A stretch of 64,000 nucleotides of DNA from Roseomonas marmotae (GTDB lineage Bacteria; Pseudomonadota; Alphaproteobacteria; Acetobacterales; Acetobacteraceae). Shown here piece by piece: positions 1 to 64,000 of this stretch. Numbering within the stretch: the first letter of the stretch is position 1; each line of letters starts with the position of its first letter. Location of the stretch: contig NZ_CP061092.1 of assembly GCF_017654485.1 (NCBI RefSeq), positions 155,320 through 219,319 on the forward strand, written 5' to 3'. Below the pieces are notes generated by a model, which saw only the letters and a program-made list of their open reading frames with translations, made no database searches and was not told the DNA's origin. The translations under genes were made by a program, and so were the position numbers.

Positions 1-483
1 TGTCCTCGGGCCAGTCCAGGGTTGTAGTCGCTGATCCAGCTGACCAGCCAGGCTCAGGACGCGTCCATCCAGAAGAGGACAGCGCCGGTGAGGTCGTGGC
101 GCTTTACCCCGCGATCTCACCCGTCACCAGGATCCGGGTACGGGCGGGGCAAGAAGGGGGCCTGGCTCCAACTGCCGGGCAAGACCGTGCCGGTGCCGAA
201 CCGGATCGCGACGGAAGGCGCGACAGGCTGGCCGGCGCGCTTCTCCGCCGGAGACCGCAGCGCACGGCATCCGGTGCTGACCCAGGCGCCGGAAGCGGAC
301 CGGTCGCGTCCACCCAGCTCCTGCCACGCCTGAGCCAATAAGCCGTGGCCGCGGCGGGAAGCTATGCGCCCAGCCCTGGCCATCGTTTCGGCACCGATGT
401 CCACACCACCTCCCGGTGCTGTTGCGCACCAGAACGCAGTGCGCTCCCGGGAGGCGTTCAGCTCACGGGGCGTCAGCCCGGCG
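1..483. other. no supported gene
   Basis: Several overlapping open frames cross this stretch on both strands, but none resembles a known family and none has a convincing ribosome binding site. In DNA this GC-rich, such frames are expected by chance. It lies downstream of the leftward RsgA gene. Confidence 0.5.
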
Positions 484-1560
484 TCACAGGTCCCGCAGAG
501 CCTTCTTGTTCGACCGATACGCTTTCTGCAGCGCAGCCTGACGGCGGCGTTCGACCTCCTGCGCCATCCGGTCTTTCGTTACCCCCAACGCCGCCAGTTC
601 CTGGCTCAGCTTCTGGAAATGCGCCCAGCGGCCGGCATCGAGGAGGCCTTCGTCCAGCGCGCTGCGTACCGCACAGCCCGGTTCGCTACTGTGCCCGCAG
701 TCGCGGAACCGGCAATTCATGCCCAAGTGCTCGATGTCGTCGAAGACCGTGCTGAGACCCTCATCCGCGTCAATCAGGCCGACTTCGCGTATGCCGGGCG
801 TGTCGAGGATCATCCCTCCGCCGGGGAGCAGGACAAGTTGCCGATGGCTGGTGGTGTGGCGCCCCCGGGCATCCGCCGCGCGGATATCCTGGGTTGCCAT
901 CCGCTCCTCACCCAGAAGAGCATTCACCAGGGTGGATTTGCCCACACCCGATGAGCCGATCAGCACACAGGTTTCGCCCGGCGAGATGTGATCCATCAAA
1001 CTGCCCAGGCCCAGCCCTTGTCGCGCCGAAACAATGAGGATCGGGCAGCCCGCCGCCAGGGTGGCCACTTCGGCGGCCTGGCCTTCGGGCTGCTCGCACA
1101 GGTCGGCCTTGGTCAGCACCACCACCGGCCGCGCGCCACTCTGCCAGGCAGCCGCAAGGAAGCGCTCAAGCCGGCGCGGATTGAACTCGGCGTTCAGCGA
1201 GGTGACAATGAAGACGACGTCGATATTGGCGGCGATGACCTGTAGTGTCTGCACGCTATCGGCCGCCCGGCGCACGAATGCGGTGCGGCGAGGCAGGACG
1301 GCATGGATGGTAGCTTTACCTTCGCCGGCCTTCGCCGACAGAGCCACCCAGTCACCAGCGGCCGGATGGCCTGCCTCCCGGGCCTCGTGGCGCAGGCGGC
1401 CAGACAGCCTGGCGCTCAGGCTGCCGGCATCCGTGACCACCAGATGCGCCTCGCGCTGCTGGACGACAATACGCCCGGGGAGGTGGCCGGCCCGCGCATG
1501 CGGCTCGAAGGCCAGTCGCAGTGCATCGGACCAGCCATACTGTTCGATCAAAGGCAGCAC
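484..1560 (-). CDS. rsgA: ribosome small subunit-dependent GTPase RsgA
   Basis: Circularly permuted GTPase that acts in late 30S subunit maturation in the cytoplasm. From the chosen GTG start the protein has 358 residues, normal for the family. An N-terminal OB-fold-like region is followed by G4 (TKAD, about 150-153), then the P-loop GSSGVGKST (about 203-211), then G3 DTPG (about 253-256); the order G4-G1-G3 is the hallmark of the permuted family. A C-terminal zinc site has Cys283, Cys288, His290 and Cys296. The open frame continues upstream to 2235 without homology, so I cut it at the GTG just before the conserved beginning; a TTG at 1551 is an alternative start. It is transcribed leftward, away from the AapJ-like gene. 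Confidence 0.93.
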   Translation of the reverse strand: MLPLIEQYGWSDALRLAFEPHARAGHLPGRIVVQQREAHLVVTDAGSLSARLSGRLRHEAREAGHPAAGDWVALSAKAGEGKATIHAVLPRRTAFVRRAADSVQTLQVIAANIDVVFIVTSLNAEFNPRRLERFLAAAWQSGARPVVVLTKADLCEQPEGQAAEVATLAAGCPILIVSARQGLGLGSLMDHISPGETCVLIGSSGVGKSTLVNALLGEERMATQDIRAADARGRHTTSHRQLVLLPGGGMILDTPGIREVGLIDADEGLSTVFDDIEHLGMNCRFRDCGHSSEPGCAVRSALDEGLLDAGRWAHFQKLSQELAALGVTKDRMAQEVERRRQAALQKAYRSNKKALRDL

Positions 1561-1891
1561 TCTCAGAAGGGATGGGCATCCTAGCACCGACGGAGCGACA
1601 AACCGAACCTTTACGCCGTTGCTCGTTGTAAGGGCTTTAGCCGATCCTGCGCGGGCAGCGGGTCCGCTGCCGCAGCGCCCCATCCCATCCGGAAGCTTCA
1701 GGACCCCGCGGAAGGGCTCGATGATATCCTGGCGCGGCAGGTGCTGTACCGAGGCGCCACGGTTCGAAATGGCATCGGCAAGCTGATGACCCGTCATGTG
1801 GGGCGTTCCGGCTGTATCAACCGGCACCGTGTTGACGCCTGTCAGCGCGTACCTGCACCCTTGCAACTTCGGAACGACAGGGATGCGACAC
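1561..1891. other. divergent intergenic region, rsgA / AapJ-like gene
   Basis: Roughly 330 bp between two divergently transcribed genes. It presumably holds both promoters, but I cannot identify convincing -35/-10 pairs. An ACAGGG stretch shortly before 1892 may serve as the ribosome binding site for the rightward gene. Confidence 0.4.
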
Positions 1892-2920
1892 ATGATCAAG
1901 CGTGCTTGGATGGCCGCGCTGGCCGCTGCCGCAACATTCTTCTCCCTGCCTGAGCCGGCCAGGGCAGGCGCCACCTTGGACGCCGTGAAGGCGCGTGGAC
2001 AGCTGGTTTGCGGCATCCACACCGGCGTTGCCGGCTTCGCCTTGCCGGATTCCCGGGGCATCTGGCGCGGCCTGGATATCGACCTCTGCCGTGGACTGGC
2101 CGTCGCGCTGTTCGGGGATGCGGAGAAGGTGCGCTTCCAGCCGCTCAGCTCCTCCACCCGCTTCACGGCGCTGGGTTCGGGGGAAGTGGACGTTCTGTTC
2201 CGCACGAGCACCCATACGCTCATGCGCGACGTCACGCTCGGCTTGCGGGCCGTGACGCCGTATTTCTACGACGGGCACGGCTTCATGGTACGCGCTGGCG
2301 CCGGGATCACCAAAGCGTCCGAGATGGGGGGGGCGACGATCTGTCTCATCAGCGGCACCACAAACGAACTGGTGACAGCGGACTACTTCCGGACACAGAA
2401 CCTGACCTTCACCCCCATTCTGTTCGAACGCACGGACCAGGCGGTCGCTGCCTTGCAGGCGGGGCGGTGCGACAGCTTCGGCACCGATGCCTCACAGCTC
2501 GCCGCCAGCCGCTCCTCGCTGCAGAACCCGAATGAATGGACCATCCTGGCGGAGCGCTTCTCCAAGGAGCCCTACGGCCCCTATGTGCGCCGGGGCGATG
2601 AGGAGTGGTTCGACCTGGTGCGCTGGTATGTCAATGCATTGATGGAGGCGGAAGAACGCGGCGTCACCGCAGCCAATGTCGAGCAGATGCGCCAGGAAAG
2701 CACCAACCCCGACACGCGGCGCCTGCTGGGCGCGACGCCGGAGATCGCGCAGGCCCTGAAGCTGGACCCGCTCTGGGTTGTGAAGGTCATCAAATCCATG
2801 GGCAATTATGGCGAGATCTACGAGCGCAACATGGGCCTGAAGACGCCGATCGGCCTGGCGCGGGGGCCGAACGAGCTGTGGACGCGGGGCGGTCTGCTTT
2901 ACCCATTGCCCATGCGCTGA
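1892..2920 (+). CDS. aapJ: AapJ/BztA-like general amino-acid ABC transporter substrate-binding protein
   Basis: Periplasmic receptor of the polar amino-acid ABC family (SBP_bac_3). The 342-residue product begins with a signal peptide (MIKRAWMAALAAA, cleavage near ARA-GA). The mature N-terminus TLDAVKARGQLVCG, the GLDIDLCRGLAVALFGD segment and the FTALGSGEVDVLFR segment follow the AapJ/BztA pattern, and the length matches that subfamily (about 340). An ATG at 1883 is also possible; 1892 gives the better signal peptide. No AapQ, AapM or AapP partner lies nearby, so the receptor is an orphan here and must use a permease and ATPase encoded elsewhere, or be non-functional. Confidence 0.85.
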   Translation: MIKRAWMAALAAAATFFSLPEPARAGATLDAVKARGQLVCGIHTGVAGFALPDSRGIWRGLDIDLCRGLAVALFGDAEKVRFQPLSSSTRFTALGSGEVDVLFRTSTHTLMRDVTLGLRAVTPYFYDGHGFMVRAGAGITKASEMGGATICLISGTTNELVTADYFRTQNLTFTPILFERTDQAVAALQAGRCDSFGTDASQLAASRSSLQNPNEWTILAERFSKEPYGPYVRRGDEEWFDLVRWYVNALMEAEERGVTAANVEQMRQESTNPDTRRLLGATPEIAQALKLDPLWVVKVIKSMGNYGEIYERNMGLKTPIGLARGPNELWTRGGLLYPLPMR

Positions 2921-3296
2921 GGAAAGCGGGCACCGAGGGCGGCCCGTCAGGTCGATCTGTTTCGCCGTGGTTCCGCGCGGGTTTGCTACGCCCTGGACCA
3001 TTGACGCTGATCAGGACGCGGAGCCGCTTCAGGGGTGTGGCGCCCCACCAACTCCGGCGGCCTCGCCGGCCTGTCCGAGCGGCCCGCCTCCGGGTGGTCG
3101 GGCGATATGCCTGCGCCCGCCTGCTCGGGCCGGAGGCAACCGGCGCCCGGAAGAGGCCGTGCTCACGACCAATGGCGCCATGCATCCGCTTCCGCCGCTG
3201 GGGCATTCCCTCAGAAACCGTCGCGCTTGATGGCGGCTGGTGGCGCAATGCTGGATTGCCGTGGCAACCTCCGGCGCTTCAGAACCGGAGGAACGC
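2921..3296. other. intergenic, no gene seen
   Basis: About 375 bp between two rightward genes. Open frames here are shadows in several frames without family resemblance. The 3' end carries the GGAGG ribosome binding site of the next gene at about 3288. Confidence 0.5.
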
Positions 3297-4331
3297 ATGA
3301 TGAAGCACCCCCTGACCGTCCTGGCTCTCGCGCTCGGGATCGGCGCCGCCCAGGCGCAGACATTGCCACCGCTACAGATCCAGGAGATCGGCAGCTTTCA
3401 TGTCGGCGGCCGTGTCGTGGCCCTCGAGGGTATGCCGAAGCGCGAGATCGTCCCATCCCCCGGCGCACCACCGATCCAGATGGACCCGAACGGTGAGTTC
3501 CAGGTCGAGCAGATGTATGCGAATTACGTGAAGCTGGTGCAACCGCGCGCCCGTCATCCCCTCCTGCTCTGGCATGGTGGCGGCCTGACGGGCGTGACCT
3601 GGGAGACGACGCCGGATGGCCGACCGGGATGGCAGATGTATTTTCTGCGCCAGGGCCATGACGTCTATGTCAGCGATGCCATGGAGCGCGGCCGCTCCGG
3701 CTGGGCACGATTCCCGGAGATCTTCGCGGGTGAGCCCGTCTTCCGCGCGATGGGCGAAGGCTGGGGCCTGTTCCGCGTGGGACCGCAATCCGGCTGGAAC
3801 GCCAGAGCGGCCGAGCGCAGGGCCTTCGCCGATACACGCTTTCCCGTAGCGGCCTGGGACGCCTTCGCGCGCCAGTCCGTGCCCCGCTGGACGACCACGG
3901 ACAGCCAGATCCAGGCGGCCTACAATGCCTATGTCCAGCAGGTCTGCCCTTGCGTGATCATCGTGCACAGCCAGGGTGGCAACTTCGCCTTCAACGCCGC
4001 TCTGGCGGCGCCGGACAAGGTGCGCGCCGTGATCGCCATCGAGCCGTCCGGCACCCCGTCGGTGGGCACCGACGCGTCGCCACTGCGCGATGTGCCGCAC
4101 CTCGTCGTCTGGGGTGACCATTTCACGGAGTCTCCCTTCTGGCAGAAAATCCGCGGCAATGTCGAGCGCTGGGCTGGCACCATCCGCGATGCCGGCGGGA
4201 CGGCCGACATCATGGACCTGCCGGCCGAAGGTCTCCGCGGCAACAGCCATATGATGATGATGGACACGAACAGCGATGAGGTCGCTGGCCGGATCCAGGC
4301 GTGGATGGAACGGCGCGGCCTGATGCGCTGA
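3297..4331 (+). CDS. exported alpha/beta-hydrolase (esterase-like)
   Basis: A 344-residue alpha/beta-hydrolase with an N-terminal signal peptide (about residues 1-21, ending AQAQ), so probably periplasmic. The oxyanion-region motif LLLWHGGGLTG lies near residue 85. The nucleophile elbow VHSQGGN places Ser225. The candidate acid lies in the VVWGDHF segment and the catalytic His near GNSHMMMMD, close to the C-terminus. The start was chosen at the first ATG after a clear GGAGG ribosome binding site. The substrate cannot be told from sequence; the family includes esterases acting on small or aromatic esters. It stands alone, followed by a small hairpin that may terminate transcription. Confidence 0.8.
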   Translation: MMKHPLTVLALALGIGAAQAQTLPPLQIQEIGSFHVGGRVVALEGMPKREIVPSPGAPPIQMDPNGEFQVEQMYANYVKLVQPRARHPLLLWHGGGLTGVTWETTPDGRPGWQMYFLRQGHDVYVSDAMERGRSGWARFPEIFAGEPVFRAMGEGWGLFRVGPQSGWNARAAERRAFADTRFPVAAWDAFARQSVPRWTTTDSQIQAAYNAYVQQVCPCVIIVHSQGGNFAFNAALAAPDKVRAVIAIEPSGTPSVGTDASPLRDVPHLVVWGDHFTESPFWQKIRGNVERWAGTIRDAGGTADIMDLPAEGLRGNSHMMMMDTNSDEVAGRIQAWMERRGLMR

Positions 4332-4339
4332 AGGGGCGG

Positions 4340-4356
4340 CCAGGGCTTGTCCCTGG
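4340..4356 (+). terminator. putative terminator hairpin
   Basis: CCAGGG and CCCTGG pair across a five-base loop just after the hydrolase stop codon. The stem is short and there is no T-run, so the call is weak. Confidence 0.35.
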
Positions 4357-4821
4357 TCAAACCTCACCGGCCTGCTTTCTTCCTCCGCCAGTAGCTTCGG
4401 CCCGATACGCTACTGGCGGAGAGACGGCCGCCGCTGCAGATCATCTTTTCCAGTAAATCTTCGATCCATCCGCCGCATTCTTGTCCGACACCGGCCCGGT
4501 GCATGGTTCGGAGGGATGAGGCCAAGCGCCTGATAAGGCCGTCCGTGTGGTCCGCACCGTCCGCGTGGGGCATTCACTGCTCAACTAGTCGCAGGGGTCG
4601 TGAGGCAAGCGTGCATCGTGCTACCCGCCGAGCCCGCGGCGGAGAATTACACTGAAGGCTGTCGGTCTGTTGGAGGACGAAACGAGGCCAGGAGCGGTAA
4701 GGCGGCCTGGTGTCCGACATCGGCCTGACCTGTTCGGGTCAGTGAAATAGGACAGCAGGGCTAACTTGATTGCCTCAGGGCGGAGCAGCATACCGCCGCC
4801 GGATATCTCCGGAGACTGCGC
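4357..4821. other. intergenic, no gene seen
   Basis: About 465 bp without a recognisable gene. It ends in the promoter and ribosome binding region (GGAG) of the Bug receptor gene at 4822. Confidence 0.45.
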
Positions 4822-5814
4822 ATGTTCCGTTACCCGGCCCGCCGCCAGTTGCTCGGCGCTGGCCTCAGCCTCGCCGGAGCGGCCGTTCTGGCCAATGCCC
4901 CATTGGCTGCCGAGACCTGGCCCAGCCGCCCCGTGCGTCTGCTGATCCCGTTTCCACCAGGTCAGGCGACAGACACCATTCTGCGCTACATCGCGGACGA
5001 ACTTTCGAAGCGGTGGCCACAGCGCATCGTTGTGGAGAACCGGGCGGGCGGCGCGGGCGTGGTCGGGATGGAGGCCGGGGCACGCTCCGCCCCCGATGGT
5101 TACACCCTGGTCGCTTCCACCAGCGGCACCAACGGGATCAACCCGAGCCTGATCCCGAACCTGCCTTACGACGCGGTGCGGGACTTCACCTACATCACCA
5201 CGGTGTTCACCATACCGCTGCTGATCGTCGCCCATCCCAGCTTCTCGCCGAACACGGTGCCCGAGCTGCTTGCGGCGGCCAAGGCGGACCCTGGCGGGAT
5301 CAACTACGGCAGCGGCGGGCCGGGTACCTCGCAGCATCTCTCGGCCGAGATGTTCGCCAGCCGTGGCGAAGTGAAGCTGACGCATGTGCCCTATCGAGGG
5401 TCCGGACCCGCGATGGCTGACCTGATTGCCGGCAATATCCCCATGATGTTCGACAGCGTCGCGAGCGCGCTGCCGCATATCCAGGGTGGGCGGATCAAGG
5501 CCCTTGGTGTCACCTCGGCCACCCGGGCACCGCAGCTGCCTGAGGTGCCGACAATCGCTGAATCGCTGCCCGGCTACGAAGCCATCGGTTGGGGCGGCCT
5601 CTGCGTCCCCGAGGCGACACCGCGGGAGGTTGTTGAGCGGATGAATGCCGATGTCACCGCCCTGCTTCGGGAACCGCGGATCGCGGCCCGTATGCTGGAA
5701 CTGGGTGGAACCGCCGCGCCGCAGACGGTCGAGGAAGCCAACACCTTCGTTGCCAGCGAAATCCGCAAATGGGGCGAGGTTGCACGGGCTGCAGGCGTGA
5801 AGCTTGGAGGCTGA
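4822..5814 (+). CDS. Bug-family (TctC) substrate-binding protein
   Basis: Periplasmic receptor of the Bug family, which binds carboxylates or other small organic anions for tripartite tricarboxylate-type uptake or for sensing. The 330-residue product has a signal peptide with an Arg-Arg pair (YPARRQLLGAG; cleavage near LAAE). Family landmarks are PSRPVRLLIPFPPG, the VVENRAGGAGVVG segment, HVPYRGSGPAMADLIAG and LPEVPTIAESLPG. The usual TctA/TctB membrane partners are not encoded nearby. It is transcribed toward the leftward cytochrome gene; a strong hairpin separates them. Confidence 0.9.
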   Translation: MFRYPARRQLLGAGLSLAGAAVLANAPLAAETWPSRPVRLLIPFPPGQATDTILRYIADELSKRWPQRIVVENRAGGAGVVGMEAGARSAPDGYTLVASTSGTNGINPSLIPNLPYDAVRDFTYITTVFTIPLLIVAHPSFSPNTVPELLAAAKADPGGINYGSGGPGTSQHLSAEMFASRGEVKLTHVPYRGSGPAMADLIAGNIPMMFDSVASALPHIQGGRIKALGVTSATRAPQLPEVPTIAESLPGYEAIGWGGLCVPEATPREVVERMNADVTALLREPRIAARMLELGGTAAPQTVEEANTFVASEIRKWGEVARAAGVKLGG

Positions 5815-5965
5815 ACTCGGCCAGGAACCTGGGGCTGACTTGTTCTGAGGCGTTGAGGAGGGCTGGCACTCCTCCATAGCCAAGCGAGGTTGCAGCGCAG
5901 CGGAATGGCGTGATTCAGCGCGACAGAGCGGATATCGCTACCGAGAACATCCGCTTCCCCCCGTA

Positions 5966-6000
5966 CCTTCCGTCTGCCTCAGGTCGAGGCAGACGGAAGG
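5966..6000. terminator. bidirectional terminator-like stem-loop
   Basis: A perfect 15-bp stem (CCTTCCGTCTGCCTC with its complement) closes a five-base loop between two convergent genes, the Bug receptor and cytochrome c. The flanking runs are CTTGTTTC on the right and purine/pyrimidine mixed on the left. Position and stability favour a shared terminator. Confidence 0.75.
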
Positions 6001-6153
6001 CTTGTTTCGGTTGAAGTTGGCAAAACTTCCGGGACCGCGGCTGCGCCGAAGGTCGCCGCCCGGACACGCATAACCCCGCCTGCCGGCGCCGCATCATGGG
6101 AGGCAGTGCCGCCGCCGCCAGGAACAGCGGCTCCGGCAGAAAAGCGCCGGCCC

Positions 6154-6741
6154 TCAACGTTGGGAAAGGTAGTGGGCGATCGCGTCGATATCGGAATCGT
6201 TCAGCCCGCGCATCACCCCATTCATCTGTGTATCGCTGCCCTGGCGCCGGTCATCCCGGTAGGCGCGCAGGGTCGCCACCAGGAAGTCCTCGCGCTGGCC
6301 GGCGATATGAGGCACCTGGTTCTGCCCGGTGAGGCCGGGCAGGTGGCAGATACCGCAGCGCAGCTGCGTCACCAGGGCGGCGCCATTATCGTAGAGGGCC
6401 GCGCGCCGCTGAGCCCGGTCGGGAGGCGCCGCATGGGGCAGCGCCGCGAAATGCGCCGAGAGATCCTCCAGCTCGCTATCGCTCAGCCCCTCCACCGCGG
6501 CAACCATGGCGGGGACATCCCGCAGCCCCTCGCGGAAGAGCACGAGTTGCAGAGTGATGAAGCCTGGCTGTTGCCCGGCGAGGGAAGGGATATCCGGCAT
6601 GGCGGAGACCCCTCTTTCGCCATGGCAGGCGCCACAGCCCCGCGCTTCGGCCAGAATGGCGCCGCGCTCCGTGGCTGTCTCTGCCACAGCTGGCAGCGCC
6701 CACCCGGCCAGCAGGGCGCAGGCCAGCCACAGACGCCGCAT
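6154..6741 (-). CDS. dihaem c-type cytochrome (c4/c553-like)
   Basis: Exported electron carrier of 195 residues with a signal peptide (cleavage near PAVAE). Two CxxCH haem-binding motifs are visible, CGACH near residue 36 and CGICH near residue 129, each in a class I cytochrome fold with distal Met candidates in the MPDIPSLAGQQP and following segments. An in-frame GTG at 6753 would overlap the stop of the upstream dehydrogenase gene, but ATG 6741 is preceded by AGGG at suitable spacing. Tight coupling to the PQQ-type dehydrogenase suggests that it accepts that enzyme's electrons in the periplasm. Confidence 0.87.
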   Translation of the reverse strand: MRRLWLACALLAGWALPAVAETATERGAILAEARGCGACHGERGVSAMPDIPSLAGQQPGFITLQLVLFREGLRDVPAMVAAVEGLSDSELEDLSAHFAALPHAAPPDRAQRRAALYDNGAALVTQLRCGICHLPGLTGQNQVPHIAGQREDFLVATLRAYRDDRRQGSDTQMNGVMRGLNDSDIDAIAHYLSQR

Positions 6742-6749
6742 CCCGACCC

Positions 6750-7958
6750 TCACCGGGTGTAGGAAATGCGATAGATGGCGCCGTTATCCTCGTCGGAGAC
6801 CAGCAACGCGCCGTCCGGCATGACCAGCACATCCGTCGGCCGGCCGGCGAAACTGCCGGCAGCACCGTCCAGCAGGCCAGTCATGAATGGCTCCACCGTT
6901 CCGGTGCTGCCATCCTCATTGAGGCGGACGGTCACGACATCGAAGCCACTCTTGGCATCGCGGTTCCAGGAACCGTGGCGGGCGATGAACGCGCGGCCGC
7001 GATAGGCTTCGGGGAACATGGTTCCGTCATAGAAGCGCATGCCCAACGGCGCGGTATGCGGCCCGAGCAGCGCCACAGGGCGCGGAAACTCCGAACAGGC
7101 CCGGGCACTGAAATCAGGGTCCTGCCAGGCGGCGCCAGAGCAGAAGGGAAAGCCGTGATGCTCACCCACGCGTTCCAGGCGGTGAAGCGTGTCTTCCGGC
7201 GTGTCATTTCCCGCCCAGTCGCGGCCATTGTTGGTGGCGTAGAGGGGCCCGCCCCCCGGACGCCAGTCGAAGCCCACCGAGTTGCGGATACCGCGCGCCA
7301 CCACCTCGCGCCCCGAACCGTCGGGGTTGTAGCGCAGGATGACCGCGTGGCGGCTTTCGTCGACGTCGCAGACATTACAGGGGGCGCCGACATTCATGTA
7401 CAGCTTGCCGTCCGGCCCGAAGGCCGCGAACTTCCACCCGTGATGCGCCTCGGTCGGCAGTGCGAAGGCTTCGGTGAGGTCGACCGGCTTCGGCTCCTCC
7501 GTGGTCGCGACATTATCGAAGCGCAGCACCTGATGCAGCGCGATGACGTAGAGCGCGCCATCCCGCACAGCCACACCATTGGGCTGGCCGAGCCGCTGGG
7601 CCAGGATGCGCGAGCGGCGCGTGCCGCCTTCATCCCTCACGGCATAGACGCGGCCGATGGTGCGGGTGCCGACATAGACCGTCCCATCCTCACCCCGGGC
7701 CATCATGCGGGCGCCCGGCATGCCGCTGGCCCAGAGTTCTGCCCGGAAACCTTCCGGCAGGCGGATGCTATTCACTGGAATACGTTCGGGCGGCGTCGCG
7801 GTCAGCCGCGGTGCGTGGGGGGCCAGCGTGCTATTGGCCTGCGCGCCGGTGCGCCCCTGCGCCCAGGCGGGCACTTCGGCCTGTTGCGCTGCCGCGGGCA
7901 GGCTGGCGCCGAGGGTCAGTAGGCCGACGGCAGCAATGGATGTCAGACGCTGAAGCAT
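6750..7958 (-). CDS. PQQ-type (L-sorbosone/glucose dehydrogenase family) sugar dehydrogenase
   Basis: Exported beta-propeller oxidoreductase of 402 residues that would oxidise a sugar or aldose-type substrate with PQQ. The signal peptide is MLQRLTSIAAVGLLTLG, cleaved near AAAQ, and the ribosome binding site GGAGGG lies eight bases before the ATG. Propeller-blade segments such as LPEGFRAELWASG, GQPNGVAVRDGALYV, HHGWKFAAFGPDGKLYMNVG, GIRNSVGFDW and GRPTDVLVMPDGALLVSD match the glucose/sorbosone dehydrogenase family. A Cys pair (CNVCD) sits mid-protein. The adjacent cytochrome gene is only eight bases downstream, implying one operon. Exact substrate unknown; no PQQ biosynthesis genes are in the window. 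Confidence 0.85.
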   Translation of the reverse strand: MLQRLTSIAAVGLLTLGASLPAAAQQAEVPAWAQGRTGAQANSTLAPHAPRLTATPPERIPVNSIRLPEGFRAELWASGMPGARMMARGEDGTVYVGTRTIGRVYAVRDEGGTRRSRILAQRLGQPNGVAVRDGALYVIALHQVLRFDNVATTEEPKPVDLTEAFALPTEAHHGWKFAAFGPDGKLYMNVGAPCNVCDVDESRHAVILRYNPDGSGREVVARGIRNSVGFDWRPGGGPLYATNNGRDWAGNDTPEDTLHRLERVGEHHGFPFCSGAAWQDPDFSARACSEFPRPVALLGPHTAPLGMRFYDGTMFPEAYRGRAFIARHGSWNRDAKSGFDVVTVRLNEDGSTGTVEPFMTGLLDGAAGSFAGRPTDVLVMPDGALLVSDEDNGAIYRISYTR

Positions 7959-8321
7959 GACATATCCCTCCCTTGGCGCTTTCCGCGCCGTTCGTGCAAA
8001 AACCCTAGCATCCCATTCTGGAAAAGCATTGCACAAAGGGCGGCTCGCCGAAGGCAGCAGCTCCTGCCTGCCGATGGTCCCCTGCGGCACCTGCACGGCC
8101 CTATCCTCACATACCCCATCCCAAGCCGGCGGGGGCCGGCAGGCACGACCTGGGATGGAACGCTTGCCGCCCGTACCTACTGTCAGCAGCCGTGGCACGA
8201 TACTTCATGCGGCCGCCGCCTGCGCCGGGCGACCGAACCCACCGCCGCTTCCTTCACATCCGCCGGATATGAAAGAAACGGGCCAGCTCAGGCCCTGATT
8301 GGAACGGTAGGCGAAGTATCT
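7959..8321. other. intergenic upstream of the PQQ dehydrogenase
   Basis: About 360 bp presumably holding the promoter of the leftward dehydrogenase-cytochrome operon. A small inverted repeat ATCCG-C-CGGAT lies at 8258-8268, followed by ATATGAA, which recurs near two other operon heads in the window. No gene is supported. Confidence 0.4.
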
Positions 8322-8996
8322 TCAGGTCTCCCGGCGGGGCGGAACATCCGCAGCCCATCCTTCGCCTCCAGGCGGACTTTGCCGCATGGGGCGGTGTATG
8401 ATCTCACCGAGCGCGGCATAGTAGGGGCCGCCTAGACGCGCGACGGGGCGCATCTTTGTACTGTCCACCCGGGCGCCGTCGAATACCTGCGAGGACAGGT
8501 GGAACGCCACCACCTCGCCGATATAGAGTGTATTCACGCCGCGCCCGAGCTTTACAACTTGATCGAGCCGGCACTCCATTTGCACCGGCGTGGCGGCGAT
8601 GCGCGGCGGCCGCACATGGCGGCTCGGCAGAAGGGCCAGACCCAGCGCCTCAACCTCGCTCACCTCAGGCGGAAATTCTTCCGCCGAGTCATGCATGGCA
8701 TCCATCGTCGCCTCGGTCGCGACATTGACGACGAATTCGCCAGTGGCAAGGATATTCCTGGCGGTATCCTTCATGGCGCCGTCGCCGGCGCGGGTGGCGA
8801 TATTGACGGCCAGCATGGGTGGGCTGGTGGCGACATAATTGTAGGAGCTGAAGGGCGCGGCGTTCACCAGCCCATCTTCATTCACCGTCGTGACCCAGGC
8901 GATCGGGCGAGGCACGACGCAGCCGACGATCAGGCGGTACGCGGCGGCCGTATCCAGCCCTTGCCCGTCGATGAAGGTGAACTGATCCGGGGTCAT
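8322..8996 (-). CDS. flavin reductase-like domain protein (DIM6/NTAB family)
   Basis: A 224-residue flavoprotein of the flavin-reductase-like family, normally an FMN- or FAD-binding NAD(P)H:flavin oxidoreductase. Landmarks are YRLIVGCVVPRPIAWVTT near the N-terminus, NAAPFSSYNYVATSPPM, GEFVVNVAT and the C-terminal RLGGPYYAALGE. Start at the ATG preceded by AGGA; the open frame extends upstream without similarity. It lies 37 bp after the LeuD-like gene on the same strand and probably ends that operon. It could feed reduced flavin to a monooxygenase, but none is encoded here, so it may itself be an oxidoreductase of the pathway. Confidence 0.85.
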   Translation of the reverse strand: MTPDQFTFIDGQGLDTAAAYRLIVGCVVPRPIAWVTTVNEDGLVNAAPFSSYNYVATSPPMLAVNIATRAGDGAMKDTARNILATGEFVVNVATEATMDAMHDSAEEFPPEVSEVEALGLALLPSRHVRPPRIAATPVQMECRLDQVVKLGRGVNTLYIGEVVAFHLSSQVFDGARVDSTKMRPVARLGGPYYAALGEIIHRPMRQSPPGGEGWAADVPPRRET

Positions 8997-9033
8997 GGTG
9001 TTCCTGTTTTCCTGTTCAGCGGCGGTACGGCCA

Positions 9034-9573
9034 TCAGGTGCCACCCGCCGTCGCGCGACGCTCGGCGAACTCGCGTTCCAGCAGGGGTATGGAACCGCCT
9101 GCTTGCCAGATCTGCACCATCCGGGGCGAGAACGGCCGGGCAAGCAGCGTGGCACCCGCCGCATTGCGGATGATTCCGGTGGCCGGGTCCGCCTCGATCA
9201 CCTCGCCATCTCCGACCGCATCCGTGATGCCGGGGCAGGTCATGACCGGAAGGCCGACATTGAGGGCGCGCCGGATGATGCCGGACTCGCAGGATTCGAC
9301 GATTACCACCGCGATCCCGGAGGCCTTCATCGCGACGCTCACCTCCACATGATTGTGGTGCCCGAAATTCCTGCCACCGACCACGATATCGCCGGTCCGC
9401 ACCTGCGCCGGAAACTCCGGGCGGAGGCGGCGGAAGCACATGGCGCGCAGGGCCTCCTCGTCGAAGGCCTTGCCGAAGCCTTCGCGCACGATGGAGAATT
9501 CGATGATCCCGTCGTCGCCGCTGACATTGTCGCCGAATTTCCAGACCCGGCCGCGAAGGTTGGTGCCGCTCAT
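9034..9573 (-). CDS. LeuD-like 3-isopropylmalate dehydratase small subunit homologue
   Basis: Swivel-domain subunit (179 residues) of a two-subunit aconitase-superfamily hydro-lyase. The segment GDIVVGGRNFGHHNHVE matches the active-site loop GxNFGxGSSRE of LeuD, although the usual Gly-Ser-Ser-Arg is replaced by HHNH, an unusual substitution at the substrate carboxylate-binding position. KASGIAVVIVESC and RRALNVGLPVM correspond to the conserved core. Encoded 169 bp downstream of the LeuC-like partner. The altered loop, and a setting in a catabolic cluster without other leucine genes, suggest a substrate other than isopropylmalate. Confidence 0.85.
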   Translation of the reverse strand: MSGTNLRGRVWKFGDNVSGDDGIIEFSIVREGFGKAFDEEALRAMCFRRLRPEFPAQVRTGDIVVGGRNFGHHNHVEVSVAMKASGIAVVIVESCESGIIRRALNVGLPVMTCPGITDAVGDGEVIEADPATGIIRNAAGATLLARPFSPRMVQIWQAGGSIPLLEREFAERRATAGGT

Positions 9574-9742
9574 GGCGTCTCTCCCAGGCCGATCTGGCCA
9601 GCAGCTCGCCTGGGGTCAGGTTCCCGCCCGCCCGCGATGGGGGCGGCCATCCGTACCGGGGCATCCGGGGAGATCCGTGCCCCCGTTTCAGCGGTCGGGA
9701 GCATCGTCCAGGCGGTGGGGAGCCGGTGCGGGCGGCGGATGG

Positions 9743-11032
9743 TCATGCCGCGCTCCCGCCGGGTTCGCCCAGCATCAGACGGGGGTCGGTGATCTCACCC
9801 GCCACGGCGGCGGCGGCCACAGCATAGGGGCCGGCGAGGAAGACCTCGGCCGAGCGGCTGCCGTTGCGCCCCTGATAGTTGAACTGCTGGGTGGAGATCA
9901 GCACCTCATGGTCGTTGAGCTGCCCCTGGTATCCCCAGCAGGTCGTGCAGCCCGGCGCCAGCACGGTGGCCCCGGCATCGGAGAAGACCTCCAGCAATCC
10001 TTCCCGCGCGGCGGCCGAATAAACCTCCCGGCTGCCCGGCGTGATGTAGAGCGTGACATGCCGCGCCACCTGGCGGCCGCGCAGGATGGCGGCGGCGGCG
10101 CGCATGTCATCCAGCCGGTTGCCTGCGCAGGAGCCGATGGTGGCCTGGTCGATCCGCTTTCCGCTGACCTCGCCGACGGGCACGCCGCCATGCAGGTCAG
10201 GCGGGCGGGTCACCATGGGGGAGAGGGTGGAGAGGTCGTAGGATGCCTCCAGCACATAGGCGGCGTCCGGATCGGCCTCCACGATGTGCCAGGGGCGGCC
10301 CGCCGCCCGCTCCTCGACATAGGCGCGCGCCGCCGCGTCCACAGGCATCACGCCGGTATAGGCACCGCTATGGAACAGCGAGGCGAGGATTGTCTGCCGG
10401 TCATCCATCGAGAGGCCGGCAATAGCCGGGCCGGCGAATTCCACGCAGCAGCCGAGCAGGTGGTCCGTCGCGCCATGATCGCGGATGATCGTCTGGATCA
10501 GGTCCCGCGCCGTGACGCCGGGGGGCAGGGCACCGGTCAGGGTGATGCGGGCGGAGGGTGGCACCGAAAGCCAGTTCTGATCCTCGATGAGGGAGACGAT
10601 TACCTCCGTCGAGATCGGGATGTTCAGCGCGCCGACGGCGCCGAGGCTGGCGATGTTACCTTCGTCCGAGAAGATCAACAGTCCGGGGCGCGCGAAGCCG
10701 CGCTCCATCATGACCTGATGCCGCAGGCCGCTGCCCGGGCCGAAGAAGTTCTCGATCCCCTGCGCCTCGCACCAGTCCCGCAGGGTACGGTGCGTCTGGT
10801 AATGATGTGACCCCATGGCGGCGGAGGTGGAGTGGTCGATCACCATCACCGCCTTGTCCGGGCGTGGGATGCACTTCACCCCGATGCGTTCGAGATTGCG
10901 CTGGTGGCCGGGCCAGAACAGCTCCTGGCACACGGTATAATCCGCCGAGACGGTGACGTATTCCCCCACCTCGACGGACCCGCGCCCGAGGGTGCGGGCG
11001 ATGACCTTCTGCGCGACCGTCTGCCCTGCCAC
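9743..11032 (-). CDS. LeuC-like 3-isopropylmalate dehydratase/homoaconitase large subunit homologue
   Basis: Aconitase-superfamily [4Fe-4S] hydro-lyase subunit, 429 residues, shorter than Escherichia coli LeuC and like the archaeal/HacA type. TVAQKVIARTLG opens the protein as in LeuC. Cluster ligands are Cys in IGSCAGNR and both Cys in PGCTTCWG, near the C-terminus; DHSTSA and HQVMMERG are active-site segments. The substrate-recognising loops differ from biosynthetic LeuC. Thirteen bases separate it from the upstream Bug receptor. The likely role is reversible hydration/dehydration of a dicarboxylate or tricarboxylate taken up by the cell; substrate unknown. Confidence 0.88.
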   Translation of the reverse strand: MAGQTVAQKVIARTLGRGSVEVGEYVTVSADYTVCQELFWPGHQRNLERIGVKCIPRPDKAVMVIDHSTSAAMGSHHYQTHRTLRDWCEAQGIENFFGPGSGLRHQVMMERGFARPGLLIFSDEGNIASLGAVGALNIPISTEVIVSLIEDQNWLSVPPSARITLTGALPPGVTARDLIQTIIRDHGATDHLLGCCVEFAGPAIAGLSMDDRQTILASLFHSGAYTGVMPVDAAARAYVEERAAGRPWHIVEADPDAAYVLEASYDLSTLSPMVTRPPDLHGGVPVGEVSGKRIDQATIGSCAGNRLDDMRAAAAILRGRQVARHVTLYITPGSREVYSAAAREGLLEVFSDAGATVLAPGCTTCWGYQGQLNDHEVLISTQQFNYQGRNGSRSAEVFLAGPYAVAAAAVAGEITDPRLMLGEPGGSAA

Positions 11033-11045
11033 CGGCCGTCCTCCC

Positions 11046-12020
11046 TCAGTTCGACTTCGTGCCGGCGGCGCGGGATACCTCGGCCCAGCGGGCGATCTCC
11101 TGCCGGATGCGCGCCATCAGCGCTTCCGGCGTGCTGGGCGCCGCCGCCGCGCCCTGGGCGGCGAAGATGCGCTGCACCTCCGCGTCGCCCAGGGTCTCTA
11201 CGATCGCGCGGCGCAGGATATCCAGCCGCTCCGCCGGCACGGCGGCCGGCGCCAGCAGGCAGTACCAGTTCTCCAGCTCCAGGTCCTTCACGCCGGCTTC
11301 CGCCATGGTGGGCACTTCGGGCAGGGCCGTCAGCCTGCTGCGCGTGGTGACGGCCAGCGCCCGCAATTCCCCGGACTGGATGAAGGGCAGGAGTGCCGGC
11401 CCTTCACCGATCATCATCTGGATCTGGCCGGATACGAGGTCGGTGGTCGCCGGCGCGGCGCCGCGATAGGGCACGTGCACGATGTCGATGCCGGTGCGCA
11501 GCCGCAGCAGCTCGCCCGCCAGATGCGGGCCGGTGCCATTGCCGCCGGAGCCAAAGGACAGGCGGCCAGGCTCTGCCTTGGCGAGCGCGACCAGCTCGGC
11601 CACCGTGCGCGCCGGGACCTTGGCATTCACCGCCAGGATTTCCGGCACCGCCGCCATCATGGTCAGCGGTGCGAAATCCTTGAGCGGATCATAGGGCATC
11701 TGCGGCATGAGGCTGAGCGCGCCGGCGAGCGAGCCCGTGCCGCCGACGCCGATGGTATAGCCATCGGCGGGCGCCTTCGCGACGATCTCCACCCCCAGCA
11801 CGCCGCCGGCGCCGGGGCGGCTGTCCACCACCACCGGCTGGCCCAGCCGCTCCGTCAGGCCACGACCGACCGCGCGGCTGAAGACATCCGCGGGACCGCC
11901 GGGGGCATAAGGCAGGACCCATCGGATGGGGCGGCCGGGAAAGCGGTTGCCCTGAGCGAGAGCGGGGCGGGCAAGACCGAAGGCGACAAGACTCAAGCCG
12001 GCAAGCTGTCTGCGGTACAT
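11046..12020 (-). CDS. Bug-family (TctC) substrate-binding protein
   Basis: Periplasmic carboxylate receptor, 324 residues from the ATG at 12020, with a signal peptide (MYRRQLAGLSLVAFGLA, cleavage near ALAQ). FPGRPIRWVLPYAPGG, VVVDSRPGAGGVLG, HVPYRGAAPATTDLVSG and LPEVPTMAEAGV are the expected family segments. It precedes the LeuC/LeuD-like genes on the same strand, tying the receptor to the hydro-lyase and suggesting that it captures the substrate. No TctA/TctB partner is present. Confidence 0.9.
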   Translation of the reverse strand: MYRRQLAGLSLVAFGLARPALAQGNRFPGRPIRWVLPYAPGGPADVFSRAVGRGLTERLGQPVVVDSRPGAGGVLGVEIVAKAPADGYTIGVGGTGSLAGALSLMPQMPYDPLKDFAPLTMMAAVPEILAVNAKVPARTVAELVALAKAEPGRLSFGSGGNGTGPHLAGELLRLRTGIDIVHVPYRGAAPATTDLVSGQIQMMIGEGPALLPFIQSGELRALAVTTRSRLTALPEVPTMAEAGVKDLELENWYCLLAPAAVPAERLDILRRAIVETLGDAEVQRIFAAQGAAAAPSTPEALMARIRQEIARWAEVSRAAGTKSN

Positions 12021-12074
12021 CCCCGTTTCCTCTCCTCCGCGGCCCGTTGCTCGGGCTTCGCGTCGCCACGAAAC

Positions 12075-12090
12075 CATATCGTCCGATATG
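12075..12090. promoter_or_regulatory. inverted repeat, putative operator
   Basis: CATATCG-TC-CGATATG forms a perfect seven-base inverted repeat 55 bp upstream of the Bug receptor start, within a short AT-rich island in otherwise GC-rich DNA. It looks like a dimeric regulator site, but no regulator gene of the cluster is visible. Confidence 0.5.
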
Positions 12091-12113
12091 AAGCAATAAA
12101 CCAAATGAATGAC

Positions 12114-12923
12114 CTAATGCGGTGAGGCGCGCTCGCCCAGGAAGGCTGCCATGGCTGCGTTGAAGGCCTCCGGCGCCTCGATGCCCGGCAGATGGCCCGC
12201 ATCGGGGATCTCCACGAAGCGGCTGTCCGGGATCATCCCGGCCAGGGCGCGCATGGTCGTGGGCATCGCGCCGTCCTGCGCCCCGGCCAGGAGCAGGACC
12301 GGCTGCCGCAGCGTCGGAAGTGCCGCACGGAACTCGTAGTTCTGCAGCGCGGTGGCGCAGGCGACGAAGCCTTGCAGCGGCGTGGCGGCAATCATGGCCT
12401 GCAGGCGACCCATCGAAGGATGGTCGGATTCCCGCGACTTCGGCGTGAACCAGCGGGCGAGCGTCGCCTTGGCAACCGCGTCCATGCCGTGTGCGGCGGC
12501 GAAATCCATCCGTTCCCGCCACATGGCCGCCCCGCCTGGCGCGGTGCCCGCCTGCCCGTCGGAGGCGACCACGGCCGCGACAAGGCCGGGCTCGCGCGTG
12601 GCGAGCAGCAGCGCGGTGGCCGCGCCCATCGAGACGCCCGCGAAAACCGCGTCCGAAGCGCCGAAATGCCGCATGAGCGCGGCGGCATCCCCGGCCAGTT
12701 CGTCGAGGTTGGTGGGGTTGGGCGGAACCTCGGTGCCGCCATGGCCGCGCTGGTCGTAGCGCAGAATGCGGTAGCGGTCTCCGAAGGCCGCGACCTGGTC
12801 GTCCCAGAGCGTCAGGTCTGTCAGCAGGGAGTTGCTGAAGACGAGCCAGGGCGCAGCTTCCGGCCCATCCAGCCGGCAGCGGAAGCGGAGGCCGTTGACC
12901 CGCACCGTCTCTGAAGTCACCAT
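12114..12923 (-). CDS. alpha/beta-hydrolase, 3-oxoadipate enol-lactonase-like
   Basis: Cytoplasmic alpha/beta-hydrolase of 269 residues in the PcaD/BphD-like group. Visible are the oxyanion segment WLVFSNSLLTDLTLWDDQ, RYDQRGHGGTE, the nucleophile elbow GVSMGAAT (Ser near residue 100), the acid candidate in LLAGAQDGAMPT and the catalytic His in DAGHLPGIE. The start ATG at 12923 follows GGAG at nine bases. It is the first gene of the leftward operon, and its start is divergent from the fumarase alpha gene. It could hydrolyse a lactone or ester intermediate; PcaD activity itself is not demonstrated. Confidence 0.82.
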   Translation of the reverse strand: MVTSETVRVNGLRFRCRLDGPEAAPWLVFSNSLLTDLTLWDDQVAAFGDRYRILRYDQRGHGGTEVPPNPTNLDELAGDAAALMRHFGASDAVFAGVSMGAATALLLATREPGLVAAVVASDGQAGTAPGGAAMWRERMDFAAAHGMDAVAKATLARWFTPKSRESDHPSMGRLQAMIAATPLQGFVACATALQNYEFRAALPTLRQPVLLLAGAQDGAMPTTMRALAGMIPDSRFVEIPDAGHLPGIEAPEAFNAAMAAFLGERASPH

Positions 12924-13137
12924 CGTCAATCTTCTCCACTTTCGGGCCGGCTTACAGGGGCGGCACCATGCGGCTGCCGGGCGGGTCTTTCCTGGCCCTG
13001 TGGCGCGGAGTGTTGCCCGCAAGCCGCCGGAAGTCAAAAGGCCAGTTTATTGACTTAATCGCCGCGCTCCGCCAGACTGGGCGGAAAGGACGGCCAGCGG
13101 GTCACAAGGACCGGCGGCCACCAAGGGACGGAACGCG
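12924..13137. promoter_or_regulatory. divergent promoter region of the catabolic cluster
   Basis: This 214-bp gap separates the leftward hydrolase operon from the rightward fumarase operon. It holds an AT-rich segment around 13040-13060 with GTTTATTGACTTAAT, the mirror of CAATAAAC found at about 12095 upstream of the Bug receptor. TTGACT could serve as a rightward -35. Promoters are inferred from position and composition only. Confidence 0.5.
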
Positions 13138-14007
13138 GTGCCGATCACCTCCGAGCAGATTAAACATCTCACGGCCCAGCTCTATGCCTGGTCGCTCCGC
13201 AAGGTGCCGGACGACACGCTGGAGGCACTGCGCCGGGCGCGCGAGACGGAGACGAACGCCGTCGCCCAGAGGACGCTCGGCATCCTGTTGCGCAGCGCCG
13301 AGATGGCGGAAACACAGGACCGCCTCGTCTGCTCCGATTCCGGCGTGCCCACCTACGTCATCGCGATCGGCACCGGGGTGCGACTGGACGGCAACATCAA
13401 GCAGGCGGTGTCCGACGGCTTCGATGAGCTGATCGCCACTTCGAACCCGCCGCTGCTCAAGCACGTCACCAATCCACTGACCAATGAGCGGAGCTATCGC
13501 GGCAAGGAGATGCCGCTGGTCACCTGGGATCTGATCGACGGTGCCGACTACGTGGACATCACCTGCCAGCCCAAGGCGCTCGGCTCCGGCCGGTGGGCGG
13601 CGATGGAGATCTTCACCTTCCCGACGCTGGAGCAGATCGAGCGCTACGTCATGGAATGCGTGCTGAAGGCGGGTTCGCAGCATTGCCCGCCGGTGAATAT
13701 CGGCGTCGGTATCGGCGGCTCCTTCGACTACTGCGCCAAGCTCGCGGCGCGGGCGACGCTACGCCAGTACGGCACGGTGAACCCCGACCCGACCCTGGCG
13801 GCGATGGAGGCGCGCCTGCTCAAGGCCGTGAACGCCACAGGCTTCGGGCCCATGGGCACGGGCGGGGATACCACGGCGCTGGGCGTGCACGTGGAATACG
13901 CGGCGGGCCACGGCTTCACCCCGGTCGCCGTCGCCTTCAACTGCTGGATCAATCGCCGCACCCGTGCCCGCCTCTATGAGGACGGGCGCGTGGAGCGGGT
14001 GGAATAG
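13138..14007 (+). CDS. class I fumarase / tartrate dehydratase-type hydro-lyase, alpha subunit
   Basis: Oxygen-sensitive [4Fe-4S] hydro-lyase alpha subunit (289 residues), family FumA N-terminal/TtdA. Cluster-ligand candidates are Cys in DRLVCSDSGVPTY, in VDITCQPKALGSG and in GSQHCPPVNIGVGIGGS, followed by GPMGTGGDTTALGVHVE. It starts at a GTG with GGGACGGAA before it. The beta subunit follows after nine bases, which is the normal arrangement of the split enzymes. Such enzymes hydrate fumarate, mesaconate or dehydrate tartrate; the position at the head of a CoA-dependent catabolic operon argues for a dedicated substrate. Confidence 0.88.
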   Translation: MPITSEQIKHLTAQLYAWSLRKVPDDTLEALRRARETETNAVAQRTLGILLRSAEMAETQDRLVCSDSGVPTYVIAIGTGVRLDGNIKQAVSDGFDELIATSNPPLLKHVTNPLTNERSYRGKEMPLVTWDLIDGADYVDITCQPKALGSGRWAAMEIFTFPTLEQIERYVMECVLKAGSQHCPPVNIGVGIGGSFDYCAKLAARATLRQYGTVNPDPTLAAMEARLLKAVNATGFGPMGTGGDTTALGVHVEYAAGHGFTPVAVAFNCWINRRTRARLYEDGRVERVE

Positions 14008-14016
14008 GAGCGGGGG

Positions 14017-14652
14017 ATGGAAGAGATCCGGCGCCTGCGCATGCCCCTCTCGCGCGAGGATGCGCTCTCGCTCCGCGCGGGAGAGATGGTGCTGCTGGAC
14101 GGAGAGATCGTCATCACCGCCGGCCTGCCGACGCATCACCGCCTGGCCGAATGCGCGGCCGGAACGCGCGAGGCGCCGCGGGATCTCCACGGCGCCGGCC
14201 TGTTCCACCTCGGCAGCTATTCGCGGGAGACGCAGGACGGCGCCTTTGAGGTTCTCTACATGAATCCCACCACCAGCACGCGCTTCAATGCGCTGATGCC
14301 CGGGCTGATCCGGCACTTCGGCCTGCGCGCGGTAGGCGGCAAGGGTGGCCTGGATGCCGGCTGCGTCGCGGCGATGCAGGAAGCCGGCTGCGTCTATCTT
14401 TCCTTCGTCGGCGGCGGCGCGCCGCTGCTCTCGGACGCGATCCGGGAGGTGGTGTCGGTTCACTGGAACGACCTCGTCTCCCACTACCGTCTGGTGACGC
14501 TGCGGGTGGAGGCGCTGGGGCCGCTGACCGTGGGCATCGATGCCCATGGCAACAGCCTCTACGGCGACCTCAACGCGGCGGCCACGGCGCGGCTGCCCGC
14601 CATCATGGCGGAACTGGCGCGTGAGCGGGACAATTCAGGAGAAGCTGCGTGA
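14017..14652 (+). CDS. class I fumarase / tartrate dehydratase-type hydro-lyase, beta subunit
   Basis: Beta subunit (211 residues, FumA C-terminal/TtdB domain). Landmarks are LRAGEMVLLDGEIVITAG, PTHHRLAEC, the STRFNALMPGLIRHFGLRAVGGKGG segment corresponding to the fumarase C-terminal signature, and VGIDAHGNSLY. It provides the swivel domain completing the active site with the alpha subunit. Its stop codon overlaps the GTG start of the dehydrogenase (GTGA), indicating translational coupling. Confidence 0.88.
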   Translation: MEEIRRLRMPLSREDALSLRAGEMVLLDGEIVITAGLPTHHRLAECAAGTREAPRDLHGAGLFHLGSYSRETQDGAFEVLYMNPTTSTRFNALMPGLIRHFGLRAVGGKGGLDAGCVAAMQEAGCVYLSFVGGGAPLLSDAIREVVSVHWNDLVSHYRLVTLRVEALGPLTVGIDAHGNSLYGDLNAAATARLPAIMAELARERDNSGEAA

Positions 14653-15563
14653 CACAAGAGACCATCCTCCTCCTGGCCCCCTTACCCAAGGACCTTCAGG
14701 ATGCGCTGGCGGCCGAATACGCCCTGGTGGAGCGCGATGACGCCGCGGCCAGCGAGGCGCGGATCGCCGTCACCACGGGCATGGCGGGGGCGGATGCCGC
14801 GACGATGGACAGCTTTCCGGGCCTGCGGCTGATCGCCTCGCAGGGCGTGGGGCTGGACCGGATCGACCTGGCTGCGGCGGCGCGGCGCGGCATCGCCGTC
14901 TGCCACACGCCCGATGAACTGACGGCGGATGTGGCCGATTTCGCCGTCGGGCTGCTCTACGCCACCATGCGCCGCATCGTGGAAGCGGACCGCTTCGTCC
15001 GCGCCGGCCGCTGGTCCCGGGAGAGAATGGGACTGGGCACGGGGATACAGGGCAAGCGCGCCGGCATCGTCGGTCTCGGAAAGATCGGCTCGGCCATCGC
15101 CTCGCGCGCCGCCGGGATCGGCATGCAGGTGGCCTGGCACGGCCCGCGTCCGAAGCCCGAGGCCCCCTGGCCCTATGTGGAGGACCTGACGGAGCTGGCC
15201 CGCGGGTCGGACGTGCTGATCCTCGCGGCGCCGGGCGGCGCTTCCTCTCACCACATGGTGGATGCCGGCGTGCTTGCGGCACTCGGCCCCCGCGGCTTCC
15301 TGATCAACATCGCGCGCGGTTCGGTGGTGGATGAGGCGGCACTGCTGCAGGCATTGGAGACGCGCAGCATCGGCGGCGCGGGCCTCGATGTCTTCGCCAG
15401 CGAACCCGGGCTCGACCCGCGCTTCCTGCCGCTGGAGAATGTTGTGCTGGCGCCGCACTACGCCTCCCTGACGGGAGAGACGCGGCAGGCCATCATCGGC
15501 CGGCTACTGGCCGATATCGGTCATTTCCGCGCCGGCCGTCCCTTCTTGAACGTGGTCGCCTGA
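14649..15563 (+). CDS. NAD(P)-dependent D-2-hydroxyacid dehydrogenase
   Basis: Cytoplasmic dehydrogenase of 304 residues that interconverts 2-hydroxy and 2-oxo acids. The nucleotide-binding motif GIVGLGKIGSAIASRAA lies near residue 140, the catalytic Arg in LINIARGSVVDEAAL, Glu in the FASEPGLDP segment and His in VLAPHYASLT. It starts at GTG overlapping the fumarase beta stop. It would act on the hydroxyacid made or consumed by the hydro-lyases; glyoxylate/hydroxypyruvate reductases are its close relatives. Confidence 0.88.
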   Translation: MTQETILLLAPLPKDLQDALAAEYALVERDDAAASEARIAVTTGMAGADAATMDSFPGLRLIASQGVGLDRIDLAAAARRGIAVCHTPDELTADVADFAVGLLYATMRRIVEADRFVRAGRWSRERMGLGTGIQGKRAGIVGLGKIGSAIASRAAGIGMQVAWHGPRPKPEAPWPYVEDLTELARGSDVLILAAPGGASSHHMVDAGVLAALGPRGFLINIARGSVVDEAALLQALETRSIGGAGLDVFASEPGLDPRFLPLENVVLAPHYASLTGETRQAIIGRLLADIGHFRAGRPFLNVVA

Positions 15564-15646
15564 AGGCCGCCACATCGGGCCGGTAGCGCGTCCGGCCCAA
15601 AAGAACTATACATATGAACTAATGGATATTTGGAGGACCTGGCCTG
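15564..15646 (+). promoter_or_regulatory. possible internal promoter
   Basis: An AT-rich island (ACTATACATATGAACTAATG) in an 83-bp gap splits the rightward genes, and a GGAGG ribosome binding site precedes the GST start. It contains ATATGAA, also present near 8265 and 12086. A second promoter for the GST-to-ligase genes is plausible. Confidence 0.45.
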
Positions 15647-16279
15647 ATGTCAGCCCAACCGCGTCCAACCCTGCACTGGTCCCCACGCTCGCCCTTCGTC
15701 CGCAAGGTGATGATCGCGGCGCATGAACTGGGCCTGGTGGAGCAGATCGCACTGGTCCGCACGGTGGTCCGCATGGGCCAGCCCAACCATGACCTGCTGC
15801 CCGACAATCCGCTGAGCAAGATTCCAACGCTGGTGCTTCCGGATGGTTCGACGATCTTCGACTCCCTCACCATCTGCGAGTATCTCGACGCCCAGGCCGG
15901 CGGTGGCCGCCTGCTGCCGCCCGCCGGGCCGGCGCGCTGGGTGGCGCTGACGCGCCACGCGCTCGGCAATGGCTATCTCGACCTGCTGATCCTCTGGCGC
16001 AACGAGCGTGACAAACCGGCCGAGCGGCAGACGCAGGAATGGCTGGACAGTTTTGCCACGAAGTCGCAGGCCACCCTGGCGCGGCTGGAGCGCGACGCGC
16101 CGGACCTCGGCGCCACGCCCTTCGATCTGGGCCACATCGCGCTGGGTTGCGCGCTGTCCTATCTGGATTTCCGCTTCGCCGACCTGGACTGGCGCGCCGG
16201 GCGCCCGGCCCTGGCGGCCTGGCATGAGGGCTTCGCCGCGCGGCCGTCCGTGCTCGCCACGGGGATCGTCGATGACTGA
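15647..16279 (+). CDS. glutathione S-transferase family protein
   Basis: GST-fold protein of 210 residues. The N-terminal thioredoxin-like domain has SPRSPFVRKVMIAAHELGL in place of the catalytic Ser/Cys region, the cis-Pro segment NPLSKIPTLVL and the glutathione-contacting FDSLTICEYLD; a helical C-terminal domain follows. Its role could be glutathione-dependent isomerisation, as in maleylpyruvate isomerase, or detoxification. It overlaps the following CoA-transferase start by eight bases, so it belongs to the operon. Confidence 0.85.
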   Translation: MSAQPRPTLHWSPRSPFVRKVMIAAHELGLVEQIALVRTVVRMGQPNHDLLPDNPLSKIPTLVLPDGSTIFDSLTICEYLDAQAGGGRLLPPAGPARWVALTRHALGNGYLDLLILWRNERDKPAERQTQEWLDSFATKSQATLARLERDAPDLGATPFDLGHIALGCALSYLDFRFADLDWRAGRPALAAWHEGFAARPSVLATGIVDD

Positions 16280-17513
16280 CGGCCTGCCGCCGCGCACCGG
16301 CCCGCTCTCGCATGTGAGGGTGCTGGACCTCAGCCGCATCATGGCCGCGCCCTGGGCCACGCAGATCCTGGCCGATCTCGGCGCCGACGTGATCAAGGTC
16401 GAACGTCCCGGCGCCGGCGACGACACCCGCTCCTGGGGCCCGCCCTTCCTGAAGAACGCGGAAGGGAATGCGACGCGGGAGGCCGGCTACTTCCTGGCCG
16501 TCAACCGCGGCAAGCGCAGCGTCACGGTGGATATGGCGAAGCCCGAGGGGCAGGCCATCATCCGCGAGCTGGCGAAGACCGCCGACATCGTGCTGGAGAA
16601 CTTCAAGACGGGCGCGCTGGCCAGATACGGGCTGGACGCGGCCTCCCTGCGCGCGGTCAATCCACGGCTCATCTACTGCTCCGTCACCGGCTTCGGCCAG
16701 GACGGGCCCCGCGCGGACCAGGCGGCCTATGACTTCGCCATCCAGGCCATGGGCGGGCTGATGAGCGTGACAGGCGAGCGGGACGACATGCCCGGCGGCG
16801 GCCCGCAGAAGGTCGGCGTGCCCATCGTGGACCTGATGACCGGCATGTATGCCGCCGTCTCCGTGCTCGCTGCCCTGGCGCGCAGGGGCGAGAGCGGGGA
16901 GGGGGAGTTCATCGACCTCGCGATGCTCGACGTACAGTCGGCCTTCCTGGCCAACCAGGCCATGAACTGGCTGGTTTCCGGCCGCACGCCGAAGCGCGGT
17001 GGCAACCGCCATCCCAATATCCAGCCGCAGGATGTCTTCGCCTGCGCGGATGGCTATTTCGTCCTGGCGGTCGGTAACGACGGTCAGTTCGCGAAGCTGT
17101 GCGAGGCGCTGGGGCGGCCAGAATGGGCCACCGATCCGCGCTTCGTGAAGAACCCGGACCGCGTCAGGAACAACGCCGAACTGACGCCGCTGCTGACCGC
17201 GCGCTTCGGCGAGATGCCGCGCGCCGGGCTGATGGCGGCGCTGGATGCCGCCGGCGTGCCCTGCGCGCCGATCAACGACATCCCGCAGGTCTTCGATGAT
17301 CCGCAGATAAAGCATCGGGAAATGTTGCGCCACCTGCCGCATCCATTGGCCGGCACCGTGCCGCAGGTGGTCAGCCCTATGCGCTTCACCACCAACCCGC
17401 TGCGCTTCGACCGCGCCCCGCCGCTGCTGGGACAACATACCGACGAGATCCTGCGCGAGCTGGGCATGGATGATGCCGCGCGCCAGGACCTTGCATCCCG
17501 CGGCATCGTCTGA
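16272..17513 (+). CDS. class III (CaiB/BaiF) CoA-transferase, copy 1
   Basis: Cytoplasmic family III CoA-transferase of 413 residues. Signatures are RVLDLSRIMAAPWATQILADLGADVIKVE, VNRGKRSVTVDMAKPEGQ, VLENFKTGALARYGLD, YCSVTGFGQDGP, and the catalytic Asp candidate in VGVPIVDLMTGMYAA near residue 180. Start ATG at 16272 overlaps the GST stop; the longer open frame upstream is a shadow of the GST gene. It would activate a carboxylate to its CoA ester. A second paralogue is at 20099. Confidence 0.92.
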   Translation: MTDGLPPRTGPLSHVRVLDLSRIMAAPWATQILADLGADVIKVERPGAGDDTRSWGPPFLKNAEGNATREAGYFLAVNRGKRSVTVDMAKPEGQAIIRELAKTADIVLENFKTGALARYGLDAASLRAVNPRLIYCSVTGFGQDGPRADQAAYDFAIQAMGGLMSVTGERDDMPGGGPQKVGVPIVDLMTGMYAAVSVLAALARRGESGEGEFIDLAMLDVQSAFLANQAMNWLVSGRTPKRGGNRHPNIQPQDVFACADGYFVLAVGNDGQFAKLCEALGRPEWATDPRFVKNPDRVRNNAELTPLLTARFGEMPRAGLMAALDAAGVPCAPINDIPQVFDDPQIKHREMLRHLPHPLAGTVPQVVSPMRFTTNPLRFDRAPPLLGQHTDEILRELGMDDAARQDLASRGIV

Positions 17514-17530
17514 GGCTGAGGAGACACCCC

Positions 17531-18139
17531 ATGCCCCGCATTCCCTTGCCCGCTCCGGCGGATATGTCGCCCGAGCAGAAGCGCGTGCACGACGCCGTGG
17601 TGGCCGGCCCGCGCGGCCAGGTCATCGGCCCGCTGCGCGCCGTGATCCATAGCCCGGACCTGGCCGAGCGCTGGTCCCGCCTGGGCGAGTTCCTGCGCTA
17701 CGGAACCTGCCTGCCGCCACGGCTGAATGAGCTGGCCATCATCGTGACCGGCCGGCGCTGGAGCAGCCAGGTCGAATGGTGGGTGCATGCCCGCGTCGCG
17801 GCCGAGGCCGGCCTGCCGGCGGATGTCATCGAGGCGATCCGCACCGGCGAGCCGCCTGTCTTCACCGATGCCGATGATGCCGCCATCTACGAATACACCA
17901 GGCAGATGCAGTTGAACGGACAGGTGGATGAAGCGGCCTACCACGCCGTGGAGCGCCGCTGGGGCGCGCGCGGCGTGGTCGAGCTGACCGGGGTCATCGG
18001 CTATTACACCATGGTCTCCATGACGCTGAACGCGCATGAGATCCCGCTGCCGGACGGCGTCGCACCACCGGTCGCACCGCCGGCGGAAGGGCTCTTTCCG
18101 CTGCCGCCCGCCCGCAGCCACGCGGATGCCGCCGAATGA
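17531..18139 (+). CDS. carboxymuconolactone decarboxylase (AhpD-like) family protein
   Basis: Helical protein of 202 residues with the CMD fold. LRAVIHSPDLAERWSRLGEFLRYGTCLPPRLNELAI is the conserved helical core and SQVEWWVHARVAAEAGLP corresponds to the active-site helix, but the AhpD-type CxxC is absent (VEWWVH instead), so it is not a thiol peroxidase. A role as a decarboxylase or isomerase-like enzyme of the pathway is possible. Its stop overlaps the next gene's ATG by four bases. Confidence 0.82.
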   Translation: MPRIPLPAPADMSPEQKRVHDAVVAGPRGQVIGPLRAVIHSPDLAERWSRLGEFLRYGTCLPPRLNELAIIVTGRRWSSQVEWWVHARVAAEAGLPADVIEAIRTGEPPVFTDADDAAIYEYTRQMQLNGQVDEAAYHAVERRWGARGVVELTGVIGYYTMVSMTLNAHEIPLPDGVAPPVAPPAEGLFPLPPARSHADAAE

Positions 18140-18935
18140 GCGGCGCGCCCATACCGGGCCTGGAGGGCCTGGAGCGCTTCGTCGTGACGCTGGATAACCA
18201 CGTCGCCACCGTGACCATGAACGCGCCGCCGGTGAACGCGCAGGACCGCGTCTTCCGCGACGAGCTGCCGCGCATCTTCGATGTGCTGCACGACAGGCCA
18301 GAGGTGCGCGCGGTGGTGCTGACCGGGAGGGGCGCGCCTTCTCCGCCGGGGCCGACCTGCGGGAGAGGCCGAACCTGGCCGGGGAGGCCGGCGCCTATCC
18401 CGGCCACAACCGCCGGGTGCGCGCGGCCTTCGACGCCGTGATGGAATGCGGCAAGCCCGTCATCGCCGCCGTCAACGGCCCGGCCATCGGCGCGGGCTGC
18501 GTGCTGGCGCTGTGCTGCGACATCGTGCTGGTGGCGGAGGAAGCCTTCTTCGCGATGACGGAGGTGGATGTTGGCCTCGCCGGCGGCGTGCGGCACATCC
18601 TGCGCTTCTTCTCGCAATCCGATGCTCGGCTGCTGATCTACACCGCCCGCCGCATCCCCGGGCCGGAGCTGCTGCGGATGAACGTCGCCTCCGCCTGCCT
18701 GCCGAAGGAGAAGCTGCTGGAGGAGGCCCAGGCCATCGCGAGGCAGATCGCGGCCAAGAGCCCGCTGGCGGTGCAGGCGGCCAAGCGCTCCTTCTTCCTG
18801 ACGGAGGAGATGCCGCTGCGCGACGGCTACCGCTACGAGCAGACGCAGACCGCCGCGCTCTCCACCGCCGAGGACACCAAGGAAGCCCAGTGCGCCTTCA
18901 TCGAGAAGCGCCCGGCCGTCTTCAAGGGACGCTGA
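18136..18935 (+). pseudogene. enoyl-CoA hydratase/isomerase, single-base frameshift
   Basis: Crotonase-family hydratase broken into two frames. The first frame (18136-18441) encodes FVVTLDNHVATVTMNAPPVNAQ up to VVLTGRG; the second (from before 18417 to 18935) continues RAFSAGADLRERPNL, then GPAIGAGCVLALCCDIVLVAEEA and the C-terminal half. The switch falls in the G-rich run at about 18327-18340, and adding one base would restore a crotonase of about 267 residues, including the oxyanion-hole segment FSAGAD. It could be a real mutation or a sequencing error in a homopolymer. Neighbours are all intact, which makes loss of this step notable. Confidence 0.85.
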
Positions 18936-18938
18936 CGC

Positions 18939-20102
18939 ATGGACCAGGATACCCTGCCGCCCGAGGCGCTGGACCAGCTGGACGACAGCGCTTTCCGCCA
19001 GCATGTCCGCCAGTGGATCGAGGCCAACTACCCGCCGCAGATGCGCTTCCCCCAGCGGCGCCTGCACTGGCACGAGAACAAGCCCTGGTACATGGCGCTC
19101 TCCCGCCAGGGCTGGCTGGCGCCGAACTGGCCGCGCGAATATGGCGGCATGGGGCTCGGCGCCACCAAGCAGCTCATCATGATCGAGGAGCTGGAGCGCC
19201 ACGGCTGCGCGCGCGTCAGCGATATGGGGCTGATCATGCTCGGTCCGCTGCTGATCAAGCACGGCACGGAGGAGCAGAAGCGGCGCTTCCTGCCGCGCAT
19301 CCTCTCGGGCGAGGATATCTGGTGCCAGGGCTATTCCGAGCCAAATGCCGGTTCCGACCTCGCGGCGCTGCGGCTGGATGCGGCGGATGCCGGGGACCAC
19401 TGGGTGCTGAACGGGCAGAAGACCTGGATCACGCTGGCGAACGACGCCAACTGGATCTTCGTCCTCGCCCGCACGGACAAGTCCGGCAAGAAGCAGCAGG
19501 GCATTTCCTTCCTGCTGCTGCCGATGGATGCGCCGGGCGTCTCGGTGCGGCCCATCATCAACCTGGACCTGCATGACGAGTTCTGCGAGGTCTTCTTCGA
19601 CAATGTCCGCGTGCCCAAGGACATGGTGGTGGGAGAGGTCAACCAGGGCTGGACCTATGCCAAGGCGCTGCTGGGCTTCGAGCGCATCGCCATCGGTTCG
19701 CCCAAGCTGTCCTCCAACGGACTGGCTCGGCTGAAGGCCCTGGCGGTGGCCATGGGCCGCGACCAGGACCCCGCCTTCCTGGAGCAGTATGCCCGCTTCA
19801 GCATGGAGCTGGCGGACCTGAAGGCCCTGTACGAATCCTTCGTGACGAAGTTGAAGCGTGGCGAGACGCTGGGCCCCGATGTCTCCATCCTGAAGATCGT
19901 GCAGACCGAGCTGTTCCAGCGGATCACCGACGCCATGCTGGAGATCGCGGGGGAGAATGCCGGCCTGCTGGAACCCATGCCGGGAGAGGGCCTGCATCCC
20001 GCCGGGCAGTTCCTGCTGGCGCGGCCCTCCACCATCTTCGGCGGCTCCTCCGAGATCCTGCGCAACATCCTGGCCCGCAACGTGCTGGATCTGCCGGCAT
20101 GA
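18939..20102 (+). CDS. acyl-CoA dehydrogenase, copy 1
   Basis: FAD-dependent acyl-CoA dehydrogenase of 387 residues. N-terminal helical domain with LAPNWPREYGGMGLGAT, middle beta domain with WCQGYSEPNAGSDLAALR and WVLNGQKTWITLA, and C-terminal domain ending PSTIFGGSSEILRNILARNVL. It introduces the 2,3-double bond of an acyl-CoA, passing electrons to electron-transfer flavoprotein. Three bases separate it from the frameshifted hydratase, and its stop overlaps the second CoA-transferase start. Confidence 0.93.
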   Translation: MDQDTLPPEALDQLDDSAFRQHVRQWIEANYPPQMRFPQRRLHWHENKPWYMALSRQGWLAPNWPREYGGMGLGATKQLIMIEELERHGCARVSDMGLIMLGPLLIKHGTEEQKRRFLPRILSGEDIWCQGYSEPNAGSDLAALRLDAADAGDHWVLNGQKTWITLANDANWIFVLARTDKSGKKQQGISFLLLPMDAPGVSVRPIINLDLHDEFCEVFFDNVRVPKDMVVGEVNQGWTYAKALLGFERIAIGSPKLSSNGLARLKALAVAMGRDQDPAFLEQYARFSMELADLKALYESFVTKLKRGETLGPDVSILKIVQTELFQRITDAMLEIAGENAGLLEPMPGEGLHPAGQFLLARPSTIFGGSSEILRNILARNVLDLPA

Positions 20103-21298
20103 GCGGCCCCCTGCCGCGCATCCGCGTGCTGGACATGACGCGCATCTTCGCCGGCCCCTGGGCGGCGCAGATCCTGGCCGATTTCGGCGCGGAGGTGGTG
20201 AAGGTCGAGCATCCGCGCGGCGGCGACGACGTGCGGCGGATGGGCTTCCCGCAGAAGGACGCGGAAGGCCAGGAGACCGGTGACACCTCCTCCTTCCTCG
20301 CCATGAACCGCGGCAAGCGCTCCGTGGCGCTGGATATCGCCACGCCGGAAGGGCAGGCCGCGCTGCGGGCCCTGGCCAGTAAGGCGGATGTCTTCATCGA
20401 GAACTTCAAGGCGGGCGGCCTCGCGCGCTACGGGCTGGATTACGCCTCGCTCTCCGCGCTGAACCCGCGCCTGGTTTATTGTTCCATCACCGGCTTCGGG
20501 CAGGACGGGCCCTATGCCGCGCTGCCCGGCTACGACCCGATCTTCCAGGCCATGAGCGGCCTGCTCAGCGTCACCGGCAACCCGGATGGCACGCCAGGGG
20601 CCGGGCCGGCGCTGGTGGGCTACAGCGTCTCCGACATCAATGCCGGGTTCTATGCCACCATCGCCATCCTGGCGGCGCTGCACCACCGCGATACCATCTC
20701 CGGCCAGGGCCAGCATATCGACCTCGCGCTGCTGGACTCGCAGGTGGCGTCGCATTCTCACATCGCCATGAACTACCTGGTCTCCGGCAAGATGCCGGTG
20801 CGGGCCGGCACGGCCTCGCAGATCAACACGCCCTGGCAAAGCTTCGACACCGCGGACCGCCCGCTGATGGTGGCGGTGGGCAATGACCGGCAATTCGCGC
20901 AGTTCTGCGCCGTGCTGGGCCTGCCGGATGTGCCCGCGGACCCGCGTTTTGCCACCAACCGCCAGCGCATGGCCCACAAGCCGGAACTGCTGCCGCTGCT
21001 GCAGGGGGCGCTGCTCCAACGCACCGCCGGGGAATGGGTGGCCCTGCTGAACGAAGCCGGGATTTCCTCCGGCCCGCTCAACGACTTCGGCGCGGCGCTG
21101 GAGGATCCGCAGCTGCGTCATCGCGGCATGTGGGGAGAGATGCCGCATCCCCGCGCCGGCACCATGCCATTCGTTGCCAATCCCGTGCGTTTTTCCGGCA
21201 CGCCGGTCGTCTATGACCGCGCGCCGCCGCAACTGGGCGAGCATACGGAGGAAGTGCTGGCGGAATGGCTGGGCACGGAATCCGCCACGCAGCCATGA
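20099..21298 (+). CDS. class III (CaiB/BaiF) CoA-transferase, copy 2
   Basis: Second family III CoA-transferase, 399 residues, clearly paralogous to the one at 16272 but divergent. RVLDMTRIFAGPWAAQILADFGAEVVKVEHP, MNRGKRSVALDIATPEGQ, YCSITGFGQDGPYA and YSVSDINAGFYATIAIL (catalytic Asp candidate in VSDIN) are visible. The ATG overlaps the dehydrogenase stop. Two different transferases in one operon suggest two activation steps or CoA cycling between product and substrate. Confidence 0.92.
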   Translation: MSGPLPRIRVLDMTRIFAGPWAAQILADFGAEVVKVEHPRGGDDVRRMGFPQKDAEGQETGDTSSFLAMNRGKRSVALDIATPEGQAALRALASKADVFIENFKAGGLARYGLDYASLSALNPRLVYCSITGFGQDGPYAALPGYDPIFQAMSGLLSVTGNPDGTPGAGPALVGYSVSDINAGFYATIAILAALHHRDTISGQGQHIDLALLDSQVASHSHIAMNYLVSGKMPVRAGTASQINTPWQSFDTADRPLMVAVGNDRQFAQFCAVLGLPDVPADPRFATNRQRMAHKPELLPLLQGALLQRTAGEWVALLNEAGISSGPLNDFGAALEDPQLRHRGMWGEMPHPRAGTMPFVANPVRFSGTPVVYDRAPPQLGEHTEEVLAEWLGTESATQP

Positions 21299-23457
21299 CC
21301 CAACCGTCGCCGCCCCATGCCACGCTCCACCGCCTGCTGCACCCCGCCAGTATCGCGGTGGTCGGCGCCAGTATGCGGGAAGGGGCTTTTGGCGCGCGGG
21401 TGCTGGAGAACCTCACAGGTTACGGCGGCTCGATCTGGCCGGTGAACCCGCGCTACGCCGAGCTTGGCGGACGCCGCTGCTACCCCTCGCTGGCGGATCT
21501 GCCGGGGGCACCGGATTGCGTGGCCATCGCCACGCCGCGCGAGGGCGTGGCGGCGGTGCTGCGGGATTGCGTCGCGGCCGGGGCGGGCGGTGCCGTGGTC
21601 TTCGCCGCCGGCTATTCCGAAACCGGCCTGCCGGACCGCGTGGCGGAACAGGCGGAGCTGGCGGCGTGGGCTGCACGGCTGCCGCTGCTCGGCCCCAATT
21701 GCCTGGGCTTCGGCAATTTCCTGCTGGGCGCGGGTGTCACCTTCTCGGCGGGGCCGAAGCCGGTCGTGCCGCAGGGGGCGGCAGTCGGCATCGTCAGCCA
21801 GTCCGGCGCGCTGGGCTTCGCGCTGGCGCAGGCGGTGGAGCGGGGCATCGCCATCAGTCATGTGCTGACCTCCGGCAATGCGGCCGGGCTGGATACCGCC
21901 GACCTCGCCGCCTTCCTGGCGGAGGAGCCGGGCTGCGCCGCCATCGCCTGCGTGCTGGAAGGGCTGGCGGAGCCGCGCCGGCTGCTGGCCGCAGCAGCGC
22001 TGGCCGCGCGGGCGGGCAAGCCGCTGCTGGTGCACAAGATGGCCTCGGGGCAAGAGGGGGCGGCGGCCGCGCTCTCACACACCGGGGCCATCGCAGGCAG
22101 CCACGCCGTCTGGCGCGCCGCGCTGGCCGAGGCCGGCGCCGTGCTGGTGGAGGATTTCTCGGCACTGATGGAGATGGCCGCCTTCTTCGCCAAGGCACCG
22201 GCCGCGCCTCGCGCGCCGGGCGTGGCGGTGGTTTCCACCTCCGGCGGCGCGGGCATCCTGGCGGCCGATGCGGCGGAGCGGCATGGCGTGCCCCTGCCGC
22301 AGCCCGGCGCCGTGGCCGCCGCCGTGCTGGCCGCGCGCATCCCGGAATACGGCTCCGCCCGCAATCCCTGCGACCTGACGGCCCAGGTGCTGAACGATGC
22401 CGGGGCGCTGGTGGCCTGCACCGATGCTCTGGCGGCGGACCCCGGCTTTGGCGCGCTGCTCTATCCCAACACCCATGCCTATCCCTTCTCCGCCAACCGC
22501 ATCCCGGTGATGGCAGAGATCGCGGCGCGGCATGGCGGCTTCCTCTGCGTGCCCTGGCTGGCGGAGGCGCGGGAAGGGGAGGTGGCGCGCATGGCCCAGG
22601 CCGTGTCCGGCGCGGCCATCTTCTCCTCCACCGACCGCTGCTTCGCTGCCCTGTCGGCTTGGCAGCGGCGTGCCGCCCGGGCCGCCCGGCCAGCCGAGCA
22701 GCCCAGCCGCTTCCTGGACAAGGCCGCGCTGGACCATGCGCGCCGGCTGCTGGATGCGGCCCCCGGGCCGGTGATGACGGAATCCGCCGCCACGGCGGTC
22801 CTGGCGGCCTGCGGCCTGTCCGTGGCGGGCGGGCGGCTAGTTCAGGATCTCGACGCCGCGCTCGCCGCTGCGGAGGCCCTGGACTACCCCGTGGTGCTGA
22901 AGGCGGAAAGCCCCGACCTGCCGCACAAGACCGAGGCCGGCGCCGTGCGGCTGGACCTGCGCGACGCAGCCGCGCTGCGGCAGGCTCATGCCGCGATGCT
23001 CGATGCCCTGGCCGCGCTGCCGTCGCCGCCCAGGCTTTCCGGCCTGCTGGTGCAGCCCATGCTGCCGCGCGGGGTGGAGGTGATGGTCGGCGCGCGGCAG
23101 GACCCTGTCTTCGGACCCGTGGTGGCGGTGGGGCTGGGCGGCGTGCTGGTGGAACTGCTGTCCGACATGGCCGTGGCGCCGGCGCCCGTCAGCCTGCCGC
23201 AGGCCCGGCGCATGCTGTACGGCCTGCGCGGCTTCCCGCTGCTGACGGGCTTCCGGGGCATGCCGGCGGCGGACCTGGACGAGCTGGCGGAGACGATCTG
23301 CCGGGTAGCGGAGCTGGCCGCGGCCCTGCCGGGACGCATCGCCGAGCTGGACATCAACCCGCTGGTCTGCGCGGGCAAGCGGATTGTCGCGGTGGATGCG
23401 CTGATCGCGCTGGAACCGGCGGCGAAAGCCATGGACGAGGCCGCCGTCATCTCCTAA
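21295..23457 (+). CDS. ADP-forming acyl-CoA ligase (acetate-CoA ligase type, fused alpha-beta)
   Basis: NDP-forming acyl-CoA synthetase of 720 residues. The N-terminal CoA-binding Rossmann domain has ASIAVVGASMREGAFG, the ligase-CoA domain GIVSQSGALGFALAQ, the phospho-His segment ALSHTGAIAGSHAVW, and the C-terminal ATP-grasp domain YPVVLKAESPDLPHKTEAGAV through AELDINPLV. It interconverts an acyl-CoA with acid, ATP and CoA. It overlaps the CoA-transferase stop by four bases (ATGA) and closes this run of coupled genes. Confidence 0.92.
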   Translation: MTQPSPPHATLHRLLHPASIAVVGASMREGAFGARVLENLTGYGGSIWPVNPRYAELGGRRCYPSLADLPGAPDCVAIATPREGVAAVLRDCVAAGAGGAVVFAAGYSETGLPDRVAEQAELAAWAARLPLLGPNCLGFGNFLLGAGVTFSAGPKPVVPQGAAVGIVSQSGALGFALAQAVERGIAISHVLTSGNAAGLDTADLAAFLAEEPGCAAIACVLEGLAEPRRLLAAAALAARAGKPLLVHKMASGQEGAAAALSHTGAIAGSHAVWRAALAEAGAVLVEDFSALMEMAAFFAKAPAAPRAPGVAVVSTSGGAGILAADAAERHGVPLPQPGAVAAAVLAARIPEYGSARNPCDLTAQVLNDAGALVACTDALAADPGFGALLYPNTHAYPFSANRIPVMAEIAARHGGFLCVPWLAEAREGEVARMAQAVSGAAIFSSTDRCFAALSAWQRRAARAARPAEQPSRFLDKAALDHARRLLDAAPGPVMTESAATAVLAACGLSVAGGRLVQDLDAALAAAEALDYPVVLKAESPDLPHKTEAGAVRLDLRDAAALRQAHAAMLDALAALPSPPRLSGLLVQPMLPRGVEVMVGARQDPVFGPVVAVGLGGVLVELLSDMAVAPAPVSLPQARRMLYGLRGFPLLTGFRGMPAADLDELAETICRVAELAAALPGRIAELDINPLVCAGKRIVAVDALIALEPAAKAMDEAAVIS

Positions 23458-23528
23458 AAAGCCAATAACCTAGTTTAATAAATAATTGCGCTCCGGCAGC
23501 CGGCCGGGGATGCTGAGGAGGAACGAAC
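23458..23528 (+). promoter_or_regulatory. AT-rich gap, possible promoter
   Basis: A 71-bp gap begins with an AT-rich tract (CAATAACCTAGTTTAATAAA) unlike surrounding DNA and ends with the ribosome binding site GAGGAGGAA. It probably gives the receptor and dehydrogenase genes their own promoter. Confidence 0.45.
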
Positions 23529-24512
23529 ATGCTGACCCGACGCCACAGCCTTGCCCTTCTGGCCGCGGGTTGCGCCGCGCCGCTCTGGTCCTCGGCTGCC
23601 CGGGCGCAGGGCAGCTTCCCGGACCAGCCGGTGAAAATGATCGTCCCCTTCGCCCCCGGCGGCCCCGCCGACATCATCGCCCGCATCATCGGGCAGGTCA
23701 TGGGGACCAAGCTGGGCCAGCCCGTGGTGGTGGACAGCCGATCCGGCGCCGGCGGCGCGGTGGGGGTGGAGGCCGCGGCGCGCAGCAGGCCGGACGGCCT
23801 GACCACCGTGCTGGCCTCCACCGGCGCGCTGGTGGTACTGCCGCACCTGATGCCGCGCATGGCCTATGACGCGCAGAAGGACCTGGCGCCGATCACCCAT
23901 GTGCTGTCGGTGCCGCAGATCCTGGTGGTGAAGAAGGGACGCGGCATGGCATCGGTCGCCGATGTGGTGGCGCAGGCCAGGCAGCAGCCGGGCAAGCTGA
24001 CCTTCGGTTCCGCCGGAAACGGAAGCTCGCTGCATCTGGCAGGAGAGTTGTTCAAGCTGAAGGCCGGCATCGACATCACGCATGTGCCCTATCGCGGCGC
24101 CGCGCCGGCGGTGACGGACCTGCTGGCCGGCACCATCGACATGATCCTGGCCGATGTGCCCGTGGTGCTGCCGCATATCCGCAGCGGGGAGGTGCTGGCG
24201 CTGGGCGTCACGGCCGAGCAGCGCGCGCCGATCCTGCCGGAAGTGCCGACCATGGCCGAGGCCGGTGCGCCCGGCGTGGTCTCTCAGACCTGGTACGCGC
24301 TTTTCGCGCCGGCCGGCACGCCGGCAGACCGCATCGCGAAGCTGCATGATGCTGCTGCGGCGGCGCTGCAGGACAATGACGTGCGCCGCAGTCTCGCGGA
24401 TCAGGGCGGCCAGGTCGTCGGCAGCGCGCCGGAGCAGCTCGCCGCCTTCATGGTATCCGAGAACAAGAAGTGGGGCGAGCTGGTGAAGCTGGCCAATGTG
24501 ACGCTGAACTGA
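23529..24512 (+). CDS. Bug-family (TctC) substrate-binding protein
   Basis: Periplasmic carboxylate receptor of 327 residues. The signal peptide starts MLTRRHSLALLAAG and is probably cleaved near ARAQ. FPDQPVKMIVPFAPGGPADI, VVVDSRSGAGGAVG, HVPYRGAAPAVTDLLAG and LPEVPTMAEAGAP are the family landmarks. It is more similar by eye to the receptor at 11046 than to that at 4822 (shared HVPYRGAAPA-TDL). It flanks the catabolic genes on the opposite side, so the cluster carries two receptors. Confidence 0.9.
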   Translation: MLTRRHSLALLAAGCAAPLWSSAARAQGSFPDQPVKMIVPFAPGGPADIIARIIGQVMGTKLGQPVVVDSRSGAGGAVGVEAAARSRPDGLTTVLASTGALVVLPHLMPRMAYDAQKDLAPITHVLSVPQILVVKKGRGMASVADVVAQARQQPGKLTFGSAGNGSSLHLAGELFKLKAGIDITHVPYRGAAPAVTDLLAGTIDMILADVPVVLPHIRSGEVLALGVTAEQRAPILPEVPTMAEAGAPGVVSQTWYALFAPAGTPADRIAKLHDAAAAALQDNDVRRSLADQGGQVVGSAPEQLAAFMVSENKKWGELVKLANVTLN

Positions 24513-24525
24513 GGAGGCTCCGCCC

Positions 24526-25599
24526 ATGTCCGCCAGCCTGACCGACGACCGCGCTGAATCCCTGCGCATGATCCGCGACAGCGCCGCCGCCGTGGTACCG
24601 GCGGATGGCGATCTCGGACGGGTGCGGCGCCTGCGCTTCACCATGCCGGGCTTCGATCCATCGGTCTGGGCCGAGATGGGGGAGCTGGGCTGGATCGGCC
24701 TGCGGCTGCCGGAGGATGCGGGCGGCATCGGCCTCGGCATGTCCGAGGCCTGTGCATTGTATGAGGAACTTGGCCGCGCGCTGGTACCGGAACCGCTGCT
24801 GGCCGGCGCCCTCTCCGCGCGGCTGCTGGCGGCGGTGGGGGAGGCGGAGTGGCTGCCCCTCCTGCTGGCCGGAAAGAAGCTGGTGCTGACGGCCTGGCAG
24901 GAAGCCCCCGACACGCTGGATGCGCCGGGCAACCCTGATGCGCCGCGTTGCTTCCTGCCCATGGCCGCCGGGGCCGATGCCTTCCTGCTGCCGTTGCGGC
25001 AGGACGGTGGGCTGGCGCTGTACCTGCTCGAGACCGGCTCCGCCGCGCTCGAGACCCTGCAGACCCAGGATGGCGGCCATTACGGGACATTGAGGCCCGG
25101 CATCCCCGCGGGACGGCCGCTGGGCGGAGAGGCGGCCGGGGCCCTGGCCCTGGCGCTGGACGAGGCTGCGCTGGGTACCGCCGCCTACCTGCTGGGGGTG
25201 ATGGAGCGCGCCTTCGCCATGACGCTGGACTATCTCCGCGCCCGCCATCAGTTCGGCAAGCCGCTGGGCAGCTTCCAGGCGTTGCAGCATCGCGCGGCGG
25301 ATCTGAAGATCCAGCTGGCCCTCACCCGCGCCAGCGTGGAGGATGCCGCCGCGAAACTCGACGACGGCGTCGCGGGCGGCGCACGGCAGGCCGTCGTCTC
25401 CCGCGCCAAGGCCCGCACCGCCGAGGCCGCGCTGCGCGTGACGCGGGAAGCGGTGCAGATGCACGGCGCCATCGGCTATACCGACGAATACGATGTCGGC
25501 CTGTACCTGCGGAAGGCGATGGTGCTGGCCAACCAATTCGGCTCGGCCGCCTTCCACCGCGCAAGTTTCATGCGACACCAGACGGCGGCTGGGGACTGA
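24526..25599 (+). CDS. acyl-CoA dehydrogenase family protein, copy 2
   Basis: Shorter acyl-CoA dehydrogenase homologue (357 residues). The N-terminal part has MGELGWIGLRLPEDAGGIGLGMSEAC, the C-terminal helical domain ARHQFGKPLGSFQALQHRAADL and the end VQMHGAIGYTDEYDVGLYLRKA. The middle beta domain is reduced and lacks a clear EPxAGSD motif, as in small partner subunits of heteromeric dehydrogenases. It starts 13 bases after the receptor gene. It may act on its own or pair with the enzyme at 18939. Confidence 0.88.
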   Translation: MSASLTDDRAESLRMIRDSAAAVVPADGDLGRVRRLRFTMPGFDPSVWAEMGELGWIGLRLPEDAGGIGLGMSEACALYEELGRALVPEPLLAGALSARLLAAVGEAEWLPLLLAGKKLVLTAWQEAPDTLDAPGNPDAPRCFLPMAAGADAFLLPLRQDGGLALYLLETGSAALETLQTQDGGHYGTLRPGIPAGRPLGGEAAGALALALDEAALGTAAYLLGVMERAFAMTLDYLRARHQFGKPLGSFQALQHRAADLKIQLALTRASVEDAAAKLDDGVAGGARQAVVSRAKARTAEAALRVTREAVQMHGAIGYTDEYDVGLYLRKAMVLANQFGSAAFHRASFMRHQTAAGD

Positions 25600-25742
25600 A
25601 CCTCGGCCTTCCCCTCATGGCACGACAGAAGTCGTCGGAAACACCCAGCCTGCCAGGCAAAGGCACGTTCATCCGTCGGGGCGGTCCATTGACGAGGCCG
25701 CGAGCCTTTGCCGCCCGCCCGGAGCGATCGGGGGGGCCAAGC

Positions 25743-26016
25743 CTACTCGATACGCATGCCCGTTTCCTGAACGAAGCGGGCGAAGCGTTCCGTCTCGACC
25801 GGCATGTAGCTGGCAAATTCCTGGGGGAGGAGGGTCGCGGCTCCAGCTCGTTGCGGGCGCACCATCCCGCCACGAGGGTCGGCCATCACGGCCCGGAGGT
25901 CGGTGTTCAACTGCGCCTGTTCCGCTTTCGGCAGCCCGGCTGGTGCCAGCAGGCCTAGCCAGATCACGAAGACATAGCCTGATCTTCCCCCATCCGGGTG
26001 GGCACCTCTGGGGCAT
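25743..26016 (-). pseudogene. relic of a Bug-family receptor (C-terminal part)
   Basis: The leftward frame 25743-25967 reads WLGLLAPAGLPKAEQAQLN through LLPQEFASYMPVETERFARF to the end GMRIE, the normal C-terminus of Bug proteins. Just upstream, a different frame gives PEVPT, the segment that normally precedes it, so a frameshift and truncation have removed the rest. It would be the fifth Bug receptor in the window. Confidence 0.7.
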
Positions 26017-26356
26017 GACTGCTATCGGTCGAATCCGGCGCTATCCGCCGATGCATCCGATCGGCGCGCCGTCCCGGCGCGCAAAGGCCTGCAGATGCCC
26101 ACAGGCGTGACTTCGGCAATGCATTACGGTACGCCAAAGGCGTTCGCTGCGGCTTGGGCGGAGCCGATCATGCGCTGCTCAGCCGAGTCATTGAGAGCCC
26201 AGCATGTGCTGGGCGCCGGGATCGCATTCGCCGACCCCGGCGCAGACCGTTCAGAGAGATGAATCCTCCGCACCAAGCAGAAATCCTCCAGACGCGTAAG
26301 TTTCTGGAACTCATGCCTGGAGAAGGCACTCTCCCTCCTCGTTCTTCCCGGAGCAG
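26017..26356. other. intergenic, no gene seen
   Basis: About 340 bp between the Bug relic and the peptide-type receptor. It may include further decayed coding sequence, but I recognise nothing. Confidence 0.4.
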
Positions 26357-27958
26357 TCAGGCCCGTTCCAGGTTCCACATGATCGCGAAACCTGACACAC
26401 GCCCCTTCAGGTTCTTGTTGATCGCCGTCATGGATTTGTATGCCCCAACAGGAATGTAGGGCAGTTCATCCATGACGATGCGCTGCATCTCCTCGGTGAT
26501 CTTCTTCTGCGCGGCGAGGTCCGGGGCCACAAACCATTCGTCACGCAATGTCTCCAGCTGTGGCATGTTCGGCCAGCCGACCCAGGCGTCAGCTCCATTG
26601 CCGCGCAGCGGGAAATGCGCGGAGGGATCGACGAAGTCGAAGGACGAGAAGGAGGTCAGCAACATGCTCCAGCCGCCTTTATCCACCGGTTCGCGCGAGG
26701 TGCGGCGCTGCACGACCGTGCCCCAGTCGCTGAGCGCGATATCCGCGTTGAACTCCAGCCTGCGGACGAGATCAGCGGCAACCTGCGTCATGGCGGAGGG
26801 AGCCAGGATGTCGGTCGGGCCGATCAGGCGCATCAGCTCGTTGTTGTAGCCGGCTTCCTTCAGCAGCGCCTTGGCCTTGTCCACGCTGCGGGGGCCCATC
26901 AGCGGCTCCAGCCCCGCCTGCGTCGCCAGCGGCGTGCCAGGGGTGAAGACTCCGACATTGTCCATGTAGATCTCGGGCTCCGGCCCGACGATGGCGCTCA
27001 TGAAATCTGTCTGATTGATGGCGGGCAGCAGCGCCTGGCGGATCTTCTTGTTGTTGAAGGGTCCGTGCAGGTGGTTGAAGCGCAGCACTCCCACCAGCGG
27101 CAGCGGGTCGATTTCCTCGATGGAGATCTGCCGGTTGCGCTTCAGCAGAAGCTGGATCTCGGGTGGCGGCTGTTCGAACCAGTCGATCTCACCCGTCTGC
27201 AGAGCGGCGGCGGCGGTGGAAGCATCGGTGATGATATGCCACTCGACACGGTCGAATTTCGGCAGCTTCGGGCCGGCCGTCAGGCTGGGCGTACCGGTCG
27301 GCGTGGGACTGTAGGCGTCATTGCGCTCATAGACCACCATGCTGCCGGAGTTGAATTCGTCCTCCTTGAAGCGGAAGGGGCCGCAGCCGGTGGTATCACG
27401 GATCTGGGTGAAGGCATCCGTGGTGGCCAGCCGCTCCGGGACGATGAAGGGGGGGCTGTTGCTCACCTGCGCCAAGGCATTCAGCAGCAGCGGGAAGCGG
27501 CGCTTCATGCGGAAGCGAAGGCGCCGGTCGTCCACCACCGCCAGCTCATCCACGAACATGGCCAGCTTCTGACCCATCGGGCTGCGCTTCATCCAGCGCT
27601 TCAGACTGGCGACGGCGTCCTGGGCGCGCACCTTCTCGCCATCGTGGAAGCGGGGGCCGTTGCGCAGGGTGATGGTGACGGTGCGGCCTTCATCCTCCTC
27701 GACCGCGCCTTCCGCCAGCTGCGGACGCGGCATGAAATTCGCGTCCATGCCGTACAGCATGTCGTGGATCATGTAGGCGTGGTTGCGGGTGATGTTCGCC
27801 GTGGTCCATACCGGGTCCAGGCTGGTCAGGTTGGCCTGTGGCACCAGCTTCAGGACGCGCTGGCGGGCCGGCTGGGCGATAGCGAAATGGGATGGTGCCG
27901 TCATGGCAAGACCAGCGACGGCGCCCGCCCCGGTGAGCAGTGAACGTCTTTGAATCAT
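26357..27958 (-). CDS. ABC transporter substrate-binding protein, family 5 (peptide/nickel type)
   Basis: Periplasmic receptor of 533 residues, normal length for SBP_bac_5. The N-terminus MIQRRSLLTGAGAVAGLAM has a Tat-like Arg-Arg motif, with cleavage near AIAQ. NLTSLDPVWTTANITRNHAYMIHDML, TVTITLRNGPRFHDGEKVRAQD, TGCGPFRFKEDEF and KKIRQALLPAINQ match the family. The Dpp/Opp-type permease and ATPase genes are missing on both sides, so it is another orphan receptor. Ligands include peptides, opines, glutathione-like compounds and nickel chelates. Confidence 0.9.
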   Translation of the reverse strand: MIQRRSLLTGAGAVAGLAMTAPSHFAIAQPARQRVLKLVPQANLTSLDPVWTTANITRNHAYMIHDMLYGMDANFMPRPQLAEGAVEEDEGRTVTITLRNGPRFHDGEKVRAQDAVASLKRWMKRSPMGQKLAMFVDELAVVDDRRLRFRMKRRFPLLLNALAQVSNSPPFIVPERLATTDAFTQIRDTTGCGPFRFKEDEFNSGSMVVYERNDAYSPTPTGTPSLTAGPKLPKFDRVEWHIITDASTAAAALQTGEIDWFEQPPPEIQLLLKRNRQISIEEIDPLPLVGVLRFNHLHGPFNNKKIRQALLPAINQTDFMSAIVGPEPEIYMDNVGVFTPGTPLATQAGLEPLMGPRSVDKAKALLKEAGYNNELMRLIGPTDILAPSAMTQVAADLVRRLEFNADIALSDWGTVVQRRTSREPVDKGGWSMLLTSFSSFDFVDPSAHFPLRGNGADAWVGWPNMPQLETLRDEWFVAPDLAAQKKITEEMQRIVMDELPYIPVGAYKSMTAINKNLKGRVSGFAIMWNLERA

Positions 27959-28299
27959 GAAAGCTTCTCCCGTTTTGCTGCAACATGGAACGGGAGGTTG
28001 GGCGAAAGCGCAACCCTTCTGACGGCCTGAACGGGAAGCGCGCAGGCAGGAATCAGCGAACCTGGCAGGGCAATTACGGCGTAGCCGCAGCGTGAGGTCC
28101 TGCTCCGAGGTCTGGCCTTCGCCCGTGAACTCAGCCCATGTGGAGTGAGAGACTTGGTATCAGGGCTGTAAGGACGGGAGGTAGAGCAGGCCGGCTCCGA
28201 TCGCTTCCATCACAGCCCTGACGTCACGACGATGTCGCTGAGCCTCAGTTCCGGCACCGGCACCTAGTTGATGTAGGTCTGGAAGGCAATGAACGCTAT
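27959..28299. other. intergenic up to the first IS701 copy
   Basis: About 340 bp. The right part contains an IS630-type relic (listed separately) and a short open end (FIAFQTYIN then stop, leftward) that is cut by IS701 and that I cannot assign. Confidence 0.4.
28160..28255 (-). pseudogene. IS630-family transposase relic
   Basis: A leftward frame reads VRAVMEAIGAGLLYLPSLQP and then stops. This resembles the segment just before the third catalytic residue of IS630 transposases (typically AIEAAGA-LLYLPPYSPDLNPIE). Only about 30 codons remain. Confidence 0.45.
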
Positions 28300-29396
28300 C
28301 ACTACCTGGGCATTTTGTTTGCGTATGATCTGATGGTGTGCGACGCCTCCTGCTGGAGGCGACGATGATGACGAGCATCCTTGGTGGTGGAGCAGATCTG
28401 GATCGCTGGCTAGCGCCGTTCCTGGAGGTTCTGGGGCGCAAGACCCGCCGCACCTGGGCACCGCTCTACCTGCGGGGTCTGCTCGGACCCGGCGAGCGCA
28501 AGAGCCTGCAGCCGATGGCCGCCCGGCTTGGCTTGGGCGGCCACGACCAGCTGCAGCACTTCATCGCCAGCCCCGCCTGGGATGATGCGCCGCTGTGGTC
28601 GGTGCTGGCGCAGCAGGCCGACAAGCTGGTCGGCGGTCCGCAGGCTTGGCTGGTGATCGATGACACGGCGCTGCCTAAGAAAGGCACGATGTCAGTCGGC
28701 GTGCTGCCGCAGTACTGCGGCCAACTCGGCAAGAAGGCCAATTGCCAATCGCTGGTGTCGCTCACCCTGGCACAGGGCGAGGTGCCTGTTCCGGTCGGTC
28801 TACGGCTGTTCCTGCCGGAGAAGTGGACCGATGACCCTGCACGCTGTGCCCAGGCAGGCGTGCCGGAGGCGGCGATGGCGCCGCGAACCAAGGCCGAAAT
28901 CGCACTGGACGAACTCGACCGGCTGAGGGCGGCGGGCGTGCGGTTCGGCACTGTGCTGGCCGATGCGGGCTATGGCGCAAGTGCGGCGTTCCGGCAGGGC
29001 CTGGATGCTCGGGATCTGCGCTGGGCGGTGGGCATCCCGCGCAACCAGAAGGTCTACAGCGCCGCCGTGCAGCTGGTGCCGCCGCAGGGACGGGCTCGTA
29101 AGCCAGTGCCGAACGAAGAGCCAGCAGAGGCGGAGAGGGTGTTGGCCTCGCAAACCTGGCGCCGCATCGCCTGGCGGCAGGGTACCAAGGGCGCATTGGC
29201 GGCCCGGTTCGCCGCGGCGCGCATCCGGGTGGGCGACGGCGCGGTTTGGGGCAACAACCGGCATCTGCCGGGTGATGAAGCCTGGCTGGTCGGCGAATGG
29301 CGCTCTAGCGGCGAGCGGAAGTACTATCTGAGCAACCTGTCCGCCGACACACCGCTGCGGGCGCTGGCGGCCACCATCAAAGGACGCTGGATCTGC

Positions 29397-29404
29397 GAAC
29401 AGGC
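29397..29404. repeat. IS66 target duplication, left
   Basis: GAACAGGC precedes the IS66 left end and recurs at 33932-33939 directly after the right end. An 8-bp duplication is characteristic of IS66. Confidence 0.92.
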
Positions 29405-29804
29405 GTAAGCGTCGTCTGACCCCCATGGTTGAGGTGCACAGCTCTGGGGAGGAGGATTGAGCCTTCTGGAGAGAGGGCAGGCAGTGGACGGGGATCTGGT
29501 CGGGAGCACGGAGGCGAGCACTCCTATGAGTGATCGTATGAGTGCCCGTACGGAATTCGTGGAAGTGGTGACCCGCGGTGAACGGCGCCGCCGCTGGAGC
29601 CCCGGTAAGCGTCGTCTGACCCCCATGGTTGAGGTGCACAGCTCTGGGGAGGAGGATTGAGCCTTCTGGAGAGAGGGCAGGCAGTGGACGGGGATCTGGT
29701 CGGGAGCACGGAGGCGAGCACTCCTATGAGTGATCGTATGAGTGCCCGTACGGAATTCGTGGAAGTGGTGACCCGCGGTGAACGGCGCCGCCGCTGGAGC
29801 CCCG
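29405..29804 (+). repeat. exact 200-bp tandem duplication of the IS66 left end
   Basis: Positions 29405-29604 and 29605-29804 are identical by eye throughout, both starting with the terminal GTAAGCGTCG and both ending within tnpA (codons for RRRRWSP). The duplication gives the element two left inverted repeats and two copies of the tnpA start region. Confidence 0.93.
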
Positions 29805-30139
29805 AGCAAAAGCTGCGGATCGTCGCCGAGGCGATGGACCCCACAGTCACCGCGGTCGATGTGGCACGGCGCTGGGGGATCGGCACGGGACTGCTTTATA
29901 CATGGCGACGCGAGCTGCTGATGGCGGTCACCCCGGCGCCGATCACGCCAGGGCTCCCTGCGATCGCAGCGGAGGAAGCCCCCTGCGAGAATGCGCCTGC
30001 CGTCATTGCTGAGGCCGCCTCGCTGCCTGGTGACGGACGGATCGAGATCGCGCTTCCAGGTGGTGTCGTCGTCCGTGTTGATGCCGGGGTAGACGAGGCG
30101 GCGCTTCGGCGCGTCCTTGCGGCACTGGAGAGGCGATGA
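29726..30139 (+). CDS. tnpA: IS66 accessory protein TnpA
   Basis: Helix-turn-helix protein of 137 residues typical of IS66 orf1. RRRRWSPEQKLRIVAEAMDP and VAREWGI-like VARRWGIGTGLLYTWRREL form the DNA-binding region. ATG 29726 gives the usual length; a TTG at 29657 after GGAGGA is an alternative. The same ATG also exists in the upstream duplicate at 29526, but that frame runs out of the gene at the duplication joint. It overlaps tnpB by four bases. Confidence 0.87.
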   Translation: MSDRMSARTEFVEVVTRGERRRRWSPEQKLRIVAEAMDPTVTAVDVARRWGIGTGLLYTWRRELLMAVTPAPITPGLPAIAAEEAPCENAPAVIAEAASLPGDGRIEIALPGGVVVRVDAGVDEAALRRVLAALERR

Positions 30140-30480
30140 TCGGTCCCGCGCCGGGCACACGCATCTTCCTCGCCTGCGGGGTGACGGACATGCGGCGTGG
30201 CATGGACGGGCTTGCCGCTCTCGTGCAGACCACCTTCGGCGAGGATCCGTTCTCGGGTGCGGTCTATCTCTTCCGTGGGCGCCGGGGCCATCTGGTGAAA
30301 TGCCTCTGGCATGACGGTCAAGGCCTGTGCCTTTTCCAGAAGCGCTTGGAACGGAGCCGCTTCCAGTGGCCGGTGACGAACACCGGCAGGATTGCGTTGT
30401 CGGTGGCGCAGACTTCGATGCTGCTCGAGGGCCTGGACTGGCGCAACCCACAGCGGGTGTGGCGGCCGAGCGCGACGTAG
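30136..30480 (+). CDS. tnpB: IS66 accessory protein TnpB
   Basis: IS66 Orf2 of 114 residues. The characteristic core MRRGMDGLAALVQTTFGEDPFSG, YLFRGRRGHLVKCLWHDGQGLCLFQKRLERSRF is fully present. It is required with TnpA and TnpC for transposition in studied IS66 members. It starts in an ATGA overlap with tnpA. Confidence 0.93.
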   Translation: MIGPAPGTRIFLACGVTDMRRGMDGLAALVQTTFGEDPFSGAVYLFRGRRGHLVKCLWHDGQGLCLFQKRLERSRFQWPVTNTGRIALSVAQTSMLLEGLDWRNPQRVWRPSAT

Positions 30481-30526
30481 CAGCTTTCGCTTGCACCGAC
30501 GCGGCGCGGCCTGCGACGATTCCTGC

Positions 30527-32059
30527 GTGACAGCAGCCGATGACACGAACGGGGCGGACGCGGAGGTGGTTCTCCTGCGCGCTGCGCTGGCTGCCGCCGA
30601 GGCGAGGATCGCGGCACTCGAGGGCATGCTCCACGCGCTCAACCGCGCACGCTTCGGCCAGAGTGCCGAGCGCATCGATCCCGGCCAGCTTGTCCTTGCA
30701 CTTGGCCGCGACGTGCCACCCCCGCCGCCCGCGAACGATGCGCCGGGGGAGGATGGCCCTCGCGGACGCCCATCGGCGCGCCGGAACCGCGGCGCCTTGC
30801 CGCCGCACCTCGAGAGAGTGGAGCGCGTGCTGGAACCCGCCAGCCGGACCTGTTCTTGCTGCGGCAGCGACATGCGCGTCATCGGCGAGGACCGGTCAGA
30901 GCGGCTCGACGTCGTGCCCGCGAGGCTGCGGGTGCTGGTGACCGTCCGCCCGCGCCTGGCCTGTCGTGGCTGCGTGGGCGGTGTTCATCAGGCGCCTGCC
31001 CCGGAGCACGCGGTGACGCGCGGTCTGCCGACCGAGGCGCTGCTGGCGCATGTGCTCGTCTCGAAATACGGCGACGGCCTGCCGCTGTACCGCCAGGTGG
31101 CAATCCTCCGCCGCAGCGGGGTGAGGCTCGACCGCTCGACCCTCTGCGACTGGGTCGGGGCAGCTTGTTGGTGGCTCCGGCCTCTCTACGAGCGGGTCCT
31201 GGAGCATGTCAGGAAACAGGGACGGGTGTTCGCCGACGACACGCCACTTCCCACCCTGGAGCGCGGTCGCGGGCGAACCCGCAAGGGGGCCCTCTGGGCC
31301 TATGCCGTCGACGACCGCCCCTGGCTGGGGCGGGCTCCTCCTGCGGTCGCTTATGCCTACGCGCCGGACCGCAAGGGAGCGCGACCCGCTGCTCATCTCG
31401 GCCGGTTCCGAGGCGTGCTGCAGGTCGACGGCTATGACGGGTTCAAGGCCATGCGGCGGGAGCGCCGCGACGGCTCGGTGACGCTGGCCTTCTGTTGGGC
31501 GCACCTGCGCCGACGGTTCTTTGAGGTCCATGCGGGCACGAAGTCGCCCATCGCCGCCGAGGCCTTGCTGCGTATCGGGGAGCTCTACCGGATCGAGCGC
31601 GAGATCCGGGGCCGCTCGGCGGAGCAGCGCCGCGCCATCCGTCGCGAGAGGAGCGCGCCGCTGGTCGCCGCCCTCGAGATCTGGCTGCGGGCGCAGCTGG
31701 ATCGCCTCAGCCAGGGCTCCAAGCTCGCCGGGGACATCCGCTACGGCCTGCGCCACTGGGGCGGTCTCGTGCGGTTCCTTGAGGACGGCAGGCTGGAGAT
31801 GGATACAAACACGGTGGAGCGGCAGATCAGGCCCGTGGCCGTCACCCGCAAGGCGGCGCTGTTCGCAGGCAGTGAGGCAGGCGGCGCGAACTGGGCCATC
31901 GCGACGACGCTGATCCGGACGGCCCTGATGAATGACGTTGAGCCCGAGGCCTGGCTGACCGACGTGCTGCAGCGGATGGTCCGCGGCGACGTGCGCTCGA
32001 ACGGGCTTGATGCCCTTCTCCCCTGGACCTGGGGCCGGGACACCGCCGCAGCGGCGTAG
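30527..32059 (+). CDS. tnpC: IS66 transposase TnpC
   Basis: DDE transposase of 510 residues from GTG 30527. An N-terminal coiled-coil-like segment (AALAAAEARIAALEGMLHALNRARFGQSAER) precedes a zinc-finger-like CSCCGSDM ... CRGC region and the catalytic core with FADDTPLP, the Asp in VLQVDGYDGFK and the Glu in EMDTNTVERQIRPVAV. Length and order are normal, and I see no frame disruption. With TnpA and TnpB intact, IS66 itself may still be mobile if the ends are recognised. Confidence 0.9.
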   Translation: MTAADDTNGADAEVVLLRAALAAAEARIAALEGMLHALNRARFGQSAERIDPGQLVLALGRDVPPPPPANDAPGEDGPRGRPSARRNRGALPPHLERVERVLEPASRTCSCCGSDMRVIGEDRSERLDVVPARLRVLVTVRPRLACRGCVGGVHQAPAPEHAVTRGLPTEALLAHVLVSKYGDGLPLYRQVAILRRSGVRLDRSTLCDWVGAACWWLRPLYERVLEHVRKQGRVFADDTPLPTLERGRGRTRKGALWAYAVDDRPWLGRAPPAVAYAYAPDRKGARPAAHLGRFRGVLQVDGYDGFKAMRRERRDGSVTLAFCWAHLRRRFFEVHAGTKSPIAAEALLRIGELYRIEREIRGRSAEQRRAIRRERSAPLVAALEIWLRAQLDRLSQGSKLAGDIRYGLRHWGGLVRFLEDGRLEMDTNTVERQIRPVAVTRKAALFAGSEAGGANWAIATTLIRTALMNDVEPEAWLTDVLQRMVRGDVRSNGLDALLPWTWGRDTAAAA

Positions 32060-32374
32060 CCATCAGAGCCCCGGCAAGGCGGGGTTTACCTCCTCCGCGT
32101 CGCTGGTATCGGCATGGACCGCGTCGTGGATGATGCGCGTGGTCACGCCCTGCAGATGCGCCCGCAGCGCCCGCTCCAGTTCCAGAAACTCGGGCCAGAG
32201 GACCGTATCGAGGAAGCCCTTGGGCGCGCGCAGCATTACCGTCGTGCGCTTCTGGCGAGGGTAGCGATAGGGCCTCAGCCCGTAGCGGCGGCAGAGGGCG
32301 ACGAAGAGCTGCCGGGACCAGCTGTCCGGCATTGAGAACTGCTGCTCCACGGCCGGGTCACGGCGGGCTTGCTC

Positions 32375-33696
32375 GGGACTGTCAGGAATTTCGTGTGTGG
32401 CGGGGCATAGTAGGGAAGAAGGAGACCCCCTATGGCCCGACGGAAAGAGCCGCGGATCCCGGATGCGATCCTGGACCAGTTGCTGGCCGGTGCGGACGCC
32501 AGAACGGCCTTCGAGCAGGGCGGCCTGCTGGATGAGCTGAAGAAGGCGTTCACCGAGCGGGCGCTGAACGCCGAGATGGACCACCACTTGGCCGGAGAGG
32601 GTGGTGAAGGCAACAGCCGCAACGGCTATGGCCGGAAGTCGGTGGTCACTGACAGTGGCAAGCTGGCGCTGGAGATCCCACGCGACCGGCAGGCGAGCTT
32701 CGATCCGCAGCTGATCGCCAAGTACCAGCGGCGCTTCCCTGGCTTCGATGACAAGGTCATCTCGATGTACGCCCGCGGCATGAGCGCGCGGGAGATCGTG
32801 GGCCACCTGCGCGAACTCTACGGCATCGAGGTCTCGCCCGACCTGATCAGCGCTGTCACGGATGCCGTGCTCGACGAGATCAGCGCCTGGCAGAACCGGC
32901 CGCTGGAGCCCGTCTACCCGGTGGTGTTCTTCGATGCCCTGCGGGTGAAGATCCGGGATGAGGGCCTTGTCCGCAACAAGGCGGTGCACATCGCGCTGGG
33001 CGTCCGGGCCGACGGTGGCAAGGAGATCCTGGGCCTGTGGCTGGAGCAGAATGAGGGTGCGAAGTTCTGGCTGCGGGTGATGAACGAGCTGCGCGGCCGC
33101 GGTGTCGAGGACCTGCTGCTGGCGGTGGTAGACGGGCTGAAGGGCTTCCCTGAGGCCATCCTGGCAGTGTTCCCGGAGGCCGTGGTGCAGACTTGCATTG
33201 TTCACCTCCTGCGCCAGAGCCTGGACTTCGTCGCCTACAAGGACCGCAAGCCCGTGGCCGCGGCGCTGAAGGCGATCTACCAGGCCGTGGATGCCGCCGC
33301 CGCCGAAGCGGCCCTGACTGCCTTTGAAGCAGAATTCTGGGGCCAGAAATATCCCGCCATTGGCCAGAGCTGGCGCCGCGCCTGGACCGAGGTCGTGCCG
33401 TTCTACGCATTCAGCGTCGAAATCAGACGGTTCCTCTACACCACCAATGCCATTGAGGCGCTGAACGCGAAGCTGCGCCGTGCAGTTCGAAGCCGAGGGC
33501 ACTTCCCCACGGATGAGGCCGCCCTGAAGCTGCTGTTTCTGGTCTTGCACCGGGCGGAGAAGGAGTGGACCATGCCGCCGCGGGAATGGTCCATGGCTAA
33601 GGCGCAGTTCGCCGTTCTGTTCGGCGAGCGCTTCACTCGCGCCATGGCCTGAGCATGTTCAACCGCTCCGCCGCACACGAAATTCCTGACAGTCCC
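32375..33696 (+). mobile_element. IS256-family element, copy 1
   Basis: The 1322-bp element has inverted ends GGGACTGTCAGGAATTTCG and its complement, flanked by the 8-bp direct repeat GCTTGCTC (32367-32374 and 33697-33704). It is inserted in the antisense gene of IS66. Confidence 0.95.
32432..33652 (+). CDS. IS256-family (Mutator-like) transposase, intact
   Basis: DDE transposase of 406 residues, normal length. GGLLDELKKAFTERALNAEMDHHL is the conserved N-terminus, with the catalytic Asp in VVFFDALRVKIRDEG, the second Asp in LLAVVDGLKGFPEAI and the Glu in TTNAIEALNAKLRRAVRSRG. The CxxH region is VQTCIVHLLRQSL. ATG 32432 follows GGAGA. This is the only undamaged IS256 transposase in the window and could mobilise the degenerate copy at 53985 in trans. 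Confidence 0.94.
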   Translation: MARRKEPRIPDAILDQLLAGADARTAFEQGGLLDELKKAFTERALNAEMDHHLAGEGGEGNSRNGYGRKSVVTDSGKLALEIPRDRQASFDPQLIAKYQRRFPGFDDKVISMYARGMSAREIVGHLRELYGIEVSPDLISAVTDAVLDEISAWQNRPLEPVYPVVFFDALRVKIRDEGLVRNKAVHIALGVRADGGKEILGLWLEQNEGAKFWLRVMNELRGRGVEDLLLAVVDGLKGFPEAILAVFPEAVVQTCIVHLLRQSLDFVAYKDRKPVAAALKAIYQAVDAAAAEAALTAFEAEFWGQKYPAIGQSWRRAWTEVVPFYAFSVEIRRFLYTTNAIEALNAKLRRAVRSRGHFPTDEAALKLLFLVLHRAEKEWTMPPREWSMAKAQFAVLFGERFTRAMA

Positions 33697-34249
33697 GCTT
33701 GCTCGGCCAGGCGTGCCTTGACCCGCTCCAGCGCCGCCCCGGCCGCCTCCCGCTCACCCGCCGTTCCTGCACCCGCAATCAACGCCTCGATCTTGCGGAG
33801 CCGCTCCCGGAGATCGTCTTCGCCCGCCATCCCCCTCAACCTCCAACCGGCATGCAGGATAACCGGTACAGACCGCCAGGGCAGCAGGGCACGTCAAGCG
33901 CTGAGCTGGATGGGGATCAGACGACGGTTACGAACAGGCGCACCAGCAGCTGAAGCAGGAACTCGGGCTCGGCCACTTCGAGGGACGGTCCTGGACAGGC
34001 CTGCACCGACACGCGTTGATGAGCTGCATCGCCTGTGCCTACCTGCAGCACCTCCGCCTCGCCGCGCACCGCCGGACGAGGCGGGGGGAAAATGCGGCCC
34101 CCAATGCCGGGCCCGCCACCCTCACCAAGCCTGCCCGCCGTGCGACGCGCCATTCTCGACCGCCTGTTCAGCCATCTCGTCACGCCGATCCGATGTCCGC
34201 ACTGCCGACGCAGGTTCCTGTCACCTCATCATAAAATGCCCAGGTAGTG

Positions 34250-34660
34250 CTAGGAGATGTCGGCCAGCCAGACTGTATTGGGCCGGGTGACCGCGAACTG
34301 CCGGTTCAGCAGGTTCGGGGCGACCGCGAGGTCAGGGCGGCTGTTGGTGGTGGTTGGACGAAAGCGCCGGCCAGCGATCGCTCGGATCCCGTTGGCCTGC
34401 ATCAACCTCTCAACCCTGCCACGGCTCACGTGGTGTCCCTTGGCTCGCAAAGCGACCTGTAGGCGCGGGCTGCCGTAGCGGCCGTAGTGGCTGGCGTGCA
34501 GGCGTCGAATGTCGGCCAGGATTTGCCGGTTGGCCACGGCTCTGGCGCTCTTGGGACGCGTCCGCCAGGCGTAGTAGCCGGAAGCAGAAACGCCGAGCAC
34601 ACGACAGGCGGTCCGGATCGGCCAGGTACCGGCATGGGCGGCGATGACACGGAACCTCAT
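34250..34660 (-). pseudogene. IS3 orfB, N-terminal fragment
   Basis: The 136-residue leftward fragment starts MRFRVIAAHAGTWPIRTACR and includes the HTH_21 region SASGYYAWRTRP, HASHYGRYGSPRLQVALRA, and RPNTVWLADIS, where the first catalytic Asp of the rve domain lies. It then hits a stop created at the IS701 junction. About two thirds of the integrase core is missing. Confidence 0.88.
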
Positions 34661-35051
34661 CTCGGGGTTTCCGAGAAGATGCCGATGGTGGGTTCAACTG
34701 GTCAGCGCAACATGATTGATTTCATGATGTTCCGGGAGGATCCACGATGGCGCGAACCGGCCGGCCTGGCTTATCTGCGGAGCAGAAAAGGGAGCTTTGG
34801 ATCCGATGGAAGGACGGCCAGTCGCTCAGTGACATCGGACGGGCTCTCGGCAAGCCCGCGGGCTCGATCTTTGGTGTGCTGCAAGCCAAAGGCGGTATTG
34901 CGCCGCCGCTGCGGCAGCGATCTGCCCGCGCTCTGACGCTGGAGGAGCGCGAGGAGATATCGCGGGGTCTGGTGGCTGGCTTATCTTTAGGGGATTATGT
35001 ATTTGACAAACACTAACCCTGGCCATAGGATTCTGGTCAAGGAGATCGCCC

Positions 35052-35981
35052 GTGTCCGTCCTGTCCGCCCCCTACTTCCACGATGCCGACGCCGCCCGGG
35101 TGGAGCTTGAGCGCACCCTTTGGGCCAATGGCCCGGTTTGCCCGCGTTGCGGCGGCAAGGAGCGGATCACGGGCGTCAAGGGGGGCCGCGCCGGCCTTCG
35201 CCGATGCGGCCCGTGCAAGCGTCAGTTCACGGTCACGGTGGGCACGGTCTTTGAGTCCAGCCATGTTCCGCTGAACCTGTGGCTGCAAGCTGTCTATCTA
35301 ATGTGCAGCAGCAAGAAGGGTATCAGCGCGCACCAGATCATGCGGGTGCTGGACGTGCAGTACAAGACGGCTTGGTTCATGGCACATCGCATCCGCGAGG
35401 CCATGACGGCCGGCAGCCTGCCGCCGATCGGCGGCGACAGCGCGACGGTCGAAGTGGACGAGACTTTCATCGGCACGAAGTATCAGAAGCCGATGAACGC
35501 CCGTGGCTACGCGCACAAGAATGCCGTGCTGACGCTGGTTGAGCGCGGCGGCGCTGCGCGCTCCTTCCACGTGGATGGCACCGCCGCAAAGGATCTGCTG
35601 CCGATCATCCGCGCGCATGTGAAGCCCGGCACAGCCATCATGACGGATGAAGCCGGCCAGTACGTGACGCTCCGCAGCGACTTCCCGGCCCATGAGGTCG
35701 TTAAGCACGGCAAGGGCGAGTACGTGCGCGGTGCCGCGCACACCAACACAGTCGAAGGCTTCTACAGCGTGTTCAAGCGCGGAATGAAGGGCGTCTACCA
35801 GCACTGCGCTGAGAAGCATCTTCAACGCTACGTTGCGGAGTTTGATTTTCGGTACAACAATCGCGTCGCGCTTGGTATTGATGATGCCGGTCGGATCAAC
35901 CGCGCGTTGGGTGGAATTGTAGGGAAGCGGTTGACCTACCGGGACTCGTCCTTGGCCGAAGGCGCCGGGAGGCGGCGGTGA
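35052..35981 (+). CDS. IS1595-family transposase
   Basis: Transposase of 309 residues. The N-terminal zinc ribbon has Cys30, Cys33, Cys52 and Cys55 (CPRC ... CGPC). The helical region KKGISAHQIMRVLDVQYKTAWFM resembles the IS1595 helix-turn-helix. The catalytic core has Asp136 (EVDETFIG), Asp199 (MTDEAGQY) and the His-Asn-Glu region HTNTVEGFYSVFKRG (230-244). The start follows GGAGA. Its TGA overlaps the next gene (GTGA), so the passenger genes are translationally coupled to the transposase. No damage is visible. Confidence 0.93.
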   Translation: MSVLSAPYFHDADAARVELERTLWANGPVCPRCGGKERITGVKGGRAGLRRCGPCKRQFTVTVGTVFESSHVPLNLWLQAVYLMCSSKKGISAHQIMRVLDVQYKTAWFMAHRIREAMTAGSLPPIGGDSATVEVDETFIGTKYQKPMNARGYAHKNAVLTLVERGGAARSFHVDGTAAKDLLPIIRAHVKPGTAIMTDEAGQYVTLRSDFPAHEVVKHGKGEYVRGAAHTNTVEGFYSVFKRGMKGVYQHCAEKHLQRYVAEFDFRYNNRVALGIDDAGRINRALGGIVGKRLTYRDSSLAEGAGRRR

Positions 35982-36778
35982 TCGAAGAGAAGCAAGCAAC
36001 TTTGGTGCTACACGGTCTGGAGACAGACAACCGTCTGGTCCGAGCCGACGTGTTCGCCCGGAAGCTTACGGCCTTCCTTCGTGGGCTCGTGGCGGCCGAC
36101 AAGCTGGCGAACGGAAAGCAGCTTCACCAGTTCGTCATCACCGACTTGGCCATTGGTAGTGCCAAGGTCAAGATTCGCGAGAAGCAGAAGACGCGTGAGA
36201 GGCCGACCGCTTCCGGCGTCGCCACTTACGAGCGTGCCTTGGGTGCGATCTACAATGGTGATCGGCATGCCCAAGAGCTGCCCGAAGGGCTCTTGGCGAC
36301 GGTCACCAGCCTCACGAAGGGGGTAGATTCCGACTTCGCGCACGGCGAAGTCTCCTTCGCTAGCAGCAACGTGGTGCGCGTTGACGATTACCTGCACCGG
36401 CAATCCCAGCGGACGCGCGAGTTGATGCGCCATCCCGTTCAGCAACTAAGTCACCGCTACTATCACGGCCTCGCGAGGGGCGCCTTCGACGGCGTCCTGC
36501 GCGTCATGGACAGCCGTGGCGAGACGTTGCGGGCCAAGCTGGTGACGACTGCCGGCGGAGTTGAGATCGATTGCGTGGTGAATAAATCTCGCGTGCCCGA
36601 AATCCGCGAACTCCTTGAGGAGCGCGTGAGGATAGAAGGTCTCGCGCACTACGATGGGGAACAGCAGATCCCGGTTCGGGTAGACATCAACAAGGTCCAC
36701 ATCGTCAAACAGAAACCGGATCTCATTCGATGGCGCGGCGCGATGCTTCCGGGCGCCACTACCGGCGAGGACTGGTAG
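35978..36778 (+). CDS. unrecognised passenger protein of the IS1595 transposon
   Basis: A 266-residue protein I cannot assign. It is hydrophilic, without signal peptide or membrane segment. Residues 1-75 (LVLHGLETDNRLVRADVFARKLTAFL, HQFVITDLAIGSAKVKI) look like an alpha-beta domain. The centre is rich in basic residues (RQSQRTRELMRH), and the C-terminal third (LRAKLVTTAGGVEIDCVV, VRIEGLAHYDGEQQIPVRVDI) suggests a small beta-barrel of nucleic-acid-binding type. GTG start overlapping the transposase stop. The gene is followed after two bases by the PIN gene, so the pair may form a complex; antitoxin, adaptor or accessory transposition roles are all possible. Confidence 0.7.
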   Translation: MIEEKQATLVLHGLETDNRLVRADVFARKLTAFLRGLVAADKLANGKQLHQFVITDLAIGSAKVKIREKQKTRERPTASGVATYERALGAIYNGDRHAQELPEGLLATVTSLTKGVDSDFAHGEVSFASSNVVRVDDYLHRQSQRTRELMRHPVQQLSHRYYHGLARGAFDGVLRVMDSRGETLRAKLVTTAGGVEIDCVVNKSRVPEIRELLEERVRIEGLAHYDGEQQIPVRVDINKVHIVKQKPDLIRWRGAMLPGATTGEDW

Positions 36779-36780
36779 TC

Positions 36781-37356
36781 ATGGCTGTGGAGCGCGAATA
36801 CTTCTGGGACAGCTGCGTTCTTATCGCCTATCTGTGCGACGAAACGCACGCCTACGACATCGATAGCATCAAGGCTCATCTAGAGGACGCAAGAACTGGC
36901 CGCATAAAGATCTACGTGTCCAGCATAGCCGCCGCCGAAGTGCTTCCCTCTCGTCTGAAAGTAGCGCCCTCATTCGAAGATTTTATGGACGACTACCTTA
37001 GCGCCATCGTTCCTTTCGATCCGTCGCCCAACGTGATGACACTCGCGGCGCGGCTCCGCGACTTGCCCTACATGGATGCAAGAGGGCAGCGGCGGACGCT
37101 GAGCACGCCCGATGCCATCATGCTCGCGACGGCGGTTCACTTAGGGGAGGCGTGGTCGGTCAGGCTCGCCGCTATCCACACCTTCGACAAGGGCGGACGC
37201 AAGGACGCAGACGGAAGCAAGTCAGTCCCGATCCTCGGTTATGAGAACTGCTGCACCGGCTTCGATCCCGAACAGATGGTACTCGCTGAGCGCGTCATTC
37301 GCATCACGCGATGCCCCCCGATCCACCCAAACCCGAAGCTGCCCTATGACCCGTAA
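36781..37356 (+). CDS. PIN-domain ribonuclease-like protein
   Basis: A 191-residue PIN-domain protein, longer than a typical VapC (about 130). The four acidic residues of the PIN active site are present: Asp10 (YFWDSCVLIAYL), Glu53 (AAAEVL), Asp111 (STPDAIMLATA) and Asp136 (HTFDKGG). PIN proteins are Mg-dependent RNases in toxin-antitoxin and RNA-processing systems. The ATG at 36781 lies two bases after the upstream stop. A C-terminal extension of about 50 residues with Cys-Cys and Pro-rich segments is unusual. A small basic ORF overlaps its 3' end. Confidence 0.85.
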   Translation: MAVEREYFWDSCVLIAYLCDETHAYDIDSIKAHLEDARTGRIKIYVSSIAAAEVLPSRLKVAPSFEDFMDDYLSAIVPFDPSPNVMTLAARLRDLPYMDARGQRRTLSTPDAIMLATAVHLGEAWSVRLAAIHTFDKGGRKDADGSKSVPILGYENCCTGFDPEQMVLAERVIRITRCPPIHPNPKLPYDP

Positions 37357-37531
37357 GTCAGACGCGGCTTCAGTCCAGAAGCTTCGCTTCATTGAAGCGG
37401 CGCGCAAGCTGGGCGCAAACGAGGACGAGGATGACTTCCGCGCCAAACTGGCCGTGATCGCGCGCCAGAAGCCGAAGGGCGCGGCGCCGCCAAATCCGCC
37501 GAAGGCGCCCAAGGGGAAGAAGGGCGGCTGA
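37346..37531 (+). CDS. small basic protein, transposon passenger
   Basis: A 61-residue protein overlapping the PIN stop by 11 bases. The N-terminal half (SVQKLRFIEAARKLGANEDEDDFRAKLAVIARQ) is helical with an acidic patch, and the tail is Lys-Pro-rich (PKGAAPPNPPKAPKGKKGG). It has no recognised domain. Size, overlap and mixed charge fit a small partner or antitoxin of the PIN protein, but that is inference. Confidence 0.65.
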   Translation: MTRKSDAASVQKLRFIEAARKLGANEDEDDFRAKLAVIARQKPKGAAPPNPPKAPKGKKGG

Positions 37532-38880
37532 TCCAGCGGGGCTAGGGCGACAGTCCTACTCGGCAGCCCGTGTTTGCGAAGTGCATAATCCCCTATCTTT
37601 ACGCCAGATCGCGGCGCAACTCGGCCGATCGCCGTCGACCATCAGCCGTGAGATCGGCCGCAATGGTGGCCGCATGCAGTATCGTGCTATGGCTGCTGAT
37701 GGACGAAGCTGGCAGCAAGCGTGCCGCCCCAAGCCGTGCCTGCTGGCCACCCATCGGTCTCTGCAGGCCGTGGTGGCAGAGAAGCTGGCGCAGCAGTGGT
37801 CGCCACAGCAGGTATCCGGCTGGCTTGAGGTGGAGTACCCTGACGACGAGGCCATGCGGGTGTCGCACGAGACGATCTACAGGAGCCTGTTCATTCAGGC
37901 GCGCGGCGTCCTGAAGAAAGAGCTGCTGGCGACGCTCCGGAGCCGCCGTCTGATGCGGCGCGCCAAGACTTCCACGACGGAAGGACAACCCAGAGGGCAG
38001 ATCATCGGCGCCGTGTCGATCCGCGAACGCCCCGCCGAGATTGAGGACCGTGCTGTTCCAGGCCACTGGGAAGGCGACCTGCTCTCAGGTGGCAAGAACA
38101 CGCATGTTGCGACCCTGGTGGAGCGCCGATCCCGCTTTCTGATGCTCGTCCAGGTGGATGGCAAAGATACTGAGAGCGTGGTTGATGCGCTGGTCCGGCA
38201 GGTCCAGCAACTTCCGCGGGGGCTGATGTCGTCGCTGACCTGGGACCGCGGAATGGAGCTGGCCCAGCACAAGCGTTTCGCTGTTGCGGCGGATGTTGCG
38301 GTATACTTCTGTGATCCCCGCAGCCCCTGGCAGCGGGGCAGCAACGAGAACACCAACGGTCTTTTGCGGCAGTACCTGCCCAGGGGATCGGATCTATCCG
38401 TTCACAGCCAGGATGATCTCGACACGATCGCCCTGCGGCTCAACACCCGGCCAAGGAAAACCCTTGGCTACAAAACACCAGCCGCTACCCTTGCCCAGGC
38501 CGTTGCGCTGACCAGTTGAACCCACCATGGCTTTTTTTAAAATGTCGCGATCAAGGCGCGCGCGCTCGAGCTCACGACGCAGGCGAGCAATCTCGGCAGC
38601 CTGATCCGCCGGCGAAGATGCTGGGCCAGATGGCGAAGCGACAGGCCCCGTGCCTGCCGTAACGGGCTGCGGCCGCGGCACCTCACCAGTCTGCCGTCGC
38701 CGCCAGTTGCGCAGCATGGAGGGCTGGATGCCCAACTCGCCCGCGACTTGCGTCAGCGGGCGGCCGCTGGAGCGCAACAGCGCAACCGCCTCCTGCTTGA
38801 ACTCCGGCGTGAATCGCGCCGTGTCTTGTTCATCGGACACCTTCCTTGCTCCCAGGGAGCTTACTCAGCGGTGTCCACCA

Positions 38881-39133
38881 ATTCGAAGGAGGATCACTTT
38901 TCACCCGAGTATCGCTCATGGCTTACGGCACTGAGCTTTCCGCAAGGAAATCTCTGAAAATCCTCTGGCAGCCTCTCTGCAGACCTTAATAGGTTTATCC
39001 TACGTGATTCGCAGTTTGTGACCGTTAGGTTTTTAGAGGTTTCCGATTCGCGCCTAGATAGGCGCGTGGCCGCTGGGCCACGCGCTCACACGGCCGCATC
39101 TCAAGCGGCGTGGCTATGCCGCCTGGTCGGGTC
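38881..39133. other. intergenic, no gene seen
   Basis: Approximately 250 bp between the IS3 end and the 3' end of the leftward hydrolase gene. A short AT-richer stretch (TTAATAGGTTTATCC, about 38987) is present. No feature is assigned. Confidence 0.4.
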
Positions 39134-40090
39134 TCAGGCTGGCGTGTACTTGCCGCTGATCTGCCGCGCCGGCACTCCAGTGGGCAGCGCCTTCTCACCG
39201 CGCGCAACCAGCTTCTCGTTCTCCTGAGCCCGTGTCCCAGGGGTCCAACGCCGCTTCAGCTCGTCGCGTACGCGGAAGTGCAGCCGGCCGAGACCTGCCG
39301 TCTCCAATTCCACCGTATCGCCATCGTGCAGCGCGCTCAGGCCGCGGTGATTGGTACCTGTTGCCACCACGTCGCCGGGTTCAAGGGTGTGGATGCTGCT
39401 CAGCCAACTAATGCAGCGCGGAATGCGGTGCGCCATGTCGGAGGTGTTAAAGCCCTGCCGGAGCTCACCGTTGATCCAGAGGCGGATGTCGAGCGACTGC
39501 GGATCGCCCACCTCGTCGGCGGTGACAAGGAAGGGCCCCATGGGCGCAAAGGTGTCACGGGACTTGGCTTGGAAGAACACGTTGTTTGCGGGTGGCATGC
39601 CGCGCGCCGAGCCGTCGATGAAGTTCATGTAGCCGAAGACATGGGTCATCGCCTCGGCCTCCGAGACGTTGGTGGCGCGCTTGCCGATTACCAGCGCCAT
39701 CTCGGCCTCCGCCTCGAACGCGATGGCGGGGATGTCGGGCAGCACCATGGTATCGCCAGGGCCAATCACGGCACCGGGCGACTTGTGGAACGCATTGATC
39801 GGCGGCGCCTCGGGCAGCGTGCCGTCTTCCATGTAGTTTACCGCCATGCAGTCGATCTGCCGCACGCGGGGAAGAGGGGCACGCAGTCGCGCCTCGGACA
39901 GCTTCTTGCCCGTCTCCTTCGTCAGCTCTGCCTCGATCTTCGTCCTGAATGCGTCGAATTCCGCGATCAGGGCTGGCATCAGGTCCAGCGTGTCGCGGTG
40001 GGGCAGCGATGAGAGCAGCGGCGTCAGATCGACGATGGCGTCGCCCTTGACGACACCGAGCCTGTAGTCATCGAAATACGTGAGTCGCAA
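39134..40090 (-). CDS. fumarylacetoacetate hydrolase (FAH) family protein
   Basis: Metal-dependent C-C bond hydrolase or decarboxylase/isomerase of 318 residues. The core has INAFHKSPGAVIGPGDTMVLP, the acidic metal-ligand segment AFEAEAEMALVIGKRATNV, GYMNFIDGSARGM, FFQAKSRDTFAPMGPFLVTADEV and the end LEPGDVVATGTNHRG. I chose the TTG at 40090, preceded by GGGGGGAAG, because the protein then begins LRLTYFDDYRLGVV as relatives do; the upstream extension lacks similarity. It is transcribed divergently from a NitT-type importer and may process its substrate. Confidence 0.85.
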   Translation of the reverse strand: MRLTYFDDYRLGVVKGDAIVDLTPLLSSLPHRDTLDLMPALIAEFDAFRTKIEAELTKETGKKLSEARLRAPLPRVRQIDCMAVNYMEDGTLPEAPPINAFHKSPGAVIGPGDTMVLPDIPAIAFEAEAEMALVIGKRATNVSEAEAMTHVFGYMNFIDGSARGMPPANNVFFQAKSRDTFAPMGPFLVTADEVGDPQSLDIRLWINGELRQGFNTSDMAHRIPRCISWLSSIHTLEPGDVVATGTNHRGLSALHDGDTVELETAGLGRLHFRVRDELKRRWTPGTRAQENEKLVARGEKALPTGVPARQISGKYTPA

Positions 40091-40150
40091 GATTCTTCCC
40101 CCCGGTTCGCGTTCCGTCGCCGGGCGTGCGACGGCGGCATGGAAGCCGCC

Positions 40151-40235
40151 AAGCACAGAGTCGTGCCACCGCCGGAATGCTGTAGGCAAGCACGGAATCG
40201 TGCTTCTGTCGGAATGTTATAGACAAGCACAGCAG
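40151..40235. promoter_or_regulatory. 37-bp tandem repeat, putative iterated operator
   Basis: AAGCAC recurs at 40151, 40188 and 40225, exactly 37 bp apart. Two complete units (40151-40187, 40188-40224) agree at most positions, sharing TCGTGC and CGGAATG. Each contains an inverted repeat, perfect in unit 2: AAGCACG-GAAT-CGTGCTT. It lies between divergent FAH and ABC-importer genes and looks like a cooperative regulator array. Confidence 0.7.
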
Positions 40236-40397
40236 CCATCAATGCGTACTGCAGCGCAGGGCTTGCACGTGCCGCCGAGGCTTGGTTTCGCTGCATTGCG
40301 AGATATGCAGCGGCGCCTCATGGAGCAGCAATTACTGCTTGTTCATCGGCGCCAAGCAGATAGGCTGGTCGAAAATTATAAATGGGGAAGCGGTTCC

Positions 40398-41441
40398 ATG
40401 ATTAGCCACGCTGCGTTCGCGTTCGGCCGTCCCGTGTCCCGCCGCACGGCGCTCGGCCTTCTTGCCGCGCCCACGCTGGTTCCCGCCGCGCGCGCGCAGT
40501 CGCGGCCCCTGCGGTCCATCGTGTTCGTGCAGCCTAGTCCGTCCGCGATCAATTCCTACGCCGTCCAGGTCGGCATCGGGGAGGGCTATTTCCGTGAGGA
40601 GGGCCTGTCTGTCCGCAGTGAGGCCGTGAACGGCTCAGGCCCCGTGCTCCAGGCGCTCGCCTCCGGCCAGGCGCAGTTCGGCCGGCCGGGACCTGCACCG
40701 GTGCTGCGGGCGCGGGCGCGGGGCGCGGACGTGGTATTCCTGTACAACGGTCTGCCGCAGTCATCCTTCGGCATCCTGGTGCGGCAGAACTCGGCTTACC
40801 GCACGCCGGACCAGCTGCGCGGCAAGGTGATCGGCGTCGGCACGGCGGACGGGGCGGAGGTGGGCTTCGCGCGTGCCATCCTGAACGACCTGGGCATGCA
40901 GGAGCCGCGCGACTATCGCTTCATCCCGGTCGGGGACGGCGGCCCGGCGGTGGCTGGATTCCTGCGGGGCGACATCGAAGCCTATGTCGGTGCCACCGCC
41001 GATGCCGCGATCCTGAACCACCGCGGCATGGCGGTGCGCGACATTACGCCGGACAAGTACCAGACCTTCTTCGGAAACGGCTTCGCTGCCATGCGCGACT
41101 TCATCGATGGCAACCCACAGGTGATAGAAGGCTTCGGCCGATCGCTGGTACGCGCCACGCGCTTTTCCAACGATCCCGCTAACCGCGAGAAGGTGCTGCG
41201 TCACCTCGCCGTCGCCAACCCACAGGAGCTGGAGGACCGGGCCTTCGCAAACGCGCTCCTCGACGCGGTTCTGCTGAAGAGTCAGCCTCACGACCCGGCC
41301 AAGGGCTGGGGCTATCAGGAACCCGAACACTGGGGGGCCTGGCACCGCAGCATGGTCGAGAGCCGCGAGCTCGACGCCCCGCTGCCCGATCTGTCCGCCG
41401 CCTACACCAACCGCTTCGTCGAGGCATGGAACCGGAGATGA
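40398..41441 (+). CDS. NitT/TauT-type ABC transporter substrate-binding protein
   Basis: Periplasmic receptor (347 residues) of the SsuA/TauA/NMT1 family that binds sulfonates, nitrate, pyrimidine precursors or aromatic acids. Tat-like signal GRPVSRRTALGLLAAP with cleavage near ARAQ. VQPSPSAINSYAVQVGIGEGYFREEGLSV, VNGSGPVLQALASGQAQFGRPG and RGKVIGVGTADGAEVG are typical. ATG 40398 chosen for the signal peptide. It is followed directly by ATPase and permease genes, so unlike the other receptors in this window it has a complete transporter. Confidence 0.9.
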   Translation: MISHAAFAFGRPVSRRTALGLLAAPTLVPAARAQSRPLRSIVFVQPSPSAINSYAVQVGIGEGYFREEGLSVRSEAVNGSGPVLQALASGQAQFGRPGPAPVLRARARGADVVFLYNGLPQSSFGILVRQNSAYRTPDQLRGKVIGVGTADGAEVGFARAILNDLGMQEPRDYRFIPVGDGGPAVAGFLRGDIEAYVGATADAAILNHRGMAVRDITPDKYQTFFGNGFAAMRDFIDGNPQVIEGFGRSLVRATRFSNDPANREKVLRHLAVANPQELEDRAFANALLDAVLLKSQPHDPAKGWGYQEPEHWGAWHRSMVESRELDAPLPDLSAAYTNRFVEAWNRR

Positions 41442-41443
41442 GC

Positions 41444-42259
41444 ATGAGCCTTGCGGCCGCTGAACTCCCCGCCACGCCGGCTACCCGCGACGACCGCGCG
41501 GTCTTCGCGCTTCGTGGCGTCGGCAAGACATACACGCGGCGCAGCATCGAGGCGCTCGGCCGGATAGACCTGACCCTGGGGGCCAGCACCTTCTCCTCCG
41601 TGATTGGGGCGTCGGGCTGCGGCAAATCTACCCTGCTCAAGATCATGGCGGGGCTGGTGCCGCCGAGCTCCGGCAGCGTCATGCTGGCGGGGCGGCCCGT
41701 TACCGGCCCGCGCCGCGACATTGGCATGATGTTCCAGCAGGCGACGCTGTTTCCCTGGAAGACCACGTTGGAGAACATCGTCCTGCCAGTCGAGATCCGC
41801 GACGGCCGCGCCGCCGCGCGCGCCCACTACGGCAAAGCCCAGGCTCTGCTGGAACTGGTGGGGCTGAAGGGCTTCGAGGGCGTCTACCCGAATGAACTCT
41901 CGGGCGGCATGGCGCAGCGCGCGGCGATCTGCCGCATGCTGATCACCGAGCCGGAAGTGCTGTTGCTGGACGAGCCCTTCTCCGCGCTGGATGAGCTGAC
42001 GCGCGACTTCATGAACATGGAGCTGCAACGCATCTGCCTCCAACGAGGCGCCACCACCTTTCTGGTTACCCACTCCATTCCCGAGGCGGTGATCCTGTCG
42101 GATACCGTCTACGTCATGTCTCCTCGTCCCGGCCGCATCGTGGAGACGGTGACGGTTGACCTGCCGCGGCCACGCACGCTGGATATGGTGACGACCCCGC
42201 GTTTTGGCGCACTGGTGGACCGTATCCGCAGCCACCTGGACAAAGGATCCTTCCTGTGA
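41444..42259 (+). CDS. NitT/TauT-type ABC transporter ATP-binding protein
   Basis: Cytoplasmic ATPase of 271 residues. Walker A GASGCGKST, Q-loop MMFQQATLFPW, signature LSGGMAQRAAICRML, Walker B VLLLDEPFSALDE and H-loop LVTHSIPEA are all present. ATG 41444 follows GGAG at six bases; ATG 41438, overlapping the receptor stop, is an alternative. It overlaps the permease start by four bases. It energises import of the ligand bound by the upstream receptor. Confidence 0.93.
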   Translation: MSLAAAELPATPATRDDRAVFALRGVGKTYTRRSIEALGRIDLTLGASTFSSVIGASGCGKSTLLKIMAGLVPPSSGSVMLAGRPVTGPRRDIGMMFQQATLFPWKTTLENIVLPVEIRDGRAAARAHYGKAQALLELVGLKGFEGVYPNELSGGMAQRAAICRMLITEPEVLLLDEPFSALDELTRDFMNMELQRICLQRGATTFLVTHSIPEAVILSDTVYVMSPRPGRIVETVTVDLPRPRTLDMVTTPRFGALVDRIRSHLDKGSFL

Positions 42260-43113
42260 GCGAGGTCGCGCTTTCCGCCGCCCTGGAGACCGAGAACACG
42301 GTCTGGAGGGAGCAGGATTCCTGGTTTGACCGCATCCCGCGCTCGGTCGCAATGGCCGCGCTGGCCTTCATCGCGATCGGACTGTGGCAGGCGGTTTCCT
42401 GGAGCGGCTTGGTCTCCCCCATCATCCTGCCTTCGCCCGGGGACACGCTGCGGCACCTGATTTTTGTGGGAGGCAACCTGTTATCCGGCGGCTACATGCT
42501 CCAGTCACTGTGGGTGACGCTGCAGGAACTCGTGCTGTCCTTCGCGCTCGCGGTTGGGATCGGCTTCGCCCTTGGCGTGCTGGTGGGGGAGACCGCCTTC
42601 GGCGAGCGCGCCGTGATGCCCTATCTGGTCGCGGTGGACACCATGCCCAAGGTCGCTTTCGCGCCGCTCTTCATTGCGTGGCTGGGCTTCGGAATCGAGA
42701 GCAAGGTGGCGCTGGCCACCTTCATCGCGACCTTTCCTATTGTGGTCGGCACGGCGGCAGGGCTGCACGCCTCTGACGAGAATGCCCGCATGCTGTTCAA
42801 AACGATGGGGGCAAGCCGCTGGCAGACACTGGTGAAGATGAAGCTGCCAACCGGCATGCCGCAGTTCTTCACCGGGCTGAAGATCGCCTCCGTGGGCGTC
42901 ATGGCCGGCGTGATCACCGGCGAGTTCCTGGGCGGCGGCCGCGGCTTTGGCGAACTGATCCGGGTAGCGTCCACCAACCTCGATACCGCGCGGGTCTTCG
43001 CGCTGATCCTCTACCTCAGCTTGCTCGGACTGCTAAGCTTCGGGCTGGTGGCCTGGACGCAGCGACGGGTGGTGTTCTGGCAGAGCGCGAGCGTGGCGCG
43101 GGAGGTAGGATAG
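42256..43113 (+). CDS. NitT/TauT-type ABC transporter permease
   Basis: Inner-membrane permease of 285 residues with about six hydrophobic segments, starting SVAMAALAFIAIGLWQAVSW. The EAA loop is GASRWQTLVKMKLPTGMPQFFTGLKIA, followed by GVMAGVITGEFLGGGRGFGELI. GTG start in a GTGA overlap with the ATPase gene. It completes a three-gene importer; the substrate is unknown, but the divergent FAH-family enzyme points to an organic acid or aromatic breakdown product. Confidence 0.92.
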   Translation: MSEVALSAALETENTVWREQDSWFDRIPRSVAMAALAFIAIGLWQAVSWSGLVSPIILPSPGDTLRHLIFVGGNLLSGGYMLQSLWVTLQELVLSFALAVGIGFALGVLVGETAFGERAVMPYLVAVDTMPKVAFAPLFIAWLGFGIESKVALATFIATFPIVVGTAAGLHASDENARMLFKTMGASRWQTLVKMKLPTGMPQFFTGLKIASVGVMAGVITGEFLGGGRGFGELIRVASTNLDTARVFALILYLSLLGLLSFGLVAWTQRRVVFWQSASVAREVG

Positions 43114-43292
43114 CCATTGGCAATGCGCCACGGGGGTGTACCGACCGCGGATGATGAGACACCTGAGTGAAGCCTAAGAGCACCTGCTGTCTGGCCGCGG
43201 AACATTGTTGGGATCCGGTCGGGCTGACTATCCTGGACTATCGCCGCCGGTTCGAGTGCCTGCCACGCGCTGTCCTGGGGCGGAGGTGAGTT

Positions 43293-43970
43293 ATGCACCA
43301 GATCCACGCGAATGCCCGCACCACTCCGGCCGTCCGTGCCGAGATCGGCCGCTCCTCGGCGCCTACCGGACTGCTGGCCCGGCGCTACGGCGTCAGCACC
43401 GAGACCATCCGCAAGTGGCGCCAGCGCGGGCCCGCCGACTGCCTGGACCGCTCCGCCCGCCCCCATAGCTTGCCCTGGAAGGCGACCGCAGGGGAGCGCG
43501 CGGTGGTCTGCCTGCTGCGCGAGAGGACCAACTTCGCCCTCGACGACCTGACCTTCGTCGTCCGGCACTTCCTGCCGCACCTCAACCGCGACAGCATCTG
43601 GCGCATCCTCAAGGCCGAGGGGCTGAACCGACGTCGTCCCGCAGCCTCGGAGCGTCTCGCCAGGGGCACCGGGAAGTTCCGGGACTGCGATCTCGGCACC
43701 ACGATCCATTCCCATTGCGACCTCGAGCTGCTGCTGCGCGGGTTCAACGCCGCCCACAACGCCCGACGACAGCAGGTCCTGCAGGGCCGGACGCCGAACC
43801 AGGTTGTCGCCGAGCGCCTCGCCGCCCAGCGAAAGCTCCGCGGCACCGAGCCTGTCGGGCAGGCCGGGCGGCAGGACATCGAGAAGGCCCGCATCATCGT
43901 CGAGAACGCCAAGGACGTCTCACAACCAGACACCTCTAAGGATCGACGACATCACCAACGGCGTGAATAG
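43293..43970 (+). pseudogene. IS481-family transposase with internal deletion
   Basis: The N-terminal part (HANARTTPAVRAEIGRSSAP, ARRYGVSTETIRKWRQRGPAD, PHLNRDSIWRILKAEGLNRR) is the IS481 helix-turn-helix half, and the C-terminal part (DLELLLRGFNAAHNARRQQVL, GRTPNQVVAERLA) is its end. The catalytic rve domain of roughly 150 residues between them is missing without loss of frame. A good GAGGTGAGTT ribosome binding site precedes the ATG. Confidence 0.8.
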
Positions 43971-44115
43971 GCCCACCAATGGGGTCACCAACTATTGGTA
44001 CAGCCTTCACGACGTCGCCTGTAACGCGGAAGGGCAGAGCGACCACGCCACAGCCTCCTACGGGCAGGAGCACTACGAGGAATAGGAGCAGCTTTATCTG
44101 GCCACCTCTGGTCAC
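43936..44115 (-). CDS. small putative lipoprotein (DUF6726-like)
   Basis: A 59-residue protein with an N-terminal hydrophobic stretch (KLLLFLVVLLPVGGCG) ending in a lipobox-like GGC, then ALPFRVTGDVVKAVPIVGDP. I recall similar small proteins named DUF6726, but this assignment is from memory. GTG start proposed; no clear ribosome binding site. Its 3' end overlaps the IS481 relic frame on the other strand. Confidence 0.55.
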   Translation of the reverse strand: MTRGGQIKLLLFLVVLLPVGGCGVVALPFRVTGDVVKAVPIVGDPIGGPIHAVGDVVDP

Positions 44116-44260
44116 AAGGCGGATTCCATAACGCCACCTTGTTCGGCTGCTCATCTTCAGCATGAACCTAGCCTCCGGGATCTAAATATTTTTCTGGTTA
44201 TGCCCACATTGCTACCCCGGTTGGTGAACTAAGTGGAAATCGCTCTTTCGTGCTAAGCTA

Positions 44261-45120
44261 GAGGTTGTTATGGACCTGCGGCCAGTTGAGCAGCCTGCTT
44301 GAGCATGATGCACGTGAAGGCGACGAGGTGCAGGTCGGCAAGGGTGCTGGCATAGCGCTCATAGTCCTTCACCAAACGGCGGAAGCGAGTAGCCCAAGCA
44401 AAGGAGCGTTCCACCACCCAGCGTCGCGGCAGCAGCACAAAGCCGCGCTTGGCCTCCGGCAGCTTGATCACCTCCAACTCGATGCCATGCGCCTTGGCAG
44501 CGTCGGCCGCCTTCTGGCCGGTATAGCCCTGGTCGACATAGGCCAGATCGACGCTCTGGCCCGTCGAGGCCTGCACGGCTTGGGCAAGCCGCCCAACCTC
44601 AGCGCGGTCGTCGGCACTGGCAGGCGTAACGTGCAGCGCCAGCAGATGCCCCAGCGTGTCCACCGCCAGGTGCAGCTTGGAACCCTTCTTGCGCTTGGCG
44701 CCATCGTAGCCCGCCCGCTCGCCGCTCTCTGGCGTGGAGCGCAAGGTCCGGCTGTCCAGGATGGCAGCGGTGGGCTGCGCCTTCCGTCCGGCAGCTAGCC
44801 GCAGCACGGTGCGGAGGTCCTCGGCCAGTGCCTCGAAGCAGCCTGCCGTCAGCCAGCGCTGCGTCTGCTGGTACACCGCCGCCCAGGGTGGCAGGTCATT
44901 CGGCATCCAGCGCCAGGGCGCGCCGGTCTTCACCACGTAGCGCAAGCCGTTGAACACTTCGCGCAGGGGATGCTCCCGCTGCCCAGCCTGCTCCGGCAAG
45001 AGCGTCAGATAGGGCGCGACCAGCGCCCATTCTTCATCAGATACATCGGATGGATACGGCTTGCGGGAACTCATGCCCCGCAACCTGGTCGTTACCAGCC
45101 CAGAGGTCCATAACAACCTC
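44261..45120 (-). mobile_element. IS5-family element (IS1031-like)
   Basis: The 860-bp element has inverted ends GAGGTTGTTATGGACCT on both sides. It is flanked by CTA on the left and by TA then IS701 copy 2 on the right, so IS701 seems to have inserted at its border. Confidence 0.87.
44268..45074 (-). CDS. IS5-family transposase
   Basis: Single-frame DDE transposase of 268 residues starting MSSRKPYPSDVSDEEWALV. It shows the DUF4096-like N-terminus, then LREVFNGLRYVVKTGAPWRWMP, catalytic Asp in AAILDSRTLRS, Asp in AYVDQGYTGQK and Glu in RRWVVERSFAWATRFRRLVKDYE. No disruption is visible, so it could be active. The longer open frame upstream of this ATG crosses the inverted repeat. Confidence 0.92.
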   Translation of the reverse strand: MSSRKPYPSDVSDEEWALVAPYLTLLPEQAGQREHPLREVFNGLRYVVKTGAPWRWMPNDLPPWAAVYQQTQRWLTAGCFEALAEDLRTVLRLAAGRKAQPTAAILDSRTLRSTPESGERAGYDGAKRKKGSKLHLAVDTLGHLLALHVTPASADDRAEVGRLAQAVQASTGQSVDLAYVDQGYTGQKAADAAKAHGIELEVIKLPEAKRGFVLLPRRWVVERSFAWATRFRRLVKDYERYASTLADLHLVAFTCIMLKQAAQLAAGP

Positions 45121-45123
45121 TAT

Positions 45124-46539
45124 CACTACCTGGGCATTTTGTTTGCGTATGATCTGATGGTGTGCGACGCCTCCTGCTGGAGGCGACGATGATGACGAGC
45201 ATCCTTGGTGGTGGAGCAGATCTGGATCGCTGGCTAGCGCCGTTCCTGGAGGTTCTGGGGCGCAAGACCCGCCGCACCTGGGCACCGCTCTACCTGCGGG
45301 GTCTGCTCGGACCCGGCGAGCGCAAGAGCCTGCAGCCGATGGCCGCCCGGCTTGGCTTGGGCGGCCACGACCAGCTGCAGCACTTCATCGCCAGCCCCGC
45401 CTGGGATGATGCGCCGCTGTGGTCGGTGCTGGCGCAGCAGGCCGACAAGCTGGTCGGCGGTCCGCAGGCTTGGCTGGTGATCGATGACACGGCGCTGCCT
45501 AAGAAAGGCACGATGTCAGTCGGCGTGCTGCCGCAGTACTGCGGCCAACTCGGCAAGAAGGCCAATTGCCAATCGCTGGTGTCGCTCACCCTGGCACAGG
45601 GCGAGGTGCCTGTTCCGGTCGGTCTACGGCTGTTCCTGCCGGAGAAGTGGACCGATGACCCTGCACGCTGTGCCCAGGCAGGCGTGCCGGAGGCGGCGAT
45701 GGCGCCGCGAACCAAGGCCGAAATCGCACTGGACGAACTCGACCGGCTGAGGGCGGCGGGCGTGCGGTTCGGCACTGTGCTGGCCGATGCGGGCTATGGC
45801 GCAAGTGCGGCGTTCCGGCAGGGCCTGGATGCTCGGGATCTGCGCTGGGCGGTGGGCATCCCGCGCAACCAGAAGGTCTACAGCGCCGCCGTGCAGCTGG
45901 TGCCGGCCGCAGGGACGGGCTCGTAAGCCAGTGCCGAACGAAGAGCCAGCAGAGGCGGAGAGGGTGTTGGCCTCGCAAACCTGGCGCCGCATCGCCTGGC
46001 GGCAGGGTACCAAGGGCGCATTGGCGGCCCGGTTCGCCGCGGCGCGCATCCGGGTGGGCGACGGCGCGGTTTGGGGCAACAACCGGCATCTGCCGGGTGA
46101 TGAAGCCTGGCTGGTCGGCGAATGGCGCTCTAGCGGCGAGCGGAAGTACTATCTGAGCAACCTGTCCGCCGACACACCGCTGCGGGCGCTGGCGGCCACC
46201 ATCAAAGGACGCTGGATCTGCGAACAGGCGCACCAGCAGCTGAAGCAGGAACTCGGGCTCGGCCACTTCGAGGGACGGTCCTGGACAGGCCTGCACCGAC
46301 ACGCGTTGATGAGCTGCATCGCCTGTGCCTACCTGCAGCACCTCCGCCTCGCCGCGCACCGCCGGACGAGGCGGGGGGAAAATGCGGCCCCCAATGCCGG
46401 GCCCGCCACCCTCACCAAGCCTGCCCGCCGTGCGACGCGCCATTCTCGACCGCCTGTTCAGCCATCTCGTCACGCCGATCCGATGTCCGCACTGCCGACG
46501 CAGGTTCCTGTCACCTCATCATAAAATGCCCAGGTAGTG
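45124..46539 (+). mobile_element. IS701-family element, copy 2
   Basis: The 1416-bp copy has the same CACTACCTGGGCATTTT ends and is in the same orientation as copy 1. It abuts IS5 on the left and the IS427-type element on the right. Confidence 0.93.
45189..46524 (+). pseudogene. IS701 transposase copy 2, frameshifted
   Basis: Nearly identical to copy 1 but with one extra G at about 45905 (GTGCCGGCCGC against GTGCCGCCGC). The frame therefore ends at 45926 after VQLVPAAGTGS, and the C-terminal half continues in another frame to 46524. Length 1336 equals the intact 1335 plus one. Confidence 0.92.
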
Positions 46540-46542
46540 CTA

Positions 46543-47456
46543 AGAGCCTATCCCGGTAGGGCGTGACGCCATGTGATGATGCCGCAGGCGAGGTGAAGCG
46601 GGGCGAGATAGTTGGCGGGCGTCTTGGTCCATCGGATCAGGATGGAGCGGAAGCGGTTGAGCCAGGAGTGTGTGCGCTCTACCACCCAGCGCCTTGCCTT
46701 GGCCTTGGCTTTGGCCTGTCGCCTGGCCCTGATCTCCTCGCCACGTGTGCGCAGGTGCAGGGTGAAGCCGAACTCCTCGGCCAAGGCGCGGGGCTCATCA
46801 TAGTCGAAGCCCTTGTCGAGGCAGAGGTGCTGGGGATGGCGGCGCGTCGGCTTGGGTCGCCTGATCGGGATCGCCTCAAGCGTGGACCGCATCAGCTTGT
46901 GGTCGTTGCGGTTGGCGCCCTCGATCACTGCACCCAGAGGGACGCCGCGTCCGTCGATCAGCACCGATCGCTTGACTCCGCGCTTGCCGCGATCCGTTGG
47001 GTTGGGCCCGGTTTTTCCCCCCACCCAACGGCGCCTTGCCCATGGCGCCGTCGAGTGCGAACCAACTCCAGTCGATGCCGCGAAGCCCGTCATAGGCCAG
47101 CAATCCCTTGCGCCAGAACGCCTCGAACACTCCGGCCTTCGTCCATTCCTGAAAGCGCCGGTGCGCCGAGGAAGACGAGCAGAGCCTCGTCTCGCGGAGC
47201 GCATTCCACTGGCAGCCTGTCCGCAGCACAAAGAAAATGGCGTCCATCGCCGCCCGGTCCGGCACCCGCGGGTTGTGGCAGCCCAGCGGGTGCCTGGGCC
47301 GGGGTGGCAGGAGCGGCTCCATCTCAGCCCAGAGCGCGTCCGGCAGCCGCCAGCCATCATTCTGAACGCGCCGTTTCGGCACCCTCCGCACAGATCTCCT
47401 GGTCATGAACCATGAGTTAGGAAGCCCAGGATCCAGCGTCTAGTGGGATAGGTTCT
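46543..47456 (-). mobile_element. IS5-family element, IS427 type
   Basis: A 914-bp element with inverted ends AGAGCCTATCCC and AGAACCTATCCC (read inward) and flanking TA dinucleotides, as expected for the IS427 group. It lies directly next to IS701 copy 2. Confidence 0.87.
46548..47406 (-). CDS. IS427-type transposase in two overlapping frames (probable programmed frameshift)
   Basis: The first frame (47406 to about 47020) has DALWAEMEPLLPPRPRHPLG, AMDAIFFVLRTGCQWNALRE and the Asp-containing FALDGAMGKAP. The second frame carries on as RWVGGKTGPNPTDRGKRGVKRSVLIDGRGV, then LCLDKGFDYDEPRAL and the Glu in RRWVVERTHSWLNRFR. The joint is the run GGGGGGAAAAAC (complement of 47007-47030), a plausible slippery site; IS427-group elements are known to use such shifts. 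I therefore treat it as a working gene, though a mutation cannot be excluded. Confidence 0.8.
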
Positions 47457-47817
47457 TAGGCCTGATGGCCACTCAGGATGGTGTCCATACGAAAGCATTA
47501 TAGGCCATCAGCAGTTTTTTTGTTCTGTTCTGCATGGAGGAGCATCGCTACCGCACAAAACAGATTGGGCCACGATAGCCTGCTTGGAAGGAGAACGTCC
47601 GATCGTACTGTGCCGTATCCTCGCACCATCTGGCAGCGTGCCTGCATGACCCGCTCCTGCAGCTTCCTCAGCGGGTCTCTGGGAAAGCAGGCTGTGGCCA
47701 CCAGGACGAACGGCATGATCTGCGCCGTGCCATTCATGCTCACCATCGGCAGGAACTCGCCTCCACGGCTTAGTCAGGGCTGATCGTCATATGCAGCAGC
47801 ATCCAAGGAGGTACATC
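47457..47817. other. intergenic, with a possible terminator
   Basis: About 360 bp. CTGATGGCC (47462-47470) and GGCCATCAG (47503-47511) can pair and are followed by a T7 run at 47515-47521, resembling a long-loop terminator. Open frames beyond it are unrecognised. AAGGAGGT just before 47818 is a strong ribosome binding site for the catalase-like gene. Confidence 0.45.
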
Positions 47818-48870
47818 ATGCCGTTATCTCCAGCGCCGCACTCCCGGTTCGGAGCCTACGCTGTCATCGCTGCCGTGCTGTGCGGTGCCACTGCGGCTTT
47901 CGCCTATACTGCAGGATGGATCTCGCCTGATCGCCTCACGCGAGAGAGGGTGGTGGACGGTCTGAGCCCTCCGGGAGGGCCTGCGCTGGGCCACCGGCGC
48001 AATCACGTGAAGGGCATCTGCTTCACCGGAACCTTTGAGGCCAACGGCGCTGGAACGGCCCTCTCCCGCGCGTCTCTGCTTGCAACCGGTTCCTACCCGG
48101 TCATTGGCCGCTTCAATCTCGCCACGGCCGACATCTCGCAGCCCGACGCCAAGTCACGCGTACGGGGCCTGAGCCTGCAGATCCTCGCGCCCGACGGGTC
48201 GGAGTGGCGGACCGCCATGATCACCGCGCCCGTTTTTCCGGTCTCAACGCCGGAAGCGTTCTACGCCTTGCAGCAGGCCTCGGCGAGCAAGCAGCCGGAC
48301 GCCATGCGTGCCTTCGCTGCGGCGCATCCGGAGATCGCCCGCTTTGGCGCCTGGGCCAGCAGCGCACCATGGACGGGGAGCTATGCCGAGGAGCGCTACA
48401 ACAGCCTCAACGCCTTCACCTTCACCAGCGCTGACGGTCAGGATCATGCCGTGCGTTGGTCCATGCTACCGGAGGCGCAGGCCGTCTCCGTTCCACCAGC
48501 CCAGCTTGCCACCCGCGCGCCGGACTTTCTGGAGCAGGACATCAAGACCCGCCTCGCCGCCGGCCCGGTGCGCTGGACCATGGTGGTGACCGTCGCCGAG
48601 CCCGGCGACCCTGTGGCGGACCCCAGCCAATCCTGGCCAGAGGACCGCCGCACCGTTGATATCGGCACCCTCATGGTGCGGGCGCTGCAGGAGGAAGCGG
48701 ACGGCCCCTGCCGCGACGTGAACTACGATCCCACCGTGCTGCCCAGCGGCATGATCACCTCGGCCGATCCCTTTCCGGCCGCACGGTCCTCCGCCTATGC
48801 CCTGTCCTACCGCCGCCGTGCGGCGGAGGCCGCCCAGTATCCCCGCACTGCCCCGGGAGCCCGCCCATGA
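47818..48870 (+). CDS. catalase-family peroxidase (SrpA-like), exported
   Basis: Haem peroxidase of the minimal catalase group, 350 residues, with an N-terminal membrane/signal segment (AYAVIAAVLCGATAAFAYTAG). GHRRNHVKGICFTGTFEANG carries the expected distal His, and PVIGRFNLATADISQPDAKSRVRGLSLQI the catalase-core strand region. The ribosome binding site AAGGAGGT is ideal. It overlaps the cytochrome b561 gene by four bases, a pairing known for this peroxidase group, suggesting membrane-linked electron supply for peroxide reduction in the periplasm. Confidence 0.87.
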   Translation: MPLSPAPHSRFGAYAVIAAVLCGATAAFAYTAGWISPDRLTRERVVDGLSPPGGPALGHRRNHVKGICFTGTFEANGAGTALSRASLLATGSYPVIGRFNLATADISQPDAKSRVRGLSLQILAPDGSEWRTAMITAPVFPVSTPEAFYALQQASASKQPDAMRAFAAAHPEIARFGAWASSAPWTGSYAEERYNSLNAFTFTSADGQDHAVRWSMLPEAQAVSVPPAQLATRAPDFLEQDIKTRLAAGPVRWTMVVTVAEPGDPVADPSQSWPEDRRTVDIGTLMVRALQEEADGPCRDVNYDPTVLPSGMITSADPFPAARSSAYALSYRRRAAEAAQYPRTAPGARP

Positions 48871-49454
48871 CCCCCGCACGCTTCAGCCCACTGCAGCGCC
48901 TGTTTCACTGGGTCATGGCAGCCTGCATCCTGGCGATGCTCTTCATCGGCGTGGGCATGGTCTCGACCATCTCGACCCGCTACCTGACGCTGCTCTCCAT
49001 CCACAAGCCGCTTGGCATCGCAATCCTTGTTCTCGCCTTGCTGCGCCTCGTCCTGCGCCTGCGTCGCGGCGCTCCGTCCCTCCCAGATGACCTGCCGGAG
49101 CCGATGAAGCTCGCGGCCCACCTCTCCCACGTTGCCCTCTATGCACTCATGATCGCGATGCCCCTGCTGGGCTGGGCGATGCTCTCGGCCGAAGGCGTCC
49201 CCGTGTTGCTCTCCAGCAGCGTGCGCTTGCCGCCCATCGCGCCGCAAGGGCTGGAACTATACGCCCTGTTTCGGAGCGCACATGGTTACCTCGCCTATGC
49301 TTTCTTTGCCGTCATCCTGCTACACCTGGGTGCGGCGCTTTATCACGCGATGATACGCCGCGACCGGGTCTTCGGGACGATGGCGCCGGTTCCGATGCGG
49401 AACCGCACTGCGGATACACCCGGCCGAACCATAGAATCGGCGCACAACGTCTGA
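48867..49454 (+). CDS. cytochrome b561
   Basis: Four-helix inner-membrane dihaem cytochrome b of 195 residues. Four His candidates are seen: FHWVMAACILAM in helix 1, SIHKPLGIAILVLALLRLV in helix 2, AAHLSHVALYALMIAMPLLG in helix 3 and SAHGYLAYAFFAVILLHLG in helix 4. It probably passes electrons from quinol to the peroxidase encoded upstream, with which it overlaps by four bases. Confidence 0.9.
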   Translation: MTPARFSPLQRLFHWVMAACILAMLFIGVGMVSTISTRYLTLLSIHKPLGIAILVLALLRLVLRLRRGAPSLPDDLPEPMKLAAHLSHVALYALMIAMPLLGWAMLSAEGVPVLLSSSVRLPPIAPQGLELYALFRSAHGYLAYAFFAVILLHLGAALYHAMIRRDRVFGTMAPVPMRNRTADTPGRTIESAHNV

Positions 49455-49479
49455 TCGGGCGATTGCGGTCGATCTAGGA

Positions 49480-49604
49480 TCAGGATCCATTGATCTGGAA
49501 GAGGACGGTGGTCGCGAGGCAGACATTGGACACAAAGGTATAGGCGCAACGGTCATAGCGCATGGCGATACGGCGCCACTCCTTGAGTTTGCTGAACATG
49601 TTGC
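49480..49604 (-). pseudogene. IS5-family transposase C-terminal relic
   Basis: The leftward frame reads MFSKLKEWRRIAMRYDRCAY followed by TFVSNVCLATTVLFQ and a stop, the C-terminal end of IS427-type transposases (usually ENMFGKLKDWRRI-TRYDRCA). Only about 40 codons remain. Confidence 0.75.
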
Positions 49605-49738
49605 GGCTGGAGGAGGCAATGGTGGCCTACGAGGCCTGCCTGACAGTTGCCGCATACGTGTGGCCGGAGGAATGGGCGCAAGAGATGCGCAACTGTAGTA
49701 TGATCGCCTGCGAGGAAATCGGTCGGCGCAAAGGCTGA
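49598..49738 (+). other. short ORF or gene fragment, unrecognised
   Basis: A 46-codon frame (MLRLEEAMVAYEACLTVAAY, VWPEEWAQEMRNC, ACEEIGRRKG) with native-looking amino-acid composition. It begins at the IS relic border, so it may be the C-terminal remnant of a larger gene. Confidence 0.4.
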
Positions 49739-50095
49739 TAACGCCGGGTGCAGCGGGTCTGCTTCTGGCGCACCGTCTCGGCATATGGATGCCCGAGACG
49801 GTGCGCGGCCGCCGCGCGAGCTGCTGTTGGTCAGCAATATTCCTGACCAAGCGACGCTAAACCGCATTTGCGGCAACGGTCGATCAAGAGCCTGATGAGC
49901 ACCGCAGTCCGGTGCTTATCGCGCTAAGGCAGGCTCAGGAGCGGCAGAAACTGGCCGGAAGCCGAATGACGTCTTGCGGGACGTTAAGGGTGGAAGCAGA
50001 CCTCCGCCGCGTTTCGGGCTCCTGCGGTATGGCTGCTGGACGCTTCCAGCACCTCATCTTCGGCCTGCTGGGCCTAAAAAGAGGCGGAAGAAAAG
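49739..50095. other. intergenic, no gene seen
   Basis: About 357 bp with no gene recognised. It contains TGCGGCAACGGTCGA (about 49872), which partly resembles TGCGGCAACGGGCGACC at about 58625; both may be remnants of one element. Confidence 0.4.
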
Positions 50096-50283
50096 GTGAC
50101 GGACGAGGACCTGCGCTTCCTGCTCGCCGAGGCCGAACGTCACAGCACCATCGAGACCGCCGAGCGCCGGATGATTTCCGCGTGCTGCGGCTTGGTGACC
50201 GCGCCGTGCGGGGTGTCACGACACCGCGCGGCGAGGTGGACTGGATCGATGACGCGGCGGGTGACCAGGCAACCTGGACATGA
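50096..50283 (+). pseudogene. fragment of a CBS-domain (CorC/TerC-hemolysin-type) protein
   Basis: One frame begins TDEDLRFLLAEAERHSTIET and AERRMI; after a one-base shift the other continues RVLRLGDRAVRGVTTPRGEVDW. Together these match the linker and start of the CBS pair in CNNM/CorC or TerC-CBS proteins (usually RVLRLGDR-VRDVMTPR). Both ends are missing. Confidence 0.65.
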
Positions 50284-50361
50284 CGCTCCGCCGTCCTGGC
50301 GCCGGGCCTGTTCCGCCCATCGTTCAGCCCCCGGTGGCCTGAACCCTGGAATGCCGGTGGG

Positions 50362-50734
50362 TCATCCCGCCGGAGAGGGCAGGCGTTCCGAACAGCCGGT
50401 CAGGCTGATGAAGGGCGCTGTGCCGCCCTCCCGGTCATAGAGAACCCTGACCGTCGCCAGGTTGATGGCGGCGGTCAGGCCCCTGCCAAGCCGCAGGGTC
50501 TCGCTCCCATACGGGCCAAGAAAGCCCCGCATGGGATGCTCAAGCGGCAGGCTCACCCCATCCGGCCATGAGCCGACCGTCAGGGTCCAGCCGAGGGTCC
50601 GGCTGGTCAGGTTGCGGAGGTGGGCGCGGTATTCATAGGCATTCGCCCTGAGCATCACAGCGTAGACAAAGCCCACCAGAACCCTTCCGGAGCAGGTGGC
50701 ATCCTTATCCCGTGCCTGGACGGGGAGGGGAGCC
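50362..50734 (-). pseudogene. exported protein truncated by IS21
   Basis: A leftward frame open from the IS21 border: APLPVQARDKDATCSGRVLV, then AVMLRANAYEYRAHLRNLTS, TLTVGSWPDGVSLPLEHP and a C-terminal Cys. APLPVQA looks like the end of a signal peptide, so the insertion removed the start and most of the signal. The family is not recognised. An internal GTG could give a cytoplasmic remnant. Confidence 0.55.
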
Positions 50735-50810
50735 TGTCAATCGGCACTGAATTGGGACCCCAGATCGGCACGCAAAAGGGACCCTCTTGTGAGGTGTGTT
50801 GAGGAGGCGT

Positions 50811-51539
50811 TCAGGCGCGGTTCTTGAATCGCCAACTGTCGTTGCCGGTCTCGACGATGTCGCAGTGGTGAGTGAGGCGGTCGAGCAAGGCGGTGGTCAT
50901 CTTGGCGTCCCCAAAGACGCTGGGCCATTCACCAAAAGCGAGGTTGGTGGTGACGATGACCGAGGTCTGCTCGTAGAGACGGCTGACAAGGTGGAACAGC
51001 AACTGCCCGCCGGACTGGGCGAATGGCAGATAGCCAAGCTCGTCGAGGACAACGAAATCCAGGCGGCAGAGATGATCGGCGATGCGCCCTTGTCGTCCGG
51101 CCCGGGTCTCGGCCTCGAGGCGGTTCACCAGGTCCACCACGTTGTAGAACCGTCCGCGCGCTCCATCGCGGATGCAGGCTCGGGCAATGGCGATAGCCAA
51201 ATGGGTTTTGCCCGTGCCGGTGCCACCGACGAGCACCACGTTGCGCTGCTGGGCCAGGAACCCGCCACCCGCGAGATCACGGACCAGAGCCTCGTTAACC
51301 GGGGTACCGTCGAACCCGAACTCGTCCAAGTCCTTGGCCAGCGGCAGCTTGGCGGTGGTGATCTGGTACTTGATCGAGCGCGCCTGCTTCTCGGCGATCT
51401 CGGCCGAGACAAAGTCGCCGATAACCTGCTGTGGCTCATGCTGGCGTTTGACGGCGGTCGTGATGATGGCGTCAAACGCGGCGCGCATGCCGTAGAGCTT
51501 CAGCTCGCCCATGGTGGCGAGGATAGCGGTGCGTTCCAT
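50811..51539 (-). CDS. istB: IS21 helper ATPase IstB (element B)
   Basis: AAA+ transposition helper of 242 residues. Walker A is [18 protein letters not shown], Walker [13 protein letters not shown] and sensor segment [12 protein letters not shown]. The ATG overlaps the istA stop (ATGA). The gene is intact, but its partner istA is split, so it could at most act in trans. Confidence 0.93.
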
Positions 51540-52201
51540 CAGGGTCCTCTCCTCAGGCTGTCGTAGCGGGTGCAGTCGGCCAGTGGCGCATGCCGCAGCC
51601 GGAGCGCCTCCGGGGTCAGGATGGTCACCGGCGGCGGTGGCTCGCGCTGGCGGGCGAGGATGTTGAGGATAACGTCGGCCGAGTGGACGCCCTCGCGCAG
51701 CGCCTCGCTGCAAGCGGCCTCAACCGCAGCCAGACCGTCGTCCAACACCCTGGTCAGGATCTCCACCATCTGCCGGTCGCCATCGGTGGCTGTGGCCAGC
51801 TTGCGGCGGACCCGTTCCAGTGCACTGGGGAGCAGCCAGTCCTTGAACGGTGCCTCGTTGCGCAGCGCTCCAGGTTTGCGCGCCAGCACGGGCACGTAGT
51901 GCCAGGGGTCGAACACCGTCTGGTCCCGGCCGAACACGCGCCGGTGCTCGCCCACCACCCGGCCGTCCTGGCGCAGCTCGATCCGCTCGGCATAGGCCCG
52001 GATCTCGACCGGCCGCCCCACCGCGCTCGCCATCACCGAGTACTTGTTGTTGTCGAACCGCACCAGGCAGGTCTTGGATACCGCGGCAGGCACGGCATGG
52101 AACCCGTCGAACCGCCCAGCGTAAGGCACCAGTGTAGCTGCCGCTGTGAAACTGACCCGGGCGCCGATTGAAAGCTGACCCATGCCTAAGGTGGTCCTGT
52201 C

Positions 52202-55304
<3,103 letters not shown>

Positions 55305-56609
55305 CCTGAAGGACAAGCGCCGGGCCGGGGTCATGGCCAAACCGAAGCAGGCGGAATGAGAAACACGACCTGGATGGGGCTCGCCCTCACGCAGGCAACA
55401 AACACATGAGTCAGGTTTCAACCGGCACATCAACCCAAAGTGGGTCAGTTTTCAAACGGCATTGACACCAGGCTTGGCCGCTCTGCCTCGAACGCCTCCC
55501 AGACGGTCCGCTCCCTCTGCTCCGGATGCCGATTGGCCCGGGCATGGGACACGCACCGCTCCAGCAGGAGGGCGTTCAACTCCTCGTAACTCCTCACCCG
55601 CAGCCGCGGCGTAAAGAACCGCTCCCGCACCAGCCCGACCTGGTTCTCGACCTGACCTTTCTCCCAGCCCGAGGCCGGAGTGCAGGCCACCGGCTCGACC
55701 AGGTAGTGGCTGCACATGCGCAGGAAACGCCGGTTGTAGGCGCGATCCCGTCCCACCAGGATCGCGTCCACCACCGTGCGCATGTTGTCGTAGATGCCCC
55801 GCGTGCAGGTACCGCGAAAGAAGGCAAACGCCCGGTCATGAGCGTCAAACACCATCTCTTGCGTCTCGCGCGGATAAGCGCGGACGAACAGCATCCGGCT
55901 GTGGCACAGCCTCACATGCGCGACTTTGACGGTCACTGTCGTGCCGCCGATCAGCACGACCTCGTGGCTCCAATCGAACTGGTATGCCTCGCCCGGCGCG
56001 AAGCTCAGCGGCACGAAGGCTGCTGCCACCGCCGTCGCCCGTGACGCCTGCCACCCCCGCGCATGTCGCCGGACCGCGTCGTAGCCGCCCTCGTAACCCA
56101 GCTCACGTAGCGTCTCGTAGACCCGCACCAGCGTCAGCCGCTCGCGCCGCGGCCGCGCCTCGTTCGCCTCCAGCAGGCGCTCCAGCTCGGCCTGCCACGG
56201 CCCCAGCTTGGGCTGCGGCTGCCGCGCCCGGCTGTAGCGGAATTCCGTCTCCCCGGACCGCAGAACCTTCCGGACCACCTTTCGCGAAATCCCGAGCTCG
56301 CGACAGATCGCCTTGATCGACTTGCCCTGCACCCGGTGCAGGCGCCGGATCTTTGCCACTGTCTCCACGACCAGCGTCCCAGCTCTGGCTCCCGATCATC
56401 CCGGAAACCACTGTTAACCCCGCCGTCAGTGGGGTCCCGTTTGGACGCCGATCACCCCTCCAACAGGGTTTCTATTCCATGCCGATCCACACGCTGCCGT
56501 CCGACGGGTTAGATCCTGCGCCGTCTGTGGCAGGTGATCGCGAAGGCGCCAACTCGTCGGCCGCTAGCCATGCGAAAGGCCATGTCCGGTGGAGTAAGCC
56601 TCTGATACG

Positions 56610-57272
56610 ATGCTGCAGCAAAACCATCAGTTGAATGAGAAGACGTCCATGACCCTCACGCCGCTCAGCCTCGATGACTTGGACCAGGTGGTGGGGGGCG
56701 TCTTCCGGCAAGGCACAGCCGGCCATGACACCGTTGAGGGGAGCAGCGAGGCCGACGTGATCTTTGGTGGGGCTGGCAACGACATGATCTCCACAGGCGC
56801 TGGCAACGACCAGGCCTATGGCGAAGCGGGGAATGACTTCATCCACACCGGCGCTGGCAACGATCTCGCTTTCGGGGGCGACGGCAACGACACCCTGAAC
56901 GGCGGGGCTGGCGCGGATCAGCTGCATGGCGAGGCTGGGAACGACTTCCTGGACGGCGGCGCCGGCGATCGCGCAGCCGACCTGGCCTTTGGCGGCGCGG
57001 GCAATGACACCTACATTTGGGCGCCCGGCGACGGCAACGACATGTTCCATGGTGGCGCAGGGCACGACACGCTGAACGTGCTGGGCATGAGCCGGCAGGA
57101 CCTGGAGCGCGCCTTGACGCTGGATGGCCAGACCGCGCTGCAGATGCAGGTGAACGACAACGTGGTGACCTTTACGGATGCCCACGGGCAGCCGGCCACC
57201 TTCGGTGGTGTCATCAACTACGGCGGCGAAACGTTGCGCTTCACGGAGGTCGAGCAGATCCGCCTCGGCTGA
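56610..57272 (+). CDS. RTX-repeat calcium-binding protein with double-glycine leader
   Basis: A 220-residue protein, or 207 from ATG 56649. Residues 14-30 read MTLTPLSLDDLDQVVGG, a pattern like the double-glycine leaders cleaved by C39-peptidase exporters. About nine RTX nonapeptides follow (GGAGNDMIS, TGAGNDQAY, GEAGNDFIH, TGAGNDLAF, GGDGNDTLN, GGAGADQLH, GEAGNDFLD and later GGAGNDTYI, GGAGHDTLN), which bind calcium as parallel beta rolls outside the cell. The C-terminal 70 residues contain FGGVINYGGETLRFTEVEQIRL, common at the ends of such proteins. No exporter is nearby. Confidence 0.82.
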   Translation: MLQQNHQLNEKTSMTLTPLSLDDLDQVVGGVFRQGTAGHDTVEGSSEADVIFGGAGNDMISTGAGNDQAYGEAGNDFIHTGAGNDLAFGGDGNDTLNGGAGADQLHGEAGNDFLDGGAGDRAADLAFGGAGNDTYIWAPGDGNDMFHGGAGHDTLNVLGMSRQDLERALTLDGQTALQMQVNDNVVTFTDAHGQPATFGGVINYGGETLRFTEVEQIRLG

Positions 57273-57444
57273 CCGGCACCAGGCCAGGCCAGCCCGTGGT
57301 GACGTCCGCCGGGCCGCCGCCTGTCGGGCAGCCCGTCAGCACCAGAGGAGCGGCGGCGGCCTTCCTGGCGGGATGGCCGCCGCTTGCACCCGCGCAGGCG
57401 CAGCCCTGGCCGCTCATTCAGCCACGGGTAGGAAGTCGCTCCTA
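57273..57444. other. intergenic, no gene seen
   Basis: A 172-bp stretch between the RTX gene and the IS630 element; neither a hairpin terminator nor a gene is clear. Confidence 0.4.
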
Positions 57445-58542
57445 GTGTCCTGATTCTGTAGTTCCTCCGATCTTCTGGGTGCGCTGGCAGAAGCGCTGTA
57501 TGGCACCGAGGATGTCGTCGGCGGACTTGGTCCAGCGGAACGGTCTGGGATCGACGTTATGGGCTTCGATGAAGGCACGGATGTCGCGCTCGAGCGCCTG
57601 GGTGGAACGATGGATGCCGCGCCGGATCTGCTTGTCGGTGATGAGGGCGAAGAAGCGTTCGACCTGGTTGATCCAGGAGGCGCCGGTGGGCGTGAAATGG
57701 ACATGCCAGCGCGGGCGCTTGAGCAGCCAGTCGCGGATCGGCTTGGTCTTGTGGGTGGCGTAGTTGTCCATCACGAGATGGACGTCGAGATCCTGGGGCA
57801 CGGCTTTCTCCACCTGATCCAGGAACTTCCGGAACTCGGTGGAGCGGTGCTTAGGGTAGCAGTGGCCGATCACTGTCCCGGTCGCGATGTCGAGCGCTGC
57901 GAACAGCGAGGTAGTGCCGTGGCGGGTATAGTCGTGCGTGCGCCGCTCCGCCTGGCCGGGACGCATCGGCAGCAGGGGCTGGGTGCGGTCGAGCGCCTGG
58001 ATCTGGGACTTCTCATCCACGCACAGCACCAGCGCGCGGTCCGGCGGTGCCAGGTAGAGCCCGACGATGTCGCGCACCTTCTCGACAAAGAGCGGGTCAT
58101 TGGAGAGCTTGAAGGTCTCGCTCCGGTGCGGCTGCAGCCCGAAGGCCCGCCAGATGCGGTGGATGGTCGATGGCGCATACCCGACGGTCCGGGCCATGGA
58201 GCGCAGCGACCAATGCGTCGCACCTGGCGGCGTTGTTTCCAGCGTCAGCCGGATGGTATCGGCGATCGCGTCATCGCCGATCGTGCGCGGCGTGCCTGGT
58301 CTGGGCTCATCGAGCAACCCGTCCAGGCGATGCACGGCGAAGCGCCGACGCCACTTTGAAACCGTGTTGGCGTCCGCGCCGACCTCAGCGCTGATCGCCT
58401 TGTTCTCCAGACCCGCGGCGGCGGCCAACACAATGCGGGCCCGGCGCGCCATCGCCTGTCCGGTCTTGTGAGCCCGAGCCAGGAATTCCAGTTCCCGACG
58501 TTCGGCCTCACTCAGCCTAATCGTCACCGCCGGTTTGCCCAT
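57442..58542 (-). CDS. IS630-family transposase
   Basis: Tc1/mariner-type transposase of 366 residues from ATG 58542. It has two N-terminal helix-turn-helix segments ([23 protein letters not shown] and [19 protein letters not shown]), Asp in [12 protein letters not shown], Asp in [14 protein letters not shown] and Glu in [17 protein letters not shown]. The last codon lies at the element tip; the TAG stop is made by the target TA plus one flanking base. No damage is visible. Confidence 0.93.
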
Positions 58543-58597
58543 CGCGGCTCTCCCTACGATTACCTGCATGATCGTAGGAATTTCGCGATCAGGATAC
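57445..58597 (-). mobile_element. IS630-family element
   Basis: Ends GTGTCCTGATTCTG and GTATCCTGATCGCG (read inward) are flanked by TA on both sides (57443-57444, 58598-58599), the IS630/Tc1 target duplication. Length 1153 bp. Confidence 0.92.
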
Positions 58598-58599
58598 TA

Positions 58600-58724
58600 G
58601 GTTGAAAGTGGCGCTAAAACTGATTGCGGCAACGGGCGACCAGTAACCCGGCAGGCGCGCCAGCCTGGGCTTATCAGCCTGGGGCAGGCTCAAGCCGATG
58701 CTACAGATGGGTGCCGGGACGACC
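58600..58724. other. intergenic, no gene seen
   Basis: Short gap between IS630 and the 3' end of the Spy-like gene. It includes TGCGGCAACGGGCGACC, partly shared with about 49872. Confidence 0.35.
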
Positions 58725-59300
58725 TCAGCGCACTCCGGAATAGCCCCGCAGCCGCGCGTAGGCTGCCCGCTGCTCCGGCTCGAGCGCGTCACGCATGGCG
58801 ATGTGCGTCACGAGATGCACCTCGCGGAGCCTGCCGTTCAGGGCACCAATGGAGGTGGTCAGCGCCGCCAGTTTTCCTGTCTCAGCTGCCCCGCTCGCGA
58901 ACAACTGGTCCAATTCACCTTCGAGTGCGACGATCCGGGCACCGAGGATGCGTGCCTCCCCGGCCATGCGGTCGCGGAGAGCTTCCGCCGTCCTGCGTTG
59001 CTCGGGCGTCAGGCTCAGGGCATCAGCATGCTCCAGCACGTGCATGGGCCCCGGGTAGCCGTTCAGTTCGGCCGCGAGGCCAAAGCCCATGCCGCGCCCG
59101 GCCAGCAGGGCCGCCACGCTCTCCTCGGAGAGGGCTTTGACGCGTCGCCCCTCTAATGCGGCGTAGGGCTGGGGCAAAGCACCGCCTCGCGCGGCACCAT
59201 GGTGCGGATGTCCCCCTTGCGCCCCTGTGTGCTGGGCCAAGACGGGCAAAGCGAGGGCCATGCCCAAGGCGACGATTGGAAGGGCAGCAGAGAGGGTCAT
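58725..59300 (-). CDS. Spy/CpxP-like periplasmic protein
   Basis: Exported helical protein of 191 residues. Signal peptide MTLSAALPIVALGMALALP, cleaved near VLAQ, then a His-rich segment (HTGAQGGHPHHG) that could bind metal. YAALEGRRVKALSEESVAALLAG, LSLTPEQRRTAEALRDRM and ALEPEQRAAYARLRG are LTxxQ-like repeats typical of Spy/CpxP and heavy-metal resistance (CnrR-like) proteins. Divergent from the Crp/Fnr gene, with only 49 bp between starts, and probably under its control. Confidence 0.8.
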   Translation of the reverse strand: MTLSAALPIVALGMALALPVLAQHTGAQGGHPHHGAARGGALPQPYAALEGRRVKALSEESVAALLAGRGMGFGLAAELNGYPGPMHVLEHADALSLTPEQRRTAEALRDRMAGEARILGARIVALEGELDQLFASGAAETGKLAALTTSIGALNGRLREVHLVTHIAMRDALEPEQRAAYARLRGYSGVR

Positions 59301-59334
59301 TGGGGACGGGTAGCGCGGAGGAGGCCCCACCTGC

Positions 59335-59350
59335 TATGACCGCAGTCATA
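59335..59350. promoter_or_regulatory. Crp/Fnr-type operator
   Basis: TATGAC-CGCA-GTCATA is a perfect inverted repeat whose last base is the A of the regulator's ATG. Half-site TGAC/GTCA and spacing resemble Crp/Fnr-superfamily boxes. Its position between divergent genes suggests autoregulation and control of the Spy-like gene. Confidence 0.7.
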
Positions 59351-59949
59351 TGGATACCGATCTTCTCCGAGCGCTTCCTCCCGGCCGCGACCGCCACCTG
59401 GCGCGTGGTGAGGTGTTGTTCCGGGCAGGCGACGTAGCCCTCGGCCTCGTTCTCGTGCAGGAGGGCGTGCTGGAGCTGGCTCGCATCTCGCCTGAAGGGC
59501 GCCGCCTTGTCTTGCACCGCGCCGGAGCGGGCAGCACCTTCGCCGAAGCGAGCCTCTTCGAGAGCCACCATCACTGCGACGCCCTCGCCGCCGTCCCGAG
59601 CCTCGTGACGATCCATTCAGCCGCCGAGATGAGGCGTGCCGCCGAGGCCGACCCGAGCCTGGGTTGGCGTGTCGCCGCCCATCTCGCCGCCACGCTTATC
59701 GCCGAGCGGGCACGGGCCGAGCGCCTTGCGCTGCCACATGCTGCCGATCGGCTGCTTGACGTGCTGCACGCGCTGCCGCCCGAGCCAGACGGCACCCGCC
59801 GCCTTGGGCGCTCCTGGAAATCGCTCGCCGCCGAACTCGGCCTCTCCCACGAGGCAACCTACCGCGCTCTCGCCCGTCTCGAGCGGGCTGGCCTGCTGCA
59901 GCGCGAGAGTGGCGACCGCCTGCGGCTTCCCGCAGCGGCCGCGGCATGA
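59350..59949 (+). CDS. Crp/Fnr-family transcriptional regulator
   Basis: Regulator of 199 residues. N-terminal cyclic-nucleotide-binding-like beta roll (RHLARGEVLFRAGDVALGLVLVQEGVLEL, then FAEASLFESHHHCDALA), dimerisation helix and a C-terminal winged helix with SWKSLAAELGLSHEATYRALARLERAGLL. No FNR-type N-terminal Cys cluster is present, so oxygen sensing by an iron-sulfur cluster is unlikely; the HHHCDA stretch could contact metal. No ribosome binding site precedes the ATG, so translation may be leaderless. Coupled to the transporter gene by ATGA. Confidence 0.9.
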   Translation: MDTDLLRALPPGRDRHLARGEVLFRAGDVALGLVLVQEGVLELARISPEGRRLVLHRAGAGSTFAEASLFESHHHCDALAAVPSLVTIHSAAEMRRAAEADPSLGWRVAAHLAATLIAERARAERLALPHAADRLLDVLHALPPEPDGTRRLGRSWKSLAAELGLSHEATYRALARLERAGLLQRESGDRLRLPAAAAA

Positions 59950-60890
59950 CGCCGGCTCGCCCGACCGCCGCGGGTGAGGTCTGCGGCGCCTTCGGTGATC
60001 TCGGCACCCTGCTGCCGATCCTGCTCACGCTCACCCTCACAGGGGCGGTGGCCTGGGCGGCGCGTGCCGTGCCCCGCTCGGCGATCTTCGGCCTCCAGAT
60101 CGGGGTTGGCGCCACAATGGCCTGGATCGGGGTCGGGTTGGCGTGGAGCGGCCCGCTCGCCGCAGGCATGGCGCTGGGTGTCTTGCTGGGCATTCCACGC
60201 TTCGCTCCGAGGCTGCCTGCTGTACCGCTGGCCCTTCTATGCGCCTTCGCCGCCGATCTCCTCGCGGGCGCTGCGCTCCCGCCGCTGCCCATGCCTGCCC
60301 TCACACTGCCCCATGTCGTGCTGCCGGGAAGCCTGGAGGAAGCCTGGCGGGGGTTGGTCGTCGGCGCGCTGCCGCAACTCCCGCTCACCCTCGCCAATGC
60401 CGTGCTGCTGCCTGCCTTGCTGGTGCGGGAGATGTTTCCCGCCAAAGCGGCCGTGCGCGCCTCAGAGCGGCGGCTCGGCATCGTGACCGGCGTGGCGAAC
60501 ACGGTGCTCGCCCCGCTTGGAGCGCTGCCGATGTGCCACGGCGCGGGCGGCCTGATGGCACAATATCGCTTCGGTGCGCGTACCGGGTGGGCACCGGCGC
60601 TGCTGGGTGCGACCCTGCTCGCTCTCGGTCTCCTCTTCGCGGACGATGCCGCTCACCTGCTCGGCGCCGTTCCTACAGGTGCCCTCGGGATGCTGCTGAT
60701 CGTCGCAGGCTCGGATCTGGCGTTATCACGGCGGCTGCGAGAGGTGCGCGTCGATTGCCGCCCCACGATTGCCGCCGCAGCGGTCGCCACCTTTGTCCTC
60801 AACCCGGCCTTCGGGCTTGCCGCGGGATGGCTCATAGAGGGGGCGAGGTCCATGCTGCGCCTGGAACCCCGCAGCGTCGACGAGAGGTGA
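59946..60890 (+). CDS. MOT1-type putative molybdate/sulfate transporter
   Basis: Inner-membrane protein of 314 residues with about nine hydrophobic segments. The signature blocks of the MOT1 (SulP-related) family are present: CGAFGDLGTLLPILLTLT near the N-terminus, GALPQLPLTLANAVLLPALL in the middle and GALPMCHGAGGLMAQYRFGART. Molybdate or sulfate uptake is the usual role. Translational overlap with the Crp/Fnr gene implies shared expression and perhaps regulation by substrate status. Confidence 0.87.
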   Translation: MTPARPTAAGEVCGAFGDLGTLLPILLTLTLTGAVAWAARAVPRSAIFGLQIGVGATMAWIGVGLAWSGPLAAGMALGVLLGIPRFAPRLPAVPLALLCAFAADLLAGAALPPLPMPALTLPHVVLPGSLEEAWRGLVVGALPQLPLTLANAVLLPALLVREMFPAKAAVRASERRLGIVTGVANTVLAPLGALPMCHGAGGLMAQYRFGARTGWAPALLGATLLALGLLFADDAAHLLGAVPTGALGMLLIVAGSDLALSRRLREVRVDCRPTIAAAAVATFVLNPAFGLAAGWLIEGARSMLRLEPRSVDER

Positions 60891-60997
60891 GCGACTCTCT
60901 GTCCCACAGTTGCATCAATGCTTCTGCTCGTAACCGGAGCTGTCGAGGGCGCTGCTGGGATCAGACTGCCAGAGGCCACGGCCTGCTGAGCATGAGG

Positions 60998-61570
60998 TCA
61001 CGGCAGATCAGCAAAGCGGCGGCTCAGGAAGCTGGAGCCGGACAGGCCAAAGCGCCACAGTGTCTCGGTCCCCCGGGTGATCCCGATGCGCGGTCCGCAG
61101 GTGACCGGCATCTCCCGGTCGGCCGCGAGGATCGAGAAGGGGGCTTCATCCAAAGGCTGACCGTCCAAAGCGCCGGTGATGCCGAGAGCCTGGCTCAGGC
61201 GGCCCGGGCCACTGCAGAGCAGCTTCAACGCTGCAACTCCGCGTCGCCGCTGCATGGTCTCGAGGCCGGCCGTCGGCTCCAGAGCCCTGATGAGCACCGC
61301 GCTGCCGAGCGGCTCGGCGCCACAGACGAAGTTGAGGCACCAGTGCAGCCCGTAGGACCGGTAGACATACGCATGGCCCGGCGGGCCGAACATCGACGCA
61401 TTCCGCGGGGTCCGCCCGGCATAGCTGTGAGAGGCCGGGTCCTCATGATCGTAGGCCTCCGTCTCGACGATCAAGCCCCCGGTCCCATGGACCAGCAAGG
61501 TGGCTCCGATCAGATCCTGCGCTACCTCGGCTGCAGGACGGGCAAAGAAGGCACAGGAAACGGGCCCCAA
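60998..61570 (-). CDS. 3-methyladenine DNA glycosylase (AAG/MPG family)
   Basis: Base-excision repair glycosylase of 190 residues that removes alkylated purines. FFARPAAEVAQDLIGATLL, the catalytic Glu segment GGLIVETEAYDHEDPASHS, the Tyr/DNA-intercalation region GPPGHAYVYRSYGLHWCLNFVC and GPGRLSQALGI match the family; length is typical. It stands alone, convergent with the transporter gene across 107 bp. Confidence 0.92.
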   Translation of the reverse strand: MGPVSCAFFARPAAEVAQDLIGATLLVHGTGGLIVETEAYDHEDPASHSYAGRTPRNASMFGPPGHAYVYRSYGLHWCLNFVCGAEPLGSAVLIRALEPTAGLETMQRRRGVAALKLLCSGPGRLSQALGITGALDGQPLDEAPFSILAADREMPVTCGPRIGITRGTETLWRFGLSGSSFLSRRFADLP

Positions 61571-61678
61571 GCTCAGTTTACCTCTTTGTCCGCGCGAAGA
61601 AGGTTCCTACTGCACGGTGGATCTGACCTGACCCTGAGATGTCTATCAAGTGGAGGTAGAGTCCCCACCACTGCCTAT

Positions 61679-63092
61679 CACTACCTGGGCATTTTATGAT
61701 GAGGTGACAGGAACCTGCGTCGGCAGTGCGGACATCGGATCGGCGTGACGAGATGGCTGAACAGGCGGTCGAGAATGGCGCGTCGCACGGCGGGCAGGCT
61801 TGGTGAGGGTGGCGGGCCCGGCATTGGGGGCCGCATTTTCCCCCCGCCTCGTCCGGCGGTGCGCGGCGAGGCGGAGGTGCTGCAGGTAGGCACAGGCGAT
61901 GCAGCTCATCAACGCGTGTCGGTGCAGGCCTGTCCAGGACCGTCCCTCGAAGTGGCCGAGCCCGAGTTCCTGCTTCAGCTGCTGGTGCGCCTGTTCGCAG
62001 ATCCAGCGTCCTTTGATGGTGGCCGCCAGCGCCCGCAGCGGTGTGTCGGCGGACAGGTTGCTCAGATAGTACTTCCGCTCGCCGCTAGAGCGCCATTCGC
62101 CGACCAGCCAGGCTTCATCACCCGGCAGATGCCGGTTGTTGCCCCAAACCGCGCCGTCGCCCACCGGATGCGCGCCGCGGCGAACCGGGCCGCCAATGCG
62201 CCCTTGGTACCCTGCCGCCAGGCGATGCGGCGCCAGGTTTGCGAGGCCAACACCCTCTCCGCCTCTGCTGGCTCTTCGTTCGGCACTGGCTTACGAGCCC
62301 GTCCCTGCGGCGGCACCAGCTGCACGGCGGCGCTGTAGACCTTCTGGTTGCGCGGGATGCCCACCGCCCAGCGCAGATCCCGAGCATCCAGGCCCTGCCG
62401 GAACGCCGCACTTGCGCCATAGCCCGCATCGGCCAGCACAGTGCCGAACCGCACGCCCGCCGCCCTCAGCCGGTCGAGTTCGTCCAGTGCGATTTCGGCC
62501 TTGGTTCGCGGCGCCATCGCCGCCTCCGGCACGCCTGCCTGGGCACAGCGTGCAGGGTCATCGGTCCACTTCTCCGGCAGGAACAGCCGTAGACCGACCG
62601 GAACAGGCACCTCGCCCTGTGCCAGGGTGAGCGACACCAGCGATTGGCAATTGGCCTTCTTGCCGAGTTGGCCGCAGTACTGCGGCAGCACGCCGACTGA
62701 CATCGTGCCTTTCTTAGGCAGCGCCGTGTCATCGATCACCAGCCAAGCCTGCGGACCGCCGACCAGCTTGTCGGCCTGCTGCGCCAGCACCGACCACAGC
62801 GGCGCATCATCCCAGGCGGGGCTGGCGATGAAGTGCTGCAGCTGGTCGTGGCCGCCCAAGCCAAGCCGGGCGGCCATCGGCTGCAGGCTCTTGCGCTCGC
62901 CGGGTCCGAGCAGACCCCGCAGGTAGAGCGGTGCCCAGGTGCGGCGGGTCTTGCGCCCCAGAACCTCCAGGAACGGCGCTAGCCAGCGATCCAGATCTGC
63001 TCCACCACCAAGGATGCTCGTCATCATCGTCGCCTCCAGCAGGAGGCGTCGCACACCATCAGATCATACGCAAACAAAATGCCCAGGTAGTG
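61679..63092 (-). mobile_element. IS701-family element, copy 3 (inverted)
   Basis: The 1414-bp copy has CACTACCTGGGCATTTT ends and lies in opposite orientation to copies 1 and 2. Both outer flanks carry CTA adjacent to the ends. Confidence 0.93.
61694..63027 (-). pseudogene. IS701 transposase copy 3, frameshifted
   Basis: Nearly identical to copy 1, but one base is missing at about 62164 (ATCCGGTGGG instead of ATCCGGGTGGG), shifting the frame after FAAARIR. The N-terminal frame ends at 62062, and the C-terminal part runs 61694-62164 in another frame. Length 1334 equals 1335 minus one. Confidence 0.92.
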
Positions 63093-63132
63093 ATAGGATC
63101 GGATTCCGTCACGCTGGACACAGACAGCACGA

Positions 63133-63164
63133 CCTGAAGGCATCTTGTACAAGATGCCTTCAGG
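63133..63164. repeat. perfect 32-bp palindrome
   Basis: CCTGAAGGCATCTTGT followed directly by its exact complement, with no spacer. It covers the 3' end of a small leftward ORF. It may be a terminator, a cruciform or a protein-binding site. Confidence 0.85.
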
Positions 63165-63369
63165 CCGTTTCCTCGCTTCCGGGACTACGTCCGAATATCG
63201 AGGCCCCAGCGGACTCCTCGCGGCAAGGGGATCCAGGCCGGCTCATCCGCGTGATACGGACCCGCAATCCGTCAAAATTCAGGTCATACTGGATCAGGTT
63301 CTCGATCAGGGAGAACGCGGTCTCGTCCCAGGTCCGCCAAGTGGCGCTCGTGTTCCTGATTACCAGCAC
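63160..63369 (-). CDS. unrecognised small ORF
   Basis: A 69-residue frame with natural composition in its first 46 residues (VIRNTSATWRTWDETAFSLI, ENLIQYDLNFDGLRVRI). GTG start overlapping the upstream ORF end by ten bases. It could be the shifted C-terminal part of the same gene. No family recognised. Confidence 0.4.
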   Translation of the reverse strand: MLVIRNTSATWRTWDETAFSLIENLIQYDLNFDGLRVRITRMSRPGSPCREESAGASIFGRSPGSEETA

Positions 63370-63740
63370 ACCGCGCTCGCGAGATCGTGAATGACCTCAC
63401 GAGTGAAGATATCGCGGGTGACCGTCTCCTCCCCGGCATCCGCAAGGCGCTCAGCGGTCCACCGCATGAACTGCAGAATCTGATTCGGCGCGGAGTCGCC
63501 CTCGGTCAGGCGATGCTTCACCTCGACTTCCAGCCTCTGGCGCGCCCGCAGGACCGCCATCTCGAAGTCGCTTCGGTGCCCCTGCCCGCTGCTTTGCTCG
63601 ATGCCAACCGCCTCGGCAAGCACCGCTGCGCAGCGATTGTACGTCCTTGACGACGCACCAATCGCATTGAGCGAGGGCTTGTCATTTCGGGCGGATCCGG
63701 CGGCATGCCCTTGGCCTGGAGACGCCACTCCGTGCCTCAC
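63360..63740 (-). CDS. unrecognised ORF
   Basis: Leftward frame of up to 126 residues. The credible part is the C-terminal 80 residues, rich in helix-forming charged residues (FEMAVLRARQRLEVEVKHRL, ILQFMRWTAERLADAGEETV, TREVIHDLAS). The start is uncertain. No family recognised; may be a decayed gene together with the next ORF. Confidence 0.4.
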   Translation of the reverse strand: MRHGVASPGQGHAAGSARNDKPSLNAIGASSRTYNRCAAVLAEAVGIEQSSGQGHRSDFEMAVLRARQRLEVEVKHRLTEGDSAPNQILQFMRWTAERLADAGEETVTRDIFTREVIHDLASAVCW

Positions 63741-64000
63741 TGGCGTGCGGACCCGTCCGCGTCAGGCTGCACGGGAGAGCACGCCGGAGAGCGGTCTGTC
63801 CGTCGTCTCTTCAAGAGCACAGTGACATCACCGGAACATGATCGTTTCTGTGCCCGTCGCTTCGGCGGCGAGTACAGGCCGCATCTTGTCCTTGTCCCCT
63901 TTTGTCCAAGACGTCTCGAAGGTCGGAGCCTGTCGACCACTCATAAGCTAAAGGCATCATTGCTTAGAAGCTTTTTGGCTTAAAGGCGATATAACTATCT
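63741..64000. other. no supported gene at the window end
   Basis: The last 260 bp contain only short open frames. Composition becomes more AT-rich in the final 60 bases, which may mark a promoter or element border beyond the window. Confidence 0.35.

Follow-up and report, generated by a model that had tools for sequence, protein, structure and literature searches.

The window, a 64,000-nucleotide stretch of Roseomonas marmotae DNA, raised the question of what a PIN-domain gene and its neighbors are doing inside a small transposon of the IS1595 family. A first-pass annotation had described a perfectly bounded 2604-bp unit carrying a three-gene PIN module, and had proposed a toxin-antitoxin or defence role or an RNA-level control of transposition. 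We examined the element, its passenger proteins and their relatives.

Boundaries and genes of the element

The 2604-bp element, read from the sequence, occupies positions 34990-37593 and is flanked by exact 8-bp TATCTTTA duplications on the left (34982..34989) and on the right (37594..37601), so that the proposed unit was correct to the base. Each terminus reads GGGGATTATG inward, and the 24-nt left terminal inverted repeat (34990..35013) and the right one (37570..37593) match at 20 of the 24 outermost nucleotides. The inverted repeats of IS1595 elements are known to start with GG, as these do. The target duplication of the family is also 8 bp, as given in an excerpt of PMC8101967.

The insertion host is a transposase gene, which we named as IS30 family by eye; its front part starts at 34747 (ORF list) and its remainder lies at 37602..38519 on the + strand. 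The genome holds four near-identical copies of this gene, the fourth being the interrupted one. Because the other three contain the exact 80-nt empty site with a single TATCTTTA, and the flanks are identical over at least 303 nt leftward and over all 299 nt compared rightward, the insertion is not a chance arrangement. The copy number of the element in its own genome is one.

The transposase (309 aa, 35052..35981, + strand) exceeded the cut-offs of three profiles, NCBIfam IS1595 (NF033547; 197.6 bits against 75, E 2.3e-58), Pfam DDE_Tnp_IS1595 (PF12762; 124.5 bits against 27, E 4.9e-36) and, for the N-terminal zinc ribbon, Pfam Zn_ribbon_IS1595 (PF12760; 33.8 bits against 25.4, E 3.3e-08). These profiles, the ends, the duplications and the empty site all support the identification of an IS1595-type transposon with passenger genes. 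The three gene joints also read as first described: a GTGA overlap joins the transposase stop (35979-35981) to the GTG start (35978) of a gene for a 266-aa protein, here called U266; a 2-bp gap separates the U266 stop (36776-36778) from the ATG of the PIN gene (36781); and the PIN gene overlaps that of a 61-aa protein, S61, by 11 bp (37346-37356).

The PIN protein and its partner

The PIN protein (191 aa, 36781..37356, + strand) scored 27.5 bits against Pfam PIN (PF01850, cut-off 23.6). Glu53, Asp111 and Asp136 were invariant in the 18 rows of our alignment A2, and Asp10 was kept in all 15 rows long enough to cover it. With the profile match and four conserved acidic residues, the protein is a putative PIN-domain nuclease, and the claim of a PIN domain with all four acidic residues stands intact. 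A PIN profile search returned no relative of solved structure.

U266 (35978..36778, + strand) did not reach the cut-off of any family in Pfam, NCBIfam or PADLOC, and matched nothing in Pfam even up to an E value of 1. Structure prediction gave an alpha/beta domain at residues 1-160 (35978..36457), with a ferredoxin-like order by eye and no convincing fold match, and an OB fold at residues 162-248 (36461..36721) that in the model is close to SSB and PriB. The OB fold is common in RNA- and DNA-binding proteins. The C-terminal tail, residues 251-266 (36728..36775), was predicted at a pLDDT below 50 and ends in a conserved Trp; a Trp fell within the final 10 residues in 103 of the 120 U266 proteins listed, our own counted. 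A database search placed 150 proteins in the family, U266 itself included. U266 represents a family for which the databases have no model, and it is named here as the near-constant partner of a PIN protein.

Linkage and settings of the pair

U266 and PIN were adjacent on the same strand at 14 of the 15 U266-bearing loci, and in 13 of these 14 pairs a PIN start codon lay -7 to +5 nt from the U266 stop. The pair is not always kept, since one locus (L090), with a decayed transposase adjoining, has just a U266 fragment and no PIN match. Five of the 14 pairs stand behind an IS1595 transposase and nine have none beside them. The expectation of a functional module was thus borne out in the near-constant company of the two genes, but not in their confinement to IS1595 elements. 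On a tree of the 14 pairs four changes of setting were needed, at least three of them forced by well-supported branches. Between two free-standing relatives (L002 and L003) dN/dS was 0.14 for U266 and 0.31 for PIN. The pair is rare; counting our own genome each time, U266 was found in 3 of 385 genomes of the class, 6 of 395 of the order and 1 of 398 of the phylum.

S61 (37346..37531, + strand) behaved differently from the pair. It was absent from all nine free-standing U266-PIN loci (0/9), and S61-type genes recur with unrelated cargo in related IS1595 elements. S61 is an accessory of the transposase lineage and lies outside the U266-PIN pair; the three-gene module accordingly shrinks to two tightly linked genes, with the 61-aa gene tracking the transposase.

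Cargo of related IS1595 elements

Related elements whose ends could be located (n = 33) were 1857-5636 bp long, and all 33 had room for cargo. We tallied the cargo of 30 related elements found by their transposase alone. Nuclease, toxin-antitoxin or defence-type families, namely PIN, NYN, Panacea, RelA/SpoT, restriction-modification or similar, scored above threshold in 13 of the 30, as compared with 0 of 10 flanking control ORFs; the remaining 17 had no conflict-type family above threshold. Sibling elements carried other PIN modules (L042, L043, L044 and L101), a RelA/SpoT protein (PDC-S33, 3.8e-100) and a PDC-M24B match (4.1e-12). In L043 the slot holds a DUF433 protein and a PIN_10 protein, with an S61-type gene behind them. 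HEPN RNases are marked by an Rx4H motif within a HEPN domain. Several elements beyond the 13 have the HEPN-type motif RNxxxH in their cargo; it occurred in 8 of 18 unassigned cargo proteins (shuffled mean 0.3), and the Pfam HEPN cut-off was passed by one cargo protein only (L032).

A bolder reading, to which we give somewhat less than even confidence, is that one lineage of IS1595 elements lives by carrying, next to the transposase, a module of RNase, toxin-antitoxin or defence type that can be exchanged. Modules (U266-PIN, DUF433-PIN, HEPN-like, NYN, Panacea, RelA/SpoT, restriction-modification) would come and go, whereas the transposase, the ends and often S61 would stay. On this reading U266-PIN is a two-gene ribonuclease system not described before, which spreads both with such elements and independently.

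Proposed function and alternatives

We consider it probable that the element is a cargo-bearing IS1595 'transporter IS' and that its cargo, U266-PIN, is a putative two-gene ribonuclease conflict module, either toxin-antitoxin-like or of the abortive-defence kind; the flavour proposed in the first-pass annotation thus holds up as a putative role. The pair is most likely a ribonuclease restrained by its partner. In the mechanism that we infer, linked translation would make U266 and PIN together, and U266 would bind PIN and keep it inactive, probably aided by its flexible, Trp-ended C-terminal tail. If U266 were lost, through degradation or loss of the element, or if it sensed foreign nucleic acid, the freed PIN would cut cellular RNA. 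Growth would stop, and it is for this arrest that the pair would count as toxin-antitoxin-like or abortive-defence cargo. It may favour retention of the element or protect the element's host. The RNase activity, the inhibition by U266, the toxicity and the benefit are all putative here. In favor of this reading are the close linkage of the two genes, the repeated changes of setting, the defence-type PADLOC matches beside three free-standing pairs (given below), the IS-borne pairs that are intact next to split transposases (L010 and L089), the dN/dS values, the conflict-type cargo of sibling elements and the conserved tail Trp. Against it count the size of U266 and its lack of the DNA-binding domains of usual PIN antitoxins, the lack of any PADLOC match up to an E value of 0.1 for U266 or the PIN protein of the window, the lack of a solved PIN relative, the fragment at L090 and the rarity of the pair.

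U266 could instead be an activator: its OB fold would detect nucleic acid from phage or another foreign source, and U266 would turn on a PIN protein that is non-toxic alone. We regard this as unlikely, though the predicted closeness of the OB fold to SSB and PriB is in its favor, as are two phage-defence candidates and restriction-modification genes among the sibling cargo. PADLOC matched Dsr1 (4.9e-138), SIR2 (weakly, 2.9e-4) and a type II/III-like methyltransferase (1.9e-58) beside three free-standing pairs; however, these neighbors were picked by eye and the check covered three of the nine free pairs. Short conserved tails on partners that are otherwise folded are, moreover, more typical of antitoxins. 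Neither U266 nor the PIN protein matched a catalogued defence protein in PADLOC.

It is improbable that the two proteins limit or promote movement by targeting the mRNA of the element itself or its transposition intermediates. In the window the U266 start overlaps the transposase stop and the genes are co-directional, as such control might lead one to expect, but nine of the 14 pairs have no such transposase beside them, and IS-borne pairs at L010 and L089 are intact although the adjoining transposase is split into two frames. Because sister transposases bear unrelated cargo in the same slot (L006/L050 and L010/L052), the RNA-level control suggested earlier is disfavoured. We give a similarly small chance to cargo with no conflict role, such as an RNA-processing pair acquired by chance. 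Other kinds of passenger, for example a transcription regulator, are known in IS1595 from the portion of PMC11891212 consulted, and the 17 of 30 elements lacking an above-threshold conflict-type family fit this reading; against it stand the repeated changes between IS1595 and other settings and the 13 of 30 elements that have such families while the flanking controls have none.

Comparison with known systems

For the 'transporter IS' of the IS1595 family the source is Siguier et al. 2009, cited through extracts of PMC8496243 and PMC11891212. Like those elements, ours has a zinc-ribbon IS1595 transposase, 8-bp duplications and passenger genes adjoining the transposase. The passenger named in the extract of PMC11891212 is a transcription regulator, whereas here it is U266-PIN, and the extracts consulted make no mention of PIN, HEPN or a U266-like protein in IS1595.

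As in VapBC and other PIN toxin-antitoxin systems, described in the available sections of PMC2701414, two genes are linked, the partner lies upstream and the PIN acidic residues are conserved. The partners differ: those antitoxins are small DNA-binding proteins of the RHH, AbrB, PHD or DUF433 type, whereas U266 is a 266-aa protein modeled as an alpha/beta domain and an OB fold, exceeds the usual PIN antitoxins in size and, by Pfam, has none of their DNA-binding domains. U266-PIN therefore shares the gene order of VapBC without its small DNA-binding partner. The DUF433 (COG2442)-PIN family, a predicted toxin-antitoxin family in those sections, fills the same slot in L043 but has an unrelated partner family and a different PIN family.

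In the Tn3 family, 39 of 190 elements carry a toxin-antitoxin pair, with classical antitoxins, according to the part of PMC7157771 used here. There too, one transposon family has repeatedly recruited PIN, HEPN and other toxin modules that adjoin its transposition genes. The IS1595 element differs in being IS-sized, in the presence of cargo in every element with ends found, and in a large partner with an OB fold. On the question of why small transposons carry toxin-antitoxin genes, the Tn3 family is a published case. The IS1595 lineage adds an IS-sized one, in which all elements with located ends have a cargo region and much of that cargo is nuclease- or defence-like. Since one slot accepts unrelated modules, these elements are natural replicates, the same transposase type with different modules, which let one ask whether a module raises element retention, blocks phage or changes transposition.

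Insertion of the IS1595 element

The IS1595-family element in the window (34990-37593, 2604 bp) is flanked on both sides by TATCTTTA and interrupts a transposase gene that is of the IS30 type by eye. It encodes, all on the plus strand, an IS1595 transposase (309 aa, 35052-35981), the 266-aa partner protein U266 (35978-36778), a 191-aa PIN-domain protein (PIN, 36781-37356), and the 61-aa small protein S61 (37346-37531), and the linkage of these four genes proposed in the first-pass annotation was borne out when the sequence was read. The target gene has four copies in the genome, three of which are uninterrupted, with an exact 80-nt empty site and a single TATCTTTA; their identity with the interrupted copy covers at least 303 nt on the left and 299 of the 299 nt compared on the right. 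Because these near-identical copies show the exact empty site, the insertion is precise and probably recent. The IS1595 element itself is present once in its own genome. A transposase-like ORF of the IS256 type (32432-33652) and an IS3-type fragment (34250-34660, minus strand), both classified by eye, lie near the interrupted IS30-type gene, and together these ORFs make up a nest of insertion sequences.

Related elements and their cargo

Passengers are already known in the 'transporter IS' of the IS1595 family, according to PMC8496243 and PMC11891212; family features are as described in PMC8101967. A transposase search of 289 genomes of the class gave 83 matches in 44 genomes at E 1e-40 or better. 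Leaving aside the window's own match, we took 41, largely from the higher-scoring end, with wide flanks, and these together with L001, L006 and L010 made up the 44 transposases of sample 1. Inverted repeats (at least 17/24) and duplications (at most one mismatch) were found at 22 of the 44 loci, with element sizes of 1857-4306 bp, and four more elements had repeats of at least 20/24 but no matching duplications. In none of the 26 repeat-bounded elements does the sequence beyond the transposase fall short of 859 bp; bare copies could exist among the elements without found ends and the lower-scoring matches. Sample 2 comprised 25 further loci from 395 genomes of the order, of which seven had repeat-defined ends (2344-5636 bp), three of them with exact duplications. 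One sample locus holds two different IS1595 elements (L047:3772-6053, 2282 bp, and L047:6063-8415, 2353 bp). They were inserted back to back in opposite orientation with 9 bp between them, and both have exact 8-bp duplications.

Main cargo ORFs were scanned in 23 repeat-bounded elements of sample 1, the window, L006 and L010 being excluded, the last two because they were found via U266 (loci L013-L038 are shorter versions of L042-L074). In 10 of the 23, cargo passed the Pfam cut-off for a family of the nuclease, toxin-antitoxin, restriction or defence kind, where counting DUF3800, DUF1828 and the Cas2-like protein as conflict families is our own judgement. These were PIN (L042), PIN_10 with DUF433 (L043), PIN with an N6_N4 methylase (L044), DUF3800 (L048), NYN (L056), a 90-aa Cas2-like protein beside an RNxxxH protein (L060:4487-4756; CRISPR_Cas2, 25.6 versus 23.8 bits), DUF1828 with a PDC-M24B match (L061), SocA_Panacea (L065), RelA_SpoT matching the phage-defence candidate PDC-S33 at 3.8e-100 (L068:2056-3231), and a C5 methylase with GIY-YIG (L074). 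DUF433-PIN is a predicted toxin-antitoxin family (PMC2701414). Conflict-type cargo was also found in three of the seven sample-2 elements, namely an Eco57I/N6 methylase with a type II REase match (L099), SLFN_AlbA_2 with a pAgo-model match (L100), and PIN (L101); the Pfam scan excluded L107, and the MT-A70 methylase of L119 was left out of the count. Both samples together give 13 of 30. Among 10 random ORFs just outside sample-1 elements, some of which may be spurious, none fell in conflict families, and seven had some Pfam family, phage integrase and phage capsid among these.

Element L102 (2969 bp, exact duplications) carries a sub-threshold PIN (16.6 bits) followed by an S61 gene, and the protein before PIN aligns weakly to the OB region of U266. 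The 299-aa main cargo protein of L105 (3681-4577; element of 2386 bp, exact duplications) matched no Pfam or PADLOC family up to E 0.1.

Putative HEPN cargo

Of the main cargo proteins, 18 fall in no family, a set drawn in part from loci whose ends are undefined. The motif RNxxxH, picked after inspection, occurs in 8 of these 18, versus 0.3 by shuffling, and none of 2000 shuffles reached 8. For comparison, one of 44 transposases has the motif, as do 21 of the 637 ORFs counted over the loci, a total that takes in the cargo. Looser forms showed a smaller excess or none. The second sample has RNxxxH in 6 of 21 loci versus 0.68 by shuffling. Because a single RNxxxH protein, that of L032 (the same element as L063), reaches the Pfam cut-off for HEPN and PADLOC contributes next to nothing, we rate this cargo as probable, putative HEPN.

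The U266-PIN pair inside and outside IS1595

Among 5.8 billion predicted proteins, 150 were found with U266 and 19 with PIN, each count including the query. U266 is rare in genomes: it occurs in 3 of 385 genomes of the class, 6 of 395 of the order and 1 of 398 of the phylum, the own genome counted each time, and a wider scan added seven loci, among them L004, the same locus as L087. A same-strand PIN gene adjoins U266 in 14 of 15 U266-bearing loci, the one without being a decayed copy (L090). A PIN start codon lies -7 to +5 nt from the U266 stop in 13 of these 14 pairs; in the fourteenth (L091) the nearest PIN start is at -14.

An IS1595 transposase precedes the pair in five of the 14 (window, L006, L092, which is L010, L089 and L042). 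The other nine, the free pairs, have none upstream, as judged on little upstream DNA for L002 and L003. A further IS-borne pair, L101, resembles L042 in type. In the tree built from the 14 pairs, with long branches in three rows and the L042 and L093 rows less than half filled, IS-borne and free pairs are intermixed and four changes of setting are needed, at least three of them forced by well-supported branches.

PADLOC was applied to neighbours, picked by eye, of three of the nine free pairs, and matched a Dsr1-type protein (L002, 4.9e-138), weakly a SIR2 (L007, 2.9e-4), and a type II/III-like methyltransferase (L088, 1.9e-58). By eye, an integrase-like ORF lies near the free pairs of L005 and L093, and a conjugation-type ORF near that of L087. 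PDLC03354 is the best PADLOC model for two methyltransferases, one beside the L088 free pair (L088:8983-10392) and one in the IS1595 element of L044 with its PIN module (L044:3228-4823).

S61 and the exchange of cargo

S61-type ORFs, sought with a profile built from these loci, turned up in 15 of 45 IS1595 loci, always on the strand of the transposase; the nine free-pair loci gave none. Four of the five IS-borne pairs have S61 (window, L006, L042, L089), and L092 lacks it. S61 lies inside the element in all nine cases with both repeats and duplications. In the transposase tree, one supported clade (96/97) has 16 members, and 13 of them carry S61, with cargo as varied as HEPN, Panacea and PIN. 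The second sample has S61 in 8 of 25 loci, each time on the transposase strand, and a protein search returned eight proteins, its own included. The best reading of S61 is as an accessory protein of the IS1595 lineage.

Two pairs of well-supported sister transposases carry unlike cargo, U266-PIN in L006 versus cargo of no family in L050, and U266-PIN in L010 versus cargo of no family in L052. The sister of L089 is L055, whose transposase contains stops. DNA similarity between the window element and 16 relatives is confined to the left end and transposase, up to element position 962, except in L100, which also shares the last 26 bp.

A predicted restrained ribonuclease

In PMC7157771, Tn3 transposons are described as having recruited PIN and HEPN toxin-antitoxin pairs in many separate events. 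For IS1595, we came across no PIN or HEPN cargo in the literature searched, a coverage with most subscription papers and ISfinder outside it. A small DNA-binding partner is one defining feature of VapBC, and because U266 lacks this feature we do not file U266-PIN under VapBC, although the pair may work in a VapBC-like way. The near-constant pairing, the linked translation and the intact PIN active site, together with the Trp-ended tail of U266, the pair's changes of setting and the company of RNase and defence cargo, fit a predicted ribonuclease restrained by its partner. U266 would restrain the PIN ribonuclease, and the pair may serve either addiction or abortive defence.
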